Shown here piece after piece: positions 1-64,000 of a stretch of 64,000 bases of DNA. Position numbers and translations under genes: made by a program. A model generated the notes under the pieces. The model saw only the letters and a list, made by a program, of their open reading frames with translations, had not been told where the DNA came from and ran no database searches. Position 1 is the first letter of the stretch; each line of letters opens with the position of its first letter. The DNA is from Branchiostoma floridae (taxonomy: Eukaryota; Chordata; Leptocardii; Amphioxiformes; Branchiostomatidae): the NCBI RefSeq assembly GCF_000003815.2, contig NC_049983.1, forward strand, positions 23,368,806 to 23,432,805, read 5' to 3'.

Positions 1-63
1 GGAGCGTTGCCGAAGGCTGTCCCGAACATCGACGAAGATCGACGGAGATCGACGAATTGATCC

Positions 64-73
64 AAGATGGCGG
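64..73 (+). promoter_or_regulatory. YY1-like AAGATGGCGG motif
   Basis: AAGATGGCGG at this position matches the YY1-type motif often placed just downstream of transcription starts of housekeeping genes. It could mark the start of EMC1 or of a gene leaving the window to the left. Motif-only evidence. Confidence 0.3.
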
Positions 74-612
74 ACGGAATGAGTTTAGTATGAGTTAGGC
101 ATAGCGATCTGTTGACAAAGGTCGCCTTTCGGGCTACTTTGGGGAAAGTGGAGATCGCGAACACCCCGGCGCGGTGTGCAAGACTCCAGGGAAGCCGGGG
201 ACGTGCAAAAAACCGGAGGAAAAGGTATCTCCACGGAACGGATACGCAAATACTTTTTAGTCCAATACGTTCCGCCCCGACTAGAAACAAAAACATCCTG
301 TATATTATATTAAAATTAAATAAGTTTTTCGTTTCTAGTCGCCCCGGCTACCTTGCTACGTGCCATCGACTGCGTACCACGTATTCAGAACGATTTCAGA
401 ACATTAGAAATACACCTTTTCTCCCTCAGGTTTTAACTCGTTGCTACGTCAAAATGTTCACGAACCTCTTCTTTGATGCACCGGCAGCCTGGAGTGCCGT
501 TTACGCCGTCTGAAGCCATCATGTTTACAGCTTTCTCTCTCAGCGCGCCAAAACTCGCCTGTTGTTTACCGCGCCGTGCTGGAAAATAACTCCTGACATG
601 TGGGTGGGTCAG

Positions 613-620
613 TGACGTCA
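613..620. promoter_or_regulatory. CRE/ATF palindrome TGACGTCA
   Basis: A perfect TGACGTCA lies within GTGACGTCAC, about 1.45 kb upstream of the EMC1 start codon. CREB/ATF family bZIP factors bind this palindrome, which would suit an ER-biogenesis gene. Occupancy is not shown by sequence. Confidence 0.35.
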
Positions 621-1649
621 CGACGGGTCCACGGTTGAAAATGGGGGAGGGGTTGAGGATCAATAATTTTACAAATATACAGTGAACTGCGAATTACTAT
701 CAAATATCAAAAAATATTTCAAATTAACTACATACATACTGTTTTCATAGCTTATGTGTTGTTTAGATTGATAAAAAATGACATGAAATCCGACTGTCAC
801 CCCCTCATAGTGGTATAATTCGAAGCACGATAGGACAAATCATTGCATAAAAACGCAACAGACAATTTTCAATATTCTTCTACTAGACGTAATAAAGATA
901 TCATGAGTAATAATGTTTTGCTTAAACCTGTTGTACATTATTCATTTAGTTATTTTCATCAATTAATAACATTAATTCGGTCTTTACTTCCATAATCTGT
1001 CTATACAATTTGTGTTTTATTCGATGCTGTCGAACAGCTGCAAAATGGCCGACCAGCCGGTGTAGAAAAAGAAGAACAAGCAAAAAGGCGTTTATTTTAC
1101 GCCTCTACTTGAGTCCTGAGGTGAGTTCTAGTGTGCGCATGATAGCAATAACCTTATGCAATAGGAAACGAAGTTTTTTAGGATCTACCCAATACTGTGT
1201 TTGTTAATTTTGCCTTCCATAACCTCCATGCAAATGTGATAAAACAGGTCAAACATGAAACATGCATGCACGTGTTTAGTGATCACCAGTATAATAACGT
1301 TAGTCATCATAAAATATAACCTCTGATCAGGATCATCAACAAAGTGACCCATAGATCGCCTTCTTCAAATACTTTAAAAAGATAGTAGGATACAGTCTTT
1401 TTAGGGCCAGTATGCGGGGTTAGGAAGAGGAATAATGGGCAACACACATAATTTGTAGGCATGATTTTATTCATATGAAACAGAAGAAAGTGATGTCTGA
1501 TTATTCACATCGGTGTATTATTGCAGCCAATTGGTACCAGTCTGAATATGATACAAGTCCATGCAACGTTAATTGACAAAGGGGTGGATTCTGGAAATGT
1601 TACATATGCTAGTATTGCTACTCGCTTTCCCTCGAACATCTGCTTACTG

Positions 1650-1680
1650 AAGGAGGTTATATTCAGAATATAACCTCCTT
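1650..1680. repeat. Perfect 15-bp hairpin
   Basis: Two perfect 15-bp arms (1650-1664 and 1666-1680) are separated by one base. The arm AAGGAGGTTATATTC resembles the edge of a dispersed repeat seen in diverged form near 61808, so it is probably a foldback left by a transposon rather than a gene terminator. Confidence 0.5.
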
Positions 1681-1708
1681 GGCTTACTACAGGAAGTTAA
1701 GAGATTCC

Positions 1709-1903
1709 TATAAGTGCATTAAATTCGCGGAAGCGGGAAAAAGGACATTTCACGGTGGTTTTAATTTTGCGGTAGCACCATGCACTGTAGTCTCTTAGTA
1801 CTGTCATGGAAAAATGTTTGTGGTGGTTTTAAGTTCGCAGTGAAGCGGCCACCACGAAAATCGCGAACATTAATCCACCGTGAAAGTTTCTGCATTTACA
1901 GTA
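1709..1903. mobile_element. MITE of the TACTGTAAATGCA family, diverged copy
   Basis: It has the same layout as the copies at 51290-51493 and 59516-59727: a start related to TACTGTAAATGCA, an internal pair of 'GCGGTGG..TTTAAGTTCGC' blocks, and an end TGCATTTACAGTA. The left end is degenerate. Ends in TA suggest a Tc1/mariner-type non-autonomous element. It ends only about 170 bp before the EMC1 start codon, so it forms part of the proximal promoter or leader. Confidence 0.6.
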
Positions 1904-2074
1904 CTTTTCAAAACAAGATTGATTTTTTCATGAAATCCATTGAAATAACACTGCTTTTCCTGTTTTTGTATCTTTCAGTTCCTCACGTCTACACAAGAGT
2001 GTACAAAAAATCAGCTGTGACTATTAAGAAATCAATTCACTGTGAAATACTAGTTCAGCACTGAGTGCAGCACC

Positions 2075-5000
2075 ATGACAGGCCAAGGTCAAGGTTTCTC
2101 GTTGCCATGGATACTCCTGACTGCTGCCCTTGTCCTTCACGTGCCCCCCACCAGCGGGATGTACGAGGATCAGATCGGGAAGTTCGATTGGCACCAGCAG
2201 TACATCGGCGCTGTCCGGCAGGCCGCCTTCGACCAGTCCGCTCCAGTCAGCAAGCGCATCTTCGTCGGCACCGAGTCCAACGTCGTGGCGGCCATCAACT
2301 CACGCACGGGGCAGCTGGCCTGGAGGCACGTGCAGGAGAGGGGAGACCCCTGGGGGGTGGATGCGGTACTGCACAAGGGCAACGTCTTGGTGACGGTGTG
2401 CAGTGGCGGGGATGCAGTCCGTGCGTGGGATCCGGCTAGCGGAACCCTCCTATGGGAGTTTCTCGCAAAGGAGAAGAACGATTCCCCAGCGAAGGCACTT
2501 CTTGTAGAGGGCAGGCAGGACGAAAGGTCACACGTGGAATCAGTCGCAGTCCTGACCAAGAAGACGCTGAGGATCCTCTCGGCAGTGGACGGCCATGAGA
2601 TGGTGAGCACAGAGGTTTGGTCAAGCGGAGAGACTGGGGGAATTTCAGTCTTGCACCAGGCGAGCAATGGCCAGCTGTATGCAGTCAGCATTTCTAGCCA
2701 AGCCGCCGTACAGATCGTTTCATACACCCACGTCCCTGGAAAGGGTTACGAGGCGGTGAAGAGGGTTATACCAGCAGGGTGGGCCTTGCCCCAGTCCACT
2801 CAGTGCGTGGTCACCGGAGACAACATCCTGGTCTGCTCAGAAGCCAGCACCAACTCCCTCCACACCATATCGCTTGTGGATGGCAGCGGCTTTACTACAG
2901 TCACCCTCCTGTCACTGGGGTTCAACAGCTGGCAGCCTGACAGCCTAGCCATTAGTGCAGTACAGGTCAGTAGGCATGTTCTTCTATTGTTGTAATGGAC
3001 ACAAGTTACCAAGAAAGGTACTTTTAGTAGGAAAGATCTTTATGGACTGAGTGTTGTGCAGATTTCTTTAGTATTGAAGAAATTACAGTAGCCATTGTAA
3101 TTTGAAGAAAATTTCCTCACTGTAGTTAGTTTCAAATGATGTGTATCAAATATGTATTTATCATACTTTGAGCCAGGTAATAAGTTATGCCAACTAGCAA
3201 TTACCCAAGCAACTGGATTTTGGAAATGGTTGAAGACATTTCAAACATGTTTTGGTGAATGTTGTAGAATTTTTTAGGTGCATGTGTGACTAATAGATCA
3301 TAGTTATAATGACTTGATTTTTCTCTAAATGTTTCTTACTGCTTTATGATATGGTACAGGTCGGGAGGAAGGAGGTACTTCTGCGGCTGTCTCAGGACCA
3401 CTACGTCCTCCTGCAGGCCACGGCAGACACGATCACTGTTCTGAAGGATCTCCCCAACGTGTACGCCACCACCACGGCAAGGAGTCAGGACAGGGACATC
3501 ATGTTCATGGTGAAGAAGGGAACCAAGGACGAGCTGGTCGTCACCGGCTTCTACCTACAGAACCTGAAAGAAGACCAGGCTCTGACACAGATGATAGCCC
3601 ACCCGCTGCATTATGGGTCACCACAGCAGGTTTGTTGTTTATTGAATTATTATCCTTTAGTTGTTGACAGCATATCACTGCAACATCTACTCTTCCAGGA
3701 GTAATGATTACACATAACACTTGGACACATAACATGCACAACATATAACATGTCATTCAAAAAAATCATTAAAAAATGCATGTGCCATATCAAAGCTAAA
3801 AAAATGCACGTGCCATATCAAAGCTGTCAAGTACCTCATGTGCCATTAGCTGAGTTTTGCATGTGTTTCATTAGCTGCTGTCTAAACATCTTGGACGTAC
3901 TCACAGTTTGCAATTCATATGCTAGTTGGTTCCATTCGGATGTTGCTCTATATGTGAAGGATTTCTTAAGACTGTCTTTTGTTTCCCAGGTCACGGTGTA
4001 CACGTTCCTGAAGCGCGACGGATCGACAGGATACCGCGCTCTGCTGCAGATGGAGGACCAGACACTGCTGATGCTGCAGCAGCTGCAGGGGAACCAGGGG
4101 CACGTCATGTGGCAACGCAATGAGGCGCTTGCCTCAATCTCCGCCGTGGATCAAGTCGATCTGCCCGTGTCCGAAACAGAGAGCAAGTTTGAGGAGGAGT
4201 TTGGAGAAGAGTCGGAGGAAGACCTCTCCATCTGGCAGATGTTCACCAGAAGGATCACCACTCAGCTGGAACAGCTGAAGGACCTTGCCGACAAGTTTGA
4301 AGAGTACAGGAAACCCAAGGCCAAACAGGTGGAGAAACAGCTGGAGAGGGATCCCTTCAACCTCCGCAAGATGATCGTGGCGGTAACGTCGGCTGGTAAG
4401 CTGTACGGACTGGACAGCGCGAACGGGGACATCGTTTGGCAGTACTTCCTGCCGAACATCCGGTGCTTCGGCCAAGGCGAGATGTACCTGTTCGTACAGC
4501 GGACCACCGCGCACTTCCCCCACCCCCCACAGGCCATGCTGGTTGCCCAGGACAAGGCCACTGGGAACGGACTTGTCTTCACGTTCAACCCCACCACCGG
4601 GCAGCCCGTCAACGCTAGCGCTGTCTCGGGAATCCTACAGCCTTTCAAAGTGCTGCAAGCGATCCTCCTGCCCGTGATGAACAACCACCATCTCCATCCC
4701 GTCATGATTGTCGACTCTGATCATGGTGTTCACATCTTCCCGCCTTCCTCCTCTGTCCTGTCTGTCCTGAAGAAAAACAACGGAAAGATCTTCCTCCATG
4801 CCGCTGACCTTGAGAAGAGCACGCTAACCGGGTTTAGCCTCACCACGCTTAAAGATGGAAAAGTGGAACTTGCGCAAGCCTGGCATCTCAGCCTCCCGAT
4901 CCCGTCCCAGAAGATCGTGAGCGTTGTTCCAAGGAGAGCTAACGAGCACGTCCATTCCCAGGGCCGCGTGTTAAGCGACAGAAGCGTCATGTACAAGTAC

Positions 5001-5771
5001 CTCAACCCCAACCTGCTGGCTGTAATGACAGAGGGCATAGAGCGAGACATCCCCCTGTTGACCCTGTATCTGGTGGACGCCGTGACCGGACAGGTTGTGT
5101 ACAGCATGCAGCACAAGCGGGCCAGCGGGCCCGTCCATCTGGTCCACTCCGAGAACTGGGTCGTCTACCACTACTGGAACGGGAAGTTTCGCCGCCACGA
5201 GGTGACCGTGCTGGAGCTCTTCGAGTCGCAGGGAGACCGAAACTCCACCACGTTCTCGTCCCTCTCCACCCAGAGCCTACCTCTCGTCCTGCAACAGGCC
5301 TACATCTTTCCCATGGGATTATCCGCCATGGCCGTCAGCAACACAGAGCGCGGCATCACCGCTCGCAGCCTCCTCCTTGCCCTACCAAACGGCGGCCTCA
5401 TGACCCTCCCGAAGAACATCCTTGACCCCCGGCGACCCATCATCCCCACCAAACAGCACCAGGAGGAGGGGGTGTACCCCTACATCCCCGAACTCCACGT
5501 CAACCCCATGACTCTCCTCACCTACAACCAGTCCATCGAGGGGATACGGGGGATCCATATAGGAGCAGCGGGGCTGGAGTCTACCTCCGTGGTGCTAGCG
5601 TACGGATTGGACCTGTTCTACACCAGGATAATGCCGTCACAGATGTTTGACGTGCTGAAGGAAGACTTTGACTACTTCTTCATCAGTTCTATATTGTTGG
5701 GACTGGTCATGGCCACTCTGATCACCCATCGACTAGCTGCCATGAAGACTCTGAATAGGAGTTGGAGATAG
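2075..5771 (+). CDS. EMC1: ER membrane protein complex subunit 1 (EMC1), complete, 3 coding exons
   Basis: Coding exons are 2075-2965, 3360-3629 and 3990-5771, all in phase 0 with GT-AG borders, giving 980 aa (human EMC1 is 993 aa). EMC1 is the largest subunit of the complex that inserts tail-anchored and multipass proteins into the ER membrane. The start CACCATGA opens a signal peptide (about residues 1-28). The lumenal part shows PQQ/WD-type propeller strands of the kind 'NSRTGQLAW', 'DPASGTLLW' and 'DSANGDIVW'. An acidic segment follows near residues 449-470, then the conserved C-terminal EMC1 domain. A single membrane helix (about 950-970, FFISSILLGLVMATL) and a short cytosolic end 'LNRSWR' finish the protein. 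No frameshift or missing region is apparent. Intron 2 carries a LINE fragment right next to exon 3. Confidence 0.95.
3836..3989 (-). mobile_element. Non-LTR retrotransposon reverse transcriptase C-terminal fragment
   Basis: Read on the minus strand, the intron encodes 'KKSFTYRATSEWNQLAYEL' followed by a 'F..QL..HM' stretch. This is the typical C-terminal signature of reverse transcriptases of LINE elements (S(F/Y)xYRxxxxWNxL). The fragment runs almost to the exon 3 acceptor of EMC1, so the acceptor pyrimidine tract may derive in part from LINE DNA. Only a short remnant is present. Confidence 0.6.
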
Positions 5772-7129
5772 GGGCACTTTGGGGAAGGGACTATATCAGA
5801 CATAGCATAGCATAGCATAGAGTTCGGACATGTTCAATTAACATGGAAACTCAATCATATACTGGTACTAGTGGTAGAGACACGAATTGAACTTGACTTC
5901 TGAATTATGGAGTTCTTACACATATGTAGCTGGAATAGGAGTTTGGAGCCTCTATGAACTTTACTCATGATTGCAGTTATCAGTTTAAGTTTCCTTAAAA
6001 TCAGTCTCTTTGACAAATTTTAAGACCATAGCACCACTAATAGTAATAATTGAGAATTCATCTGTTCTTGATGTAGCAAGTCTGGTTCCTCATATTACTT
6101 TGGATACTATTAGTCCATTAGCTGACATACATTTTGCGTAGCTACTTTTCCCGGACATAAAATCTCACAGACATAGGACATACATATTGGAAGTTCTATA
6201 CATGTATAGCAAATGTTTCTGTTGTAAACTTCTGTGCAATTTTTGTTTGTGGGTATTAGTGAGTGTACATTGTAGTTTGATAGTGTTAAGATCACCTGCT
6301 GATCACATTATTAGATCATAAGATCACATCATCAAAAGTCAAGAATTCTATTCAGAGATTGGAGATCTTTTTTATTGTTGGGAGGTATAATACAGATATT
6401 TGTACTAGACTTAGTTCGGGGGCTGAATGAATCAGCGTTAAACTTTAATTTGCTGAAGTTTTATCAGCCTTCTGTGTGTGAAAGCGGGTATTACTAAGAA
6501 GTTGACATGTAATGATTTGAGATTATTGTTTTTATAAATTATATGCACCATGTTCTATAGTTTACATGTAAAAAAAAAACTTCCTGGCCCAGATAGGACT
6601 CATCAATCACCTCTTGGTCCACCAAAAAAGTCAACTTGGATGTCATGGCCTGTCTTCAAGAGTGAAGAACAAAATAATGACATGAACATTACAGGATCCC
6701 CCGATAAATTCTGTACTGTCAGCAGAGAGTCATTTATGATGACCTGGCAAAACTAAATCAGGTGATGGTTACTGTTGGTGTCTATAATTTGAAACTGATG
6801 TATAATATTTTTAACTACTGGAGAATTCTTTTTTTTGTTTTCAACTAAACATGCATATGTAAAATTACAAACTTTAAGGTATTAATAGTAAGAAAGATCT
6901 AAATGGAATGTTGTGCAGAAGGTTGTGAAGACATTACAGTAGCCAGTGTATTTTGTACACTAAGACTTTCCTCATTGTAGCATGTTTCAAATGAAATGTA
7001 GCAAATATTTATTTGTACAAGATGATTTGATTAATGTTGTAAGTTAAAGATTTTTTGGTTGTAAAGAATTGTGCATGTGTGATGAATAAATATGATTATG
7101 GGTACGATAATTTTATGTTTTTCTGAAAT
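5772..7129. other. EMC1 3' flank, no gene seen
   Basis: AT-rich sequence following the EMC1 stop, presumably 3' UTR and intergenic DNA. A short 'catag' repeat occurs at 5801-5820. No conserved coding segment or convincing poly(A) signal could be assigned. Confidence 0.4.
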
Positions 7130-7320
7130 GTGTGGCATAACTGGTAGGCTAAGCGCGTTGGGCTCAGAATCAAAAGATCCCAAGTTCAATACCCACCATG
7201 CCCAGACGTTGTGCCCTTGGGAATGGCACTTCACATGACTTTCCCTTACTGTGGAGTGAGGCCTACCGAGCCTCTTTGGCTATTATAAATGTGTCTAACG
7301 TTAAATGTGTGCCCCAAATC
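7130..7320 (+). repeat. tRNA-derived SINE, degenerate
   Basis: A tRNA-like head at about 7133-7205 has an A-box-like 'TGGTAGGCTAAGCGCG' and a B-box-like 'GTTCAATACC', ending in 'CCATGCCCA'. It is followed by a body (7206-7320) with 'cccttgggaatggcacttca', a phrase that recurs in altered form near 43360. This is the pattern of a tRNA-derived SINE rather than a working tRNA. Confidence 0.5.
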
Positions 7321-9004
7321 ACACTACGGATTTCATGCGCAAATGTGCCAACATCTGCACATTGACATCCACTAAGAACTTTTTTTTCTTAAAAAATGTT
7401 TATGACATGCCAAAGCTATTCAATGGAATTGGTTTTGTGTACATACTGGATAGCAAATGGTCTACAAGATCCAGCCTATAAAAAGCCTTTGGAAGCCTAT
7501 GGAAAGCCTTTCTCTGAAAGTAAAGTTACATAATTCAGTACTGTTGTTGTTGACATACTTCTGTCTTCAAGGTTGACAATAGAGTTTACACTTTGTGTGA
7601 TGAATTTAGGAACTGTGATGCATTATGAAACTCATGCATATTATTAGATAGTACAACTCACTGTAGCTTACATGGTATTACAAAAAGCACACAAAGTGTT
7701 TCTACATCAATTTTTATTTCACCATTGGGTCTGAACCAGCAGACACCAACTAGTTTACACCAAGGATTGTCTCTAGGTATACATTAGCCTTCACAGCAGA
7801 CTGGCAGCCATCTCAATATGGATATTTTCCCTAGCCTCTACCAGCCTTTTTGGATTGAGGGATATTTTCTCACCGCGATGAAGAATAACTCCACCGATCC
7901 GCGGAGCCTGGGAAAGGCTACATTTTTCAACTGACACTTATGAAAGACAATGAATCATACATGAAATGCCTGAATGTCTGTATCGGGTTACTTACATTTA
8001 TGGAGGTTATAGACATCAGGTAAACAATATCTAAAGGCAATTCAATCTACAATTGAGTAAAATCAGATTTACTTATGGACGTTTCGAGTGACATCAGGTT
8101 AACTTTATTTTGTACCTTGTTATGTTCTGTCTGGATGTTAAACCTTCATCATTGTTCACATTTTATGACTTATGCCATTTTTGTTCAATCAAAATGTTTT
8201 TGTTTATTCAGAATTGACTGAAAATGTGCTGCAGAGTCCACTATGAAGGCTATTATATTGTACTTAAATTTTACTTAGCCATAACATCTACATTCATCAT
8301 TTTACAAAACACCACATACAATATAGAGTACAAACATCTGCATATCAGCAAAAGTGAAGGAAAATACTAGTTACTAAATGCTGTTGAGAGGCACTTTGTA
8401 CAGCTAGCAATGGTATATAATGAAAGTTGCAGCATAAGGCCTCTTAGGTTTACAATTAGCAGCATTTTCACAAATTTACAAGTACAGTGAAATGCAATGC
8501 CTGATTATGATGCTAGCGGTAACATTGTCATGTAACGATTCTATTACTCAACTCTTTAATGCAAGAAATTCTACATAATTATATTTCAGTATATATAGGC
8601 TGATGGTACAGAGCTATAATGTACAACAAGAAAGTTTATTTCAGTTGTCCAGTGTGTTAAAAAGAAGTCTAGGGGACTAGCTCAAAGACTGAAGCCATCA
8701 AATTTGGTTCTAGTCCCAGGTTACACTATACACCACCTATAGCAGCTATAAATCATTTTTAAGTACAAACTAAAGATATTCATGATCTTTATAATTGGTG
8801 ATATGATACATGATTAAAGATGGTTTACAAAATTTCGATGTTAAGGCAGGTCATACTGGCTGGTCCATTTTGTGTTTAGAAACTCAACTTGATAAACAAG
8901 TTAGAAAAACATAGAATAGACATCATGGTATCATGATCATGTTATGCAAAATAACACATAGTTGATGTAGGATTGACAATAACATGATATTAATTTCTGA
9001 TTTA
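7321..9004. other. Intergenic, nothing recognised
   Basis: AT-rich DNA with no extended coding potential on either strand and no conserved motif that I recognise. Confidence 0.4.
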
Positions 9005-9290
9005 CTTTTGCGGTGGTTTTATTTTGCAGTCAGAAGGGAAAAAGGTTTCTTGCAGTGTTTTAAGTTTGTCATGAAGTCCAGGAAGATTAGTGGCGTGCAC
9101 TAAGGCACGTCACTAAATGGATTTTCAAATAAAGTCTCAAGTGGTTAGCACTATTCACGGCAGCAGTACAGTTACAGTAACTGTTATATACAATAATGGA
9201 AACATATTTTGCGGTTTCATGAATTTGCAGTGAAGTTGTTACTGTGAAAAACACAAAAATAAAACCTCCACAAACATTTAAAGATTTCCG
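9005..9290. mobile_element. Degenerate remnant of the TACTGTAAATGCA MITE family
   Basis: The phrases 'tttgcggtggttttattttgcag' and 'gcggtttcatgaatttgcagtgaag' match the internal blocks of the MITE at 59516-59727, but the termini are eroded. Remnant call only. Confidence 0.35.
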
Positions 9291-9348
9291 TAAATAGTTC
9301 ATCAGGTTGGTATGTCACTGAATAAAGAGACTCTTTTTAGACTCAGAA

Positions 9349-9395
9349 TTACCCTGAAGAAGGTGACAGACGGTCACCAAAACGTTGGTGAGAAC
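9349..9395 (+). repeat. Retroelement 3'-end motif, hammerhead-like
   Basis: The motif CCTGAAGAAGG, a 6-bp stem (GGTGAC/GTCACC), and AAAACGTTGG has the order of a hammerhead core (CUGANGA, stem II, GAAA) but with altered core bases. Such motifs are common at the ends of Penelope-like elements. A similar one (CTGAGGA, stem, GAAA) is at about 58328-58356. Probably inactive. Confidence 0.3.
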
Positions 9396-9482
9396 AAAGC
9401 ATTTAGATGAATGTGTAAAAAGAGTCTTAAGTTTTCATTCATTTTAAGATTTACAAAATGAAACAAAAAAGATTGACAAATG

Positions 9483-12400
9483 CTAAGGCAGGTCGTTGTC
9501 TGTGAAGGATGACTTGGTCCCCTCGGCCACGTGGATGGTTCCCTTCTGGCTGCGGTTGGAGAAGTTGTTGTTGCGCGTGCACATGTAGTGGTACGTGCCC
9601 TTGCGGAACTCCAGGAGCGCCCCCTCGAACGACGCCGGCGCGTTGTTGAGAAGCTTGTCCAGCTTGTTCTTCCGTTCCACTGACTCGGTGTGGCAGACCT
9701 CCGCATGGAAACAGCTATGGGGGCAACAATAGAAAAATAGTTAAAGCAAAGAGGTTAAAAATAAAGCACTCTGCATTGAAAACAGATAATATTTAAAACT
9801 TGTAACTTCAAGTATACGAAAAATAGATAAGTTACAGTATACCAGTTACACAAATTACATTGATTTCTTTGTGTACAAATATGTTTCTGATCTTTATCAT
9901 GTCCTCTGATCCATTATACATGTAGGCTATCTTCTTCAAATGATCCCGTCCTGTGGAAGACCCCCCTCCCCCAAATTATGGAAAGACTAGGCTGTAAGAG
10001 ACACGACAAAATAAGTTTAAAGGTAGCAGAGTCTACGACAAGGGACTCTGTTACATGGAGGCATCTGATGAGGGGAACAAGGGGACAGCTATTGGTCTAG
10101 GGTAATTGTCTTGATATCTACCGTTCGGTTAACGGCAGGCACAGAACATAATGTGGCAAACCCTGAGGAGTGAAAACTCACGTGTAGTATCCTGAGCTGG
10201 CAAATGCCACAGCCAGGTCCTTTGCCAGACTATATTTGGGCGCGGCCGGCCACCAGACCCGGGCGCTGTTCCACATGGTAGAGTTCTCAAACGGAGCGGG
10301 GAAGTTGTCCAGCAGTGATCGCATCTGCACGATGTTGTTTCGGTCCGTGCCTGGAACAAGGAGTGGGGTTTAAATTGATTCAAGCCTGACAGCTTATATA
10401 TAAAATATATGTTTTTCTTGCAATTGTTCAAGAGTTTTTGAAATTTGCAGAATACTTTTGTCCCTTTTTTATAGGTTGATTTAAAATCTACTTTCATAGA
10501 TATCACTGTCTATTCTTCATCAATGTATTAGTCCATTGGCTAAAATATCTTTGAGAATATACGTGATCATAGTATAGAAATTTGAGGCAAATATAATAAT
10601 AATAATGTCATTGCCAAATAAGAAACTTAAAGTTCAAGTTAGCATGAACACTGCGACAAAATTATTCATTGTTGTATTGCATTTGATTTGCATGGGGCTG
10701 GCAGAAAATATCACTAAGTTTTATTTGTCATCAGTTTTGGGTAGCCTAAAAGGTTTGTAGAAACGTAAATATTGCAGTAAGTTTTCCCTACCAGTTGTGC
10801 CCTCCCCAGCATCCCCAGCCTGGCCATCCCCTGCAGGGTTCCCGTTGTTGTGGCTGTTTGACCCTGGAAGATAGAGCAACTTTAAGACTTACAGCATATC
10901 TTAACCCTTAAACTGCCAGAGTTTCAGCCGTATAGAATGCTATCAGTGCCAGGGTTGGCTGCTGACCTCCAAAAAGAAACCCCCGAACAAGGTCGCCTAA
11001 CTTCCGGGGTTCGTGTGCCACATGCGCAAAAAGCTGCTACTTTGGGGGAATACACTATCCCGGATATATCCGGGCACAGCACACAGGGCATGTATATGTG
11101 TGCCGGATATATCTGGGCTTGGCAGTTTAAGGGTTATTCTATGTTGTTAATCAGTACGGTCTCTTGTGTGACTCAAGATTCTACCACATTTGATAAGAAT
11201 CAGTGTCAATGACATGCTGCAACAAATGAGAATAGTTTGGTTTACCATTACTACTGGCACTACTGTAACTGTAACCATAAAACTTGAATGTGCTTTAATT
11301 TGTGGATTTCTACAGCAATGGACTTCTTGGTAAAGTAATACAGGCCAAATACTGTAATTCACTTTGTCTTTTCGGTACCAAACTTTCACAGTCTGAGAAA
11401 ATTTAACTTGTTCTCGGAACTAAATGTTCACTGTCGCAGCAAGTGCACATAAAAAAGGCTGTGAATCATTTGTTATCGGTAATGACTAGTTCACGTTACA
11501 GACATCATCGTGAAAACCGTGAACATAACAGTACATTGAAAAAATCAGGAATTACAGTATTCTGCTGCTACCTTCCCACTGTATGTGCATCAGGTCCCCC
11601 TCCTCCATGTGTAGGTGGGTGGGCTCAGTTGACTGTATCTGTACCTATATACATGTAGCTGGTATATTCTGTACCTATATACATGTAGCTGGTATATACT
11701 GTACCTATAGTCGTTCTGTAAATATCCAGTATTTTTGTTCTCTATGTTACTACCCACCTTCCCACTGTATGTGTGTCAGGTCCCCCTCCTCCATGTGCAG
11801 GTCGGTGGGCACAAAGTCGTACTCCACGGCAGGGTACACCTGCACGATGTTCCCGCGCTTCCCGCGTACGTTCAGGTTGTGGATGGCCCGACCCTCCAGG
11901 CCGCTGGGCCGAGGCTTCAGCAGGAACACGTGGCTCCGGTCCTGATGGGGGTACGGAAAAAGTAATAATGGTTTAACATTAAGCTATGCTTGTGGACAGA
12001 TAAGAAGTTGAACAATTAGCTCGGAAACTACTGGATCAGTACACAGTCACTGTACAATATAGTAAGTGTTCACCCTAATGTTGAACCTAGCTTGATTACT
12101 GGATGGGGATTAGTCATGAAAAAAGTCAATGCAAAATATATTCCTCTCCCAGCATTTTTCCTTTCCCAGCATATTTTCCTTTCCCGTCATATTTCCGGAT
12201 AAAAATCGCGAATAGACGTCCACGGAACATAGACATATAGGTGCAAACGCTCACCGAAAAACTGTTCACAATACTTTGTTGCAGAGGTTACCCTCTAGTC
12301 AACAAAGTAAATACTGTTAAAACACAAAAAAAGCTTTACTGGCTACACAGTCAGGCTAATTAAATTTGTTTTCCATGAAAAAATTAAAGACCAGCCAGAT

Positions 12401-15400
12401 TGGAATTAAGATAAATCGGATCATTAATCATCTGAAACAAACATGGAAGGTTCTGCCAAACTGAGCAGTGTTGATGGCCAGTCTGAGCGGGGAATACTCA
12501 GCTCCGATGTCCACTGAGCATACACAATGTGCTATGCACAAGGGCATGCTTTTAAAGTTTTATCGTACACAAATCTCTTTGACTGTACAAACCTGGAAGG
12601 TCCTTCCGAACTGAGCAGTGTTGATGGCCAGTCTGAGAGGAGAGTACTCAGCACCGATGTCCACTGAGCATACACAATGTTCTATGCACAAGGGCATGCT
12701 TTTAAAGTTTTATCGTACACAAATCTCTTTGACTGTACAAACCTGGAAGGTCCTTCCGAACTGAGCAGTGTTGATGGCCAGTCTGAGAGGAGAGCACTCA
12801 GCACCGATGTCCACTGAGCATACACAATGTACTATGCACAAACTTTAGGCAGTCTTTTATCATACACAAATCTCTTTGACTGTACAAACCTGGAAGGTCC
12901 TTCCAAACTGAGCAGTGTTGATGGCCAGTCTGAGCGGGGAATACTCAGCATCGATGTCCACTGAGCATACACAATGTACTATGCACAAGGGCATGCTTTT
13001 ATCATACACAAATCTCTTTGACTCAACACAAACCTGGAAGGTCCTGCCAAACTGAGCTGTGTTGATGGCCAGTCTGAGCGGGGAGTACTCAGCACCGATG
13101 TCCACTGTTGGGTTCTGCTGTACGGGGGACAGCAGGCCTAGTTGGCTGGAACAGAAAAGACAACAGTTGCATTTAGTATTGCTATAGAACACAGATAAGG
13201 GTCTTCAGAAGATGTTCAGTTTGAAATCAAGGTCTAACACTTAAAAGTTATAGCCTATGCAAAAAATCTGTTAGTAACAAAAGAAAACTTACAGGTTCTG
13301 GTTGTAGGCTGCGTCAGTCTGCCAAGGATCATAGTCATCTGTGGAGATGTTGTACCTGAATAGAATAAGATTACACAGTCATGTATTAGCTAACAGACAA
13401 CAAACAATGGCTTTTGCCAACACGGCAGACATTTTACAACTCATTCCCTTACTTTGATTCTTTCTTTCTCTCTATCCCACTCTTTCTATCTCTCTCTCTC
13501 TAGATCTCTAGATCTACCACCCTCATTTCTCTCCCTCCCTTCAGGTCTTATCCTCACCTGATTCTCACCACACATCTCTTGGTGTTCCCAGACGGGAAGT
13601 ATGGCAGCACCCAGGTGTAGTTACTGGCCTGCCCTTCCCTGCTGTTGCCCAGATGGTTGGACCTGCTCCATGGCGCCGGCTGACAGTCCGGCGCGGGCGG
13701 GAGCACCAGGCACGTCTGGGTGTCGGTATCCTCCCCCTCAGGGTAACCGTAGACGTACCGCAGGCCACTGCGGCCCTCCCCCTGGCAATCTGCCTGGGAA
13801 ACTGGGGAGGCACACGGTAAAAATTTGAAATGAGATCATAAATCTAAATTACACTCACATCGCATGTTGGCAAGATACACTTTTTTTTTTAATTTTTTGT
13901 TTAATGCAAGTGTCATGTTACTTCTATAATGCATGCGCAAACAGCTTCCAATCCTTTATTTTTTTACATCATTATGATTGTGACATTATGTCCCAGAGTC
14001 CCAGGAGGAAGAGGATGTCCCTTCAAGATATATAGTTCAGAAACTGTAACTTACAGTTACTGTGTACAACAGTTCCCCATACCTGTGGGTGCCTTCTCCA
14101 GATAGCTGTAGTAAGCCCTTTACTCTAACAAAGACAGACAGTACAATACTATACAAATGTATGTTGTGTAACTGTACCATATCTGTAGGAGCCTTCTCCA
14201 GATAGCTGTAGTATGGCCTCCTGCTCACTAACTATATAACATAGACAGTGCAGTAACTGTAACACAGGTACAGTAACAGTGAGACCCTACCTGTGGGTGC
14301 CTTCTCCAGATAGCTGTAGTACGCCCTCCACTCCCCATCGTTGTCCTCACAGTCCTGCTGGTTGTTCCAGCGTGACCAGTGCTTCTTTTGTGTCCTGGCG
14401 TTGTTGTAGAACTCCACACACTCGTACTTAGCTACGGAGTTTGCACTCTCACGCTTGTAGTAGCTGTGGAAGAGAAGCATTTGGTGGTTAATTACCTGGA
14501 AAATATGCCTCCAAAACACTGTTTCTTGTAACTAAAGTCAAGCAGTGAAGGACCTGGTCTTTGTCATTTCATACAGACAACAAAATCATTTTTTTCTCAC
14601 GCTTGTGGTAGCTGTGGAAGGGTAGCAGGAATATATTACTTCAAGTCTACAAAATTCCACCCTTTTATGTTACAAGCAGTGAGTGTCTTTCATATTCTTA
14701 AGCTTATTTTTCAGCTTAAAATAGTAAAAGTGCCCAACTGTCAACAATACGACATTCTCACGCTTGCAGTAGCTGTGGAGGAGAAACATTTGGTGGTTAA
14801 TTACCTGGAAAATATGCTGTTTCTTAATGTAATTTACAAGCAGTGAAGGTCTTTGCCATTTTATACAGACACCAAAATCATTCCTACAAAATTCATTAGA
14901 AATTTGCTGTTCTAAATCACACCATTCTCCCTGCTGTCTAACCCCATAACAATTGTACACATTGGGACCAAACACTGTCAGCTACATTTTTTTGTACCTT
15001 TAGTGAGCAAGTTGAAGGTAAAACTAAAAGGCCCTTAGTCTTTTGAGCAGAAAGGTGATGCTACGGACATCTTTTCTTACTTCCCTTCTCCAGATTGCGA
15101 AGTCAAACAAATAGCTAACGTGCTTAGTACTATACTTTCTATGGTTTGATAATACCATTGCCATGTTCCCCTGGTCCCATTCATACATCAAAGGTCAACA
15201 ATGGGAGGATAATAGTGAAGCCTGTGAAGGTATGCGCCCTTGAGGCATTTTCTATGTGCAAAACCAACTGCGCAGTTGCAGGGTTTGCCCCACAAGCAGC
15301 ACCGACCACCACAGTTGTAACTTCCTTGACTGTTATATACCACTTAGTCTTCTGACCAGGTGGGCACTATCAACTACTTAGGCCAATTCAGCCTACAGGA

Positions 15401-18400
15401 TCAACTTGCACATTTCTTTAGGACGCTGTCTCTGGGTAAGTGACATGTTTGGGACTATTCTGCTCGTAGGTAAAGATCATCGTCTAGAAATGTTGTACAA
15501 CAATTGACAGTGTGACTTCTTTTTTCAACTTCTGGTTGCATATCGAGGATTTCTTTTTTAGTTAGTATTACATTTCTGCTGTAAATTATCTCTTTTAAGT
15601 GACAACTTGTTACAGCTAATTCTGTACTTGATCAATGGTACACCAGATGACTGGAAATATTTAAAAAAATACAACAAAATTGAGCCAAGTAATTATAAGT
15701 AGCGCTATTTTTTTCAGGTCACTTCCTTGTCAGACAACCTGGTAGAATGTATGATAGGGAGTAGCATTAGGGGGTAAGAATGCTAAACGTGGATACATTA
15801 ATTAAGTCATAATTCATTATAAGATTATGTCAAAAAAAGTACATTCAGTCAAGCAAGATTGTTGAGGAGCAATCTAATTAATATTAATATGTTAAAGCTA
15901 TATTTTACATACATCAATGTAACAGCTACCGGGAGTCCATAATTCAAGGCAGCATTTGTGCCCGTATCTCTCGACTGTCTGTTGCGGTCACTAAGATAAC
16001 TCAAGAACAGCTGAATGGACTGGTTATTTCTATATTTGATATGCTAGGTGGATGTGACAATAACTAGAATTTAGGACTAGATTTTGGGTTCCCTGGTGGT
16101 TTGCTTTGGTAATGCAGCAGAACTTCCTGCTTCGAATATCGTGTTGTGGACATTGTCTTGATTTTAGAGTGTAGTAGGTGGCTCTTGGGAAAGACAAACA
16201 TTGAATATATTTATATTTTTTTTTTATTCACCGCAAAACAAGGCTGTTGGAGCCACTTAGACGTTTTGGGTTACAATACTGTATAGTGAAGAAAGACTTA
16301 AACAGTTGTAGATTGTACCCCGTGGGAAAGCAGGTCCGTGGAAGCTCATTCCATGACGAAGTTGTTCTTGGAAAAAAGCTCTGAGCGTGGAACTTCCTCC
16401 TAGTAGGAGGATTGTGGAGGAAAAAAGGATGATTTGCTTCCGTGGAAGTGGCTTAACGGGTTCTTGCAGTGAAGGTTCGTATTAGAGGCACAGATGAGTG
16501 AAGTTCTGCCAAGCATTTACCATGGAAGTAGCGATAGAATAGTGCTAGTCTAGCTACATCACGCCTTTGGGACAATTTATTAAGTGACTGCAGGGGCCAA
16601 CTTTGTTGGAGCTTTTAGAAGAAAATAGGATAAGAGGTGATGGATTGTCATGATTTGGGGTACATGTGTATAGCATAGAGATCCCATTTGCATAATTAAT
16701 CACCACAGTTCTTTACTGATCAAACATTTTTAAAATTTCATCACGGTAAAAATGTAAAACTTTAAAAGTTCTTATTTTGGAGGGATTTACTGCCAGTGAC
16801 AATTTCCCCCGTCTTCCTATATCAGGGCACAGAGAACAGCATGGGTGAGAAGCTGCCAGGGATGCTGTTATCCCTTCTGATCATCCTGAAGGTGTTTGGA
16901 TCAACAGAAGCTTCCTGCAGCATTTCTGGTTCTTATGCTGACTGTAGCAACCAGGGTCTGACCAGTGTTCCTCAGGACCTGCCAACAGGCATCACTGAAC
17001 TTGATTTGTGGGGAAATCAAGTCACAACATTAGATCAGTCTGATTTCTCACGGTATGGGAGGTTGACACATCTATATCTAGGAAACACTCATATTTCAAC
17101 AATCAATAGCCAAGCTTTCTTTGACTTGCCAGACTTGATCAATTTGAATCTTGATGGGAACCGCCTATCAAGTATCAGATCTGACATGTTCACAGGGCTG
17201 GGAAACTTGGAGACCCTGTCCTTAGATGGTAATGAGATCAGTGATATTCAGACTGGGCCTTTCAATTCAACACCTCAACTAAGAATCTTGTCCCTGGAGA
17301 ATAACAACTTAACAAACCTCAGGTCTGACATGTTTACAGGGCTGGGGAACTTGAAGACCCTTATCTTACACAGTAATGAGATCAATGATGCTGGAACTTT
17401 CAATTCAACACCACAACTGAAATTTCTGTCCCTGTCTCAAAACAAGTTAACAAACCTCAGATCTGACATGTTTACAGGGCAGGGAAACCTGGAGTACCTT
17501 TGGCTGGACAATAACGAGATCAGTGATATTCAGGCTGGAACTTTCAGTTCAACATCACAGCTGAGAACCTTGACCCTGCATCAGAATAGACTGACACTCT
17601 TCAAAGCAGACACATTTGCAAACCTAACACTACTTACAACCCTCCAATTATACAGGAACAACATAGCTACGTTTCCTATAGAAGCTTTGTCAAAGCTTCC
17701 ATCACTTTCTGGGCTTCAGCTTCAGGACAACCAAATGGTGACTCTGCCATCAACAGCCTACAACAGACTGTTATCACTCTCTTATGTAAGCATTGACAAC
17801 AACCCGTGGCAGTGTGACTGTAGGATGCTTCCCTTCAGGCAAAAGATGACTGGGTCTCATTTAATTGAAAACCAAATCACATGTGAAGGACCCAGCAACT
17901 TCCATGGGCAAAGGCTTAAAGATATCAATCCTGAAGATCTGATGTCAAACTGTGAAGAACCAACAATAGTGAGGTTTGGGAAGAGTGACAATAACACAGT
18001 CATAGAGGGAGAGACACTCCGCTTGGTCTGTGAAGTTTCAGGAATCCCCACACCAGACATCACAGTCACCCTCCCATCTGGACTGAATGTATCTGTTGAG
18101 TCAGGCGGGAGGGTGACTGTGGATGTGAATGGTACCATCACCATAACCAATGTTACTGCAGCAGCAGACGCTGGTCTGTATGTCTGTGTTGCAACAAGTT
18201 CTGTTGTTGGCTCGACGTCAGCAACACTACTTGTAGATATCCAACTGAAAGTAGCCACAACTGGTAATGTCAAAACAGTTACCACAACCGGAATAGTCAA
18301 GACAATGACTACAACTGGTATATTGAATACAGCCGCCACAACTGGTACAGTCAATATAGTGGGCACAATTGGTAAAGTAACTACAGTAGCCAAAACTGAA

Positions 18401-21400
18401 ACGATCACTACAGTGGCCACAAGTGGAACTTTGTCACCAGTAACTTCACCTCTTGCTATGACTGGTGCCTTAAACAAACCAGAAAGTAGTACAACTTTCT
18501 CCCTCCCTGTTCTCATTGGTTCTGTGTGTGGCTCAGTAGCAGGTACTGTCCTCGTTGTTACCATCATTCTCATAATCTGGCGCAGGAGAAAGACCCAGAA
18601 CCCTCCCTCAGGCCCAACCCCCCCAGTTGTTTTCAGTAGCGCAGCAGCTAGTGTCACAATTAGGGATGGGTACCAGTACAGAAAATTCGGGTCCAGGTCC
18701 GGTTCAGGTCAAAAGGATCAGGTCCAGGTCCGGACCTGAACCTGGACCTGATTCAGTATGACTCATACCAATGGTCCATTTCACTACAAAGAAATCTGTT
18801 TGGTGGAGTATTTGACTTACACTGGCATTTTAAAGTCCTACAACGCTAACTGCACCTGTACGATTGACTGTAAAACTTGGTAGAAATTGCTATAAACTCT
18901 ACTCTACTATACTCTTGTTATTTTCTTCCACCTGCAAGCGCCAAAACGTGTGAATGCCAGATAAAATGATCTTTTAATTTTCTAATCGGTCCAACATCCG
19001 GTCCACCTAATTTTTTAAGGTCCGGTTTTTCTGGACCGGTCCCAGGTTGTAGCCAGCACCCATCCTTCCGTCCCTTGACGGAATTTTGCAGCTGGGGACG
19101 GAACAAGGTTTTTCCCATTCCGTCCCCTGTGACAGACAAAAATTGATATGTAAAGATATCAAAAAAAAATGAAACCCGTAATTCTTCACAAAAACAGATG
19201 CCATTGAACAGCTTAGTCTACCAGCAAAATTTACACCTCAAAATGCAAGAAATAGTGTTTTAGAGGTTCTAGATTCAAAAATTTTCTGGGACCCCAGACC
19301 CCCTAGAAATATCGCACAACATCAGGCCATGCCTTCGGTGCTCGATAGGATTCCCATTCAAAATCAAGTGGACGGAAAATGATTTCAGGCTGGCTACAAC
19401 CCTGACCGGTCCAATAAGAAAAACCGGTTTTGTACCGGTACGCTGTACCGATACCCAGCCCTAGTCACAATCAGTGGGCATAATCAGACAGGGCAGGGTG
19501 GGGCCCAGCAGTCTACAAGTGAAACCTTGAAATCCATGAGATCAGAAAATGTCCTGGGGCATCCTGCCTCTCTGACTCTCAAGTACAAAGATGTGGTATT
19601 GCCACCAAGGAATATGATGCCTAATAATGCAAGTCTGAGACAACCGCCTGCTGAATACCGGTCCCTTGGGCCAAGGCAACAACCTGCTGAACACATATAC
19701 ATGTCCATCCGACCAATGAAACAACCAGCTGAATACCAGTCCCTTGGGCCCAGGCAACAGCCAGCTGAATACCAATCCCTTGGGCCCAGCCAACAACCAG
19801 CTGAATACCAGTCCCTTGGACCTAGTATGAAACAACCAGCTGAATACCTGGTCCCTTGGACCCAGGCAACCACCAGCTGAATACCAGTCCCTTGGACCCA
19901 CGCAACAACCAGCTGAATACCAGTCCCTTGGGCCCAGGCAACCACCAGCTGAATACCAGTCCCTTGGACCCAGGCAACCACCAGCTGAATACCAGTCCCT
20001 CAGACCCAGGCAACAACCAGCTGAATACCTGGTCCCTTGGACCCAGGCAACCACCAGCTGAATACCAGTCCCTTGGACCCAGGCAACCACCAGCTGAATA
20101 CCAGTCCCTTGGACCCAGGCAACAACCTGCTGAATACCAGTCCCTTGGACCCAGGCAACAACCAGCTGAATACCAGTCCCTTGGGCCCAGGCAACCACCA
20201 GCTGAATACCAGTCCCTTGGACCCAGGCAACAGCCAGCTGAATACCAGTCCCTTGGACCCAGGCAACAGCCAGCTGAATACCAGTCCCTTGGACCCAGGC
20301 AACAACCAGCTGAACACATGCACATGTCCATCAGACCAATGAAACAACCAGCTCATCAGTCTTTTGCATTCAGGTAACAATCTGCAGAATACCAGCCCCT
20401 TCAACAGATCCAAAGAGTTCACAGGAGTGATGACCCCCCCCCCCCCCACTTCCCCTGCCTAGTGCTGCTCATGACACACAATTGCAACATCACTACGGCC
20501 ACCAATCCCTAAAAAGACATATCATTTTAAACAGTCATTCTAAATGTTAGTAAAATTCTTCCNNNNNNNNNNNNNNNNNNNNNNNNNNNNNNNNNNNNNN
20601 NNNNNNNNNNNNNNNNNNNNNNNNNNNNNNNNNNNNNNNNNNNNNNNNNNNNNNNNNNNNNNCAATGTACAATCATGTACTTTGTCCTACCTAAGGGCTT
20701 ATATTTTCTCAAAATCAAAATCAGAAAATGTGATTTATTGTGACATAATGATATCGCAAATACACTGTACAGCCTAGGATATTCACTGTGAAAAAGTGTG
20801 GTCATGGTAGAACTCAGCCATTATATGGGGTTTAGTGTTTTTTCTGGATTGGTTGCTGTATGTGAAATTATGAATTTCATTTTTTTTCCATGTCAATCTA
20901 CATGAATATTGCACTAATTCTTTTGTGATGGAATCCTGAAATCTGTGATGTTAAAGTTTAGAATATCACTTTGCATGTATTACTCACAATGGCCACTGGT
21001 TATCATCAGACTGAGGATCAATCTACTTTCTGCAGTATGTCATATAGTAGACTACTACAAAGAAGATTTACTAAGTTAAACTGTAACTGTAGTAAATGGA
21101 TCACAATTTATAGACCGATAATTCACCATCATTACACTATAATAGTATGTCAGGCTCTATGCCAGAGCATAATATTATTACATTTGTACAAAGTTTGACT
21201 TCCAATACAAATTGCCATTCATTTAGACTTAACAGAGTTACATGTTACCTTGAAGTATACTGCTTTGTGCAAAGTTGTACAAATGTGTACATGTATATGG
21301 CTGATATCATATGAAACATAAGGCTGGCTTGTTTAGGAGTATACAGTTCATAAACTATTTGGGAATACAGGCATGTTTTTGGTCATATGGGGAATATAAC

Positions 21401-24400
21401 ACAGTTACCCTGGCCAGTGGAGCTTAATATTATTGTGCATATTAAAAGTAAGAATCAAAGGAATAACTTCAACTCTTGTTAAAATTGACTACAAATAACA
21501 AGACACTGTAGTACTACATTATTGTACATAAATACTAAGACTAAAAGGATTTCAGAAAAATTAATACAGTGAACTTTTCCTATTGAAGCAGATTGGGTGA
21601 GTAAAATTGTAGCATTAGAACATGTTAATCCATACATTATTTTGTGTCTTTACTGAGTTTACAGTACTGCAATATGATGTATTTAGCACTGAAAGCGTTG
21701 AGTGAAAATGTAAAAACACATCTGATTTCTTAGCATCATTGTACATTTAAAATTGCTTGTTAATTCCTCTAAAATACTCTAGACTAATGTATGCTAAAGA
21801 TGCCCTCAATGTTTTTGTATGGGTTTGCATTCTAAATTTAAAAAAAAATGCACTATTAACTGCAAGGCTGTGTGTAGTGTTGATTTTTTTACTAATCTTG
21901 TCCTGATTTTGATTTCTAATAGAATTCCTCAAGAAGTTACTTTGTATCAGTCAAGCTACAATACTTGAGGGCCTTTTCTTCTAAATTATCTTAGTTAGTA
22001 CTCAGCTAAACTTTATTCGATGATCAGATTAGATGATCAGATGATAGTAACATACTGTCAGTGAGTGTTAACGAATGTTCAAGGGTTGATAATATTTACC
22101 ACCAATGCGACACACCAGTAATTCTTGATTCTATCATTATAATACCGTATATTCTCGAATAAAGTACGCACCCCAATTAAAGTACGCACCCCTGATTTTG
22201 GACAAGTCTTAGACAGATCTTTGGGACTGAAAGGTAAAATGGAAAAACTCAAATAAAGTACGCACCTCTTCTCCACCAATTTTGAACAGACCTTGAACTG
22301 GATAGATTAAAATTTATGATGTTTTCCCCAGGTTATTTTGCATGAAATAACCTGCATTTACACTGTCATTGTCTCTATAAACTTGTGAATTGCCTACTGC
22401 AAATTATAAAAATCACTGTGAACTGGTAGAAAACCAGTTGTACAAGTCAAAGTCACTAACTCAAAAGGATTGTATGCAAATGCCAATCTTATGTAAATCA
22501 TGTTTAGACAATTTCTTTGTTTCATGTTTAGACAACTACAAGACAACAACAATATGTATGCTTTGAAACATTACTAGAAGTGTAGCTCCACCTTGCTTTA
22601 TTTTAGGCTTTTTTTACCATTTCTCTGTGCAGTAACCTCAAATAAAGTACGCACCCCAACTTTGGCAAAAACTTGCAGCACCTTTTCAATTTTGAAAAGT
22701 TAAAAAAGTGCATACTTTATTCGAGAATATACGGTAGTAATTTTAGACTAGTGAAATAAGATTTCACTACAACCTGCACACACTACGGCTGGGTTTACAG
22801 GTACAAGTGTTTTGGAGTCAACATAGAGTACACTCTGCCGGAATCTTTGCCAACTTTAGAAATAAAAAAAGTTTAAAGTTTAAAGTTGAAACTGCATGTA
22901 GCTGCCCTGAATCACAGCACTCTCCCTGCTGTCTAAACCCATTGAACACTTGGGGCCAAACAGCTATCTTTTTATTTACTTCAAGGTAAAACAAGAAGGC
23001 CAAGTTTTGCGAGTGACATGGTAACGGGAGGGGGCCATACTTCGACACCTGTTCTAAGTGGATGCGCATGGCTTTTGTCATTGTACATTTTACAGTGAAC
23101 TCATCAAAAACAAGTTAAGATCTTGTATGCATCCATATAACTGTTATTGAAGCTGTACAGATATATATTTCATTTAACAGTAGCGTTCCGCCCTGTACTT
23201 TGACAGCGCACGAAACTTACGGCAGGTTTTCGGCTTGCGTCCTAGCAGAACGTTCCAACACAAAAAAGGGGTCCAAACTCCGACATAGTAACAAACAGAC
23301 CATCGCCGTGTATTTTTAAACAACTTATGCAAATAGAATAGCACTAAAAGTCTTCATTATAATCTTTTTGTACCAAATATGGGTCATATTTTGTATTACG
23401 CGACTTATTCAAATACGGTGTGTTACAACGTTTACCTCTCACGGTGAGACCAACTTGCCGCAAAACGGCAGCGCATTGTTACGTCGGACTGTGATGGCAT
23501 TTTCGCTTTTTGGCTTCCTTGATTGCCTTTTCATCCTGTCTTTTGGCAGCAGCAATGGCTACGGGATTTTTTAGTCGGTAGGGATCGATTTTTCTTGAAT
23601 GTTTGTCGCTCTACGGACGGGTTGACTGAGTTCAATGTGTTGAGCATCGCTCGCCCGCCTTCGTGCGTGATAGTAAAATGGCGGGGCCCCGACTGCGTGA
23701 ACATTGTGGCATCATTTTAGCTCCGTTTATCCAATCCAGTTAAAGGCAGAACAGAAGACAGGTATTCTTTTTCGGAAGGCTAATAAACATCATTTCTATG
23801 TGTGGTGGTATTTTTTCACATGTCGTATTTTGCGAAGAATAATTCAAGAGTTTCCCGGGCCATGGTCTCGATACGTTCGCTCGTCAACTTGCACGGAAGG
23901 CGTCAAACTTGTGCAAGTTTTTCAATCGTTATCTGTGGGACTTGCTAACTTCGACACATACCCCGCCTTTGTAGTTATTTACAACAAGGTTTAGTCTACA
24001 GCTAGTGTACTTCTCATGTGCAGGCATCTATGCATTTCTCCGCAACAATGATTTTTAAAACCTGTCGAAATTTGGACCCCTGTCGAAGTATGGCCCCCTC
24101 CCGTTATGGTGATACCAACGGACATCTTTTCTTCTTAAGATTGCAAATTCAAATAAATAGCTAACATGCTTTATACTAGTCTATAGATAATACCACTGTC
24201 ATGTTCCCCAGCCCCATTCATACGTCATGAAAGGTCAACAATGTGAGGATAATAGTCAAGGAATGTGCCCTTTGGCAAAACCAACTGCGCAGTTGCAGCG
24301 ATTGCCCCACAGGCAGTGCTGACCTCCACAGAGGCAACTTTCTTGACTGTGCTACGAGACTAAGTCTTCTGACCAGGTGCCCACATCCAACTAAAAGCTA

Positions 24401-27400
24401 TTTCAGCCTGTAGGATCAACTAACATTTCAGATCTTCAAGACGCATCTAGGTACATCTTCATCTTTGTGTTACGTTTGTGACTCTTTTGCTTGTAGATAA
24501 AGATCATCTTCCAGATTGAATTGTACTGTACAATTATAATAATCCCTTTTTGGGGTTGTATACATCTGGGGCCTCTCGATCTCATCTCTCATCCTTTGTT
24601 GAGGACGTACTCTGCGTCTCATCTACAGGACAAGGCTTGTTTGCAAACACAAAAAAATAATCTGCTGCACAACAAAATAAAGAATTCTCCCGGCATTTTT
24701 AATTTGCATGCTAGAGGTCACAGTTTGTCACACGCGCACCGCAATGGAATATTGCGCCTTGGGTGTCCCTCGATACTCTAAACGTGTGTCTAAAGACAAC
24801 CGTTGCCCACCACGATAATACACAATAACAGTCACACGACTATATAACTGTTGTCTGTCTAAAGTGGGCCTTAGTGGTGCTTTACAAGTGGAGTACCTAA
24901 ACCCGTGTAGGCCTGTACCTAAAGTTTGTACCCCATGTTACGCTGTTTTCCAATTACATGGTACATTTGTCAGAACCTACATTGCACTTAACTTATAATT
25001 AGATACAGAGATTGTCAAACCCTCCAGAAAAGGCGGCACAGAGCTGACAGCTATGGGAGGGGTTAACTAGTCACGGATAATCAGCTATAGTTCCAGTGAA
25101 AGGCCAAGATAGTTTCTGTGATCTTGCAATAGAATCATGTGTAGTTCCACCCTGAGATCAATGTTTGGGGATGTGTGGGGATTCTTATTTACATAATCAA
25201 TGTGAAACATTTACGTGACATAACGGTTAACAGGACTGGCAAAAGTCTGAGGTAGACAAACTCTAATTAGGAAATGAAATTTCTATGGTGTATGTAACCA
25301 TAGTGGATACAAAGTCAATGTACAAATTGTGCTCAGGGATTCCATTTGCATACTAGTAGTCAATCACCAATGACCAAAGATTGAACTTCATAATCATTAT
25401 GGTGAAATTAAGTTTTCATTTGGGACGGATACTGTCAGTCAAAATGCTGTTTCAAGTGTCGAATTAGTATATGAAAGTTACATCATATGACTAAAAATCC
25501 CCCTTCTTCTTTTTAATTTTGACATTATCAGAGCACAGAGATCATCATGGGAAAGAAGCTGCCAGGGATGCTGTTATCCCTTCTGATCATCCTGAAGGTG
25601 TTTGGCTCAACACAAACTTCCTGCACCATTACAGGTTCTACTGCTAACTGCAGCAACCAGAACCTCACCAGTGTTCCTCAGGACCTGCCGACAAACATCA
25701 CTGAACTTGATTTGGGGAATAATCTAATCACAACATTAAATCAGTCTGATTTCTCACAGTATGGGAGCTTGACCAGTCTACATGTAAGGGGCAATCGTAT
25801 TGCTACAATCAAAAGTCAAGCATTCTATAACCTGTCAGATTTGACCCATTTGGATCTTAGTTGGAACCGCATGTCCAACATCATCACTGACATGTTTACA
25901 GGGCTGGGGAACTTGAAAACACTTTGGTTGTATAGCAATAGGATTAGTGATATTCAGGCTGGAACTTTCAGTTCAACACCACAACTGACAACCTTGTCTC
26001 TGGGTAATAACAAGTTAACAAACCTCAGTGCTGACATGTTTACGGGGCTGGGAAACTTGGATAACCTATACCTGCACAGCAATAAGATCAGTGATATTCA
26101 GGCTGGAACTTTCAGTTCAACACCACAACTGACAACCTTGTCTCTGGGTAATAACAAGTTAACAAACCTCAGTGCTGACATGTTTACGGGGCTGGGAAAC
26201 TTAGAGAACCTTGACTTACGTCATAATGAGATCAGTGATATTCAGGCTGGAACTTTCAGTTCAACTCCACATCTGACAACCTTGTCTCTGGGTAATAACA
26301 AGTTAACAAACCTCAGATCTGACATGTTTACAGGGCTGGGGACCTTAGACATACTTTGGCTGGACAATAATGAGATCAGAGATATTCAGGCTGGAACTTT
26401 CAGTCCAACTCCACAACTGAGATACTTGCGGTTGTATCAGAATAGACTGACATTATTAAAAGAGGAGACATTTGCAAATCATGCACTAATTAGATGGCTT
26501 CGACTGCACAGCAACAACATAAAAAACTTTCCCATGGAGGCTTTGTCAAAGCTTCCATCACTTTCTGAGCTTCAGCTTCAGGACAACCAAATGGTGACTC
26601 TGCCATCGGCAGCATACAACCAGCTGTTATCACTCTCTACTGTAAACATCAACAACAACCCCTGGCAGTGTAACTGTAGCATGCTTCCTTTCAGGCAAAA
26701 GATGACTGGGTCTCATTCATTTGAAAACCAAATCATTTGTGAAGGACCGAGCAACTTCCATAGACAAAAGCTTACAGATATCAATCCTGAAGATCTGAAG
26801 TCAGACTGTGAAGAACCAACAATACTGAGGTTTGAAAGGGCTCACAATAGTGCAGTGGTAGAGGGGGGGACTCTACATTTGGTCTGTGAAGCTTCAGGAA
26901 TCCCCACACCAGACATCACAGTCACCCTCCCATCTGGACTGAATGTAACTGTTGAGTCAGATGGGAAGGTGACTGTGGATGTGAATGGTACCATCACCAT
27001 AACCAATTTTACAGCTGCAGCAGATGCTGGTTTGTATGCCTGTACTGCAGCAAGTGTTGTTGGGTCTACATCTGCCACAATGACAGTTCCTGAGTCTACT
27101 AATACCTTCTCCCTACCTGTCGTTGTTGGCTCTGTCTGTGCAGTAACTTGCTTTGTCCTCCTTGTTACCATCATTCTCACAATTTGGTACAAGAGGAGAT
27201 CTAAAAGTCCCTTATTTGGGCTCAGATTCAGATGAAGAGGAGTATGATGATGTGATNNNNNNNNNNNNNNNNNNNNNNNNNNNNNNNNNNNNNNNNNNNN
27301 NNNNNNNNNNNNNNNNNNNNNNNNNNNNNNNNNNNNNNNNNNNNNNNNNNNNNNNNAGATGAGCCTCAGTCCCACAAGTATGAAAACAGCCAGGTGATAG

Positions 27401-30400
27401 CAGCTGTTCAAGATGCTGTGGCAGGTCCTCCAGTTATTTTGTATGAAAATGAAGATGAGTCAGCAACTGAAAAAGATGATTTACTTTCCCACAAGTATGA
27501 AAACAGCCAGGTGATAGCATCTGTTCAAGACACTCTGGCAGTTCCTATAGTAATGTTGTATGACAATAATGATGAGACAGTAAAAGATGATCCTCAGTCC
27601 CACAAATATGAAAACAGCCTGATGATAGCAACTGCTCAAGACACTCTGGCAGTTTCTCCTGTTATCTTGTATGAAAATGATGATGAGTCAACTAGGAAAG
27701 ATGACCCTCAGTCCCATAGGTATGAAAACAGACAGATGATAGCAGATGCTAAAGATGATTTGGTGGTTTCTCCAGTAATCTTATATGAAAATGATGATGC
27801 CTCAGTAAAAGATCCTCAGTCCCACAAGTATGAAAACAGCCAGATGATAGCAGATGCTAAAGATGATTTGGCGATTTGTCCAGTTACCTTCTATGACCGG
27901 CCACGGCCCAACAGGTATCTGAACGGCCAGATGATAGCAGCTGCTCAAGACATTCTGACAGTTTCTCCAGTAATCTTGTATGAAAATGATGATGAGACAG
28001 TAAAAGATGATCCTCAGTCCCAGAAGTACCAAAACAGCCAGATAATAGCAGCTGCTAAAAGTAGTTTAGTAGTTTCTTCAGTTATCTTGTATGAAAATGA
28101 CAATGAGTCAGTAACTAGGGAATATGATCCTCAGTCCCTTCAGTATGAAAGCAGCTGTTAAAGATACTTTGGCAGTTCCTCCAGTTATCTTGTATGACAG
28201 ACCACGGCCCAACAGATATCAGAACAGCCAGATGCTAGCAGCAGCTAAAGATGCTGTAGCTGCTTCACAGGTTATCAGCTATGAGAATGATGATGAGTCA
28301 GCTGATAACCAGACCCAGGCTGATAACCAGAATGATCCAGCAGCTGTCCATGGTACTGATGATACAAACCATTACCAACAACTGAGGAAAGAAACCCTTG
28401 AGCAGCAGCATACCTACACTTCCCTTTTGGCTCACAACCAATTATTTTCCCAAACACATATCAGAAATTTTTTCTCAATCAAAGCAGTACCCAAATCAAC
28501 TTTCTGTGCCTCAACCCAAAACTTGAGATAAACTTCAAAATGCTGCCTTTTATTTTCTTCAGTCCAAGTCATAAGTACAAGCGCAAGAAGATATCAGCAG
28601 AATGTTTGAAAGTTGTGGTGTAGAACTACAAAATTATTCCAAAAGGAATTTGTACTTTTCTCCACTGCATGTACTAAGCACAAGTGCATCAAGCTTAACA
28701 TGACATCAAGCTGAAAGTTTCAAAGCTGTGGCGTATAATTATGAGTTATAACAATATTGAAAATAGAGATTTGTGTTTTGTTGAAGAAAATTTTACTGAC
28801 ATATTCATAAGGTGATGTTTGTTATACCCTGTTCCTTCAGCCTAAATAAATACTAGGTATATATTCTAAACAAACTGACGATGACGAACTCAAGACACTT
28901 ACTTGCATGGTGCCCTCAATGTGGGATTTTAGATAATGCAGGAACATGTAAAAGTTTGTACATTACATGGTGTCGCTGTGGTAGTGACAGCCTTGTCAAA
29001 TCAAGCCGGCAGCCGGCTATTTTCCCCGCCTACTTTACATTTTTCAGCCGCCTACTTTTGTTACAAAATCCCCCAGCAATTTGTCTTGATAAACCTCTGG
29101 CAGTTTTCTGATAGCTTACTGGGTCTTCGGGGACCTGAAAACTGTCATTTTGACGAATGTCCCACATGTGTATTAGGTTTTCTCTGTTGTTTACATTATC
29201 TGAGCTTGCAGCAGACACTGCCACCACACCTCCAAGGAGGCGGAGTTCTAATATCTGGACCTTTGAGTGCATGGGCCTAGCTCTGTGTGCCTGTGACTAT
29301 TTTCTGGACTATAACTAGAAACACGACATGCCTGATTGTGGATGGATTCTTTCACAAAATGGTAGAGGTTAATTCCAAGATGTAAACTCATAAAGATATA
29401 AGCTGACAAGAAAAGTTGCCCAGGGGTCTACATTTACAAATTTTTCCTGGGGGAGGCCCCCCAAACCCCCCCCTACAGGAGGGGGGCAACCCCCCTCCCG
29501 TACCTACCCCCCACTCGCCACTTTGTGGCTCGCTGCAAGCCGCAAAGCGGCTTGCCTGCTACTTTCAGATATTAGCCTACTACTTTAAAAGTTTCTGACA
29601 AGGCTGGGTAGTGAACATAATATATTCAAGATTTGAAATTGCCTACATGTACATATTTTTTATTACAAATTGCATGATAATTGTACATTTAGCTACTCAC
29701 AGTCCTAGTATATAATTGATGGAAATGCCAATATCTTAGAATTTGGATAGACTAAATCGTTTTAAGTGTCTGCCATGCATTTAGCACTTGCACCAGAATA
29801 GTTTTTAGTAATTAGAGATTTTTCCTCACCAGTGTTCCTCAGAACCTGCCGACAGGCATCACCCACCTTGATTTGGAGAGAAATCAAATCACAACATCAA
29901 GTCAGTCTGATTTCTCACGGTATGGGAACTTGACATATATGGATCTAAGACACAATCATATTGCTACAATCAATAGCCAGGCATTCTATAACCTGTCAGA
30001 TTTGCTCCATTTACAACTTTCATCAAACCGCCTGTCAAACCTCAGATCTGACATGTTCACAGGGCTGGGAAACTTGCAGACCCTTTGGCTGCACTATAAT
30101 GAGATCAGTGATATTCAGGCTGGAACTTTCAATTCAATACCACAGCTGAGAACCTTGCGCCTGCATCAGAATGAGTTAACAAGTCTCAGATCTGACATGT
30201 TTACAGGGCTGGGAAACTTGGAGGAACTTGGGCTGTCCAATAATGAGATCAGTGATATTCAGGCTGGAACTTTCAATTCAACACCACAACTAAGAGTCTT
30301 GAGGCTGTATCAGAACACGTTAACACACCTCAGATCTGACATGTTCACAGGGCTGGGAAACTTGGAGACCCTTAGCTTATACATTAATGAGATGAGTGAA

Positions 30401-33400
30401 ATTCAGGCTGACAGTTTTAATTTCACACCACAACTGATAGGACTGTCCCTGTCTAGAAACAAGTTAACAAACCTCAGATCTGACATGTTTACGGGGCTGG
30501 GAAACTTAGAAGAACTTTGGCTGCACACTAATGAGATCAATGATATTCAGGCTGGAACTTTCAGTTTAACACCTCAACTGACAAAATTGTACCTGCATAA
30601 GAACAAGTTAATCAGCCTTAGTGCTGGCATGTTTACAGGGCTTCCATCACTCTCTGAGCTTCAGCTTCAGGACAACCAAATGGTGACTCTGCCCTCAGAA
30701 GCCTACAACAAACTATTATCAATCAGGTCTATAAACATCAACAACAACCCCTGGCAGTGTGACTGTAGGATGCTTCCCTTCAGGCAAAAGATGACTGGGT
30801 ATCGTTCATTTGAATACCAAATCACATGTGAAGGACCGAGCAACTTCCATGGGCAAAAGCTTAAAGATATCAGTCCTGAAGATCTGATGTCAGACTGTGA
30901 AGAACCAACAATACTGAAGTTTGAAAGGGTTCACAATAACACAGCTGTAGAGGGGGAGACTCTACATTTGGTCTGTGAAGCTTCAGGAATCCCCACACCA
31001 GACATCACAGTCACCCTCCCATCTGGACTGAATGTAACTGTTGAGTCACTGACAGGTAGAAGGGTGACTGTGGAGGTGAATGGTACCATCCCCATAACCA
31101 AATTGAATGTTACTGCAGCAGCAGACGATGGTCTGTATGTCTGTGCTGCAACAAGTCCTGTTGGCTCAACATTTGCCACATTGCTTGTAGATGTCCAAAT
31201 GAATGTGGCCACAACTGGTACAGTCACTACAGCGGACACAACTGGTACAGTCACTACAGCGGACACAACAGGTACAGTCACTTCAGAGGCCACAACTGGT
31301 ACAGTCACTACAGTGGACACAACTGGTACAGTCACTACAGCGGACACAACTGGTACAGTCACTTCAGAGGCCACAACTGGTACAGTCACTACAGTGGACA
31401 CAACTGGTACAGTCACTACAGCGGACACAACTGGTACAGTCACTTCAGAGGCCACAACTGGTACAATGTCACCAGTAAGTTCACCCCTTGCTGTGACAAA
31501 CACCAGCTTAAACAAACCAGACAGTAGTACTAGCTTCTCCCTCCCTGTTCTCATTGGCTGTGTGTGTGGCTCAGTAGCAGGTACTGTCCTTCTTGGCGCC
31601 ATCATTTTCACAGTCTGGTACAAGAGGAAGACCCAGAACCCTCCCTCAGACCCAACCCCTCCAGTCGTCTTCAGTAATGCCTCAGCTAGTGTCACAATCA
31701 GTGGGCAAGGTCAGACAGGGCAGGGTGGGGCCCAGCAGCCTACAGGTGAATCCCTGAATGCGAGACACTCATCAGACCACGCCCCAGGCCGTCCTACCTC
31801 TCTTGAGTATGAAGACGTTTCACTGCCAAAAAGGAACATGATGCCCAATGGTGCAGGTCCGAGACAACCACCTTCCAAATACCAGTCCCTTGGACCCAGA
31901 CAACAACCTGCTGAATATCAGTCACTGGAACCTATGAAACAATCGTCAGAATACCAGTCCCTCGGACCCAACAAAAACAGAGTTCCCAGTGATGACCTCC
32001 CCCCACTTCCCCTGCCAACAGGTGCCAATAACACCCAACACTACTACCAGTCCCTAAAAAGACATATATAAGCATTCCAGACTAAACGTTTAACTAAATA
32101 GAATTCTTACACCACCTATTGGTATATACTAGTAGGTAATTCTTTGGGATGATGTCTATTTCTGCCCTCGTGCCATTACAACTGGGGGCTAGTCTCTTAC
32201 AAGGTAGCATTGCGTGTTCAACTTCCATACATTTTTACTTTCAAAGGTTTTGGCATGACCCAGCCAAGTTGATTTTATAAGCAACAGATCCTTTAGTTAT
32301 TGAACCTTATTCTACCTTATTTTAACCTACTGAACACTTTGTAAGAACGTCTGTCTAAGCCTTTTAGATGTAAATAGTGCTTTATGCATTTAGCAGGTTA
32401 TCTTAGTATTAAACCACAATTTAGCCCTATTAGTACTAGTAGGGCTTTGAAAATGTACGTTTTAGTGTGTTGTGTACCGCATAAACCAGTTAAGCATCTA
32501 GGACATTGTATTACCTTAGATTATTGAATAGATTTAATCAATAACCAAATGTATCACTTCAACTCTAATGTGACTATTCATTATGTTAGTTAATAATTAA
32601 ATGACTAATTAACTAATCATATAGAATATGCAAACTTGAGGTAAAAGAGATGTACATATTGGACAGTCAATGTCTCCTATGCAGAATATGTGTGTGTCTC
32701 ATGTATGCATCATTGGAACTTATAATATTACTATACATTATTTTGTGTTTTTTCACCATTGGTGACTAAGTCTTATAAAAAGTATGCAACATATTCAGCA
32801 CTGAAAGTGTTGAGTGAAAATGCATGCAAAAAAAGTGTTTGTTGGACTAGCATCATAATGATTGTATCTCTCTGATTGAAATACAATGTACTCTGACTTG
32901 CATATGTTAAAGATGACCGAAAAGTTGTTAATGTATGCCTGAAGCTGACACATGTTTATGGCTTTGCTTTTATCTAATAAAAACAATAATTGCACTGTTA
33001 ACTGAAAGGGCTATGTGCGCTATTGACTCTTTTACTTGACAACTTGAAGGTGTTTTTTTTTTATTTCTGATACTATAGTGATAGAATTTCAAAGCAAGAG
33101 GTATTACTTTCAGTCTACTTAACAGTATTTGAGGGCCCTTTCTTTTTATAATGAAACTAAACTATATGCAGGGTGCAAACTTGAGAACTCTCTTGTAGGA
33201 ATTGGTTGTATCGTTATGAGTTCAGGAGCATACAGGTTGAAACGTCAGTTGAACACCTCATGTGACATTCTATGTATAAGGAGAAATATGTAACATCCAC
33301 TCTGACTCGTAATTGTACCGGGCTCCACATGAAAAAAAAATATAGGAATTCAATGTGATTCAAAGTCACAAAGAAATGTACCAAATGAATACAGCTTTAG

Positions 33401-36400
33401 TAATTCTGAAGTATAATGCTGGTTCGCCTTTATCGGCGGGGTAACCTATATCCATTGTTTTTCAAAACAGGATATTTAGGCACATCAAGTCAATAGGTGG
33501 TAGTTTTAAACTGCAATATCCTGAAAATATTGCAATTTGAAACCAATGTCTGTCAACGTGATATCCCCCAATACCCCGTTTTTACCCTGCATTGAATATA
33601 GGTTACCCAACGAATAAAGGTGAACTGGTGTTACACCTTTGAGATATCTATGTGTTCAAGACAATCTTTAAAAGGCAAAGGTACTGTAACAACGTTTCTT
33701 TGATGTGATGGTATCATGGCACCCAGCGGAATTATGATAGTTGATGTAACAAAAACGATCTGACCCCAAACACACAGAAATAAAACATATTTTCCGACTT
33801 ACTTGCACATGGTGATGTTATCCGTCAGCACAGCGATGTCCCTCCACGGCGTGGGGTGCCAGTAGGGGTAGTGGTCTCTCTCCTCCGGGCACTCGTACCC
33901 GCGGCGGTTACCGTTCGGGTTCTGTCTCGTGTGGATCGCCGCGCTGTAGCCGTTCCTATTCCGCCGGGGAGTCTGGTCGGCAACAAACAGGCCTGCGGAG
34001 GAAAAGAAAAAGTAGCAAATCAAACTTACTTGATGCAGCAGGCAACTCGGACATAGGATGAGGAGGTTTTATCTAGTACAAGTATCGGAATTTGCAGTGT
34101 ACTTTGAAGTGAATCTTAGTTTTAGAAGCAATGAATGCAGGTAAAAAATGAGAGCAATGCAGCCCTTCGTTATTGAATATGCAAGCAAAAGTAATGCATG
34201 ACAAACTAAATATTATAATTTACTGTGCAATTGAAAGATTTTTTTCAGCTGGGCAAATGTTGTTAGCCTGTGTAGCATACTAGATTGTTTGTAAGATAAC
34301 TGGAAAGGCAACATTCTCCCGAAAATGCAGGATATTTCTCTCCTAGCAATCTGCCCTTTGTAGAAGCAGTATTTGCTTGCACCCCAGTCTACCAGTGCCA
34401 CCTAGCAGTCATGAAAAGAACTGCAAGGCAAAAGAAGGAGAAAAAGAAAGACTGAAGAAGAAGAAGAACACAAGAAAAATACCTGACATACCAGAAAATA
34501 CACATGCTCCTTGTACGATTATTTATAAAAGATTGGCAAGATGCAGGGGCCATTTCCCTTGGGGAATTATCAAAATATTTATGCTAAATCTAGGCTTGGA
34601 GAGGTATTAATATTTTAATATTGGTACATGTATGTTATTGGTATTGGTATGTTATTGGTTTGATATGTTACTACACTGTATCATGTAAATTTGTACAGAA
34701 AGACACTGACCTTCATTCCTCTCCCTGTTGTAGCACTTGTCGTACCACTGCCAGTGCTCCTGTAGGGCGCGGTCAGTCTTCACGTTGTTGTTCTTGCGGT
34801 TGTTGGACTGCGCCCGCGTCTCCTGCAGGTTGGTGGCCGGGGTGTGGTCCTGGGTCTGGGTGGTGCGTCCGTTACGCAGGGTGTCCTGAGTTCCTAAATG
34901 AACATATTTACAAACATAACACACGTTAAATCACACAAACTTGATCTTCTTGAAAACATGGTATACATGTAATGCTTGGGCACTGATTCCATAGCATGGT
35001 ATTATTCCTGTAGGCTGGAGCAACATATCATAACAAAGACTTAAAACATATGTCTCCTGCAGGTTGGTTGCAGGAGTGTGGTCCTGCTTCTGGGTGGTGC
35101 GGCCGTTACGCAGGGTGTCCTGAGTGCCTGAAGGATGTATTTACACACGTGTTAAAACACCCAAACTTCATCTCTTTGAAAACAACTAGTAATACATGAA
35201 TTGCTTGGGTGTGGTTTCCAATGCCTGGTATTCTTCCTGTAGGCTGGAGCAACATAGTCAAAGACTTAAAACGTTGAATTTCATGGAATTTTATGGACAG
35301 CAGGCATCTCCCAAGGAGAAGTCGCTTATTAAATTCCTTTAAAAAGTACTGTGAGAATGAGAGAAAACATGAATAACATTGATGATATGGTATCGAATTA
35401 ATCAATAGAACATGTTGCATCATTCATTAGCTTTGGGCCGACAGGAGAGCAATGTTTAAAATTATTTGCATATTTCGTCAAAAGCATTTTATTCTATCAG
35501 TTCATGACAATTAATCGGTCGCGTTAGACTAATTCTGATTTTAATAAACAAATCTGTAACAGTAAACAAACAAACAAACAAACATTCCCCTCACCTGTTG
35601 CAGAGCTTACGTCATCCTGACACATGTACTGTAGGACCACCTGACAGTTCTGCTTGTGCGGGTCCGAGTCTGCATTCCCCCCACAGCCGTGCTGATTGGT
35701 CCATTCAAGGGTCAGGAAGCTCCGCCCGGATTTGTCCTCTTTGTTAGATGAATCCCAGCCATAGGGGCCGCTCTGGAAATAAGTCTGGAGAAAGGCAGAA
35801 AATCAAATTTATGAAGGTAACAATGGCATTATACCATCTGTCCTTACTGTACAGCTACAGTACAAAACTGGTGCGTATATAGCTTAAAACAAAAAATTAA
35901 AAGCAAAATGCATTTAGCCTACCTGTACTGTGAAAAACAGTCAAACAGATTTATAACCAGATTTTAGATGATTTGCCAAGTTTTACCTTACGAATCACAG
36001 TTTGCAGGCAGGTATTTTAATTTTTCATGCTCTGGTCATGTGATGTATGTTCAACAAAATGATGTCAATGAATACATACAATTTGGGAAGGCTACAAATA
36101 AAAATTGATACATTGATTGAATAGATTATTAATCCAAGACTTCAAACAACAATATTTTGCTCACCAAACATTCACGTACACATAATAAGATATACATTCA
36201 TATTAAACAGTAAATGCAAGTACAGTATGATATAAGTACTTAGAATCTTTTTTTTGGTTATTGATTACCATTCTAAACTGCCCCTCCTCGTTGTTGAAGG
36301 CATTGTTGGTCTTGTCTCCTACATTGTAACCTCCTCTGTTGTTGTTCTGGAAATCAAGCGGTAATAGCTCAGTAAGATCGCAGGTTTTTAAAAGGCAAGA

Positions 36401-36898
36401 TTTTTAATCTTTTGAATGCAAAAGTGATAACTTCACATCATACAGATCATCATTCATATATGCCTTGAATTGCCATAGAGTAACAATTGCAAGATGACAA
36501 GTGAGTGAGTGAGTGAGTGAGTGAGTGAGTGAGTGAGTGAGTGAGTGAGTGAGTGAGTGAGTGAGTAAATGAGTGTTATCGAGTGAGTGAGTGACCAATT
36601 CTTTGACTTTAAAGTTTAATGTGCGCAAAGTTTCAACTTATTTAATAAATTAAGTGTGACAAGACATACAAATTGTTACTAGCCACAGATAAATGTCTAC
36701 AAAGCTCTTTTAACATGTTACAGCAAATGCTACATTCAAAGTTTGTAAACAGACCTGAGAGTCAAAGACCCTGTTGGCGTTCTGTCTGTTTGCTGACCGT
36801 TCGTTGAGCCTGTTGTTGGAGCCGCGGGGGTTGTGTAGGTACACGTCTCCTCCAACCAGACTGCACAGGAGTAACGTAGCACTCAATGTTCTCCACAT
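9483..36898 (-). CDS. DD3-3 family secreted protein, copy A, complete, 13 exons
   Basis: Exons in transcription order: 36898-36755, 36346-36269, 35784-35595, 34893-34711, 33992-33803, 14463-14291, 13801-13558, 13355-13293, 13145-13034, 11941-11758, 10863-10792, 10350-10182, 9714-9483. They sum to 2034 nt (677 aa plus stop) in one continuous phase, a strong internal check. Exon 1 begins at ATG right after an acceptor and encodes a signal peptide ([17 protein letters not shown]) followed by the family hallmark '[14 protein letters not shown]'. Later hallmarks are 'RGGYNVG', '[10 protein letters not shown]', 'QYMC', '[18 protein letters not shown]' and '[19 protein letters not shown]'. The family is named after Dictyostelium DD3-3 and has no established function. 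The protein looks secreted: there is no C-terminal membrane helix. The exon 7 acceptor could alternatively be 10-12 nt further in. The 19.3-kb intron 5 contains three receptor genes on the other strand. Confidence 0.88.
11571..11628 (-). repeat. Partial duplicate of copy A exon 10 3' end
   Basis: It matches the 3' end of exon 10 and its donor flank (11752-11815) over about 55 bp with a few changes ('CTTCCCACTGTATGTG', 'CAGGTCCCCCTCCTCCATGT'). It lies in the intron just downstream in transcription. Not expected to be coding. Confidence 0.65.
12443..12960 (-). repeat. Four extra tandem copies of a 71-nt part of copy A exon 9
   Basis: Copies at 12443-12513, 12593-12663, 12743-12813 and 12890-12960 repeat the 3' 71 nt of exon 9 (13034-13145) plus downstream intron, with periods of 150, 150, 147 and 144 bp. 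Read on the minus strand, each copy is bounded by 'gctcag|TGGACATC' and, in the three copies nearest exon 9, 'TTCCAG|gtttgt'. They therefore look like exons with both splice sites. The most distal copy has CAT instead of CAG before the gt. 71 nt is not a multiple of three, so inclusion would shift the frame. Confidence 0.85.
14083..14222 (-). repeat. Two partial duplicates of copy A exon 6 3' edge
   Basis: 'gccttctccagatagctgta' occurs in the true exon 6 end (14300-14319) and again in the downstream intron at about 14091-14110 and 14191-14210, each with the flanking donor-side sequence. Period about 100 bp. Confidence 0.75.
14596..14820 (-). repeat. Two partial duplicates of copy A exon 6 5' edge
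   Basis: The 5' edge of exon 6 and its acceptor flank ('ctcacgcttgtagtagctgt', then 'tttggtggttaattacctgg') recur at 14757-14820 nearly intact and, shortened, at 14596-14630. Each copy retains the 'ctccacag'-like acceptor on the minus strand. Confidence 0.75.
14821..16229. other. Upstream flank of LRRIG-1, part of a segmental duplication
   Basis: No coding gene seen. Parts match the LRRIG-2 upstream flank: 'ctccctgctgtcta' blocks (about 14930 and 22922), 'acggacatcttttctt' (15065 and 24118), and the 'gcgcagttgcag' block (about 15269 and 24288). The region 15960-16140 resembles the dispersed repeat at 61808-61995 ('aagataactcaagaa'). Confidence 0.55.
16230..16610 (-). mobile_element. LINE reverse transcriptase C-terminal remnant
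   Basis: On the minus strand an open stretch reads '[20 protein letters not shown]', followed by '[20 protein letters not shown]' and then a stop. Past frameshifts it continues with '[14 protein letters not shown]' and 'GYNLQLFKS'. This is the classical C-terminal region of LINE reverse transcriptases. It is broken by stops and frameshifts and is a dead fragment. Confidence 0.7.
16841..18739 (+). CDS. LRRIG-1: LRR-Ig transmembrane receptor, tail truncated by transposon
   Basis: The start ATG at 16841 is chosen because it opens a signal peptide ([20 protein letters not shown]) identical in design to LRRIG-2. The 15 codons before it follow an acceptor at about 16825 and are probably 5' UTR. 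Order in the 632 aa: signal peptide 1-25, Cys-flanked LRRNT to about 50, about eleven 24-residue LRRs, LRRCT (NNPWQCDC) 320-370, one I-set-like Ig domain 372-466 (Cys near 395 and 446), Thr-rich stalk 467-551, membrane helix about 553-580. The cytoplasmic end is only about 50 residues. After residue 620 it runs into a hAT-like element and stops. The paralogue LRRIG-3 continues at this point into a tyrosine-motif tail. LRR-Ig genes are known to be expanded in amphioxus. The ligand is unknown. Confidence 0.88.
   Translation: MGEKLPGMLLSLLIILKVFGSTEASCSISGSYADCSNQGLTSVPQDLPTGITELDLWGNQVTTLDQSDFSRYGRLTHLYLGNTHISTINSQAFFDLPDLINLNLDGNRLSSIRSDMFTGLGNLETLSLDGNEISDIQTGPFNSTPQLRILSLENNNLTNLRSDMFTGLGNLKTLILHSNEINDAGTFNSTPQLKFLSLSQNKLTNLRSDMFTGQGNLEYLWLDNNEISDIQAGTFSSTSQLRTLTLHQNRLTLFKADTFANLTLLTTLQLYRNNIATFPIEALSKLPSLSGLQLQDNQMVTLPSTAYNRLLSLSYVSIDNNPWQCDCRMLPFRQKMTGSHLIENQITCEGPSNFHGQRLKDINPEDLMSNCEEPTIVRFGKSDNNTVIEGETLRLVCEVSGIPTPDITVTLPSGLNVSVESGGRVTVDVNGTITITNVTAAADAGLYVCVATSSVVGSTSATLLVDIQLKVATTGNVKTVTTTGIVKTMTTTGILNTAATTGTVNIVGTIGKVTTVAKTETITTVATSGTLSPVTSPLAMTGALNKPESSTTFSLPVLIGSVCGSVAGTVLVVTIILIIWRRRKTQNPPSGPTPPVVFSSAAASVTIRDGYQYRKFGSRSGSGQKDQVQVRT
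18661..19463. mobile_element. hAT-like non-autonomous DNA transposon inserted in LRRIG-1 coding sequence
   Basis: The element is flanked by a perfect 8-bp target duplication GTCACAAT (18653-18660 and 19464-19471). Its inverted ends are TAGGGATGGGTACCAGTACAG-type (left) and, reversed, TAGGGCTGGGTATCGGTACAG-type (right). An 8-bp duplication and a TAGGG terminus are hAT superfamily features. No transposase is present. It contains a second nested element (19043-19404). Confidence 0.88.
19043..19404. mobile_element. Nested hAT-like MITE (CAGGGTTGTAGCCAGC family)
   Basis: It is flanked by a perfect 8-bp duplication ACCGGTCC (19035-19042 and 19405-19412). Ends are CAGGTTGTAGCCAGC and, reversed, CAGGGTTGTAGCCAGC. 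A second full copy in opposite internal orientation is at 57799-58151. It was inserted after the outer element. Confidence 0.88.
19464..20530 (+). pseudogene. Disconnected LRRIG-1 cytoplasmic tail with YQSL repeats
   Basis: Reading from the second target-site copy gives [16 protein letters not shown], matching LRRIG-3's [17 protein letters not shown] '[16 protein letters not shown]' segment and then a 12-residue tyrosine repeat array follow. The 811-bp insertion (803 bp plus 8-bp duplication) is 1 mod 3, and this frame is exactly the one expected after precise removal. Two +1 insertions inside the array (units near 19848 and 20027, 'tacctggtccc' for 'taccagtccc') shift the frame further. The end (about 20434-20530) still matches LRRIG-3's final exon portion, including 'cagtccctaaaaagacata'. 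It could be dead, or spliced to LRRIG-1 if the transposon is treated as an intron. Confidence 0.8.
19636..20346 (+). repeat. 36-bp coding minisatellite, about 19 units
   Basis: Tandem 36-bp units encode variants of '[12 protein letters not shown]'. About 17 units carry YQSL or YRSL. Two boundary units have AEH(I/M)..MS instead. Units near 19848 and 20027 have a one-base insertion. The unit is open in several frames on both strands, which yields long but spurious alternative reading frames. Confidence 0.9.
20563..20662. other. Assembly gap (100 N)
   Basis: A run of 100 N, likely a placeholder of unknown true size. Confidence 0.99.
20663..22142. other. LRRIG-1 3' flank, no gene seen
   Basis: AT-rich. 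The part near 21640-21990 ('gcactgaaag.gttgagtgaaaatg', then 'ttgagggcc.tttctt') matches the flank 3' of LRRIG-3 near 32740-33140, so it belongs to the duplicated unit. Confidence 0.5.
22143..22736. mobile_element. Non-autonomous TA-flanked DNA transposon with long inverted ends
   Basis: The left end 'ACCGTATATTCTCGAATAAA' recurs as the reverse complement at the right end ('TTTATTCGAGAATATACGGT'), with TA on both sides, as for Tc1/mariner-type elements. Internally 'aaataaagtacgcacc' is repeated three more times. No transposase. Confidence 0.8.
23023..24105. mobile_element. 1.08-kb non-autonomous DNA transposon, 5-bp target duplication
   Basis: Inverted ends AACGGGAGGGGGCCATACTT / reverse complement are flanked by ATGGT on both sides (23018-23022 and 24106-24110). 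It interrupts the LRRIG-2 upstream flank exactly where the LRRIG-1 flank is continuous (near 15058). The interior is moderately GC-rich with no recognisable protein. Confidence 0.75.
24111..25546. other. LRRIG-2 upstream flank
   Basis: Continues the duplication with the LRRIG-1 flank (15065-15500). An acceptor (gacattatcag|agcacagag at 25531) just precedes the start codon and matches the LRRIG-1 acceptor, which suggests a shared upstream 5' UTR exon that I could not locate. Confidence 0.5.
25547..27235 (+). CDS. LRRIG-2: LRR-Ig transmembrane receptor (ectodomain and membrane helix)
   Basis: Starts with the same signal peptide as LRRIG-1 ([20 protein letters not shown]). The 562 aa comprise LRRNT, about thirteen LRRs to residue 368, LRRCT (NNPWQCNC) about 370-420, one Ig domain to about 514, almost no Thr-rich stalk, and a membrane helix about 520-549. 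This frame stops at 27233-27235 soon after the helix. The +1 frame over the same bases reads '[16 protein letters not shown]' into the N-gap, and a tyrosine-rich tail follows the gap. A one-base frameshift, or a splice at about 27200-27215, is therefore likely. Two consecutive LRR pairs (about 25960-26060 and 26106-26206) are almost identical at the DNA level. Confidence 0.85.
   Translation: MGKKLPGMLLSLLIILKVFGSTQTSCTITGSTANCSNQNLTSVPQDLPTNITELDLGNNLITTLNQSDFSQYGSLTSLHVRGNRIATIKSQAFYNLSDLTHLDLSWNRMSNIITDMFTGLGNLKTLWLYSNRISDIQAGTFSSTPQLTTLSLGNNKLTNLSADMFTGLGNLDNLYLHSNKISDIQAGTFSSTPQLTTLSLGNNKLTNLSADMFTGLGNLENLDLRHNEISDIQAGTFSSTPHLTTLSLGNNKLTNLRSDMFTGLGTLDILWLDNNEIRDIQAGTFSPTPQLRYLRLYQNRLTLLKEETFANHALIRWLRLHSNNIKNFPMEALSKLPSLSELQLQDNQMVTLPSAAYNQLLSLSTVNINNNPWQCNCSMLPFRQKMTGSHSFENQIICEGPSNFHRQKLTDINPEDLKSDCEEPTILRFERAHNSAVVEGGTLHLVCEASGIPTPDITVTLPSGLNVTVESDGKVTVDVNGTITITNFTAAADAGLYACTAASVVGSTSATMTVPESTNTFSLPVVVGSVCAVTCFVLLVTIILTIWYKRRSKSPLFGLRFR
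27257..27356. other. Assembly gap (100 N) inside LRRIG-2 tail
   Basis: A run of 100 N lies between the juxtamembrane acidic segment and the tyrosine-rich repeats, so the reading frame cannot be followed across it. Confidence 0.99.
27358..28161 (+). CDS. LRRIG-2 cytoplasmic tail: YxN tandem repeat array
   Basis: Open from the gap edge to 28161. It consists of 33-40-residue repeats, each with two tyrosines: '[10 protein letters not shown]..' and '..VILYENDDE'. The tyrosine context is overwhelmingly Y-x-N (YENS, YEND, YDNN, YLNG, YQNS), the core ligand for the Grb2 SH2 domain. Acidic residues follow the LYEND sites. It ends prematurely at 'YESSC'. Compared with the other units, 14 bp are missing between 'tatgaaa' and 'gcagctg' at about 28151, and the next frame continues the repeat. 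Its link to the ectodomain rests on position and the acidic segment before the gap. Confidence 0.75.
   Translation, partial: DEPQSHKYENSQVIAAVQDAVAGPPVILYENEDESATEKDDLLSHKYENSQVIASVQDTLAVPIVMLYDNNDETVKDDPQSHKYENSLMIATAQDTLAVSPVILYENDDESTRKDDPQSHRYENRQMIADAKDDLVVSPVILYENDDASVKDPQSHKYENSQMIADAKDDLAICPVTFYDRPRPNRYLNGQMIAAAQDILTVSPVILYENDDETVKDDPQSQKYQNSQIIAAAKSSLVVSSVILYENDNESVTREYDPQSLQYESSC
28152..28531 (+). pseudogene. LRRIG-2 tail beyond the 14-bp deletion
   Basis: In the frame shifted by the deletion the repeat goes on: '[16 protein letters not shown]', '[13 protein letters not shown]' and '[13 protein letters not shown]', then a distinct end with 'HYQQL' and 'TYTSL' and a stop at 28531. 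This would be the native C-terminus if the deletion were absent or compensated. Otherwise it is untranslated. Confidence 0.7.
28532..28979. other. LRRIG-2 3' flank, no gene seen
   Basis: Presumed 3' UTR and intergenic DNA with no coding signal. An AATAAATA at about 28845 could serve for polyadenylation. Confidence 0.4.
28988..29606. mobile_element. hAT-like non-autonomous transposon (CAGCCTTGTCA ends)
   Basis: A perfect 8-bp duplication GGTAGTGA (28980-28987 and 29607-29614) flanks inverted ends CAGCCTTGTCA / TGACAAGGCTG. The interior has runs of G and C that fold on themselves (29450-29510) and a 'ctgcaagccgcaaagcggct' palindrome. No transposase. Confidence 0.88.
29816..32071 (+). CDS. LRRIG-3: LRR-Ig receptor with YQSL tail, 5' end missing
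   Basis: Open from 29816 (a TAG lies at 29813-29815) to the stop at 32071. Homology to LRRIG-1 and -2 starts abruptly at 'CTCACCAGTGTTCCTCAG', inside the LRRNT. The signal peptide and first cysteines are absent and no ATG gives a signal sequence, so it is a 5'-truncated gene, or its first exon lies upstream unseen ('tttttcctcaccag' could act as an acceptor). It then has about ten LRRs, LRRCT (NNPWQCDC), one Ig domain, a Thr-rich repeat stalk, a membrane helix ([20 protein letters not shown]) and an intact tail. The tail holds YEDV, three YQSL spaced 12 residues apart, a proline stretch (PPLPLP) and a terminal [10 protein letters not shown]. It serves as the reference for the uninterrupted tail of LRRIG-1. 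Confidence 0.82.
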   Translation, partial: RFFLTSVPQNLPTGITHLDLERNQITTSSQSDFSRYGNLTYMDLRHNHIATINSQAFYNLSDLLHLQLSSNRLSNLRSDMFTGLGNLQTLWLHYNEISDIQAGTFNSIPQLRTLRLHQNELTSLRSDMFTGLGNLEELGLSNNEISDIQAGTFNSTPQLRVLRLYQNTLTHLRSDMFTGLGNLETLSLYINEMSEIQADSFNFTPQLIGLSLSRNKLTNLRSDMFTGLGNLEELWLHTNEINDIQAGTFSLTPQLTKLYLHKNKLISLSAGMFTGLPSLSELQLQDNQMVTLPSEAYNKLLSIRSININNNPWQCDCRMLPFRQKMTGYRSFEYQITCEGPSNFHGQKLKDISPEDLMSDCEEPTILKFERVHNNTAVEGETLHLVCEASGIPTPDITVTLPSGLNVTVESLTGRRVTVEVNGTIPITKLNVTAAADDGLYVCAATSPVGSTFATLLVDVQMNVATTGTVTTADTTGTVTTADTTGTVTSEATTGTVTTVDTTGTVTTADTTGTVTSEATTGTVTTVDTTGTVTTADTTGTVTSEATTGTMSPVSSPLAVTNTSLNKPDSSTSFSLPVLIGCVCGSVAGTVLLGAIIFTVWYKRKTQNPPSDPTPPVVFSNASASVTISGQGQTGQGGAQQPTGESLNARHSSDHAPGRPTSLEYEDVSLPKRNMMPNGAGPRQPPSKYQSLGPRQQPAEYQSLEPMKQSSEYQSLGPNKNRVPSDDLPPLPLPTGANNTQHYYQSLKRHI
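31207..31467 (+). repeat. 27-bp coding repeat of the Thr-rich stalk
   Basis: Nine-residue units 'TTGTVTTAD', 'TTGTVTSEA' and 'TTGTVTTVD' recur about ten times. They form an 81-bp higher-order unit repeated almost without change. The dense threonines suggest an O-glycosylated mucin-like stalk. LRRIG-1 has a decayed version and LRRIG-2 has essentially none. Confidence 0.9.
32072..33802. other. LRRIG-3 3' flank, no gene seen
   Basis: AT-rich. Part of the 3' flank duplication (see 20663-22142). AATAAA occurs at about 32977. It ends at the donor of copy A exon 5. Confidence 0.45.
35046..35129 (-). repeat. Partial duplicate of copy A exon 4 5' part
   Basis: 'cggccgttacgcagggtgtc' and 'gtctcctgcaggttggt' match exon 4 (34818-34893) over about 80 bp with substitutions. 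It lies in the upstream intron, with the acceptor-side flank also copied ('ctgaagg' for 'cctaaatg'). Confidence 0.75.
36501..36592. repeat. (GAGT)n microsatellite
   Basis: About 20 near-perfect GAGT/GTGA units lie in intron 1 of DD3-3 copy A. The apparent Thr-His-Ser-Leu repeat reading on the minus strand is a translation artefact. Confidence 0.95.
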
Positions 36899-36948
36899 CT
36901 GTTTAAGAAATATAGAAAACATGAAATGCATATGTATAAATTTGAGGG

Positions 36949-37276
36949 TTGTGTAGGTACACGTCTCCTCCCACCAGGCTGCACAGGAGTAATGTAGCAC
37001 TCAACGTTCTCCACATCTGTACAAGAATATACAAAATATGAAACTCTGCATACTAGTACATGTAAATATAAATTTGAGGGTTGTGTACTAGTTGGTACAC
37101 GTCTCCTCCTACCAGACTGCACAGGAGTAACGTAGCACTCAATGTTCTCCACATCTGTACAAGAAAATATAGAAAACATGAAATGCATATCATGTATAAA
37201 TTTGAGGGTTGTGTAGGTACACGTCCCCTCCAACCAGACTGCACAGGAGTAATGTAGCACTTAATGTTCTCCACAT
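36949..37276 (-). repeat. Three extra tandem copies of the copy A signal-peptide exon
   Basis: Upstream of the true exon 1 (ATG at 36898), three copies start with ATG at 37016, 37154 and 37276. Each sits directly after an AG acceptor-like dinucleotide and encodes [20 protein letters not shown] plus 'LHNPQ' (or 'QLVHNPQ' in the second). They lose homology after 'HNP' and have no donor there. Copies are 118-138 bp apart. Read through, the copy at 37016 would give a 37-residue peptide ending before the next copy. A further decayed fragment is at about 37352-37373. Confidence 0.88.
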
Positions 37277-38456
37277 CTCTGTAAAAATATACAAACAAAA
37301 CATGAAAAAATGTGCATATCTATAAACTTGAGTATATTATGTTATTATGTCTCCTCCACCCAGATTGCACAAGTAGAAAAAGAAAAAAAATTGATTTTTA
37401 GAAAATTCAATGTTTCCAAGTCAAAACTTATAATTAAAGTTAAATTCAACTTAAAAGTAAAAATACAATAGAAAAAAGTTGACATAATCATCCATTCCCG
37501 GTGTATTAGATATCTTTCAGATTACAAACACAGGTTTGTTGTGCTTTATTTGATTTATCTATTAGTAAAGCAACAAAATTCCAATATTTATGAACATAAT
37601 TAATAGTCACTCATGACACACACCAACACATCCCTTCAGAATTCCTTCCCCATGAAGATTATAGACCACTTCCTTCCACTTAGAACAGGAACCAGAAATT
37701 ACTGTCATGACACCTTACTGTAACTCCACAAACAGTGGACACCTATTTTTCAAATAAACCATAACAAATATCCTGTGTTTGTAATCAGAAAGATTATTTT
37801 TCTATTATATTTAAGTTGAAAGTTTAAAATTTGAAAATTTGAAATTTTTTTAAAAATCAATTTTTTTTCTTCTTTTTCCCACTTACTCATCACAAAAATG
37901 CCAGAAAAAACCCACATTGCATTGAGTAACATCAAACACAAAAGCTACATGTACTACAAGACTACTAAAGGTAAAAATTTACATTTTGGCTAAATCATGT
38001 TTGATGCCAAAGCAATTTGTGTTACTCTGAGTCTGACTGTCTGAGACCTAGCAAAAAAAAGGCGGCTCCATTTTTCAAGCTTGTGTATCCTTTTAAGGTT
38101 ATACCATTACCAATGGAAAATGGTTACTGAGCTTAGTAGTTCCACTTCAACATGGCAGTCAACAGTGTGGTCTTCCAGAGACTAGTAAGCTTACATTCTT
38201 ATTTATTCTTAGTGCAACTTGAGACGACTTGGTACAACAGTAGCACACTCTTAGTAAGTCGTTAGTCAATGACAATCATCTTCATCTATACCAAATGTCC
38301 ATTGCACGCCTCTTCAATGCCATTGGTGACCTTAATACAACGTACAGGAATGCCCAAAACGCTGCCTGGAATCTTTTTTCTTAGAGTTGGACTACATTTT
38401 AAAGACGTGGAGATTAGATGTACGAAGTATAACATCTCAAAAAACATCAATCTCAG

Positions 38457-38650
38457 TACAGTAGAAGTCAGTTAATTGCACAACAGATTACTGCACACTT
38501 GTGTTAATTCAATCATAATTGCACTGACTCCCAAAATCCCAAACCGGTGTGGTCCAGCTAGATAACTTTGTGGTATTGCACCACCCGAATAATTGCACGG
38601 AAAACGCTGGCAAATGAAATGGGGTGTGCAATTCAACGGCTTCTATTGTA
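38457..38650. mobile_element. pogo/Tc1-like MITE
   Basis: The imperfect inverted ends 'TACAGTAGAAGTCAGTTAAT' and (reversed) 'TACAATAGAAGCCGTTGAAT' are flanked by TA, with 'ttgcac' repeats inside. The CAGTAGAA-type ends and TA duplication fit the pogo/Tigger group. No transposase. Confidence 0.65.
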
Positions 38651-38785
38651 TTAAGCACAAAGAAATCCTTGCAATTCACACAATACTGGACACAGTGTCT
38701 CTGGAAGCATTTATACAATACATTTGTACATGATTTAGGAAACCTGTCAACTTGAACTTGAAGTTGAACTCAAGTTGACGAGGCT

Positions 38786-38911
38786 TAAAAAGTTAATTGG
38801 TCTATATCCTGATGCATATAGTTTGCAACTGATTTCGTCCAGTGTTTGCAACTTCTAGAAAAAGCCACACTGGACCACCTTTTGTATCAGATCCTGTCAT
38901 CCTCCATCCAC
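38786..38911. repeat. Dispersed repeat, inverted copy at 44917-45040
   Basis: About 120 bp ('ccagtgtttgcaacttctag', 'gatcctgtcatcctccatc') is present almost unchanged as reverse complement at 44917-45040, where an N-gap cuts it. Probably the end of a transposon. Confidence 0.8.
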
Positions 38912-41827
38912 TACCGTGCAAATCCTTCAATGATCTCCTTATACTATAAGCAAGTCAGGTTACACTTGACCGTCAGGTGTTATATGTCGACAGCTCCCCT
39001 ATATAAATAGTATATTCGTACATTTTCGCGATGCCATAATAAAATACACCAATATGATAACCGAAAACGCTACACTGCTAGCCTTCCTGTAAATCCCGAT
39101 ACTTCCCTTCCCAACTCCGTCGGACTGCCTGCAAGTTCTCTCGGGGCACAGCCCGTCCCAGGCCGAAGACATTTCCACATGTTTACGATAACTTCCGACC
39201 CCAGTAGTACGTGTATTTATGGGTTTTCCACATATCTTATGGTACTCGCCGACACCTTAACTACCAAGGAAAGATCTCGTCACGTACCTTTGTCTTAAAA
39301 CTGCTTAAGATCTGCTCTGAAGACGTAAAAGTTGACTCAAGATTGATCCATCAGAAGCTCCACTCTTTTCATCGGGCAGGAAGTGTAGTGTGTGGGTCAC
39401 ATGATCGGGACGTACCAATATGTGACGGGGATGTTTTCTGACCTAGAAAACGATTGTGTTTTACAAGAGTTTGGCTTAACTTGAATTTTTGAAATATAAT
39501 ACATTGAATATCTTGAGTTTCTATTCATGATTATTTTGTTGGAAATAAGCGATCTTATATTTACGTTATAAAACTTTCATCCCTGTCATAAAATGGTATC
39601 ACCTCTTAAGGTGAGACAATTTACCGTCAGTGCCCTTTGGGGCGACAGGTAAACACTAATGCATCACGCACGCACGCTATCTAATGGCACAGATAAAGTC
39701 ATCATACATAAATAGCTAGGTGACGACATAGGCGTACATCAAAGTGGGGCGGCTGTGTAAGACAATCAATGACCATAAAACATTGATTAAGGTTGTCAAT
39801 AGGACAAGGTGGAACATTACATGGTATAGAATGGATCGAGCGACTGAATAAATTCTTTGAAGAGTCAGATGTTTCTGATAGCATACACTACTAGTATCTT
39901 TCTTCAGTGACCAAGAATTTATGGTAATTTGTGATGTAGATTGAGCCGTAAATGTTGTCGTCACTGGTTGAGTCGGTCCCGTACCAGTGTGTGCAAGTCA
40001 CTTAAATCGGAAATCCATACATCAATTAACAATGCCCTCTTCGTTACCCATGCCTCGTATCAAGATCAACTACATGTGTACTATTACTTTTCAAACAGAA
40101 ACGTTGCAACAGTCGGATATATTGAAAAACTAGACAAAACTTCATTTTCCTTTCTACTTCTTCAATGATGATTTTAACAGAATTCTTTGAATGTTCGTCC
40201 GCATTTTTGTAGGTTCTGCCGCTACCAGCCCAAAGCTGCCTAGGCAGACTCATGTAATGACTTGTCTCATCGTCAATAAAGTCAAAGTCAACAGTAAGTC
40301 GTTGTCCTTTAAAGTTTCCTGTCCCTTACGCAAACAATTTATTTCTTCTGACATTTCAAGGGTTCGGGTTTGTATGTTTTTTGAAAGACGCAAGGTAGAC
40401 AAATCATCGGAAAAAAGTTTGTGGAAAGTTTGCAAAATCTAACAAAAGCTGACCTTGGAATGCTCTACTCTAACCATGGTTGCGTGAGGAGGACGTTTTT
40501 CGTGTGTCCTTGGGTCTCAAAGTATTCGTTACCAAACCTCCTTGTTGTTACTTAAAGAATTCACTCTTTTCATGCAAGATCTCCTCGAACAATGAGAAAC
40601 CATGCAGCATAGCACTTCTATGTTTTGTAAATCCGCTTTAGGAACCCCCATCTCCTTAAAAATCCCTGTCTTGTTTGTCTTGCGCATAGCTAAGGAGTCG
40701 GGGCTATCTTACCCCTAAAGCCCCGAGTCTTTGTCCTCTCAATTTCTGAGAAAGTCAAAAGTCTTGGAAACTTTACAGTGCAGCTAAAATTAGAAGATGA
40801 CCACTTTGCGTGACTTAACAGAGATCGTTATCAAACGCACCAATTATCTGTACACACAATCCAGCAACAAGCCTGTAATTCACACCGCTATGTACCATTC
40901 TTTCCATGGATTTGTGAAACACACTGTATTTCTTATGCTATTTGGTGATTAAGGTTGGATTTCCGGGGGAAAAATCAAACTTAGACACGCACGGAACAGT
41001 CACATTAATAATGACAACCACAGACAACTTTGTACAACACAAACTCTGTGAGTTCGTATACACATGTTTTAAAAGGGAAGAGTCATGTAAACGTTAGATA
41101 TAGTGATAGCTTAGTTGCAGATGTATTGTTTATTCAATTGTAATACTACATGTTATAGTACTTAGTCTCTATAATTAGTATCCCATTATGGGATTTGCTG
41201 CATTTAGCCCACATGGGCAGGAACATGCAAATAAAGATCATTCATTAATTTTGTCATCTAGCAAAGAGTTAACAAACTTTCGAAAAAATACGGCTAGGTA
41301 CATCACTGCCCAACTTTCCGTTATTTGATACTGTTGCCGCAGGTGTACCTGTAAAGTAAAGACAGGTTTACAGGTGAAGTGAGGTGTGATGACTCACAAC
41401 CCCGGGAAAGGTCTCCGATGTCTCCATTGTCCAAATTTGGTCATGCTATATCACTTCCGTGTTTAGGCGGGTCGCCCTTTCGGGATGACAATATCATTAC
41501 GCGTAATTTGTTCAGAAACAATTTTGAACAATTCCTGTCAATATTTGAGATCTAAAACAGAATTTTAACATTTCTATTCGTATATTTTGCTTATTTAGTA
41601 AAGAAAAGGGGAGTTAATCGAAAAGATTGCAGGACTCTTTTCTTTCATGTGGAAGGGCACACTTGACCGCGGAAAGTACACAGGCAGTACTTTACACAGA
41701 CGACTTCTGACAGGTTCGAGTCTTTCGGGGGTCGATTTGGAGCAGAAAACTTAACGTTACGAGTTTATTTCAAGTCGCGCTGGACCGCGGCTGGGACAGA
41801 GAGGAAGATAAGAAGCATCTAGACGCC

Positions 41828-44800
41828 ATGATGAGGAGACTGTTGCTTCTTGTGCTGGCTGTGGCCGTGCAAGGCGACGTCTACATGCACAACCCGAGGT
41901 ACGGACTGGGTCACACCGGGAGGCATGGAAGGGGGAGGGGGCCTAGCTCTAAATGTTATGAAGTAGATTTCTAGCGAGGTCAACGCCCATGAAGCCGGTT
42001 CTTTCAAATGCAGAGTAACCAATTAACGTCAGACCGGTGGCACGCGAGGGTCAGGGAGGAATGTTTCATACCTATTGTCCGTCGATTACTAGCTGTTAAA
42101 TACCGTCAATACATTACAAAGGACATCTTTGTGGGGCTTCCTTTAGTTTGCAGCATGTATTTTTATGAGCTGGTCCCTTTGAATGCTGGTTATATAGAAT
42201 AGAAGGACGGACTGAATAATCAGCAAACAACACGACTTGAGTGCATAACGCATATATTTGACAACTTACTACAGCCGCTGTACACCGGGTCATCAGATAC
42301 GTCTCTTTACCTTGTTACAAGGTACAAGTTGTAAGTTGTAGAACTACGTACTGTTTTTATTTTTGTGAATGCAAGGAAATAGCACTGAAACATAGGGTGA
42401 CACTTACTAAAAGTCACAACTTTTTTGGGGTGACAACATTTTTGGGGAGTGACAAGAAGCGAAACACTTCAGTTACAAAAGTACGACAGCATAGTGATAA
42501 ATAGTAAAATATTCAACAAAGAAAAACTTTTTAAAAAAGTAAAAAAAAATTGCACCACGTCAGGTTCGAACTCAGGTTCGAACTCTGGTCCAAAAGTTAC
42601 AATTCCAATCACTAGTCAACTACGCCACGAAGCCTTGCGATTCAAATTAATGAAAAAAATAGAACTAAACTGACAAAGCGCGTAATAAAAGAGACGGAAA
42701 TAAACTGTAAGGCCGTCATTTCAACAAGTTTAATGGCAAGAAAACTCGCTACAGTCCCATCACCTTTTGATCACCAAAGTAAACTTTTTAAACTGATATA
42801 TAGAGTTGTTTGTGAGCAAGTAAAGCTCCCGCACGGTGCAAAATGACGAACAATAATGCCTGCTTGATTTGAGTTCACGGCATTTGCATGATAAGGAAGG
42901 GTGCGAAAAGCTCGCAGTTATCGCCCAATGTCAGTGACCTGCCAGCAGCTATTTGATTGGTCCTCGCTAGAAACTACTGAATGTCAAATAGTCTACACGG
43001 GGGAGGGGGGCAAAGTTTACAACATACACGTGATGATGTGTGATAATTTTGTGCTATGAGATTTTTTTTATCGGCACAGAAGTTATCAGCTATACTAGCT
43101 TTTTGAAATCTAAGATCTTGCTCGAAACTTAGCCTGCAGCTCGTTCTAGGCTTTTATTTTTATTAGAAATACAATAATTCTAATGAAAATTAACAAACAA
43201 ATTATGGGAGTTTATTCACATTTTGGCAAGTGTACAACAACAAAATCTTTTTGCCAGATAAAGTCTCCTGAAGTCCCCTACTTTGCCCCTCGCGGGGTCA
43301 TCTGGGGGTATCGAAATGTAGATGTAGATGTAGACGAATGACATGCTTCCTTGGAAATGGCCCTTTACACAACTTGCCTCACTTCACTCAGGTGGAAATG
43401 AGTATCTAGCTTCAGTTTGGGATGTCCCTTGGATAGGACAATGAATGGAGAGCCACTTCAGGCATGTCAAAGATCTCAGCAGGCTTGCTTTTCAAAAAGA
43501 ATGGGTCCTGTGCCCAGTCAAATCAAAATGAACTTGCAAGTTGCCAGAGAGGAGCACTTGAAACATGTGTAGTCCACCATCAGGCTAGTATAGCTGACCT
43601 TTCACCCCACCAGGACCCCTCCTGCCCTGTTAGTGAACAGGAAGTGTGATACGATTGTTCCTTCCTGCCATCTGCATGGGGACATCCATCCACACATGCA
43701 CATCACATGTACTACAGTACTAGTCACATTGTTCAACACTTTTTTCAGACCTCAATGAACTTTTTTTTTACATAACTATAATAAAGGAGGGGATAATGTG
43801 GCACTGAACTCAAGTTATTATCTTATTTTAATGTTGCCACATAGTGACATACAAAGGAGAGACAGAGGGTAAAGGTAGTCCCATATTTGAGGCCATAGGG
43901 GCAGTGGGTTGTTATCCAGATTTGTGTTTAGGGGCACGTATTGGAAGTTGGAGCTCATCCCTCTCCTTCCGTCACCCTTAATGTTCCCAACTGAAACCAG
44001 GTCATGCCCGTAGCCAGGATTTTGCCTGGGGGGGTTCGTTTTACTCTTTGGCGGACCAACGAGCGCCAAAGGCGCGAGGCGAGCGCCGAAGGCGCGAGTT
44101 TCCTAGGGGGGTCCGGGGGCATGCTCCACCGGAAAATTTTGAAAATTGGACTCTCTGAAATGGCATTTCCTGCGTTTTTGAGAGATTTTCAAAGGAAAAA
44201 TCAGAGACGCTCACACAACTGCTTCAGACATTATTCTATTCGACGAAAACGAAAGATTGGGTACATCAGTTATGAAATGGCACATCATCACTTCTCAGAA
44301 CTTATAACTGGCTCTGATACCCCATTCAATTTGTATACGACAACCGACACGAAAACTGGATGCTTTACGACGCTCTTGTACTTGAAATGTTTTTCCTCTT
44401 AGAAATGGGTGAAACTACATTGTGCCAATCAGCAGGCTCTATCACTGTGTATACATTTGTTGCACAACAATTGTACAAGATAAAAAGTATGGCATCTACA
44501 TTTATCAATTAACTACAGTTCTATAGCTTATCTTAACTTGTGTCGGCGCTGTCATCCACCGGGCAGTCCGCCAAATAAGACTTCCGGGTGCCTTTAACCA
44601 TAGCAACAGACAGGCTTGACTTTTTTGACTGCTGTCATTGCCACCCCCGTTAAGCTCCAGCTCCGGCCCGCACGGTCCAGCTCTTGCCAGCACGGTCCAG
44701 CTCCGGCCCGCACGTCCCAGCTCCGAGCTGGATCAGTGTGGCTTAAGCTATCGAAGAGTATACTATCGAACTAGCTGCGCTGCCGTCTGCGAAGGCCTGT

Positions 44801-47800
44801 GGCCTTCCTTTTTTTTNNNNNNNNNNNNNNNNNNNNNNNNNNNNNNNNNNNNNNNNNNNNNNNNNNNNNNNNNNNNNNNNNNNNNNNNNNNNNNNNNNNN
44901 NNNNNNNNNNNNNNNNGATGGAGGATGACAGGATCTGATACAAAAGGTGGTCCAGTGTGGCTTTTTCTAGAAGTTGCAAACACTGGACGAAATCAGTTGC
45001 AAACTATATGCATCAGGATATAGACCAATTAACTTTTTCAGACTCTTGACCGTGCGGGCCCGCCGGAGCTGGAGTTCAACGAGGGTGGTGGCGTGAAAGT
45101 TGTCGACGTCTTTCTAACGCATGCCGCGCCCCGCCTCGCGCGGGCCGGGTCTTTTACAAAACAGTAGCACCCCCACTCAGGAAGAACTAACTGTAAACCG
45201 CAGGGTTCATCTTTACTCTATGACAATGTCTTGGAGCAATTTTTCTAGGATTCTAGACCCGTTGGAAATACAAATTAGTCCGCCTTTTAAAAGTATTGTG
45301 CATTGAAAAAACGGACCTTCGAGAAAAAAGCGGACCTTCGAGCCCGCGTGGGGGGTGCGTCCGCACCCCCCGAACCCCCCCTGGCTACGGGCATGCAGGT
45401 ACTCATTTTTACACCTGGGTTGAGTTGAATGTTCATACTAAGCTTTGTGAACTCTTGATTCATCTACTTGTATGCATGGCTTTGATCACGATTCGCAAAT
45501 CCTGACCCATATGGACAGTCCAAATCCGGCTGAAGGGGTGGGGGATAACTCTGGATCTGACAAATCCCCCAGCCTGAGTGAATCCAGATTTGCGTGGCCT
45601 GGTATGAACAGGGTCTTACATTCTTGCCAACACTAACCTTGTGAAACAGGATTCATTGAACCCGGAGGTTTGATTGACATGTGCCTGTCAATTTGGACCA
45701 TGTAGGAACAACGATGTTAAATGTCCTTGGTAGGAACAGATTTCATTGCTTTATCACAATTCTCTATTTTAACATTAAATTCTTTTGTTTCAGGGGAAGC
45801 AACAACAGGCTAGATGAAGCCAGGAGAGACAGAAACAATGCCAACAGGTTTGCTCATTACTATACTAGTAGTATCTAAAAGTTGTTTGAGAAAAGTGTTG
45901 TAGAAATTCATCATAGATTCATACGTAATTACATGTATGCACATTTTCTCTTTGATTTATTCTTAAGAGTTGCATGTAAATTATGATTACAATGATGTAC
46001 ATTTACTTTCAAAATGCTGCAAATGAAGTCTAAGAATGTTGATTTTTGTCAAGAGTTCTGAAATCAGCATTTTTTCTTCTCCTCTAGATTATTTGACTCC
46101 CAGAACAACGACAGAGGAGGCTACAATGTGGGCAGTCTGTACTACTATGAAGGGTCCCACCTCAGCATTGAATGGTACGGTCCAACTGATATTAATAATA
46201 CATTTTTTTCTGAGAAATCTTATTGCAGACTTATTTGTAAACAGGCCTTTTTGAAGCATGAGTTATTTAACTAGATTCAGCAGAATGCTTTCTAAAAATT
46301 TCATACAAGCTTTGACTGTGAAAACATGTTTTGACTAACTTAAAGGTAACTGATGTGACTTTGGATTTGTACATGAAAAACTCAGTTTCCTATCTCCACA
46401 CAACTTTCCCAAGTGACTTATACATATTGAAACTATTTTAGTCTCAACCAAGGTCTGGCTGAAAAGCATGGTATCTGACATTTTGGAAGTTAAGATTTCA
46501 AAAACAAATTTTGAACTTTTGGGCCTAGTTGACTTACTAGTATGCTCAACTGTCTTCAGAAATACAATCAATATGTAACACACTACTTGACTACACATAC
46601 CTGTTAGAATTTTTGAAGTTTTGGGGTTGCTTTCCTACACATGTCGAAATCAGTTGGAAAAACTTGTGTTGGCAAAAAATGAATTATGATCAATTGGTTT
46701 ATTTTACACAACTGTACCCAAAAAAATCATGTATACCGGTTTTCATTATTGCAGGACAAACCAGCACTCGTGTGACAACCCCAACAACCACTGTGAGCTG
46801 GTGATACAGTACATGTGTGGGGACCTGGTCAGGGATGGAACCACTGTCACGTTAGTACAAGTTTCTTATTACCATCACCAAGAGGTGTGAGTGTGTGTGT
46901 GTGTGTGTGCGCGTGTGTGTGTTTGTGTGTGTGTGTGTGTGTGAGTGTGTGCGTGCATGCGTGCGTGTGTCACTGTGTGTGTGTGTGTGTGTGTGTGCGT
47001 GCGTGTGTGTCACTGTGTGTGTGTGTGTGTGTGTGTGTGTGGACAGAACAACTCATATGTTGTTGATGAATCATTGTGAATCATGATATTTGGTATGTCG
47101 GTAAGAGCAAAAAAAAAAAGTTCAGATTGTTGGCAACCTGGCAGCTTTCCATGGCACTGCAGTAGGACATTTAGTGAACTGATAATTGAAATTGATCAGG
47201 CTACTAGTAGTACAGTGTATACACTTGTATACTTGTAATTTGACCTCTCCCACGGTTGGGTGTTATCGACCCACAGTCCGTTCAACTGAAAGCAAATAGC
47301 TTATCTCTCTCCACCCAATAAAGTCAGTCCAGAGTAAATTTGCTAACAAACTTTGCTGCACTTTGGTACCACAGAGGTCATCTTTATGAGCTAGAAATTT
47401 GTTGAACTTATAGATTGCACTATGGCAATAAAATGATGTAATACACATGTATTGTTATCAAATTGGATCTATACTTTGTCAGGGTGATGTTACCACTCGA
47501 ATGTTTTGCAAATAGTTTGCAATTTTGTATTACTGGTAGTTGTGCCAAGGTCTCTGCATTTTTTTAGATACGTCAAAGCATTTGTAAGAGTCGAACCTGT
47601 CAAACCCAGGTTGTGTCAGCAATTTGTCATAAGATATATATCTGGGTTTTTTTTTTGTTGATTGGGAAAGTAATGGTCTGGGTCTTAATAACTGTTTTTT
47701 ATCACAGATTCCATCATCAAATTACTTTATTGACCTGACTGGAATGTCAGATAGAAGGCCCACAGTGATTAAATGAGGAATAAATGTCAATCAAACGGTT

Positions 47801-50800
47801 TATTACCCTACATGTTCTTGAATTTTTAATAATGTTTTAATCAGGTGAAAGAGAACAGTTTCTTTACAGTTATTAAAGTCTTTCTTATGTGACAAGGCTA
47901 CTCAAAGGTCTTGAAATTCTCAATTTTTAGGTTAGGCTCACCTACAGTAGTGCACCTACAGTATTCCCAAAAATGAGTTTTGACTTTGATCCCTAAACCC
48001 TAACCCAAATATTATCATATTTTGACACATTGTTTCCTGATGTTGTTGCTGCCGTAGCCCTCATAAACAACTCTTAGCATTTCCCAAGTCTTTAAACAAC
48101 AGGAAACATTTCAGGGTTCCTTTTGATGTTCAGTTACTTGACAAATGATGAATGGTAAAATGAGAATGACGCGACATGGAATAGACATAATGACACCAGT
48201 CCAAACTGGCACCATCTCGCGACATGTCTGATATGTCTCTAGGAGTAGGAGTAAACTCAGAGGGTCAAAAGGGGACAGGTCTTTGTCACAAACATGATTT
48301 CAGGTCTTGAAAAGTTCTTGTCCCTTGTCCTTCTGAGCCCGTTTGTATACGGGATGGACATATTTAACCCTTGTCATGCTGAGCTGTATTTTGATGGGTT
48401 TGGGGTATTTCTCATGTAAAAGCTGCATACCACTGCAAAGCCCATCGAATGGGGGAGTAAATCTGCATCAGCAGCACAGAACAAGTTTTACTTATCTGAT
48501 GGAGCCATCGGCTTTGGGAAGTTAAATTGGCCAAAAAATTGCCAGCAGGACAAGGGTTAAGTCTTTGGAAATCTCTTTTGATCTGACAATTGAAATGGGG
48601 GGGGGGGTGTATTGTGGGGCTTACAGATGCAGGAGTAAAGTCACCAGATCAAAACACTTTCCCACAAACATGATTTCAGATCTTGAAAAGCCCTTTAAGT
48701 CTTTTAAAATCTCTGGTGATCTGACAATTGAAATAGAGAGGGGGGGGGGCATATTGTGGGGTTTACAGAATCTGATGCAGGAGTAAAGTCACCAGATCAA
48801 AAGACTTTCCCACAAACATGATTTCAGATCTTGAATGGTTCTTTAAGTCTTGTAAAATCTCTTTTGATCTGACAATTGAAATGGAGGGGGGGGGGCATAT
48901 TGTGGGGTTTACAGATACAGGAGTAAAGTCAGCAGATCAAAACACTTTCCCACAAACATGATTTCAGGTCTTGAAAGGTTCTTTAAGTGTTTTAAAATCT
49001 CTGGTGATCTGACAATTGAAATAGAGAGGGGGGGGCAATTATTGTGGAGCTTACAGATGCAGGAGTAAAGTCAGCAGATCAAAACACTTTCCCACAAACA
49101 TGATTTCAGATCTTGAAAGGTTCTTTAAGTCTTTAAAAATCTCTGGTGATCTGACAATTGAAATAGAGAGGGGGGGGGGCATATTGTGGGGTTTACAGAT
49201 ACAGGAGTAAAGTCAGCAGATCAAAAGACTTTCCCACAAACATGATTTCAGGTCTTGAAAGGTTCTTTAAGTGTTTTAAAATCTCTGGTGATCTGACAAT
49301 TGAAATAGAGAGGGGGGGGCATATTGTGGAGCTTACAGATGCAGGAGTAAAGTCAGCAGATCAAAACACTTTCCCACAAACATGATTTCAGATCTTGAAA
49401 GGTTCTTTAAGTCTTTAAAAATCTCTGGTGATCTGACAATTCAAATAGAGGGGGGGGGGCATATTTTGGGGTTTACAGATACAGGAGTAAAGTCAGCAGA
49501 TCAAGCGTCTTTGTCACAAACATGATTTCAGATCTTGAAAGGTTCTTTAAGTCTTTAAAAATCTCTGGTGATCTGACAATTGAAATGGGGGGGGGGCGTA
49601 TTGTGGGGTTTACAGAACAGGAGTAAAGTCAGCAGATCAAACGTGTTTGCCTCAAACATGACTTCAGGTCTTGAAAAGCCCTTTAAGTCTTGTAAAATCT
49701 CTCTTGATCTGAGAATTGAAATAGAGAGGGGGGGTATTGTTGGGCTTACAAACGCAGTAGTAATAATAATAAAGTCAGCAGATCAAAAGACTTTGCCTCA
49801 AACACGATTTTAGGTCTTGAAAGGCCTTTTAAGTCTTTGGAAATCTCTTGTGGTCTGAGAATTGAAATGGGGGGGGCGTACTGTGGGGCTTACAGAATCA
49901 AATAAAAGAAGCTGTACAACAGGTCTTTGTTCCTCAACTTCAATGGTACTTGTTTGATCAGTATACACAGATCATGATTCTTTGCGTAGGGCTAGACTTT
50001 GAAAATAGGAAACGTCAGATCTAGACTATGGAGTATCTTTGGAAGACTAAACTTAAATGCAATTTGTTGGTACATGTATGATAATGCCATCACTGGGTAT
50101 TTATAGTAGATCTACACCGATAGAGGGCAACACTGTAAATCAGACTTACCACTGACTGATCATTTTGTTTAACAAACCAGCTTTGTAGGCACACGATAAG
50201 TCTGGATGATCAGACCATAACTTCTGAATCTTAGTAATAGTATGTATCCTTGTAGACTGAAATTCGAATGTTTTTAACTTTAAACATTAATCAATAAATG
50301 TCTCCTCCAGGACCATCCCAGTGAACCCCATGCAGTGCCAGAACTACGACTGTAACCGTGACAAGCGGTACGGCATGCACGAGACATACGACTACCACAT
50401 CAAGTGTCGGCTCAGGCAGCGCAACATGGGGCTCTTCACTGCTGATCAGGTAATGTTTGTTTGTTTGTTTGTTTGGGAAATATAGTCAAATCCGTTGATA
50501 CTAACCACTCAAGGGGTTTGTTTATTGAAACTGGCTGCAGTAGACAGATGGTCACTGTAGACATCATTCTTATTGCTTCGGTTGATATGGAAAATGAATT
50601 ATAGATAATGTTTAGGTCATCATTATGCAGAGATGGCAGGCAATGCAGGTTTGACTGTACTGCACTTTTGCTTGTACAACATAGAAATTGTCTGAAAAGA
50701 ATCGATAAACATTGAACAGCAATCAATCGATCATAGTAAGGACTTTGAAAAAATTATAAAACCTGACCTCCAATATCTCTTCATCAGTGTCAAATACACT

Positions 50801-53800
50801 GTCATTGACAAATGATTACGGATGTCATCTGAAACATCAGACTATTTCCAAAATCATGTCCAGTCTTGTCTTATTTGTACTTTTTGTTTCTTAGTTGATT
50901 TTTTGCTTTATGTCAAGTAACCTTTTGGAAAATTTATTTGATTTGTTTGAAAATGTCTTGAAACGATTTTCAATCAAACTCAGAATGTCTTGCCTGCCAA
51001 AAAGCTATGAAGTTATGCAAGATCTGAAGGACACAGAATTAAATTTTCTTGCATGCGATTCTCTCAGGAATTTCATTATACTGGCAGACCTGGAGAGTCT
51101 TTCCCTGCAAATGTAATATATGAAATAATGCTGGTCACCAGGTAATAGAGTTTTACTTACTGAAGTGATTTTATTGGAAAGCCAGACAAATTATGGGCAA
51201 GATCTGGGCCATTTAAAAACTTAAACTGAGTCGGCATTAGAAATTTGTGAACAAGGCATGATAGTCGGTAGATATGCTTGACTAGCACATACTGTAAATG
51301 CACTTAAGTTCGAGGGGATTTAATTTCGCGGTAGCGGGTAAAGGGACTTTTTGCGGTGGATTTAAGTTTGCGGTAACACCATAGACTGCAGTCTAATGCC
51401 ATAATAAAAAAATGTTCGCGGTGGTTTTAAGTTTGCGGTGAAGTGGTCACCGGGAAAACCGCAAATATTAATCCACCGCGAACATTTACAGTATCAGGCT
51501 GTAATGTCTATGGCGATAATGCAATCGTCAAAAATACTATCAAACTTAGCTTTTTTTGGTGCTAGCTCACAGTTGGCTTGTTGCTTGCCGCATCTAAGAC
51601 CCTACTATTATTGTACATGTAGCTTATGAAGCCATTAGGGTTCGTTTCATTTTGCATCTGCAATTTCCAAGATGTACCAGTGTCAAATTCCATAGGTCCA
51701 TTTGAAATAGTTCAGAAACTGTACACCTCATCCTTCAACTGGAACCAAAATAGTCAAGCTGGAATATTTGGAACCTGGGGAAAAATGCCGGCCTACAGAC
51801 TCCATTCCTAATGATTTAGAATGATTATTGCAGCTTTCAATTTTTTTCACCTATAATGTTTGAGGTGGCAAACTACTTTTCTGGGCAAATTCCCTTCCTT
51901 AGCAAATTAAACTCCCTTTCCTTGCATTACTAGTAAGAGAATCATAGCCAACTTTGAAACTATCAATTAACCGCCACCCCCCTCCCAATACACAGTCCCC
52001 CTCTAAGTCTGCAAAGGAGACTAAGTTTTTACCTTCAAATTGCTTCTCGTAGAGTCATAGGTACCCAGGGAGTTTCATGTCTACTTGAGGCATTAATGGT
52101 TCTAATATTGTTTCTAAGTTATTAATGGACTTTTACCTTGTTGTGCTTGTGTAGAACCTGAAGGGTCAGACGGCGCAGTACACACGACAGAACGCCAACG
52201 GGAACCGGCGCGGGTACGAGTGCCCAGAGGAGAGGGACCACTACCCCTACTGGCACCCCACGCCGTGGAAGGTGAGACTTACAGAATCATTATGGTGTCT
52301 GGCACTAACAGTGCTAAGTCTAGGTTACATGCAGAATGCCATGTAGTACTAACAGTAACTATAGCTAAGTAAGTAGTTAGTATCCAGTATTTGTTTATAC
52401 TGCTGCTGGGATCCCTGACACTGGGGTAGGCAGCAGTCGGCTAGTCTTCACACCGTGTTTCCATGCGACTCGGTCCAGTGGGCTCTACATTTGTACCTAC
52501 TANNNNNNNNNNNNNNNNNNNNNNNNNNNNNNNNNNNNNNNNNNNNNNNNNNNNNNNNNNNNNNNNNNNNNNNNNNNNNNNNNNNNNNNNNNNNNNNNNN
52601 NNNNNNNNNNNNNNNNNNNNNNNNNNNNNNNNNNNNNNNNNNNNNNNNNNNNNNNNNNNNNNNNNNNNNNNNNNNNNNNNNNNNNNNNNNNNNNNNNNNN
52701 NNNNNNNNNNNNNNNNNNNNNNNNNNNNNNNNNNNNNNNNNNNNNNNNNNNNNNNNNNNNNNNNNNNNNNNNNNNNNNNNNNNNNNNNNNNNNNNNNNNN
52801 NNNNNNNNNNNNNNNNNNNNNNNNNNNNNNNNNNNNNNNNNNNNNNNNNNNNNNNNNNNNNNNNNNNNNNNNNNNNNNNNNNNNNNNNNNNNNNNNNNNN
52901 NNNNNNNNNNNNNNNNNNNNNNNNNNNNNNNNNNNNNNNNNNNNNNNNNNNNNNNNNNNNNNNNNNNNNNNNNNNNNNNNNNNNNNNNNNNNNNNNNNNN
53001 NNNNNNNNNNNNNNNNNNNNNNNNNNNNNNNNNNNNNNNNNNNNNNNNCAAATGCTATACAGTTTTATTATGATTACAGTAAGTTGCTGCAGTATTTTAG
53101 TGTACTTTTATCGAGGAACTGAGTTGATGATAATTTATTATTTTCAGGTAGGAATTCGTTTTTAAAGATAGACTGAAAGAAAATGAAGCATAACGATGAC
53201 AACATTACAAAGTTCAGATGAGAACAAGAGTCTGAAAACTCAAACCTGCTTGAAATATTTTGTTTTGTGATGGTGCGTATGGTGTGTTGTGGGGGTTGAT
53301 ATGGTTTGACGTTTGGCAAAATTATTCCATCATTGTTCTTAAGTTATATATCTACCTATGGTAAACAGTGAGATCCAAAACTACACCTTTCTGGTGTCCT
53401 CACCATTTCATTTTTATTTCCTATTGTTACACCTGCACCTGGCACATACATTGTATCTCAATGTGTAATGGTTCACACCATACAGAGGTGACAGCGATGG
53501 TCACAGTTGCTCTTTTTTGCTCCTTGGAAGATTTTGACCAGAATGCCCCAGCAGTTCTAGAGCAAGCTGCTAGAGGGCCCAAACATACAACACTTCTTCC
53601 TTACACCACAAGCTATGTGCCACCAAAAATCAAGACCATAGCATATCCATGTCAAAAGATACAAAAATCCAAGTTCTGTTGCAGTACCAAGGTCACACAC
53701 CAGGGGATCCAAAATTGACTTTGACCTTCGTCTTCCAAACACCTACCCAAATACCAAATATCATTACAATCCATCAACAGGTTCTAAAGTTATGCTGACC

Positions 53801-56800
53801 ACAAATATGTGGAAACACAAACAGACACACACACAGACACACCAAAAACTATACCTCCATTTTTCATGGAGGTAAATCACACGTTCTGTTCTGGAGATAT
53901 AGCACTGGAAACGACCCTTCCACACACTCCCATGCTACTGAAAACTCAAAACACATGTTACAGCTGCTAGCTGTCCCCAAGGAGGTTGAGACAGAGGGAA
54001 TGAGGCCAGATCACTCCATATCAGGAAAAGGGGTGTAAATATTTTTTTTAAAACGAACCACAAAACAACAGCAAACTTCTAATCTACTTAATAGCACAAT
54101 AGGTCACACACTCTATCCCCATAGCAAAGGAAATCGCAATCCATCCAGAGGTTCTAGAGATATCGGTCCGGAATCACAAAGATCCCTACCAGAAACAGTA
54201 CATGCTTTTTTCAAGCATGTAATAACTGCATGATTACTCATACACAATATGACTCTTACCAGAAACATGCAGATATCATCTCCAGCTGTGTGTGAACTTG
54301 GACTGATCAGATTATCTGTGAAACATATTGTAGTATTGAGTAATGGCACTGATATTGTATGATTGTATGTGTCTAGATCTGTGTCTGTGCAGCATATTTC
54401 TACCAAAGACTGTCACAATGATACTTCCTGGTGCAGTTGGGTTCAACTAAAGGTTACCCTAGATACAATGTAAGTTGTAACTGATGATCTGTGATGGTGC
54501 ACTCTATCTGACATTCATGCCAAATTTTGCCCAACATACTAGTATATCCTGTTCCCATAGCAATTAATGTGAATTTTACTTATCATAATTTTCACACACA
54601 AGCATACATTAATGTTGTACTGTCTTATGTTCTAGAGTAGCTGAGAGAGAAAAATAGATGAACTTTCATTTAATAATATAAGGGTCACAGCCACATCTAA
54701 TGTAAGGCATGTTAGGCTTTAGATTTGACTTGACTTGACATTAGATTTATTCAAGTCTATACGGGCTTAGAAGATTTTTTTTTTCTTCAGCTCAAGCTTT
54801 TCATTCCTAGTCTAGTGGATGGTTCATTTGTACAAGTCTTTTTCCATTTTATGCATATTGCAATTACACACAGTAATGGTTGCTTTCTGAGCTGGTCCAA
54901 GGTTAGGGCCTGTATGAGAAGTTACTGACCCAGCAACAGCATGCCAGTCCCTACATCTGGAACACATCACACACAATGTAGCACTAGTCATCACTTCCTC
55001 TGGGTCAACTACAAGGCCAACACCGGCTTTCAAAGTTCCTATCTTGCACAATGCTTAAAACATTTTGTGCTTAGTCATAGTGATAGTGATATCCAGTTAA
55101 TCGATCCACTGAATAACTATATATTCTAATCTTCCACTGACCAAGACAGAGGCGATGTATACTGTATTAATTTACATCTTTTATAATTGTGCCAGGGAAA
55201 TTCCCCTAGCTCGTTTAAGAAGCACAATGAACAGTGAACCACACTTAGCGTCCTGTTCTAAGGACTGAAACCCTTTCCCGTAGTATGTATGGGTGAGCCA
55301 CACACTCAGAATCAAACTCACAGCTTCATATTTAGCTTCAGGCATTAGTAGACTGAGATGTAACTTTGTCTCATTTCTATAGATGAGCCTGGCAATCTGC
55401 TACTTCTGTCATGGCAACTGTGTGATATAGAATACATATAATTCACAGCCATTACTTCTTCAGGTTCAACTGCATCTACATCTACATCTACGTAATACTG
55501 GGCAATGCCCCTCGCGGGACTTTGTGCCCAGGGCATGTACAGTTCAAGGCCAGCACACACACACATGATATCTTTTGAAAGTTCATATCTTGTGCATGCT
55601 ATAATTTCTTTTTAACTGCATGCTACAAGACAAGAAGGGTGACCTAGTTGCTTGGCAATGGTACATGTGTATTCCCAGTTGCTACTGTTACAGTATCTGG
55701 GTCAAGTCCAAGGGCACGGTGACTCACTGACTTGGAATGGGGCCTTTGTCCATGTGCCAAGGTTGGAACATTGGGGTTGATGTGTGTATCAGATTCTTGT
55801 GGTGTTATATTGAATCTGGCACATGTACAACACTTATTCTCTGATTGTAGTTTAAATAATTCATTTGTGCATCCTTGCCAAGTGATCATTGATAAAGTGT
55901 ATGCTACACAGAGAGGACAGGCCCCAGCTGTTATCTTCAATTCCTCAAAACCATTCAATGAATGAGAGAACACACAGTACATGATTGTATATTGCTGAAG
56001 AAAATGTCATTGAAAGCTAACACAGCCCTGTCCTTGATAGAAATTTCATTGTGGACATTTTTTTTTCAGGCTACTGTCAGAAGTGTAAACCCTTGGTCCA
56101 ACATGTCAAAATAAGCAATGGAACAGATTTATGTCTTTCCTACATGTTGTAATGCTAGCCTTTATGTGGATCTCTGCCATCTGTGATCCAATGTTGTCCA
56201 ATTTGTCAGAATGCCAAGTTTGGTGACATTTGGTGTCATGGATACAGCAGGTATCTCTGAGATCAGTAAATTTTGACATGGATGATTTCTCTCCCTTTTG
56301 TACACATGGCAAGCTGTATAGTGAGACTGAAACCTCCATTGCACAGTCTGTGTCATCTTTTGTAGAACAAGTTACTAGAAGGGGATTTTTGCTTTTGTGT
56401 TTTAACATCCATTGGCATAATACCGGTCGCTTTACTGCAATTTCTCAAGCAATGCTAATTTGGCAAATGATCAACGCATCATTTTCTCCAGTTACATGTT
56501 GCTGTTACAGCTTACCTTTGCCACTTCTTCTGTGTAAATTATTTTGTCTCTCAGGTCCTGCTAAAAATATAATATCGTAATTGGAACACACCGCAGAATT
56601 GCACGGAGAACGGGCGCGTGGTTGGAAGGGGGTGCACTATACCGGCCGAACGAAACACGGCACAATTAACTGCCGCTATGTACCTTTATACATCCTCTGT
56701 TGTTCCTTTCTTTCCTGTTAGTAGTTGCACAAAACAAAAATCTGCATGAGCATACAAAAAGTCATGAGAAAATGGGCGTATACTGACAAGAATTTTCATT

Positions 56801-59800
56801 TAATTTTGGTCCGTCACAAACGCTATGACGTAAAACTTTACTGCTGGCCGTAGCATTAAAAATGGCGGGAAAATGGCGGCGTACGTTCAATTTGACCCAT
56901 TCAGCCGTAGATCCAGTCGATAATGCAACGGTTCCTCACACTTTTACACGAGTTGTAGGTCACCAAAAGAAATTCAAGATTGCTGTTGAATCATGTGATT
57001 ATTATCTACAAATCTGGCGATGAACGTGACAGTGTGTTTGTCCCACGACGAGCTCGCCTGCCCCGAAAATGACCTGAAAACTTTTGGCCTTGTTGTCTTC
57101 GAATGCATTGTTATCGATGCTTTGTAAATGATGTATTGGACACCTAGATGTCTGAAGTGTGCATACCTCAGAAATAACTATTGTTGCATGTGTAGATCTC
57201 TTTAAGTTCCACTATTTTTAATCGACCGGTATAAGGCTTATGACCGGTATTATGCCAATGCATGTTACTACACGTACCTTTCCTATTTAGCTATAGTATC
57301 ATATTTATGCATAGTTAGCTAAAGTCAATGTTAGAAAGTGTTATGTTCATCCTGACTGCATGAGAAGCTGGTTTATTTTAGCTTGGGGTAATATACAGTC
57401 CTTAGTTACTACGGGATTCTGTTTGAGTGCTAAGCAATAACTTGTAGTGGCATATGACGCCTGTAGCTCCAGTTAAACAAATGGAGGTGAATGTTAGAAT
57501 GTGGCCTTGAACCATCTGGCTGCCCTACAGCACATGTGCAGTCGTGTGTGCCAGACTGGTGTGGCTCCATACTGTAAACAGTTAACAGTTGCTGCTGCTC
57601 TTTTCACTGCAGGTAGCTGGGGTTAAGGCAGGAGTAATGAAGTGTACGGTTCTTGGATAGTATTTTTAGCAAATGTAGAAGTGCCTTTCGGCAAAACTGA
57701 TTTTATCAAGAAAATGTGATCACGGGAGAATTGAAATAGACTGTACAGGCTTACAGTTCTCAGTCTTAGAATTGTTTTGCTGGAACTTGTGATTTGGCCA
57801 GGGTTGTAGCCAGCCTGAAATCATTTTCAGTCCCCTTGATTTTGAATGGGAATCCTATCGAGCACCGAAGGCATGGCGTGACATTTCTAGGGGGTCTGGG
57901 TCCCAGAAAATGTTTAAATCAAGACCCTCTGAAACACTATTACCTGCATTTTGAGGTGCAAATATTGCTTGTAGACTAAGATATTCAATGGCATCTGTTT
58001 TGGTGAAGAAGAACACATGGGTTTCAGTTTTTTATATCTTTACATATCAATTTTTGTCTGTCCCAGGGGACGGAATGGGGAAAACTTTTTTCAGTCCCCA
58101 GCTGCAAAATTCCTTCAAAGGACTGAAGGACAGGTGCTGGCTACAACCCTGGATTTGGCCATCAAAAACGTCCAATTTTGGGTGGTTCTGGGAAATGTAG
58201 CATTTTTTTTTCTTCTGGTGAACTTTTCAACTAGTCAAGTAAGTCAACTAAAGCAAAGCACCTTTGACCCGCTAGCTCTGTTTTCCCATGAAGTCACATG
58301 ACAACTTTGAACAGATGGGTCAGTTGCCCTGAGGAGGGCCATAGGCTGAAAATTCAGTCTGAATGATTGTTTTATTTTTGTATGGTTTTTCAGAAAAAAT
58401 TTAACTCTTTAATTTGTTGTCTCCCGTAGGATATTGCCGTGCTGACGAACAACCCCCGGCGCTGCCCGTACTACCAGCGCGAGAGCGAGAATGTCAAAGG
58501 TCGTTACGAGTGCGTGGTTCCGCAGGAGTACATCATGGAGAACCTGCAGGCCAACACTAGGAGGAGGGCCATCATCCCCAACAACAAGCAAGACTGTGAG
58601 GTAAAGATGGTCACAGTTTTTTAATAAATAAATAGTGGTTAGGGTAAGGGTTGGGGTTAGGGTTAGAGCGAGTTAGGGTTAAGAAACCGCAGAACATGCA
58701 AGTGTGTATGAAAGGAAAGATTGTGACTTTGACGTCGACATTGCATTGATGGCTTCAGTGTAAGGTCTATCTGCTTGAGGGAAGTTTTCTTCAACAGGTG
58801 GAGGGCCATCATCCCCAACAACAACAAACAAGGTCGACTGTGAGGTGAAGATGTTCACAAGTTTTGATACACAGTAAACCGTAGAACATGCAACTGTTTG
58901 TCCAATGAATAGTGTTTGATGATGACATTGATGGCAGCAGTGTAAGGTAAGCTTGAGGACAGATCTTCAATGGAAGGAGGGCCATCATCCCCAGCAACAA
59001 GCAAGACTGTGAGGTGAAGAAATATTAGTACAGTGAAACCTGTCCGAGCAACCACCTGGCAAAGGCAACCACCTGCTATATGTCGGGGCACATTGAAACA
59101 GTCCCTTACATTGTTACATAATTAGTTAAGACCCCCTCTCAAGCCACCACCTGTCTTCCCCAACCAGCAAACACCTTTTTTACAGTCCCAATGGGGCATT
59201 CAACCTGCCCATACCAACCAAAATTGATTGACAGCTGCTGCTAGCAGCCATTTTAACACACGGTAAACCTTAGAACATGTAACTGTTTGAAAAGTGTTTG
59301 ATGATGACATTGATGGCAGCAGTGTAAGGTAAGCTTGAGGACAGATCTTCAATGGGAGGAGGGCCATCATCCCCAACAACAAGCAAGACTGTGAGGTGAA
59401 GAAGTTCAGAGATTCACAAAGTTTTATACTCAGTATACTGTAGAACATGCAACTGTTTGAAAAGGGGCCAACAAGAAGGTTGACTGTGAGGTAAAGAAGT
59501 TTACAAACTTGACGGTACTGTAAATGCATTTAAGTTCGCGGGGATTTAATTTCGCGGTAGCGGGAAAAATGACTTTTCGCGGTGGATTTAAGTTCGCGGT
59601 AACATCATACACTGCAATCTAATACCATAATAAAAAAATGTTTGCGCTGGATTTAAGTTCGCGGTGAAGTGGTCGCCGTGAAAACCGCGAATATTAATCC
59701 ACCGCGAACATTTCTGCATTTACAGTAATTACAAAATGTCTAGGTTGGGTGCGGCTGTGACCTATTCCTCCAAATCAATTTTGAGCTCTGGTAGCTAGTG

Positions 59801-62800
59801 TAGGCTTATGAAATTTGAGTCTCAGGGTTGAAACTTCATGGATGCATTGCGCACATGGATTTGCTCATTATAGCAATAAAGGGTTGGAACTAATCTCCAA
59901 GCAGATTCCTCCGTGGCATATATAAGACTAAGCTGCTGGGGAAGGAGTTTAGCCGGCACAGGAGTAAATTGGCCATGCGTTCCGGCTAAACTCCTTCCCC
60001 AGCTTATGTTACTGTCTTATGCCACGGAGGAATCTGCTTGGAGATTAGTTGGAACTTCCTTTGGTAGTTTGGAAGATTGAACATAAATCATTTATGAGGT
60101 CACCTTAAAACCCACCACTCTTATCTATCCATAAGATAAGAGGTACACATTTGATAGTGTGCACAGTAAAAAGATGTTTACACACAGCAAGGTTAAGCTA
60201 ATAAAGGTTTGCATCAACATCTGTCTGAACTTTTGCCCTACTAGCAATAAAGATAAGCAGGTCTACATCTTACTATAGTGATGATGAGGCTGCAGTTTGG
60301 GGTTGAACTGCTAGGTGGCAGTTATGAGTAGAGGGTTCAGATTGCAAGGCTGCGATATGAGACTCCAACATTGCTACTTGTGATCCTGCTTGAACTTGCT
60401 AATGATGCAATGAATATCTGACTCACTGCTGTAGTTAGAGAATGTGCTTTTTATGTGTTCCTCTTGTGATTCCTGGTAATCAGTCACACCCTATGAGGAG
60501 AGCTGGGCAGGCTCCTATATGATATCCTTATCTCTGGGGCTAATTATGAGAGGAAAATAAATTATCCAAAAAAGACCATGGATAGTGGCTATTATTCTAT
60601 TGGGTTTTGTTTCTGTAATAATCCTTCAGTCATACATAAGAATTGTATTGTCCTCGTATGTCCAAGGGTTGGACGTTTCGTCAAGATGTTTCGGCCTGAT
60701 TGCCGCTCTCCATTCGCCTCTGTCAAGGTGGTTGGCTTTTGCAAGTCTGAATTTCTAAAAACTTCATCAACACTGTCTACCCATCTCCTCGTGGGGTGCC
60801 CATGCGGGTTCTGGCCCACTACAGACAAGTTCATGACCTTTCTTGGCCAGTTGTCATGGGTCATTCTTTGCACGTGGCCATACCAGCGGAGTCTGTTGTA
60901 ACACAAGATGTGTAAACCTAAAAAAATCCTTTTATATTCCCCCCAGGACTTCCGCTACCCTACAAACGACCGTAACGGTACCCGCGGGATCTGGCAGGAG
61001 ATGCACGCGCACGGGCTGCCGGCACCGGAGTGTCGCGAGACGGAGTGGACCCGAGACAATCACCTAGGCAACACCCTGGGGGGTTACCCCGCCCTGTACA
61101 ACTGGACCATCCCAGGCCTGGACCACGAGAAGTGTGTTCTCAGGATCAGGTCAGAGCTGTGTTTTTTTAAAGTAATTTCTTGGTGTTTTTATCTTATCAT
61201 ATCTTGCTTGCATTCTTACTTTGTTTCATGTGTTCTTTATCTAATTTTTTGTTTCCTTCTTTAGTATTCTTTATCTTGACTTACTTCTTGTTCGAGCTTG
61301 GAGCTTTCCTCTCTTTCCTTTATTCCACCTTTTTTTTTAAGAACAAAATTGAATTGAAACATTGAATAAATGTTTTTTTTCTTTGAACCTAATACTTGTT
61401 AAGAAATTTCTTCTGTTTGGTAACCATTATATGGAAGGTTAACTTATATACTTAATTTTTTTCGTTCTGCATGACAAACCAAGAAATTAGCTTCTTTTGT
61501 AGAATACAGCTGTAAGTTGTTGTTTCCAGAAACAACAGATTGAATGTACATGGAGTGTTGCTTTCCAAGAACGCAGGTCTAATGTTGTTGTTGTTGTTGT
61601 TATTGTTTTTTCAGGTACAACATCTCGACAGGTGATTTCGAGGGCTGGGACCCGTCAGTCAACTCCACCAACAACAAGGACGAGGAAGGAGTGGACGTGG
61701 GGAGCAAGTTTGGGCTGTCCCCGCAGGAAGCAGAGGATCGAGGATACGTCTACAAGCAGAACCCGCAGGTCAGGACTGGTTTATTACCTCTGAGTCAATG
61801 AAGTATGTCATGGAGGTTATTTGGTTATTTTAGGCGCTTGTCTGTCTGTCTGTCTGTCAAGAAGATAACTCAAGAATGGCTGAGTGGATGGATTCGTTTC
61901 ATGTTTGGTGTATCAGTAGGTTGTGATGAAAACTGAAAATGATTTTGTGCTTCCTAGCGGCTCCCGTTGGTACTGCGACAGAACTTCCAGTTTTGATATC
62001 TCTTGTTCTGGACAAGCTATGGTCACATTTTTGAGTGGTAGATAGCTCTAATGTGCTAGGAAATAAGTGACATGCTCAGTTTGAGCCCCCTAGTAGCTAG
62101 CTCTAGTGCCATAGATATACAAAATACAAGAAGACAATAGCCATACAGGCAGCCACTGGATGTGTGAACTGCATTGTAGTTTACATTGGGGCATCATTAA
62201 ACTAAAATTAATACAGCATTGTCATAAAATTGGTCTTGATAAAGGTTTGCTCTTTGTGCATTATTATTAAAAAGATTCCCACTAATCATGATTCAATGTA
62301 CATTGTAGGTGAAGGTGTTTGGAGAGTTTGCCAGCGAGGGAACGCCGGAGAAGGACTTCGAGCTGCAGCTGGCGGTCAACACCAACCAGTACGGCAGGGT
62401 GTTTCAGGACAGGTGTGTTTTTTCTTTTCATTTATAGGTTTGGCTGTTAAGCATGTACAGCCAGGGCTGCCCAACTAGGTTGTGGCTGTTACAAAGACAG
62501 TACACGATATTTCACAAATTTGTTGATTTGCAACTACATGTACATTGAATACAATGTACTCGTCTACTGTCCACACCCTGTCTCAATATAAGCCATGCTT
62601 TTTGTTCCATCCATGCCAGGTGATCTACTTCTGTCACTGAGAGTTTTGTAATTCCTGAAAAGCACACCTAACATTCAAGATTAGATAGGACCCTAATATT
62701 TCTTTTGCATGCCCATATCACATACCTTTAGCCTTGTAGAAGGAGAGCTTTCTACATGTACATGCTTTTGAAATTTGAGAAATGTTGGGAAGTAACAAAA

Positions 62801-63663
62801 AAAGTTGCAGCCAATTTAAATCTTAGTAAAAGATATTAATTCTAAGTTGCACCCATCCAGGTCTCACACCTTTGCTGTGCGGAAGCGTCCCAAGGAGTTG
62901 TCGGGGGCGACCATCCACAACGTGAACGTACGCGGGAAGCGTGGGAACATCGTGCAGGTGTACCCCGCCGTGGAGTACGACTTTGTGCCCAACACGCTGG
63001 AGGTCTCCAAGGGGGACTACGTGCACTACCAGTCAGTAGTTGTTTTCTTTACTTATTATGGTTTTTATCCATAAACTTTTTTGACGATATCACCATATAT
63101 GCACTGTATATACAGTACACAACTTATAACTACACTATGCTTAAAAAAATCAAAGATAGTATAATTTAGATCTACAGTTCCTCCAAGATTGATCAAGTGA
63201 GTTGGTCTTAAACACTATTGAAATGTTTTGACTGTATCAACATGAAAAGTAAAGCGACTTGACAGAATCTCCTGACAAACTTCTTTGTCTCGGTATCTTT
63301 TTCCGAAAAAAATTTTTTCTTGAACTTGATGAATTAAAAACAATTGATTGCAGCAGTCCTTAAACATGATGATTTGATTAATTCTTGATTAAGAACGCAA
63401 TGTTAAAAAATACCCCCGTTTTTCCAGATGGACCGGCTCGAACACAAACCCAGAAAACAACGACGGCCAGGGAAAGGCAGGGACGGACCGTTCCAACGTG
63501 GTGTTGCAGGGGGCGCAGGTCTACCCCGAGGGGAAGGGAACAGGCTACGGCTCTAAGCCTGTGAAGGGGCAGTGGGGCAGGAGTTACCCCATGCACCTGA
63601 GTAACGCCACCTTCCTGGGCTTCAGTAAGGACCTTATGAGGAACCTGGCCATCTTAGACAACC
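41828..63663 (+). CDS. DD3-3 family secreted protein, copy B, 3' partial, 12 exons seen
   Basis: Exons: 41828-41898, 45794-45847, 46088-46174, 46755-46850, 50311-50449, 52155-52271, 58430-58600, 60947-61149, 61615-61768, 62309-62412, 62861-63031, 63428-63663. The phase is continuous over 1603 nt (534 aa). It is truncated by the window end: the last exon finishes with a donor (C|gtaagt). It starts with a signal peptide ([16 protein letters not shown]) and '[14 protein letters not shown]', then parallels copy A: 'RGGYNVGS', '[15 protein letters not shown]', '[18 protein letters not shown]', '[19 protein letters not shown]' and '[16 protein letters not shown]'. Exon borders differ from copy A in places, for example an intron just before DIAVLT that copy A lacks. 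The C-terminal exons, homologous to copy A's last two, should lie beyond 64000. Divergent orientation to copy A suggests an inverted duplication. Confidence 0.88.
42560..42642 (-). repeat. tRNA-like / SINE head
   Basis: On the minus strand 'TGGCGTAGTTGACTAG' resembles a pol III A box. 'GAGTTCGAACCTG', present twice in tandem, matches a B box. The cloverleaf is not convincing, so this is a tRNA pseudogene or SINE head. Confidence 0.35.
43330..43455 (+). repeat. SINE/LINE tail fragment
   Basis: 'ttggaaatggccctttacac' and 'cctcacttcactcaggtgga' match the body motif of the repeat at 7206-7260. It is preceded by 'gcccctcgcggggtcat', a phrase seen again near 55508. Old interspersed repeat. Confidence 0.4.
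44637..45092. mobile_element. Nested element with 'AGCTCCAGCTCCGGCCCGCACGG' type ends
   Basis: The left end 'gttaagctccagctccggcc' recurs as reverse complement on the right ('ccggagctggagttcaac'). The left side has three local repeats of 'cagctccggcccgcacg'. It holds the N-gap 44817-44916 and the inverted copy of 38786-38911. Confidence 0.6.
44817..44916. other. Assembly gap (100 N)
   Basis: A run of 100 N inside the nested transposon of copy B intron 1. Confidence 0.99.
46885..47041. repeat. (GT)n microsatellite
   Basis: About 155 bp of GT dinucleotides with GC and 'gtcactgt' interruptions, 35 bp after the copy B exon 4 donor. Being purine-pyrimidine alternating it could form Z-DNA. Val-Cys readings are artefacts. 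Confidence 0.95.
48565..49895. repeat. About 140-bp tandem satellite with G-runs, 10 units
   Basis: 'atctgacaattgaaat' recurs at 48581, 48719, 48867, 49007, 49149, 49291, 49431, 49571, 49707 and 49853, with periods of 136-148 bp. Length variation comes largely from a G-run of 7-11 in each unit. Units share 'aggagtaaagtcagcagatc' and 'acaaacatgatttca'. A diverged extra unit is near 48240-48320. It lies in copy B intron 4. Confidence 0.95.
51290..51493. mobile_element. MITE, TACTGTAAATGCA family
   Basis: Starts TACTGTAAATGCACTTAAGT and ends ACATTTACAGTA, with internal 'gcggtggttttaagtttgcg' blocks. TA flanks. Lies in copy B intron 5. Confidence 0.8.
52503..53048. other. Assembly gap (546 N)
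   Basis: A sized N-run in copy B intron 6. An exon hidden here is unlikely, since exons 6 and 7 join in phase and match copy A. Confidence 0.99.
53049..56410. other. Copy B intron 6, repeats and no gene
   Basis: No coding exon recognised on either strand. It includes a degenerate repeat with 'acctccatttttcatggaggt' (about 53852-53873) and a 'ctacatctacatctacg' fragment near 55478. Confidence 0.4.
56411..57258. mobile_element. Non-autonomous DNA transposon, 18-bp perfect inverted ends
   Basis: ATTGGCATAATACCGGTC at the left is perfectly mirrored by GACCGGTATTATGCCAAT at the right. The target duplication is unclear. The interior holds 'aaaaatggcgggaaaatggc' near 56856 and no protein-coding signal. 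Confidence 0.7.
57799..58151. mobile_element. hAT-like MITE (CAGGGTTGTAGCCAGC family), intact copy
   Basis: A perfect 8-bp duplication GATTTGGC (57791-57798 and 58152-58159) flanks ends CAGGGTTGTAGCCAG / CTGGCTACAACCCTG. Same family as the element nested in the LRRIG-1 insertion, in opposite orientation. Confidence 0.9.
58636..58681 (+). repeat. Interstitial telomere-like repeats
   Basis: Degenerate TTAGGG units ('ggttagggtaagggttgggg', 'ttagggttag', 'gttagggtta') lie 36 bp after the donor of copy B exon 7. This suggests a repaired break or telomerase-added filler. Confidence 0.75.
58795..59412 (+). repeat. Three partial duplicates of copy B exon 7 3' edge
   Basis: The exon end 'gagggccatcatccccaaca' with 'agactgtgag|gt' and the following intron recurs at about 58800-58850, 58976-59020 and 59357-59400. 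Flanking intron motifs ('gtagaacatgcaactgttt') are copied too. Same phenomenon as in copy A. Confidence 0.8.
59516..59727. mobile_element. MITE, TACTGTAAATGCA family, best copy
   Basis: Ends TACTGTAAATGCATTTAAGT and, reversed, TACTGTAAATGCAGAAATGT. Contains four 'ttcgcgg' blocks in alternating orientation. TA flanks. Confidence 0.85.
59890..60048. mobile_element. Foldback MITE, nearly full palindrome
   Basis: Arms CTAATCTCCAAGCAGATTCC / reverse complement run about 30 bp perfectly. They continue as a second paired block ('ggggaaggagtttagccgg' with 'ccggctaaactccttcccc'). The element is flanked by TTGGAA on both sides. Transcribed within the copy B intron it would form a long hairpin. Confidence 0.85.
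60592..60905 (-). mobile_element. LINE endonuclease/reverse transcriptase C-terminal fragment
   Basis: The minus-strand frame reads '[11 protein letters not shown]', 'WPRKVMNL' and '[13 protein letters not shown]', a well-known C-terminal signature of LINE-encoded reverse transcriptases (RWxGHVxRM ... GRPxxRWxD). Open for about 100 codons without a 5' part. It ends about 40 bp before the exon 8 acceptor. Confidence 0.7.
61808..61995 (+). repeat. Dispersed repeat with CTGT tetranucleotide
   Basis: 'tggaggttatttggtt', a (CTGT)n stretch and 'aagaagataactcaagaa' are followed by a conserved 160-bp body. A diverged relative is at 15960-16140. Typical of an interspersed repeat in an intron. Confidence 0.5.
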
Positions 63664-64000
63664 GTAAGTGTCCTGGCTTCCTTGGGGAAAAAGACGAAAT
63701 GCTAAATAGAAGTTTTTGGAAAGATCAGACATTTTAGGTGCCATGTGCTACCTTTCGTCAGTAACATTACTAGTACTGTGATCCAGTTGCTTGGGTAACT
63801 GTTATTTGGTATATCTTATCATGTGGATGTCTAACCTTCATTGACGAAGGAAAAAAAACTTCTCCTGTTACAGTTTTTCTTACTGAAAAGATCATATTCT
63901 GATGACTAAAAAACTGATAGCCACAAAACATTAGGATCACTCATGCAAACAGGCACTCAACATCAGCATTGCTGTCTGGGATGCCCTCTGTATTGCCTTG
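63664..64000. other. Copy B intron 12 start, window edge
   Basis: Begins with the donor gtaagt. No exon recognised before the window ends, so the last coding exons of copy B are outside. Confidence 0.6.

Follow-up and report, generated by a model that had tools for sequence, protein, structure and literature searches.

Can a minisatellite that encodes a tyrosine motif every 12 residues furnish an immune receptor with an expandable signalling tail? The question is raised by a stretch of the Branchiostoma floridae genome (assembly GCF_000003815.2, contig NC_049983.1, positions 23,368,806 to 23,432,805 of the forward strand; the whole 64,000 nt are called the window here), in which a 36-bp array of YQSL-encoding units follows a gene for a leucine-rich-repeat and immunoglobulin-domain (LRR-Ig) receptor. 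A first-pass annotation of this DNA had read the array as the tail of that receptor, gene A, and had proposed that some 17 ITAM-spaced motifs are carried there in an expandable form. Our analysis leads elsewhere: the array is most probably what remains of an LRR-Ig receptor gene's tail after decay and disconnection, a severed and frameshifted tail minisatellite, and the more promising motifs lie in paralogues whose tails are still open.

Gene A and its probably severed array

The locus comprises the following features, in window coordinates:

16841-18739, plus strand: gene A receptor ORF (within open reading frame 16766-18739; start codon inferred; KLPGML at 16850)
18653-18660, unstranded: left 8-bp target-site duplication (TSD), GTCACAAT, flanking the hAT-like element
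18661-19463, plus strand: hAT-like element in tail-coding sequence, with inverted ends and 8-bp TSD; 433 bp plus a nested element, 803 bp in total
19043-19404, plus strand: nested hAT-like element of 362 bp with its own 8-bp TSD, ACCGGTCC
19464-19471, unstranded: right 8-bp TSD, GTCACAAT, flanking the hAT-like element
19472-19880, plus strand: proximal part of the severed tail plus the start of the array (YRSL, YMSI, three YQSL), within ORF 19383-19880 and in frame with gene A once the empty site is joined
19650-20314, plus strand: 36-bp minisatellite (Tandem Repeats Finder, TRF: 18.2 copies, 88% matches, score 993; unit table)
19836-19872, plus strand: first 37-bp frame-shifting unit (unit table)
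20017-20053, plus strand: second 37-bp frame-shifting unit, its change identical to the first (unit table)
20375-20377, plus strand: TAA ending the last stretch in the YQSL frame, where the repeat pattern, judged by eye, suggests an original CAA

That an LRR-Ig receptor lies upstream of the array is confirmed, the Pfam models LRR_8, Ig_3 and I-set all matching gene A, whose ORF runs from a signal-peptide-like start through LRRs, an Ig domain and a Thr-rich stalk to a membrane span (the span by eye). The combination of LRR array, Ig domain and membrane span recurs in the paralogues B and C of the window and in the L066 gene described below (LRR and Ig by Pfam, the span by eye only); in the L030 gene Pfam recognises LRRs and no Ig domain. 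The stalks between Ig and membrane span, rich in Thr (TTGTVTTA), are themselves encoded by 27-bp minisatellites at 18250-18426 and 31207-31465, with longer versions in L033 and L034.

The receptor frame ends at a TGA (18737-18739) located within the inserted element, leaving as assembled a tail of 48 residues past WRRRK in which there is no YxxL/I motif and no match to the ITAM pattern YxxL/I-x6-8-YxxL/I. The element bears the marks of a hAT-like MITE, namely an 8-bp TSD, terminal inverted repeats and many uniform short copies; the superfamily name is our assignment, presumed from the length of the TSD and the shape of the ends. A genome search scored at least 39 other copies among 5772 first-look candidates, and each of the seven best matches measures 433 bp and has perfect 8-bp TSDs. 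The window copy is longer because the 362-bp element is nested inside it; with that insert removed it is 433 bp long as well and differs from the consensus of the seven copies at 15 of 433 positions (3.5%). When the element and one TSD are excised in silico, the receptor frame continues via VTISGHNQ... to YRSL, YMSI and three YQSL before it stops, as in the open paralogues, and the element therefore landed in tail-coding sequence. From that position it imposes a stop downstream of the membrane span.

The array itself was described as 36-bp units giving Y-Q-S-L every 12 residues, a description of which one half stands. TRF and the unit table both recover it, so that neither the repeat nor its prevailing period of 12 residues can be put down to chance. 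Translated individually, each in its proper frame, the units comprise 14 YQSL, one YRSL and one YMSI, for the most part at intervals of 12 residues, in addition to two 37-bp units reading YLVP and a last unit reading HMHMSI. Uniform spacing and a single frame are the half that fails. The two 37-bp units share one compound change, CCAGTCCC -> CCTGGTCCC, and the array units therefore lie in frame 0, then 1, then 2, with at most seven YQSL units in any one frame; the frame that continues the receptor meets a TGA at 19878-19880, so placed that, even with the insertion taken out, only five YxxL/I motifs can be read before it, and these are unevenly spaced (x10, x8, x8, x8, then x9 to a broken motif). 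An uninterrupted ITAM tail for gene A was considered; the stop, the three frames and the five-motif limit that persists after excision rule it out.

The frameshift has been copied within the array: the 181-bp blocks that begin at the two 37-bp units are identical at 171 of 181 positions. Duplication of the frameshifted unit itself suggests that the array has grown without selection on its frame. The divergence between the blocks, 5.5% (about 2.8% per copy) against 3.5% for the hAT-like element, fits growth of the array at or after its disconnection, although the numbers are small, the values agree within error and gene conversion could disturb them. Once severed, the array would have been released from frame selection and would have kept expanding as an ordinary minisatellite, while gene A as assembled would encode, if anything, a short-tailed receptor devoid of YxxL motifs. 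The receptor part of gene A compared with that of gene C gives dN/dS 0.68 (p 0.0012, 552 codons), and gene A overall therefore does not look long dead; the shorter block of LRRCT and Ig gives 0.56 (p 0.064). For the tail, dN/dS is 0.52-0.70 between gene A and the open-tail genes and 0.42-0.50 among the open-tail genes themselves.

Three other accounts of gene A have to be set against the severed tail. The breaks might be assembly errors or the property of one allele, most alleles carrying an intact long array. Tandem arrays are hard to assemble, and the copy number given here comes from one assembly, in which a 100-base gap (20563-20662) lies 249 bases past the array; another allele may therefore be intact. 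However, the TSDs of the element are clean and a second element is nested in it, and the frameshift is a compound change found in two separate units rather than a homopolymer slip, so that we regard this account as unlikely. Quite unlikely, too, is that the element acts as a new intron, whose removal from the transcript would give the gene A receptor a tail of five YxxL/I motifs with its end at 19880. An in-frame donor and acceptor pair does exist (18708 and 19464), and the tail is open to 19877 if the element is skipped, yet both sites are weak: among 58 in-frame pairs of any quality that remove the element, the best has a donor agreeing with the consensus at 6 of 9 positions and an acceptor with 9 pyrimidines of 14, and the same region is a continuous open frame in gene C and in the L030 and L031 genes. 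That gene A has a working multi-ITAM tail, able to expand and comprising about 17 motifs, is highly improbable, for although the 36-bp units carry YxxL at ITAM-like spacing and the genome has Syk-like SH2 exons, the transposon and its stop precede the array and cut it off, the units fall into three frames, and the receptor frame holds at most five motifs even without the element. Of the YQSL arrays that we found, the longest is precisely the disconnected, frameshifted one; copy number in gene A thus probably reflects the loss of selection and not stronger signalling.

Open tails among the paralogues

Two further LRR-Ig genes lie in the window:

25547-28528, plus strand: gene B, an LRR-Ig paralogue (Pfam), its tail with 13 YxN motifs and one YQQL-x10-YTSL module (28373-28426)
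29816-32071, plus strand: gene C (LRRIG-3 of the first-pass annotation), an LRR-Ig frame (Pfam LRR and Ig) with an open tail

Four motif units had been counted in gene C, correctly, since it has four YQSL with tyrosine codons at about 31880, 31916, 31952 and 32045. Upstream of 29816 its frame shows neither a signal-peptide-like start nor an LRR N-cap (29400-29830 examined), and its 5' end may be truncated or lie on a separate exon, so that gene C counts as a putative functional gene; the L030 and L031 genes do have a signal-peptide-like start, as judged by eye. The gene C tail, used as a query, recovered similar tails inside the window as well as at four further loci of the chromosome on which it lies (C5:25.199, 22.75, 26.797 and 25.207 Mb) and matched no solved structure at E up to 1.

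The family is large: at least 150 places are listed as membrane-span-region matches among 256 candidates. Thirty loci were fetched, and the comparison of tails that had been suggested for all LRR-Ig paralogues was run on 17 close ones chosen from them. In three of the 17 (gene C and the L030 and L031 genes) the frame is open through a three-unit YxxL-x8-YxxL array, and to that extent the expected array is present; the other 14 stop before it in the genomic reading. Across the nine contiguous array units of the three open-tail genes (leaving aside the C-terminal YYQSL of gene C, the YLSL of L030 and the units of the broken loci L032 and L033), the YQSL codons give pS 0.58 and pN 0.05, a pN/pS of 0.09, against 0.69 for the linkers; in the six units with internal linkers the ratio is 0.06 for the motif and 0.64 for the linker, and all six of these linkers are 8 residues long. 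The difference between motif and linker, together with the constant linker length, suggests that selection has maintained the motif in the short arrays: by this codon comparison the YQSL residues of the open tails look constrained by purifying selection, whereas sequence drift in the linkers leaves their length of 8 residues unchanged. The fit to the ITAM consensus thus has a home in the open-tail paralogues, with their YxxL-x8-YxxL spacing and conserved YQSL codons, and none in the gene A tail as assembled.

Among the 30 tails scanned, out of the at least 150 places listed, the ITAM pattern occurs in three (L036, which is gene C, L039 and L041); shuffled versions of these three tails match it in 0.15-0.35% of cases, and those of other tails in up to 1.3%. 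Six of the 30 tails (L051-L053, L055, L061, L062) carry tandem arrays without any YQSL unit, so that minisatellites are a recurrent feature of tails in this family, with or without YxxL motifs. Another tail type, with the conserved block YVxPDGAxYMTPEDVLYExP, was seen in L057, L060 and L064.

Gene B represents a further type. Its frame is interrupted twice, at 27233-27235 next to a 100-N gap and near 28160; within the tail region (27357-28438) the 13 YxN motifs, which correspond to the Grb2-type consensus, are set in a repeat of about 111 bp. Searched with its YTSL module at an E limit of 0.1, the genome gave 27 matches, distributed over C5 and C15, of which we read those in loci L065-L079 (L068, L070, L073 and L075 containing only a short piece of the query and L079 none of it). 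The spacer is 10 residues in 12 of the 12 homologous modules read, and the x6-8 spacing of the ITAM is accordingly absent from the YxxL-YTSL modules of gene B-type tails. Both tyrosines are present in 11 of the 12, the exception being L069, which lacks the first tyrosine and whose module is preceded by a stop. The key codons have pN/pS 0.06 against 0.73 in the spacer (0.10 against 0.66 with one module per gene), in a test that somewhat favours YTSL, relative to which the modules were excised and which all of them have. A replacement rate of zero in modules picked by pattern was rejected as evidence, since picking the pattern fixes those very residues, and the 12 modules found by homology were used instead.

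The L066 gene (L066:1-2850, C5:25.19 Mb) has an open frame of 950 aa with a signal-peptide-like start and Pfam LRR and Ig matches, and its tail contains five tandem YxxL-x10-YTSL modules and several YxN motifs. It is the best candidate here for the multi-module receptor that had been envisaged for gene A, though its x10 spacing lies outside the x6-8 rule.

Candidate partners and roles of the motifs

A query with Syk on C15 matched an exon for the N-SH2 domain (E 3.8e-21) and, about 1.2 kb further on and in order, weakly one for the C-SH2 domain (E 6e-4). Among solved structures the Syk-like N-SH2 exon is closest to SYK (E 4e-40), with ZAP-70 next. Four other places match the C-SH2 part of Syk better than the one near the N-SH2 exon, and these we have taken for parts of other SH2 proteins. 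Two exons on C14 have as their best matches the two SH2 domains of SHP2, and further SH2 pairs, assigned by eye, are SOCS-like (C9), RasGAP-like (C2:31.2 Mb) and Src-like (C2:23.36 Mb). Judged by homology, the B. floridae genome encodes Syk-like and SHP2-like SH2 domains, a statement that extends to the domains alone.

In the open-tail paralogues a Src-family kinase would phosphorylate the YQSL tyrosines, and the phosphorylated motifs may dock tandem-SH2 proteins of the Syk-like or SHP2-like kind; additionally or instead, YQSL may serve as a YxxPhi sorting signal. The short arrays may thus act as immune signalling or sorting motifs, as far as their sequence can tell. None of the 11 motifs of gene C, L030 and L031 corresponds, by eye, to the inhibitory ITIM as given in PMC8211107 (I/V/L-x-Y-x-x-L/V). 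The residues at position -2 of these 11 motifs are A, S, G, H and C. Gene C has S at this position in two motifs, and S is allowed there in wider definitions of the ITIM.

The competing reading is sorting. The YQSL motifs of the open tails could be YxxPhi signals for endocytic or lysosomal sorting and not phosphotyrosine docking sites at all, an interpretation compatible with the severed tail of gene A and one to which we give a substantial chance, if somewhat below even. The fit of YxxL to YxxPhi (Y-x-x-bulky hydrophobic) had been pointed out at the start and extends to all nine array units of the three open-tail genes, YQSF included; YQxL, moreover, resembles classical mu2-binding signals. 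On the other hand, several copies at regular spacing look more like a phosphotyrosine platform, as do the tyrosine motifs YxN and YEDV/YEDI that other family members carry in their tails. Also against sorting stands the amphioxus LRR receptor BbLcLRR, which according to PMC8211107 is tyrosine-phosphorylated by Lck.

For phosphotyrosine docking and sorting alike, the three-unit YQSL tails and the five-module YTSL tail are better test objects than gene A, and candidate SH2 partners for them are encoded in the genome. Should the open-tail modules bind Syk, single-chain ITAM-like LRR receptors would exist outside the antigen and Fc receptor systems of vertebrates.

Tail loss and the comparison with known receptors

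The 14 close paralogues that stop before the array do so for various reasons: the hAT-like element in gene A, a frameshift in L063, a stop together with a change of frame in L044, a shared TGA in L043, L047 and L048, and other stops in L042, L045, L046 and L049; L037, L038, L040 and, with weak support, L050 look as if they have one frameshift in common. The open frame at the membrane span is 123 aa in L040, 119 aa in L044 and 432-861 aa in the remaining members that have lost the tail. In L042, L043 and L045-L049, which lie on C5 and have open receptor frames, several different truncating stops fall just after a conserved segment resembling TGHDQTGQGG.

Comparison of the receptor parts suggests, at the level of codons, that short-tailed receptors may be retained. 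The dN/dS is 0.59-0.67 (p 0.00014-0.0066) among L043, L047 and L048, which share the TGA, 0.54 (p 4.7e-6) for L045/L048 and 0.64 (p 0.026) for L046/L049; it is 0.81 (p 0.22) for L046/L043 and 0.68-0.92 (p 0.043-0.74) among L037, L038 and L050. With the shorter block of LRRCT and Ig, L043/L045 alone among the short-tailed pairs falls below p 0.05 (p 0.042).

Tail loss invites comparison with the paired receptors KIR, CEACAM and Siglec, which likewise include members with similar ectodomains and differing tails. The amphioxus short-tailed members depart from them in that no charged residue was seen, by eye, in their membrane span. If tails turn out to have been lost repeatedly and the short versions to have been preserved, LRR scaffolds may be a further setting in which paired receptors arose.

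The ITAM chains of vertebrates (CD3zeta, FcR gamma, DAP12) have paired YxxL/I motifs at short fixed spacing, mostly x7, with three pairs in CD3zeta. The B. floridae spacing is in contrast x8 in the YQSL type and x10 in the YTSL type, and the motifs belong to single-chain LRR-Ig receptors known here from sequence alone. With the amphioxus LRR-Ig (LRRIG) family the genes treated here share the order of LRR, Ig and membrane span and the large expansion.

The nearest functional precedent is BbLcLRR, an LRR receptor of Branchiostoma belcheri: PMC8211107 has its tail tyrosines phosphorylated by Lck, has it associating in human T cells with SHIP1 and, to a lesser degree, with SHP1/2, and describes its motifs DDYATV, HDYSEV and HDYDDP as ITIM or ITIM-like. 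It resembles our genes, on that account, as an amphioxus LRR membrane receptor with tail tyrosines as phosphorylation sites and a link to SH2-containing phosphatases, and differs from them in that the motifs so described include no YQSL unit or tandem array. Our literature search, which covered few subscription journals, returned no description of LRR-Ig tail repeats, their pattern of selection or recurrent tail loss.

A wider picture can be drawn, which at present we hold to be doubtful: the amphioxus LRR-Ig genes would form a class of pattern receptors with single-chain bi-tyrosine modules of their own, multiplied in tandem (five in L066, three YxxL-x8 in others) and shed elsewhere by transposon, frameshift or nonsense mutation, so that long-tailed signallers and short-tailed decoys would make up a paired system on LRR ectodomains, outside the Ig families of vertebrates.

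As to the rest of the 64-kb window, no Rfam family reached its gathering score and no tRNA was found. Exons of an EMC1 gene are present at 2054-5768 (Pfam EMC1 N and C domains), and at 48557-49896 a 140-bp unit is tandemly repeated about nine times, an array to which a 282-bp period was fitted as well.
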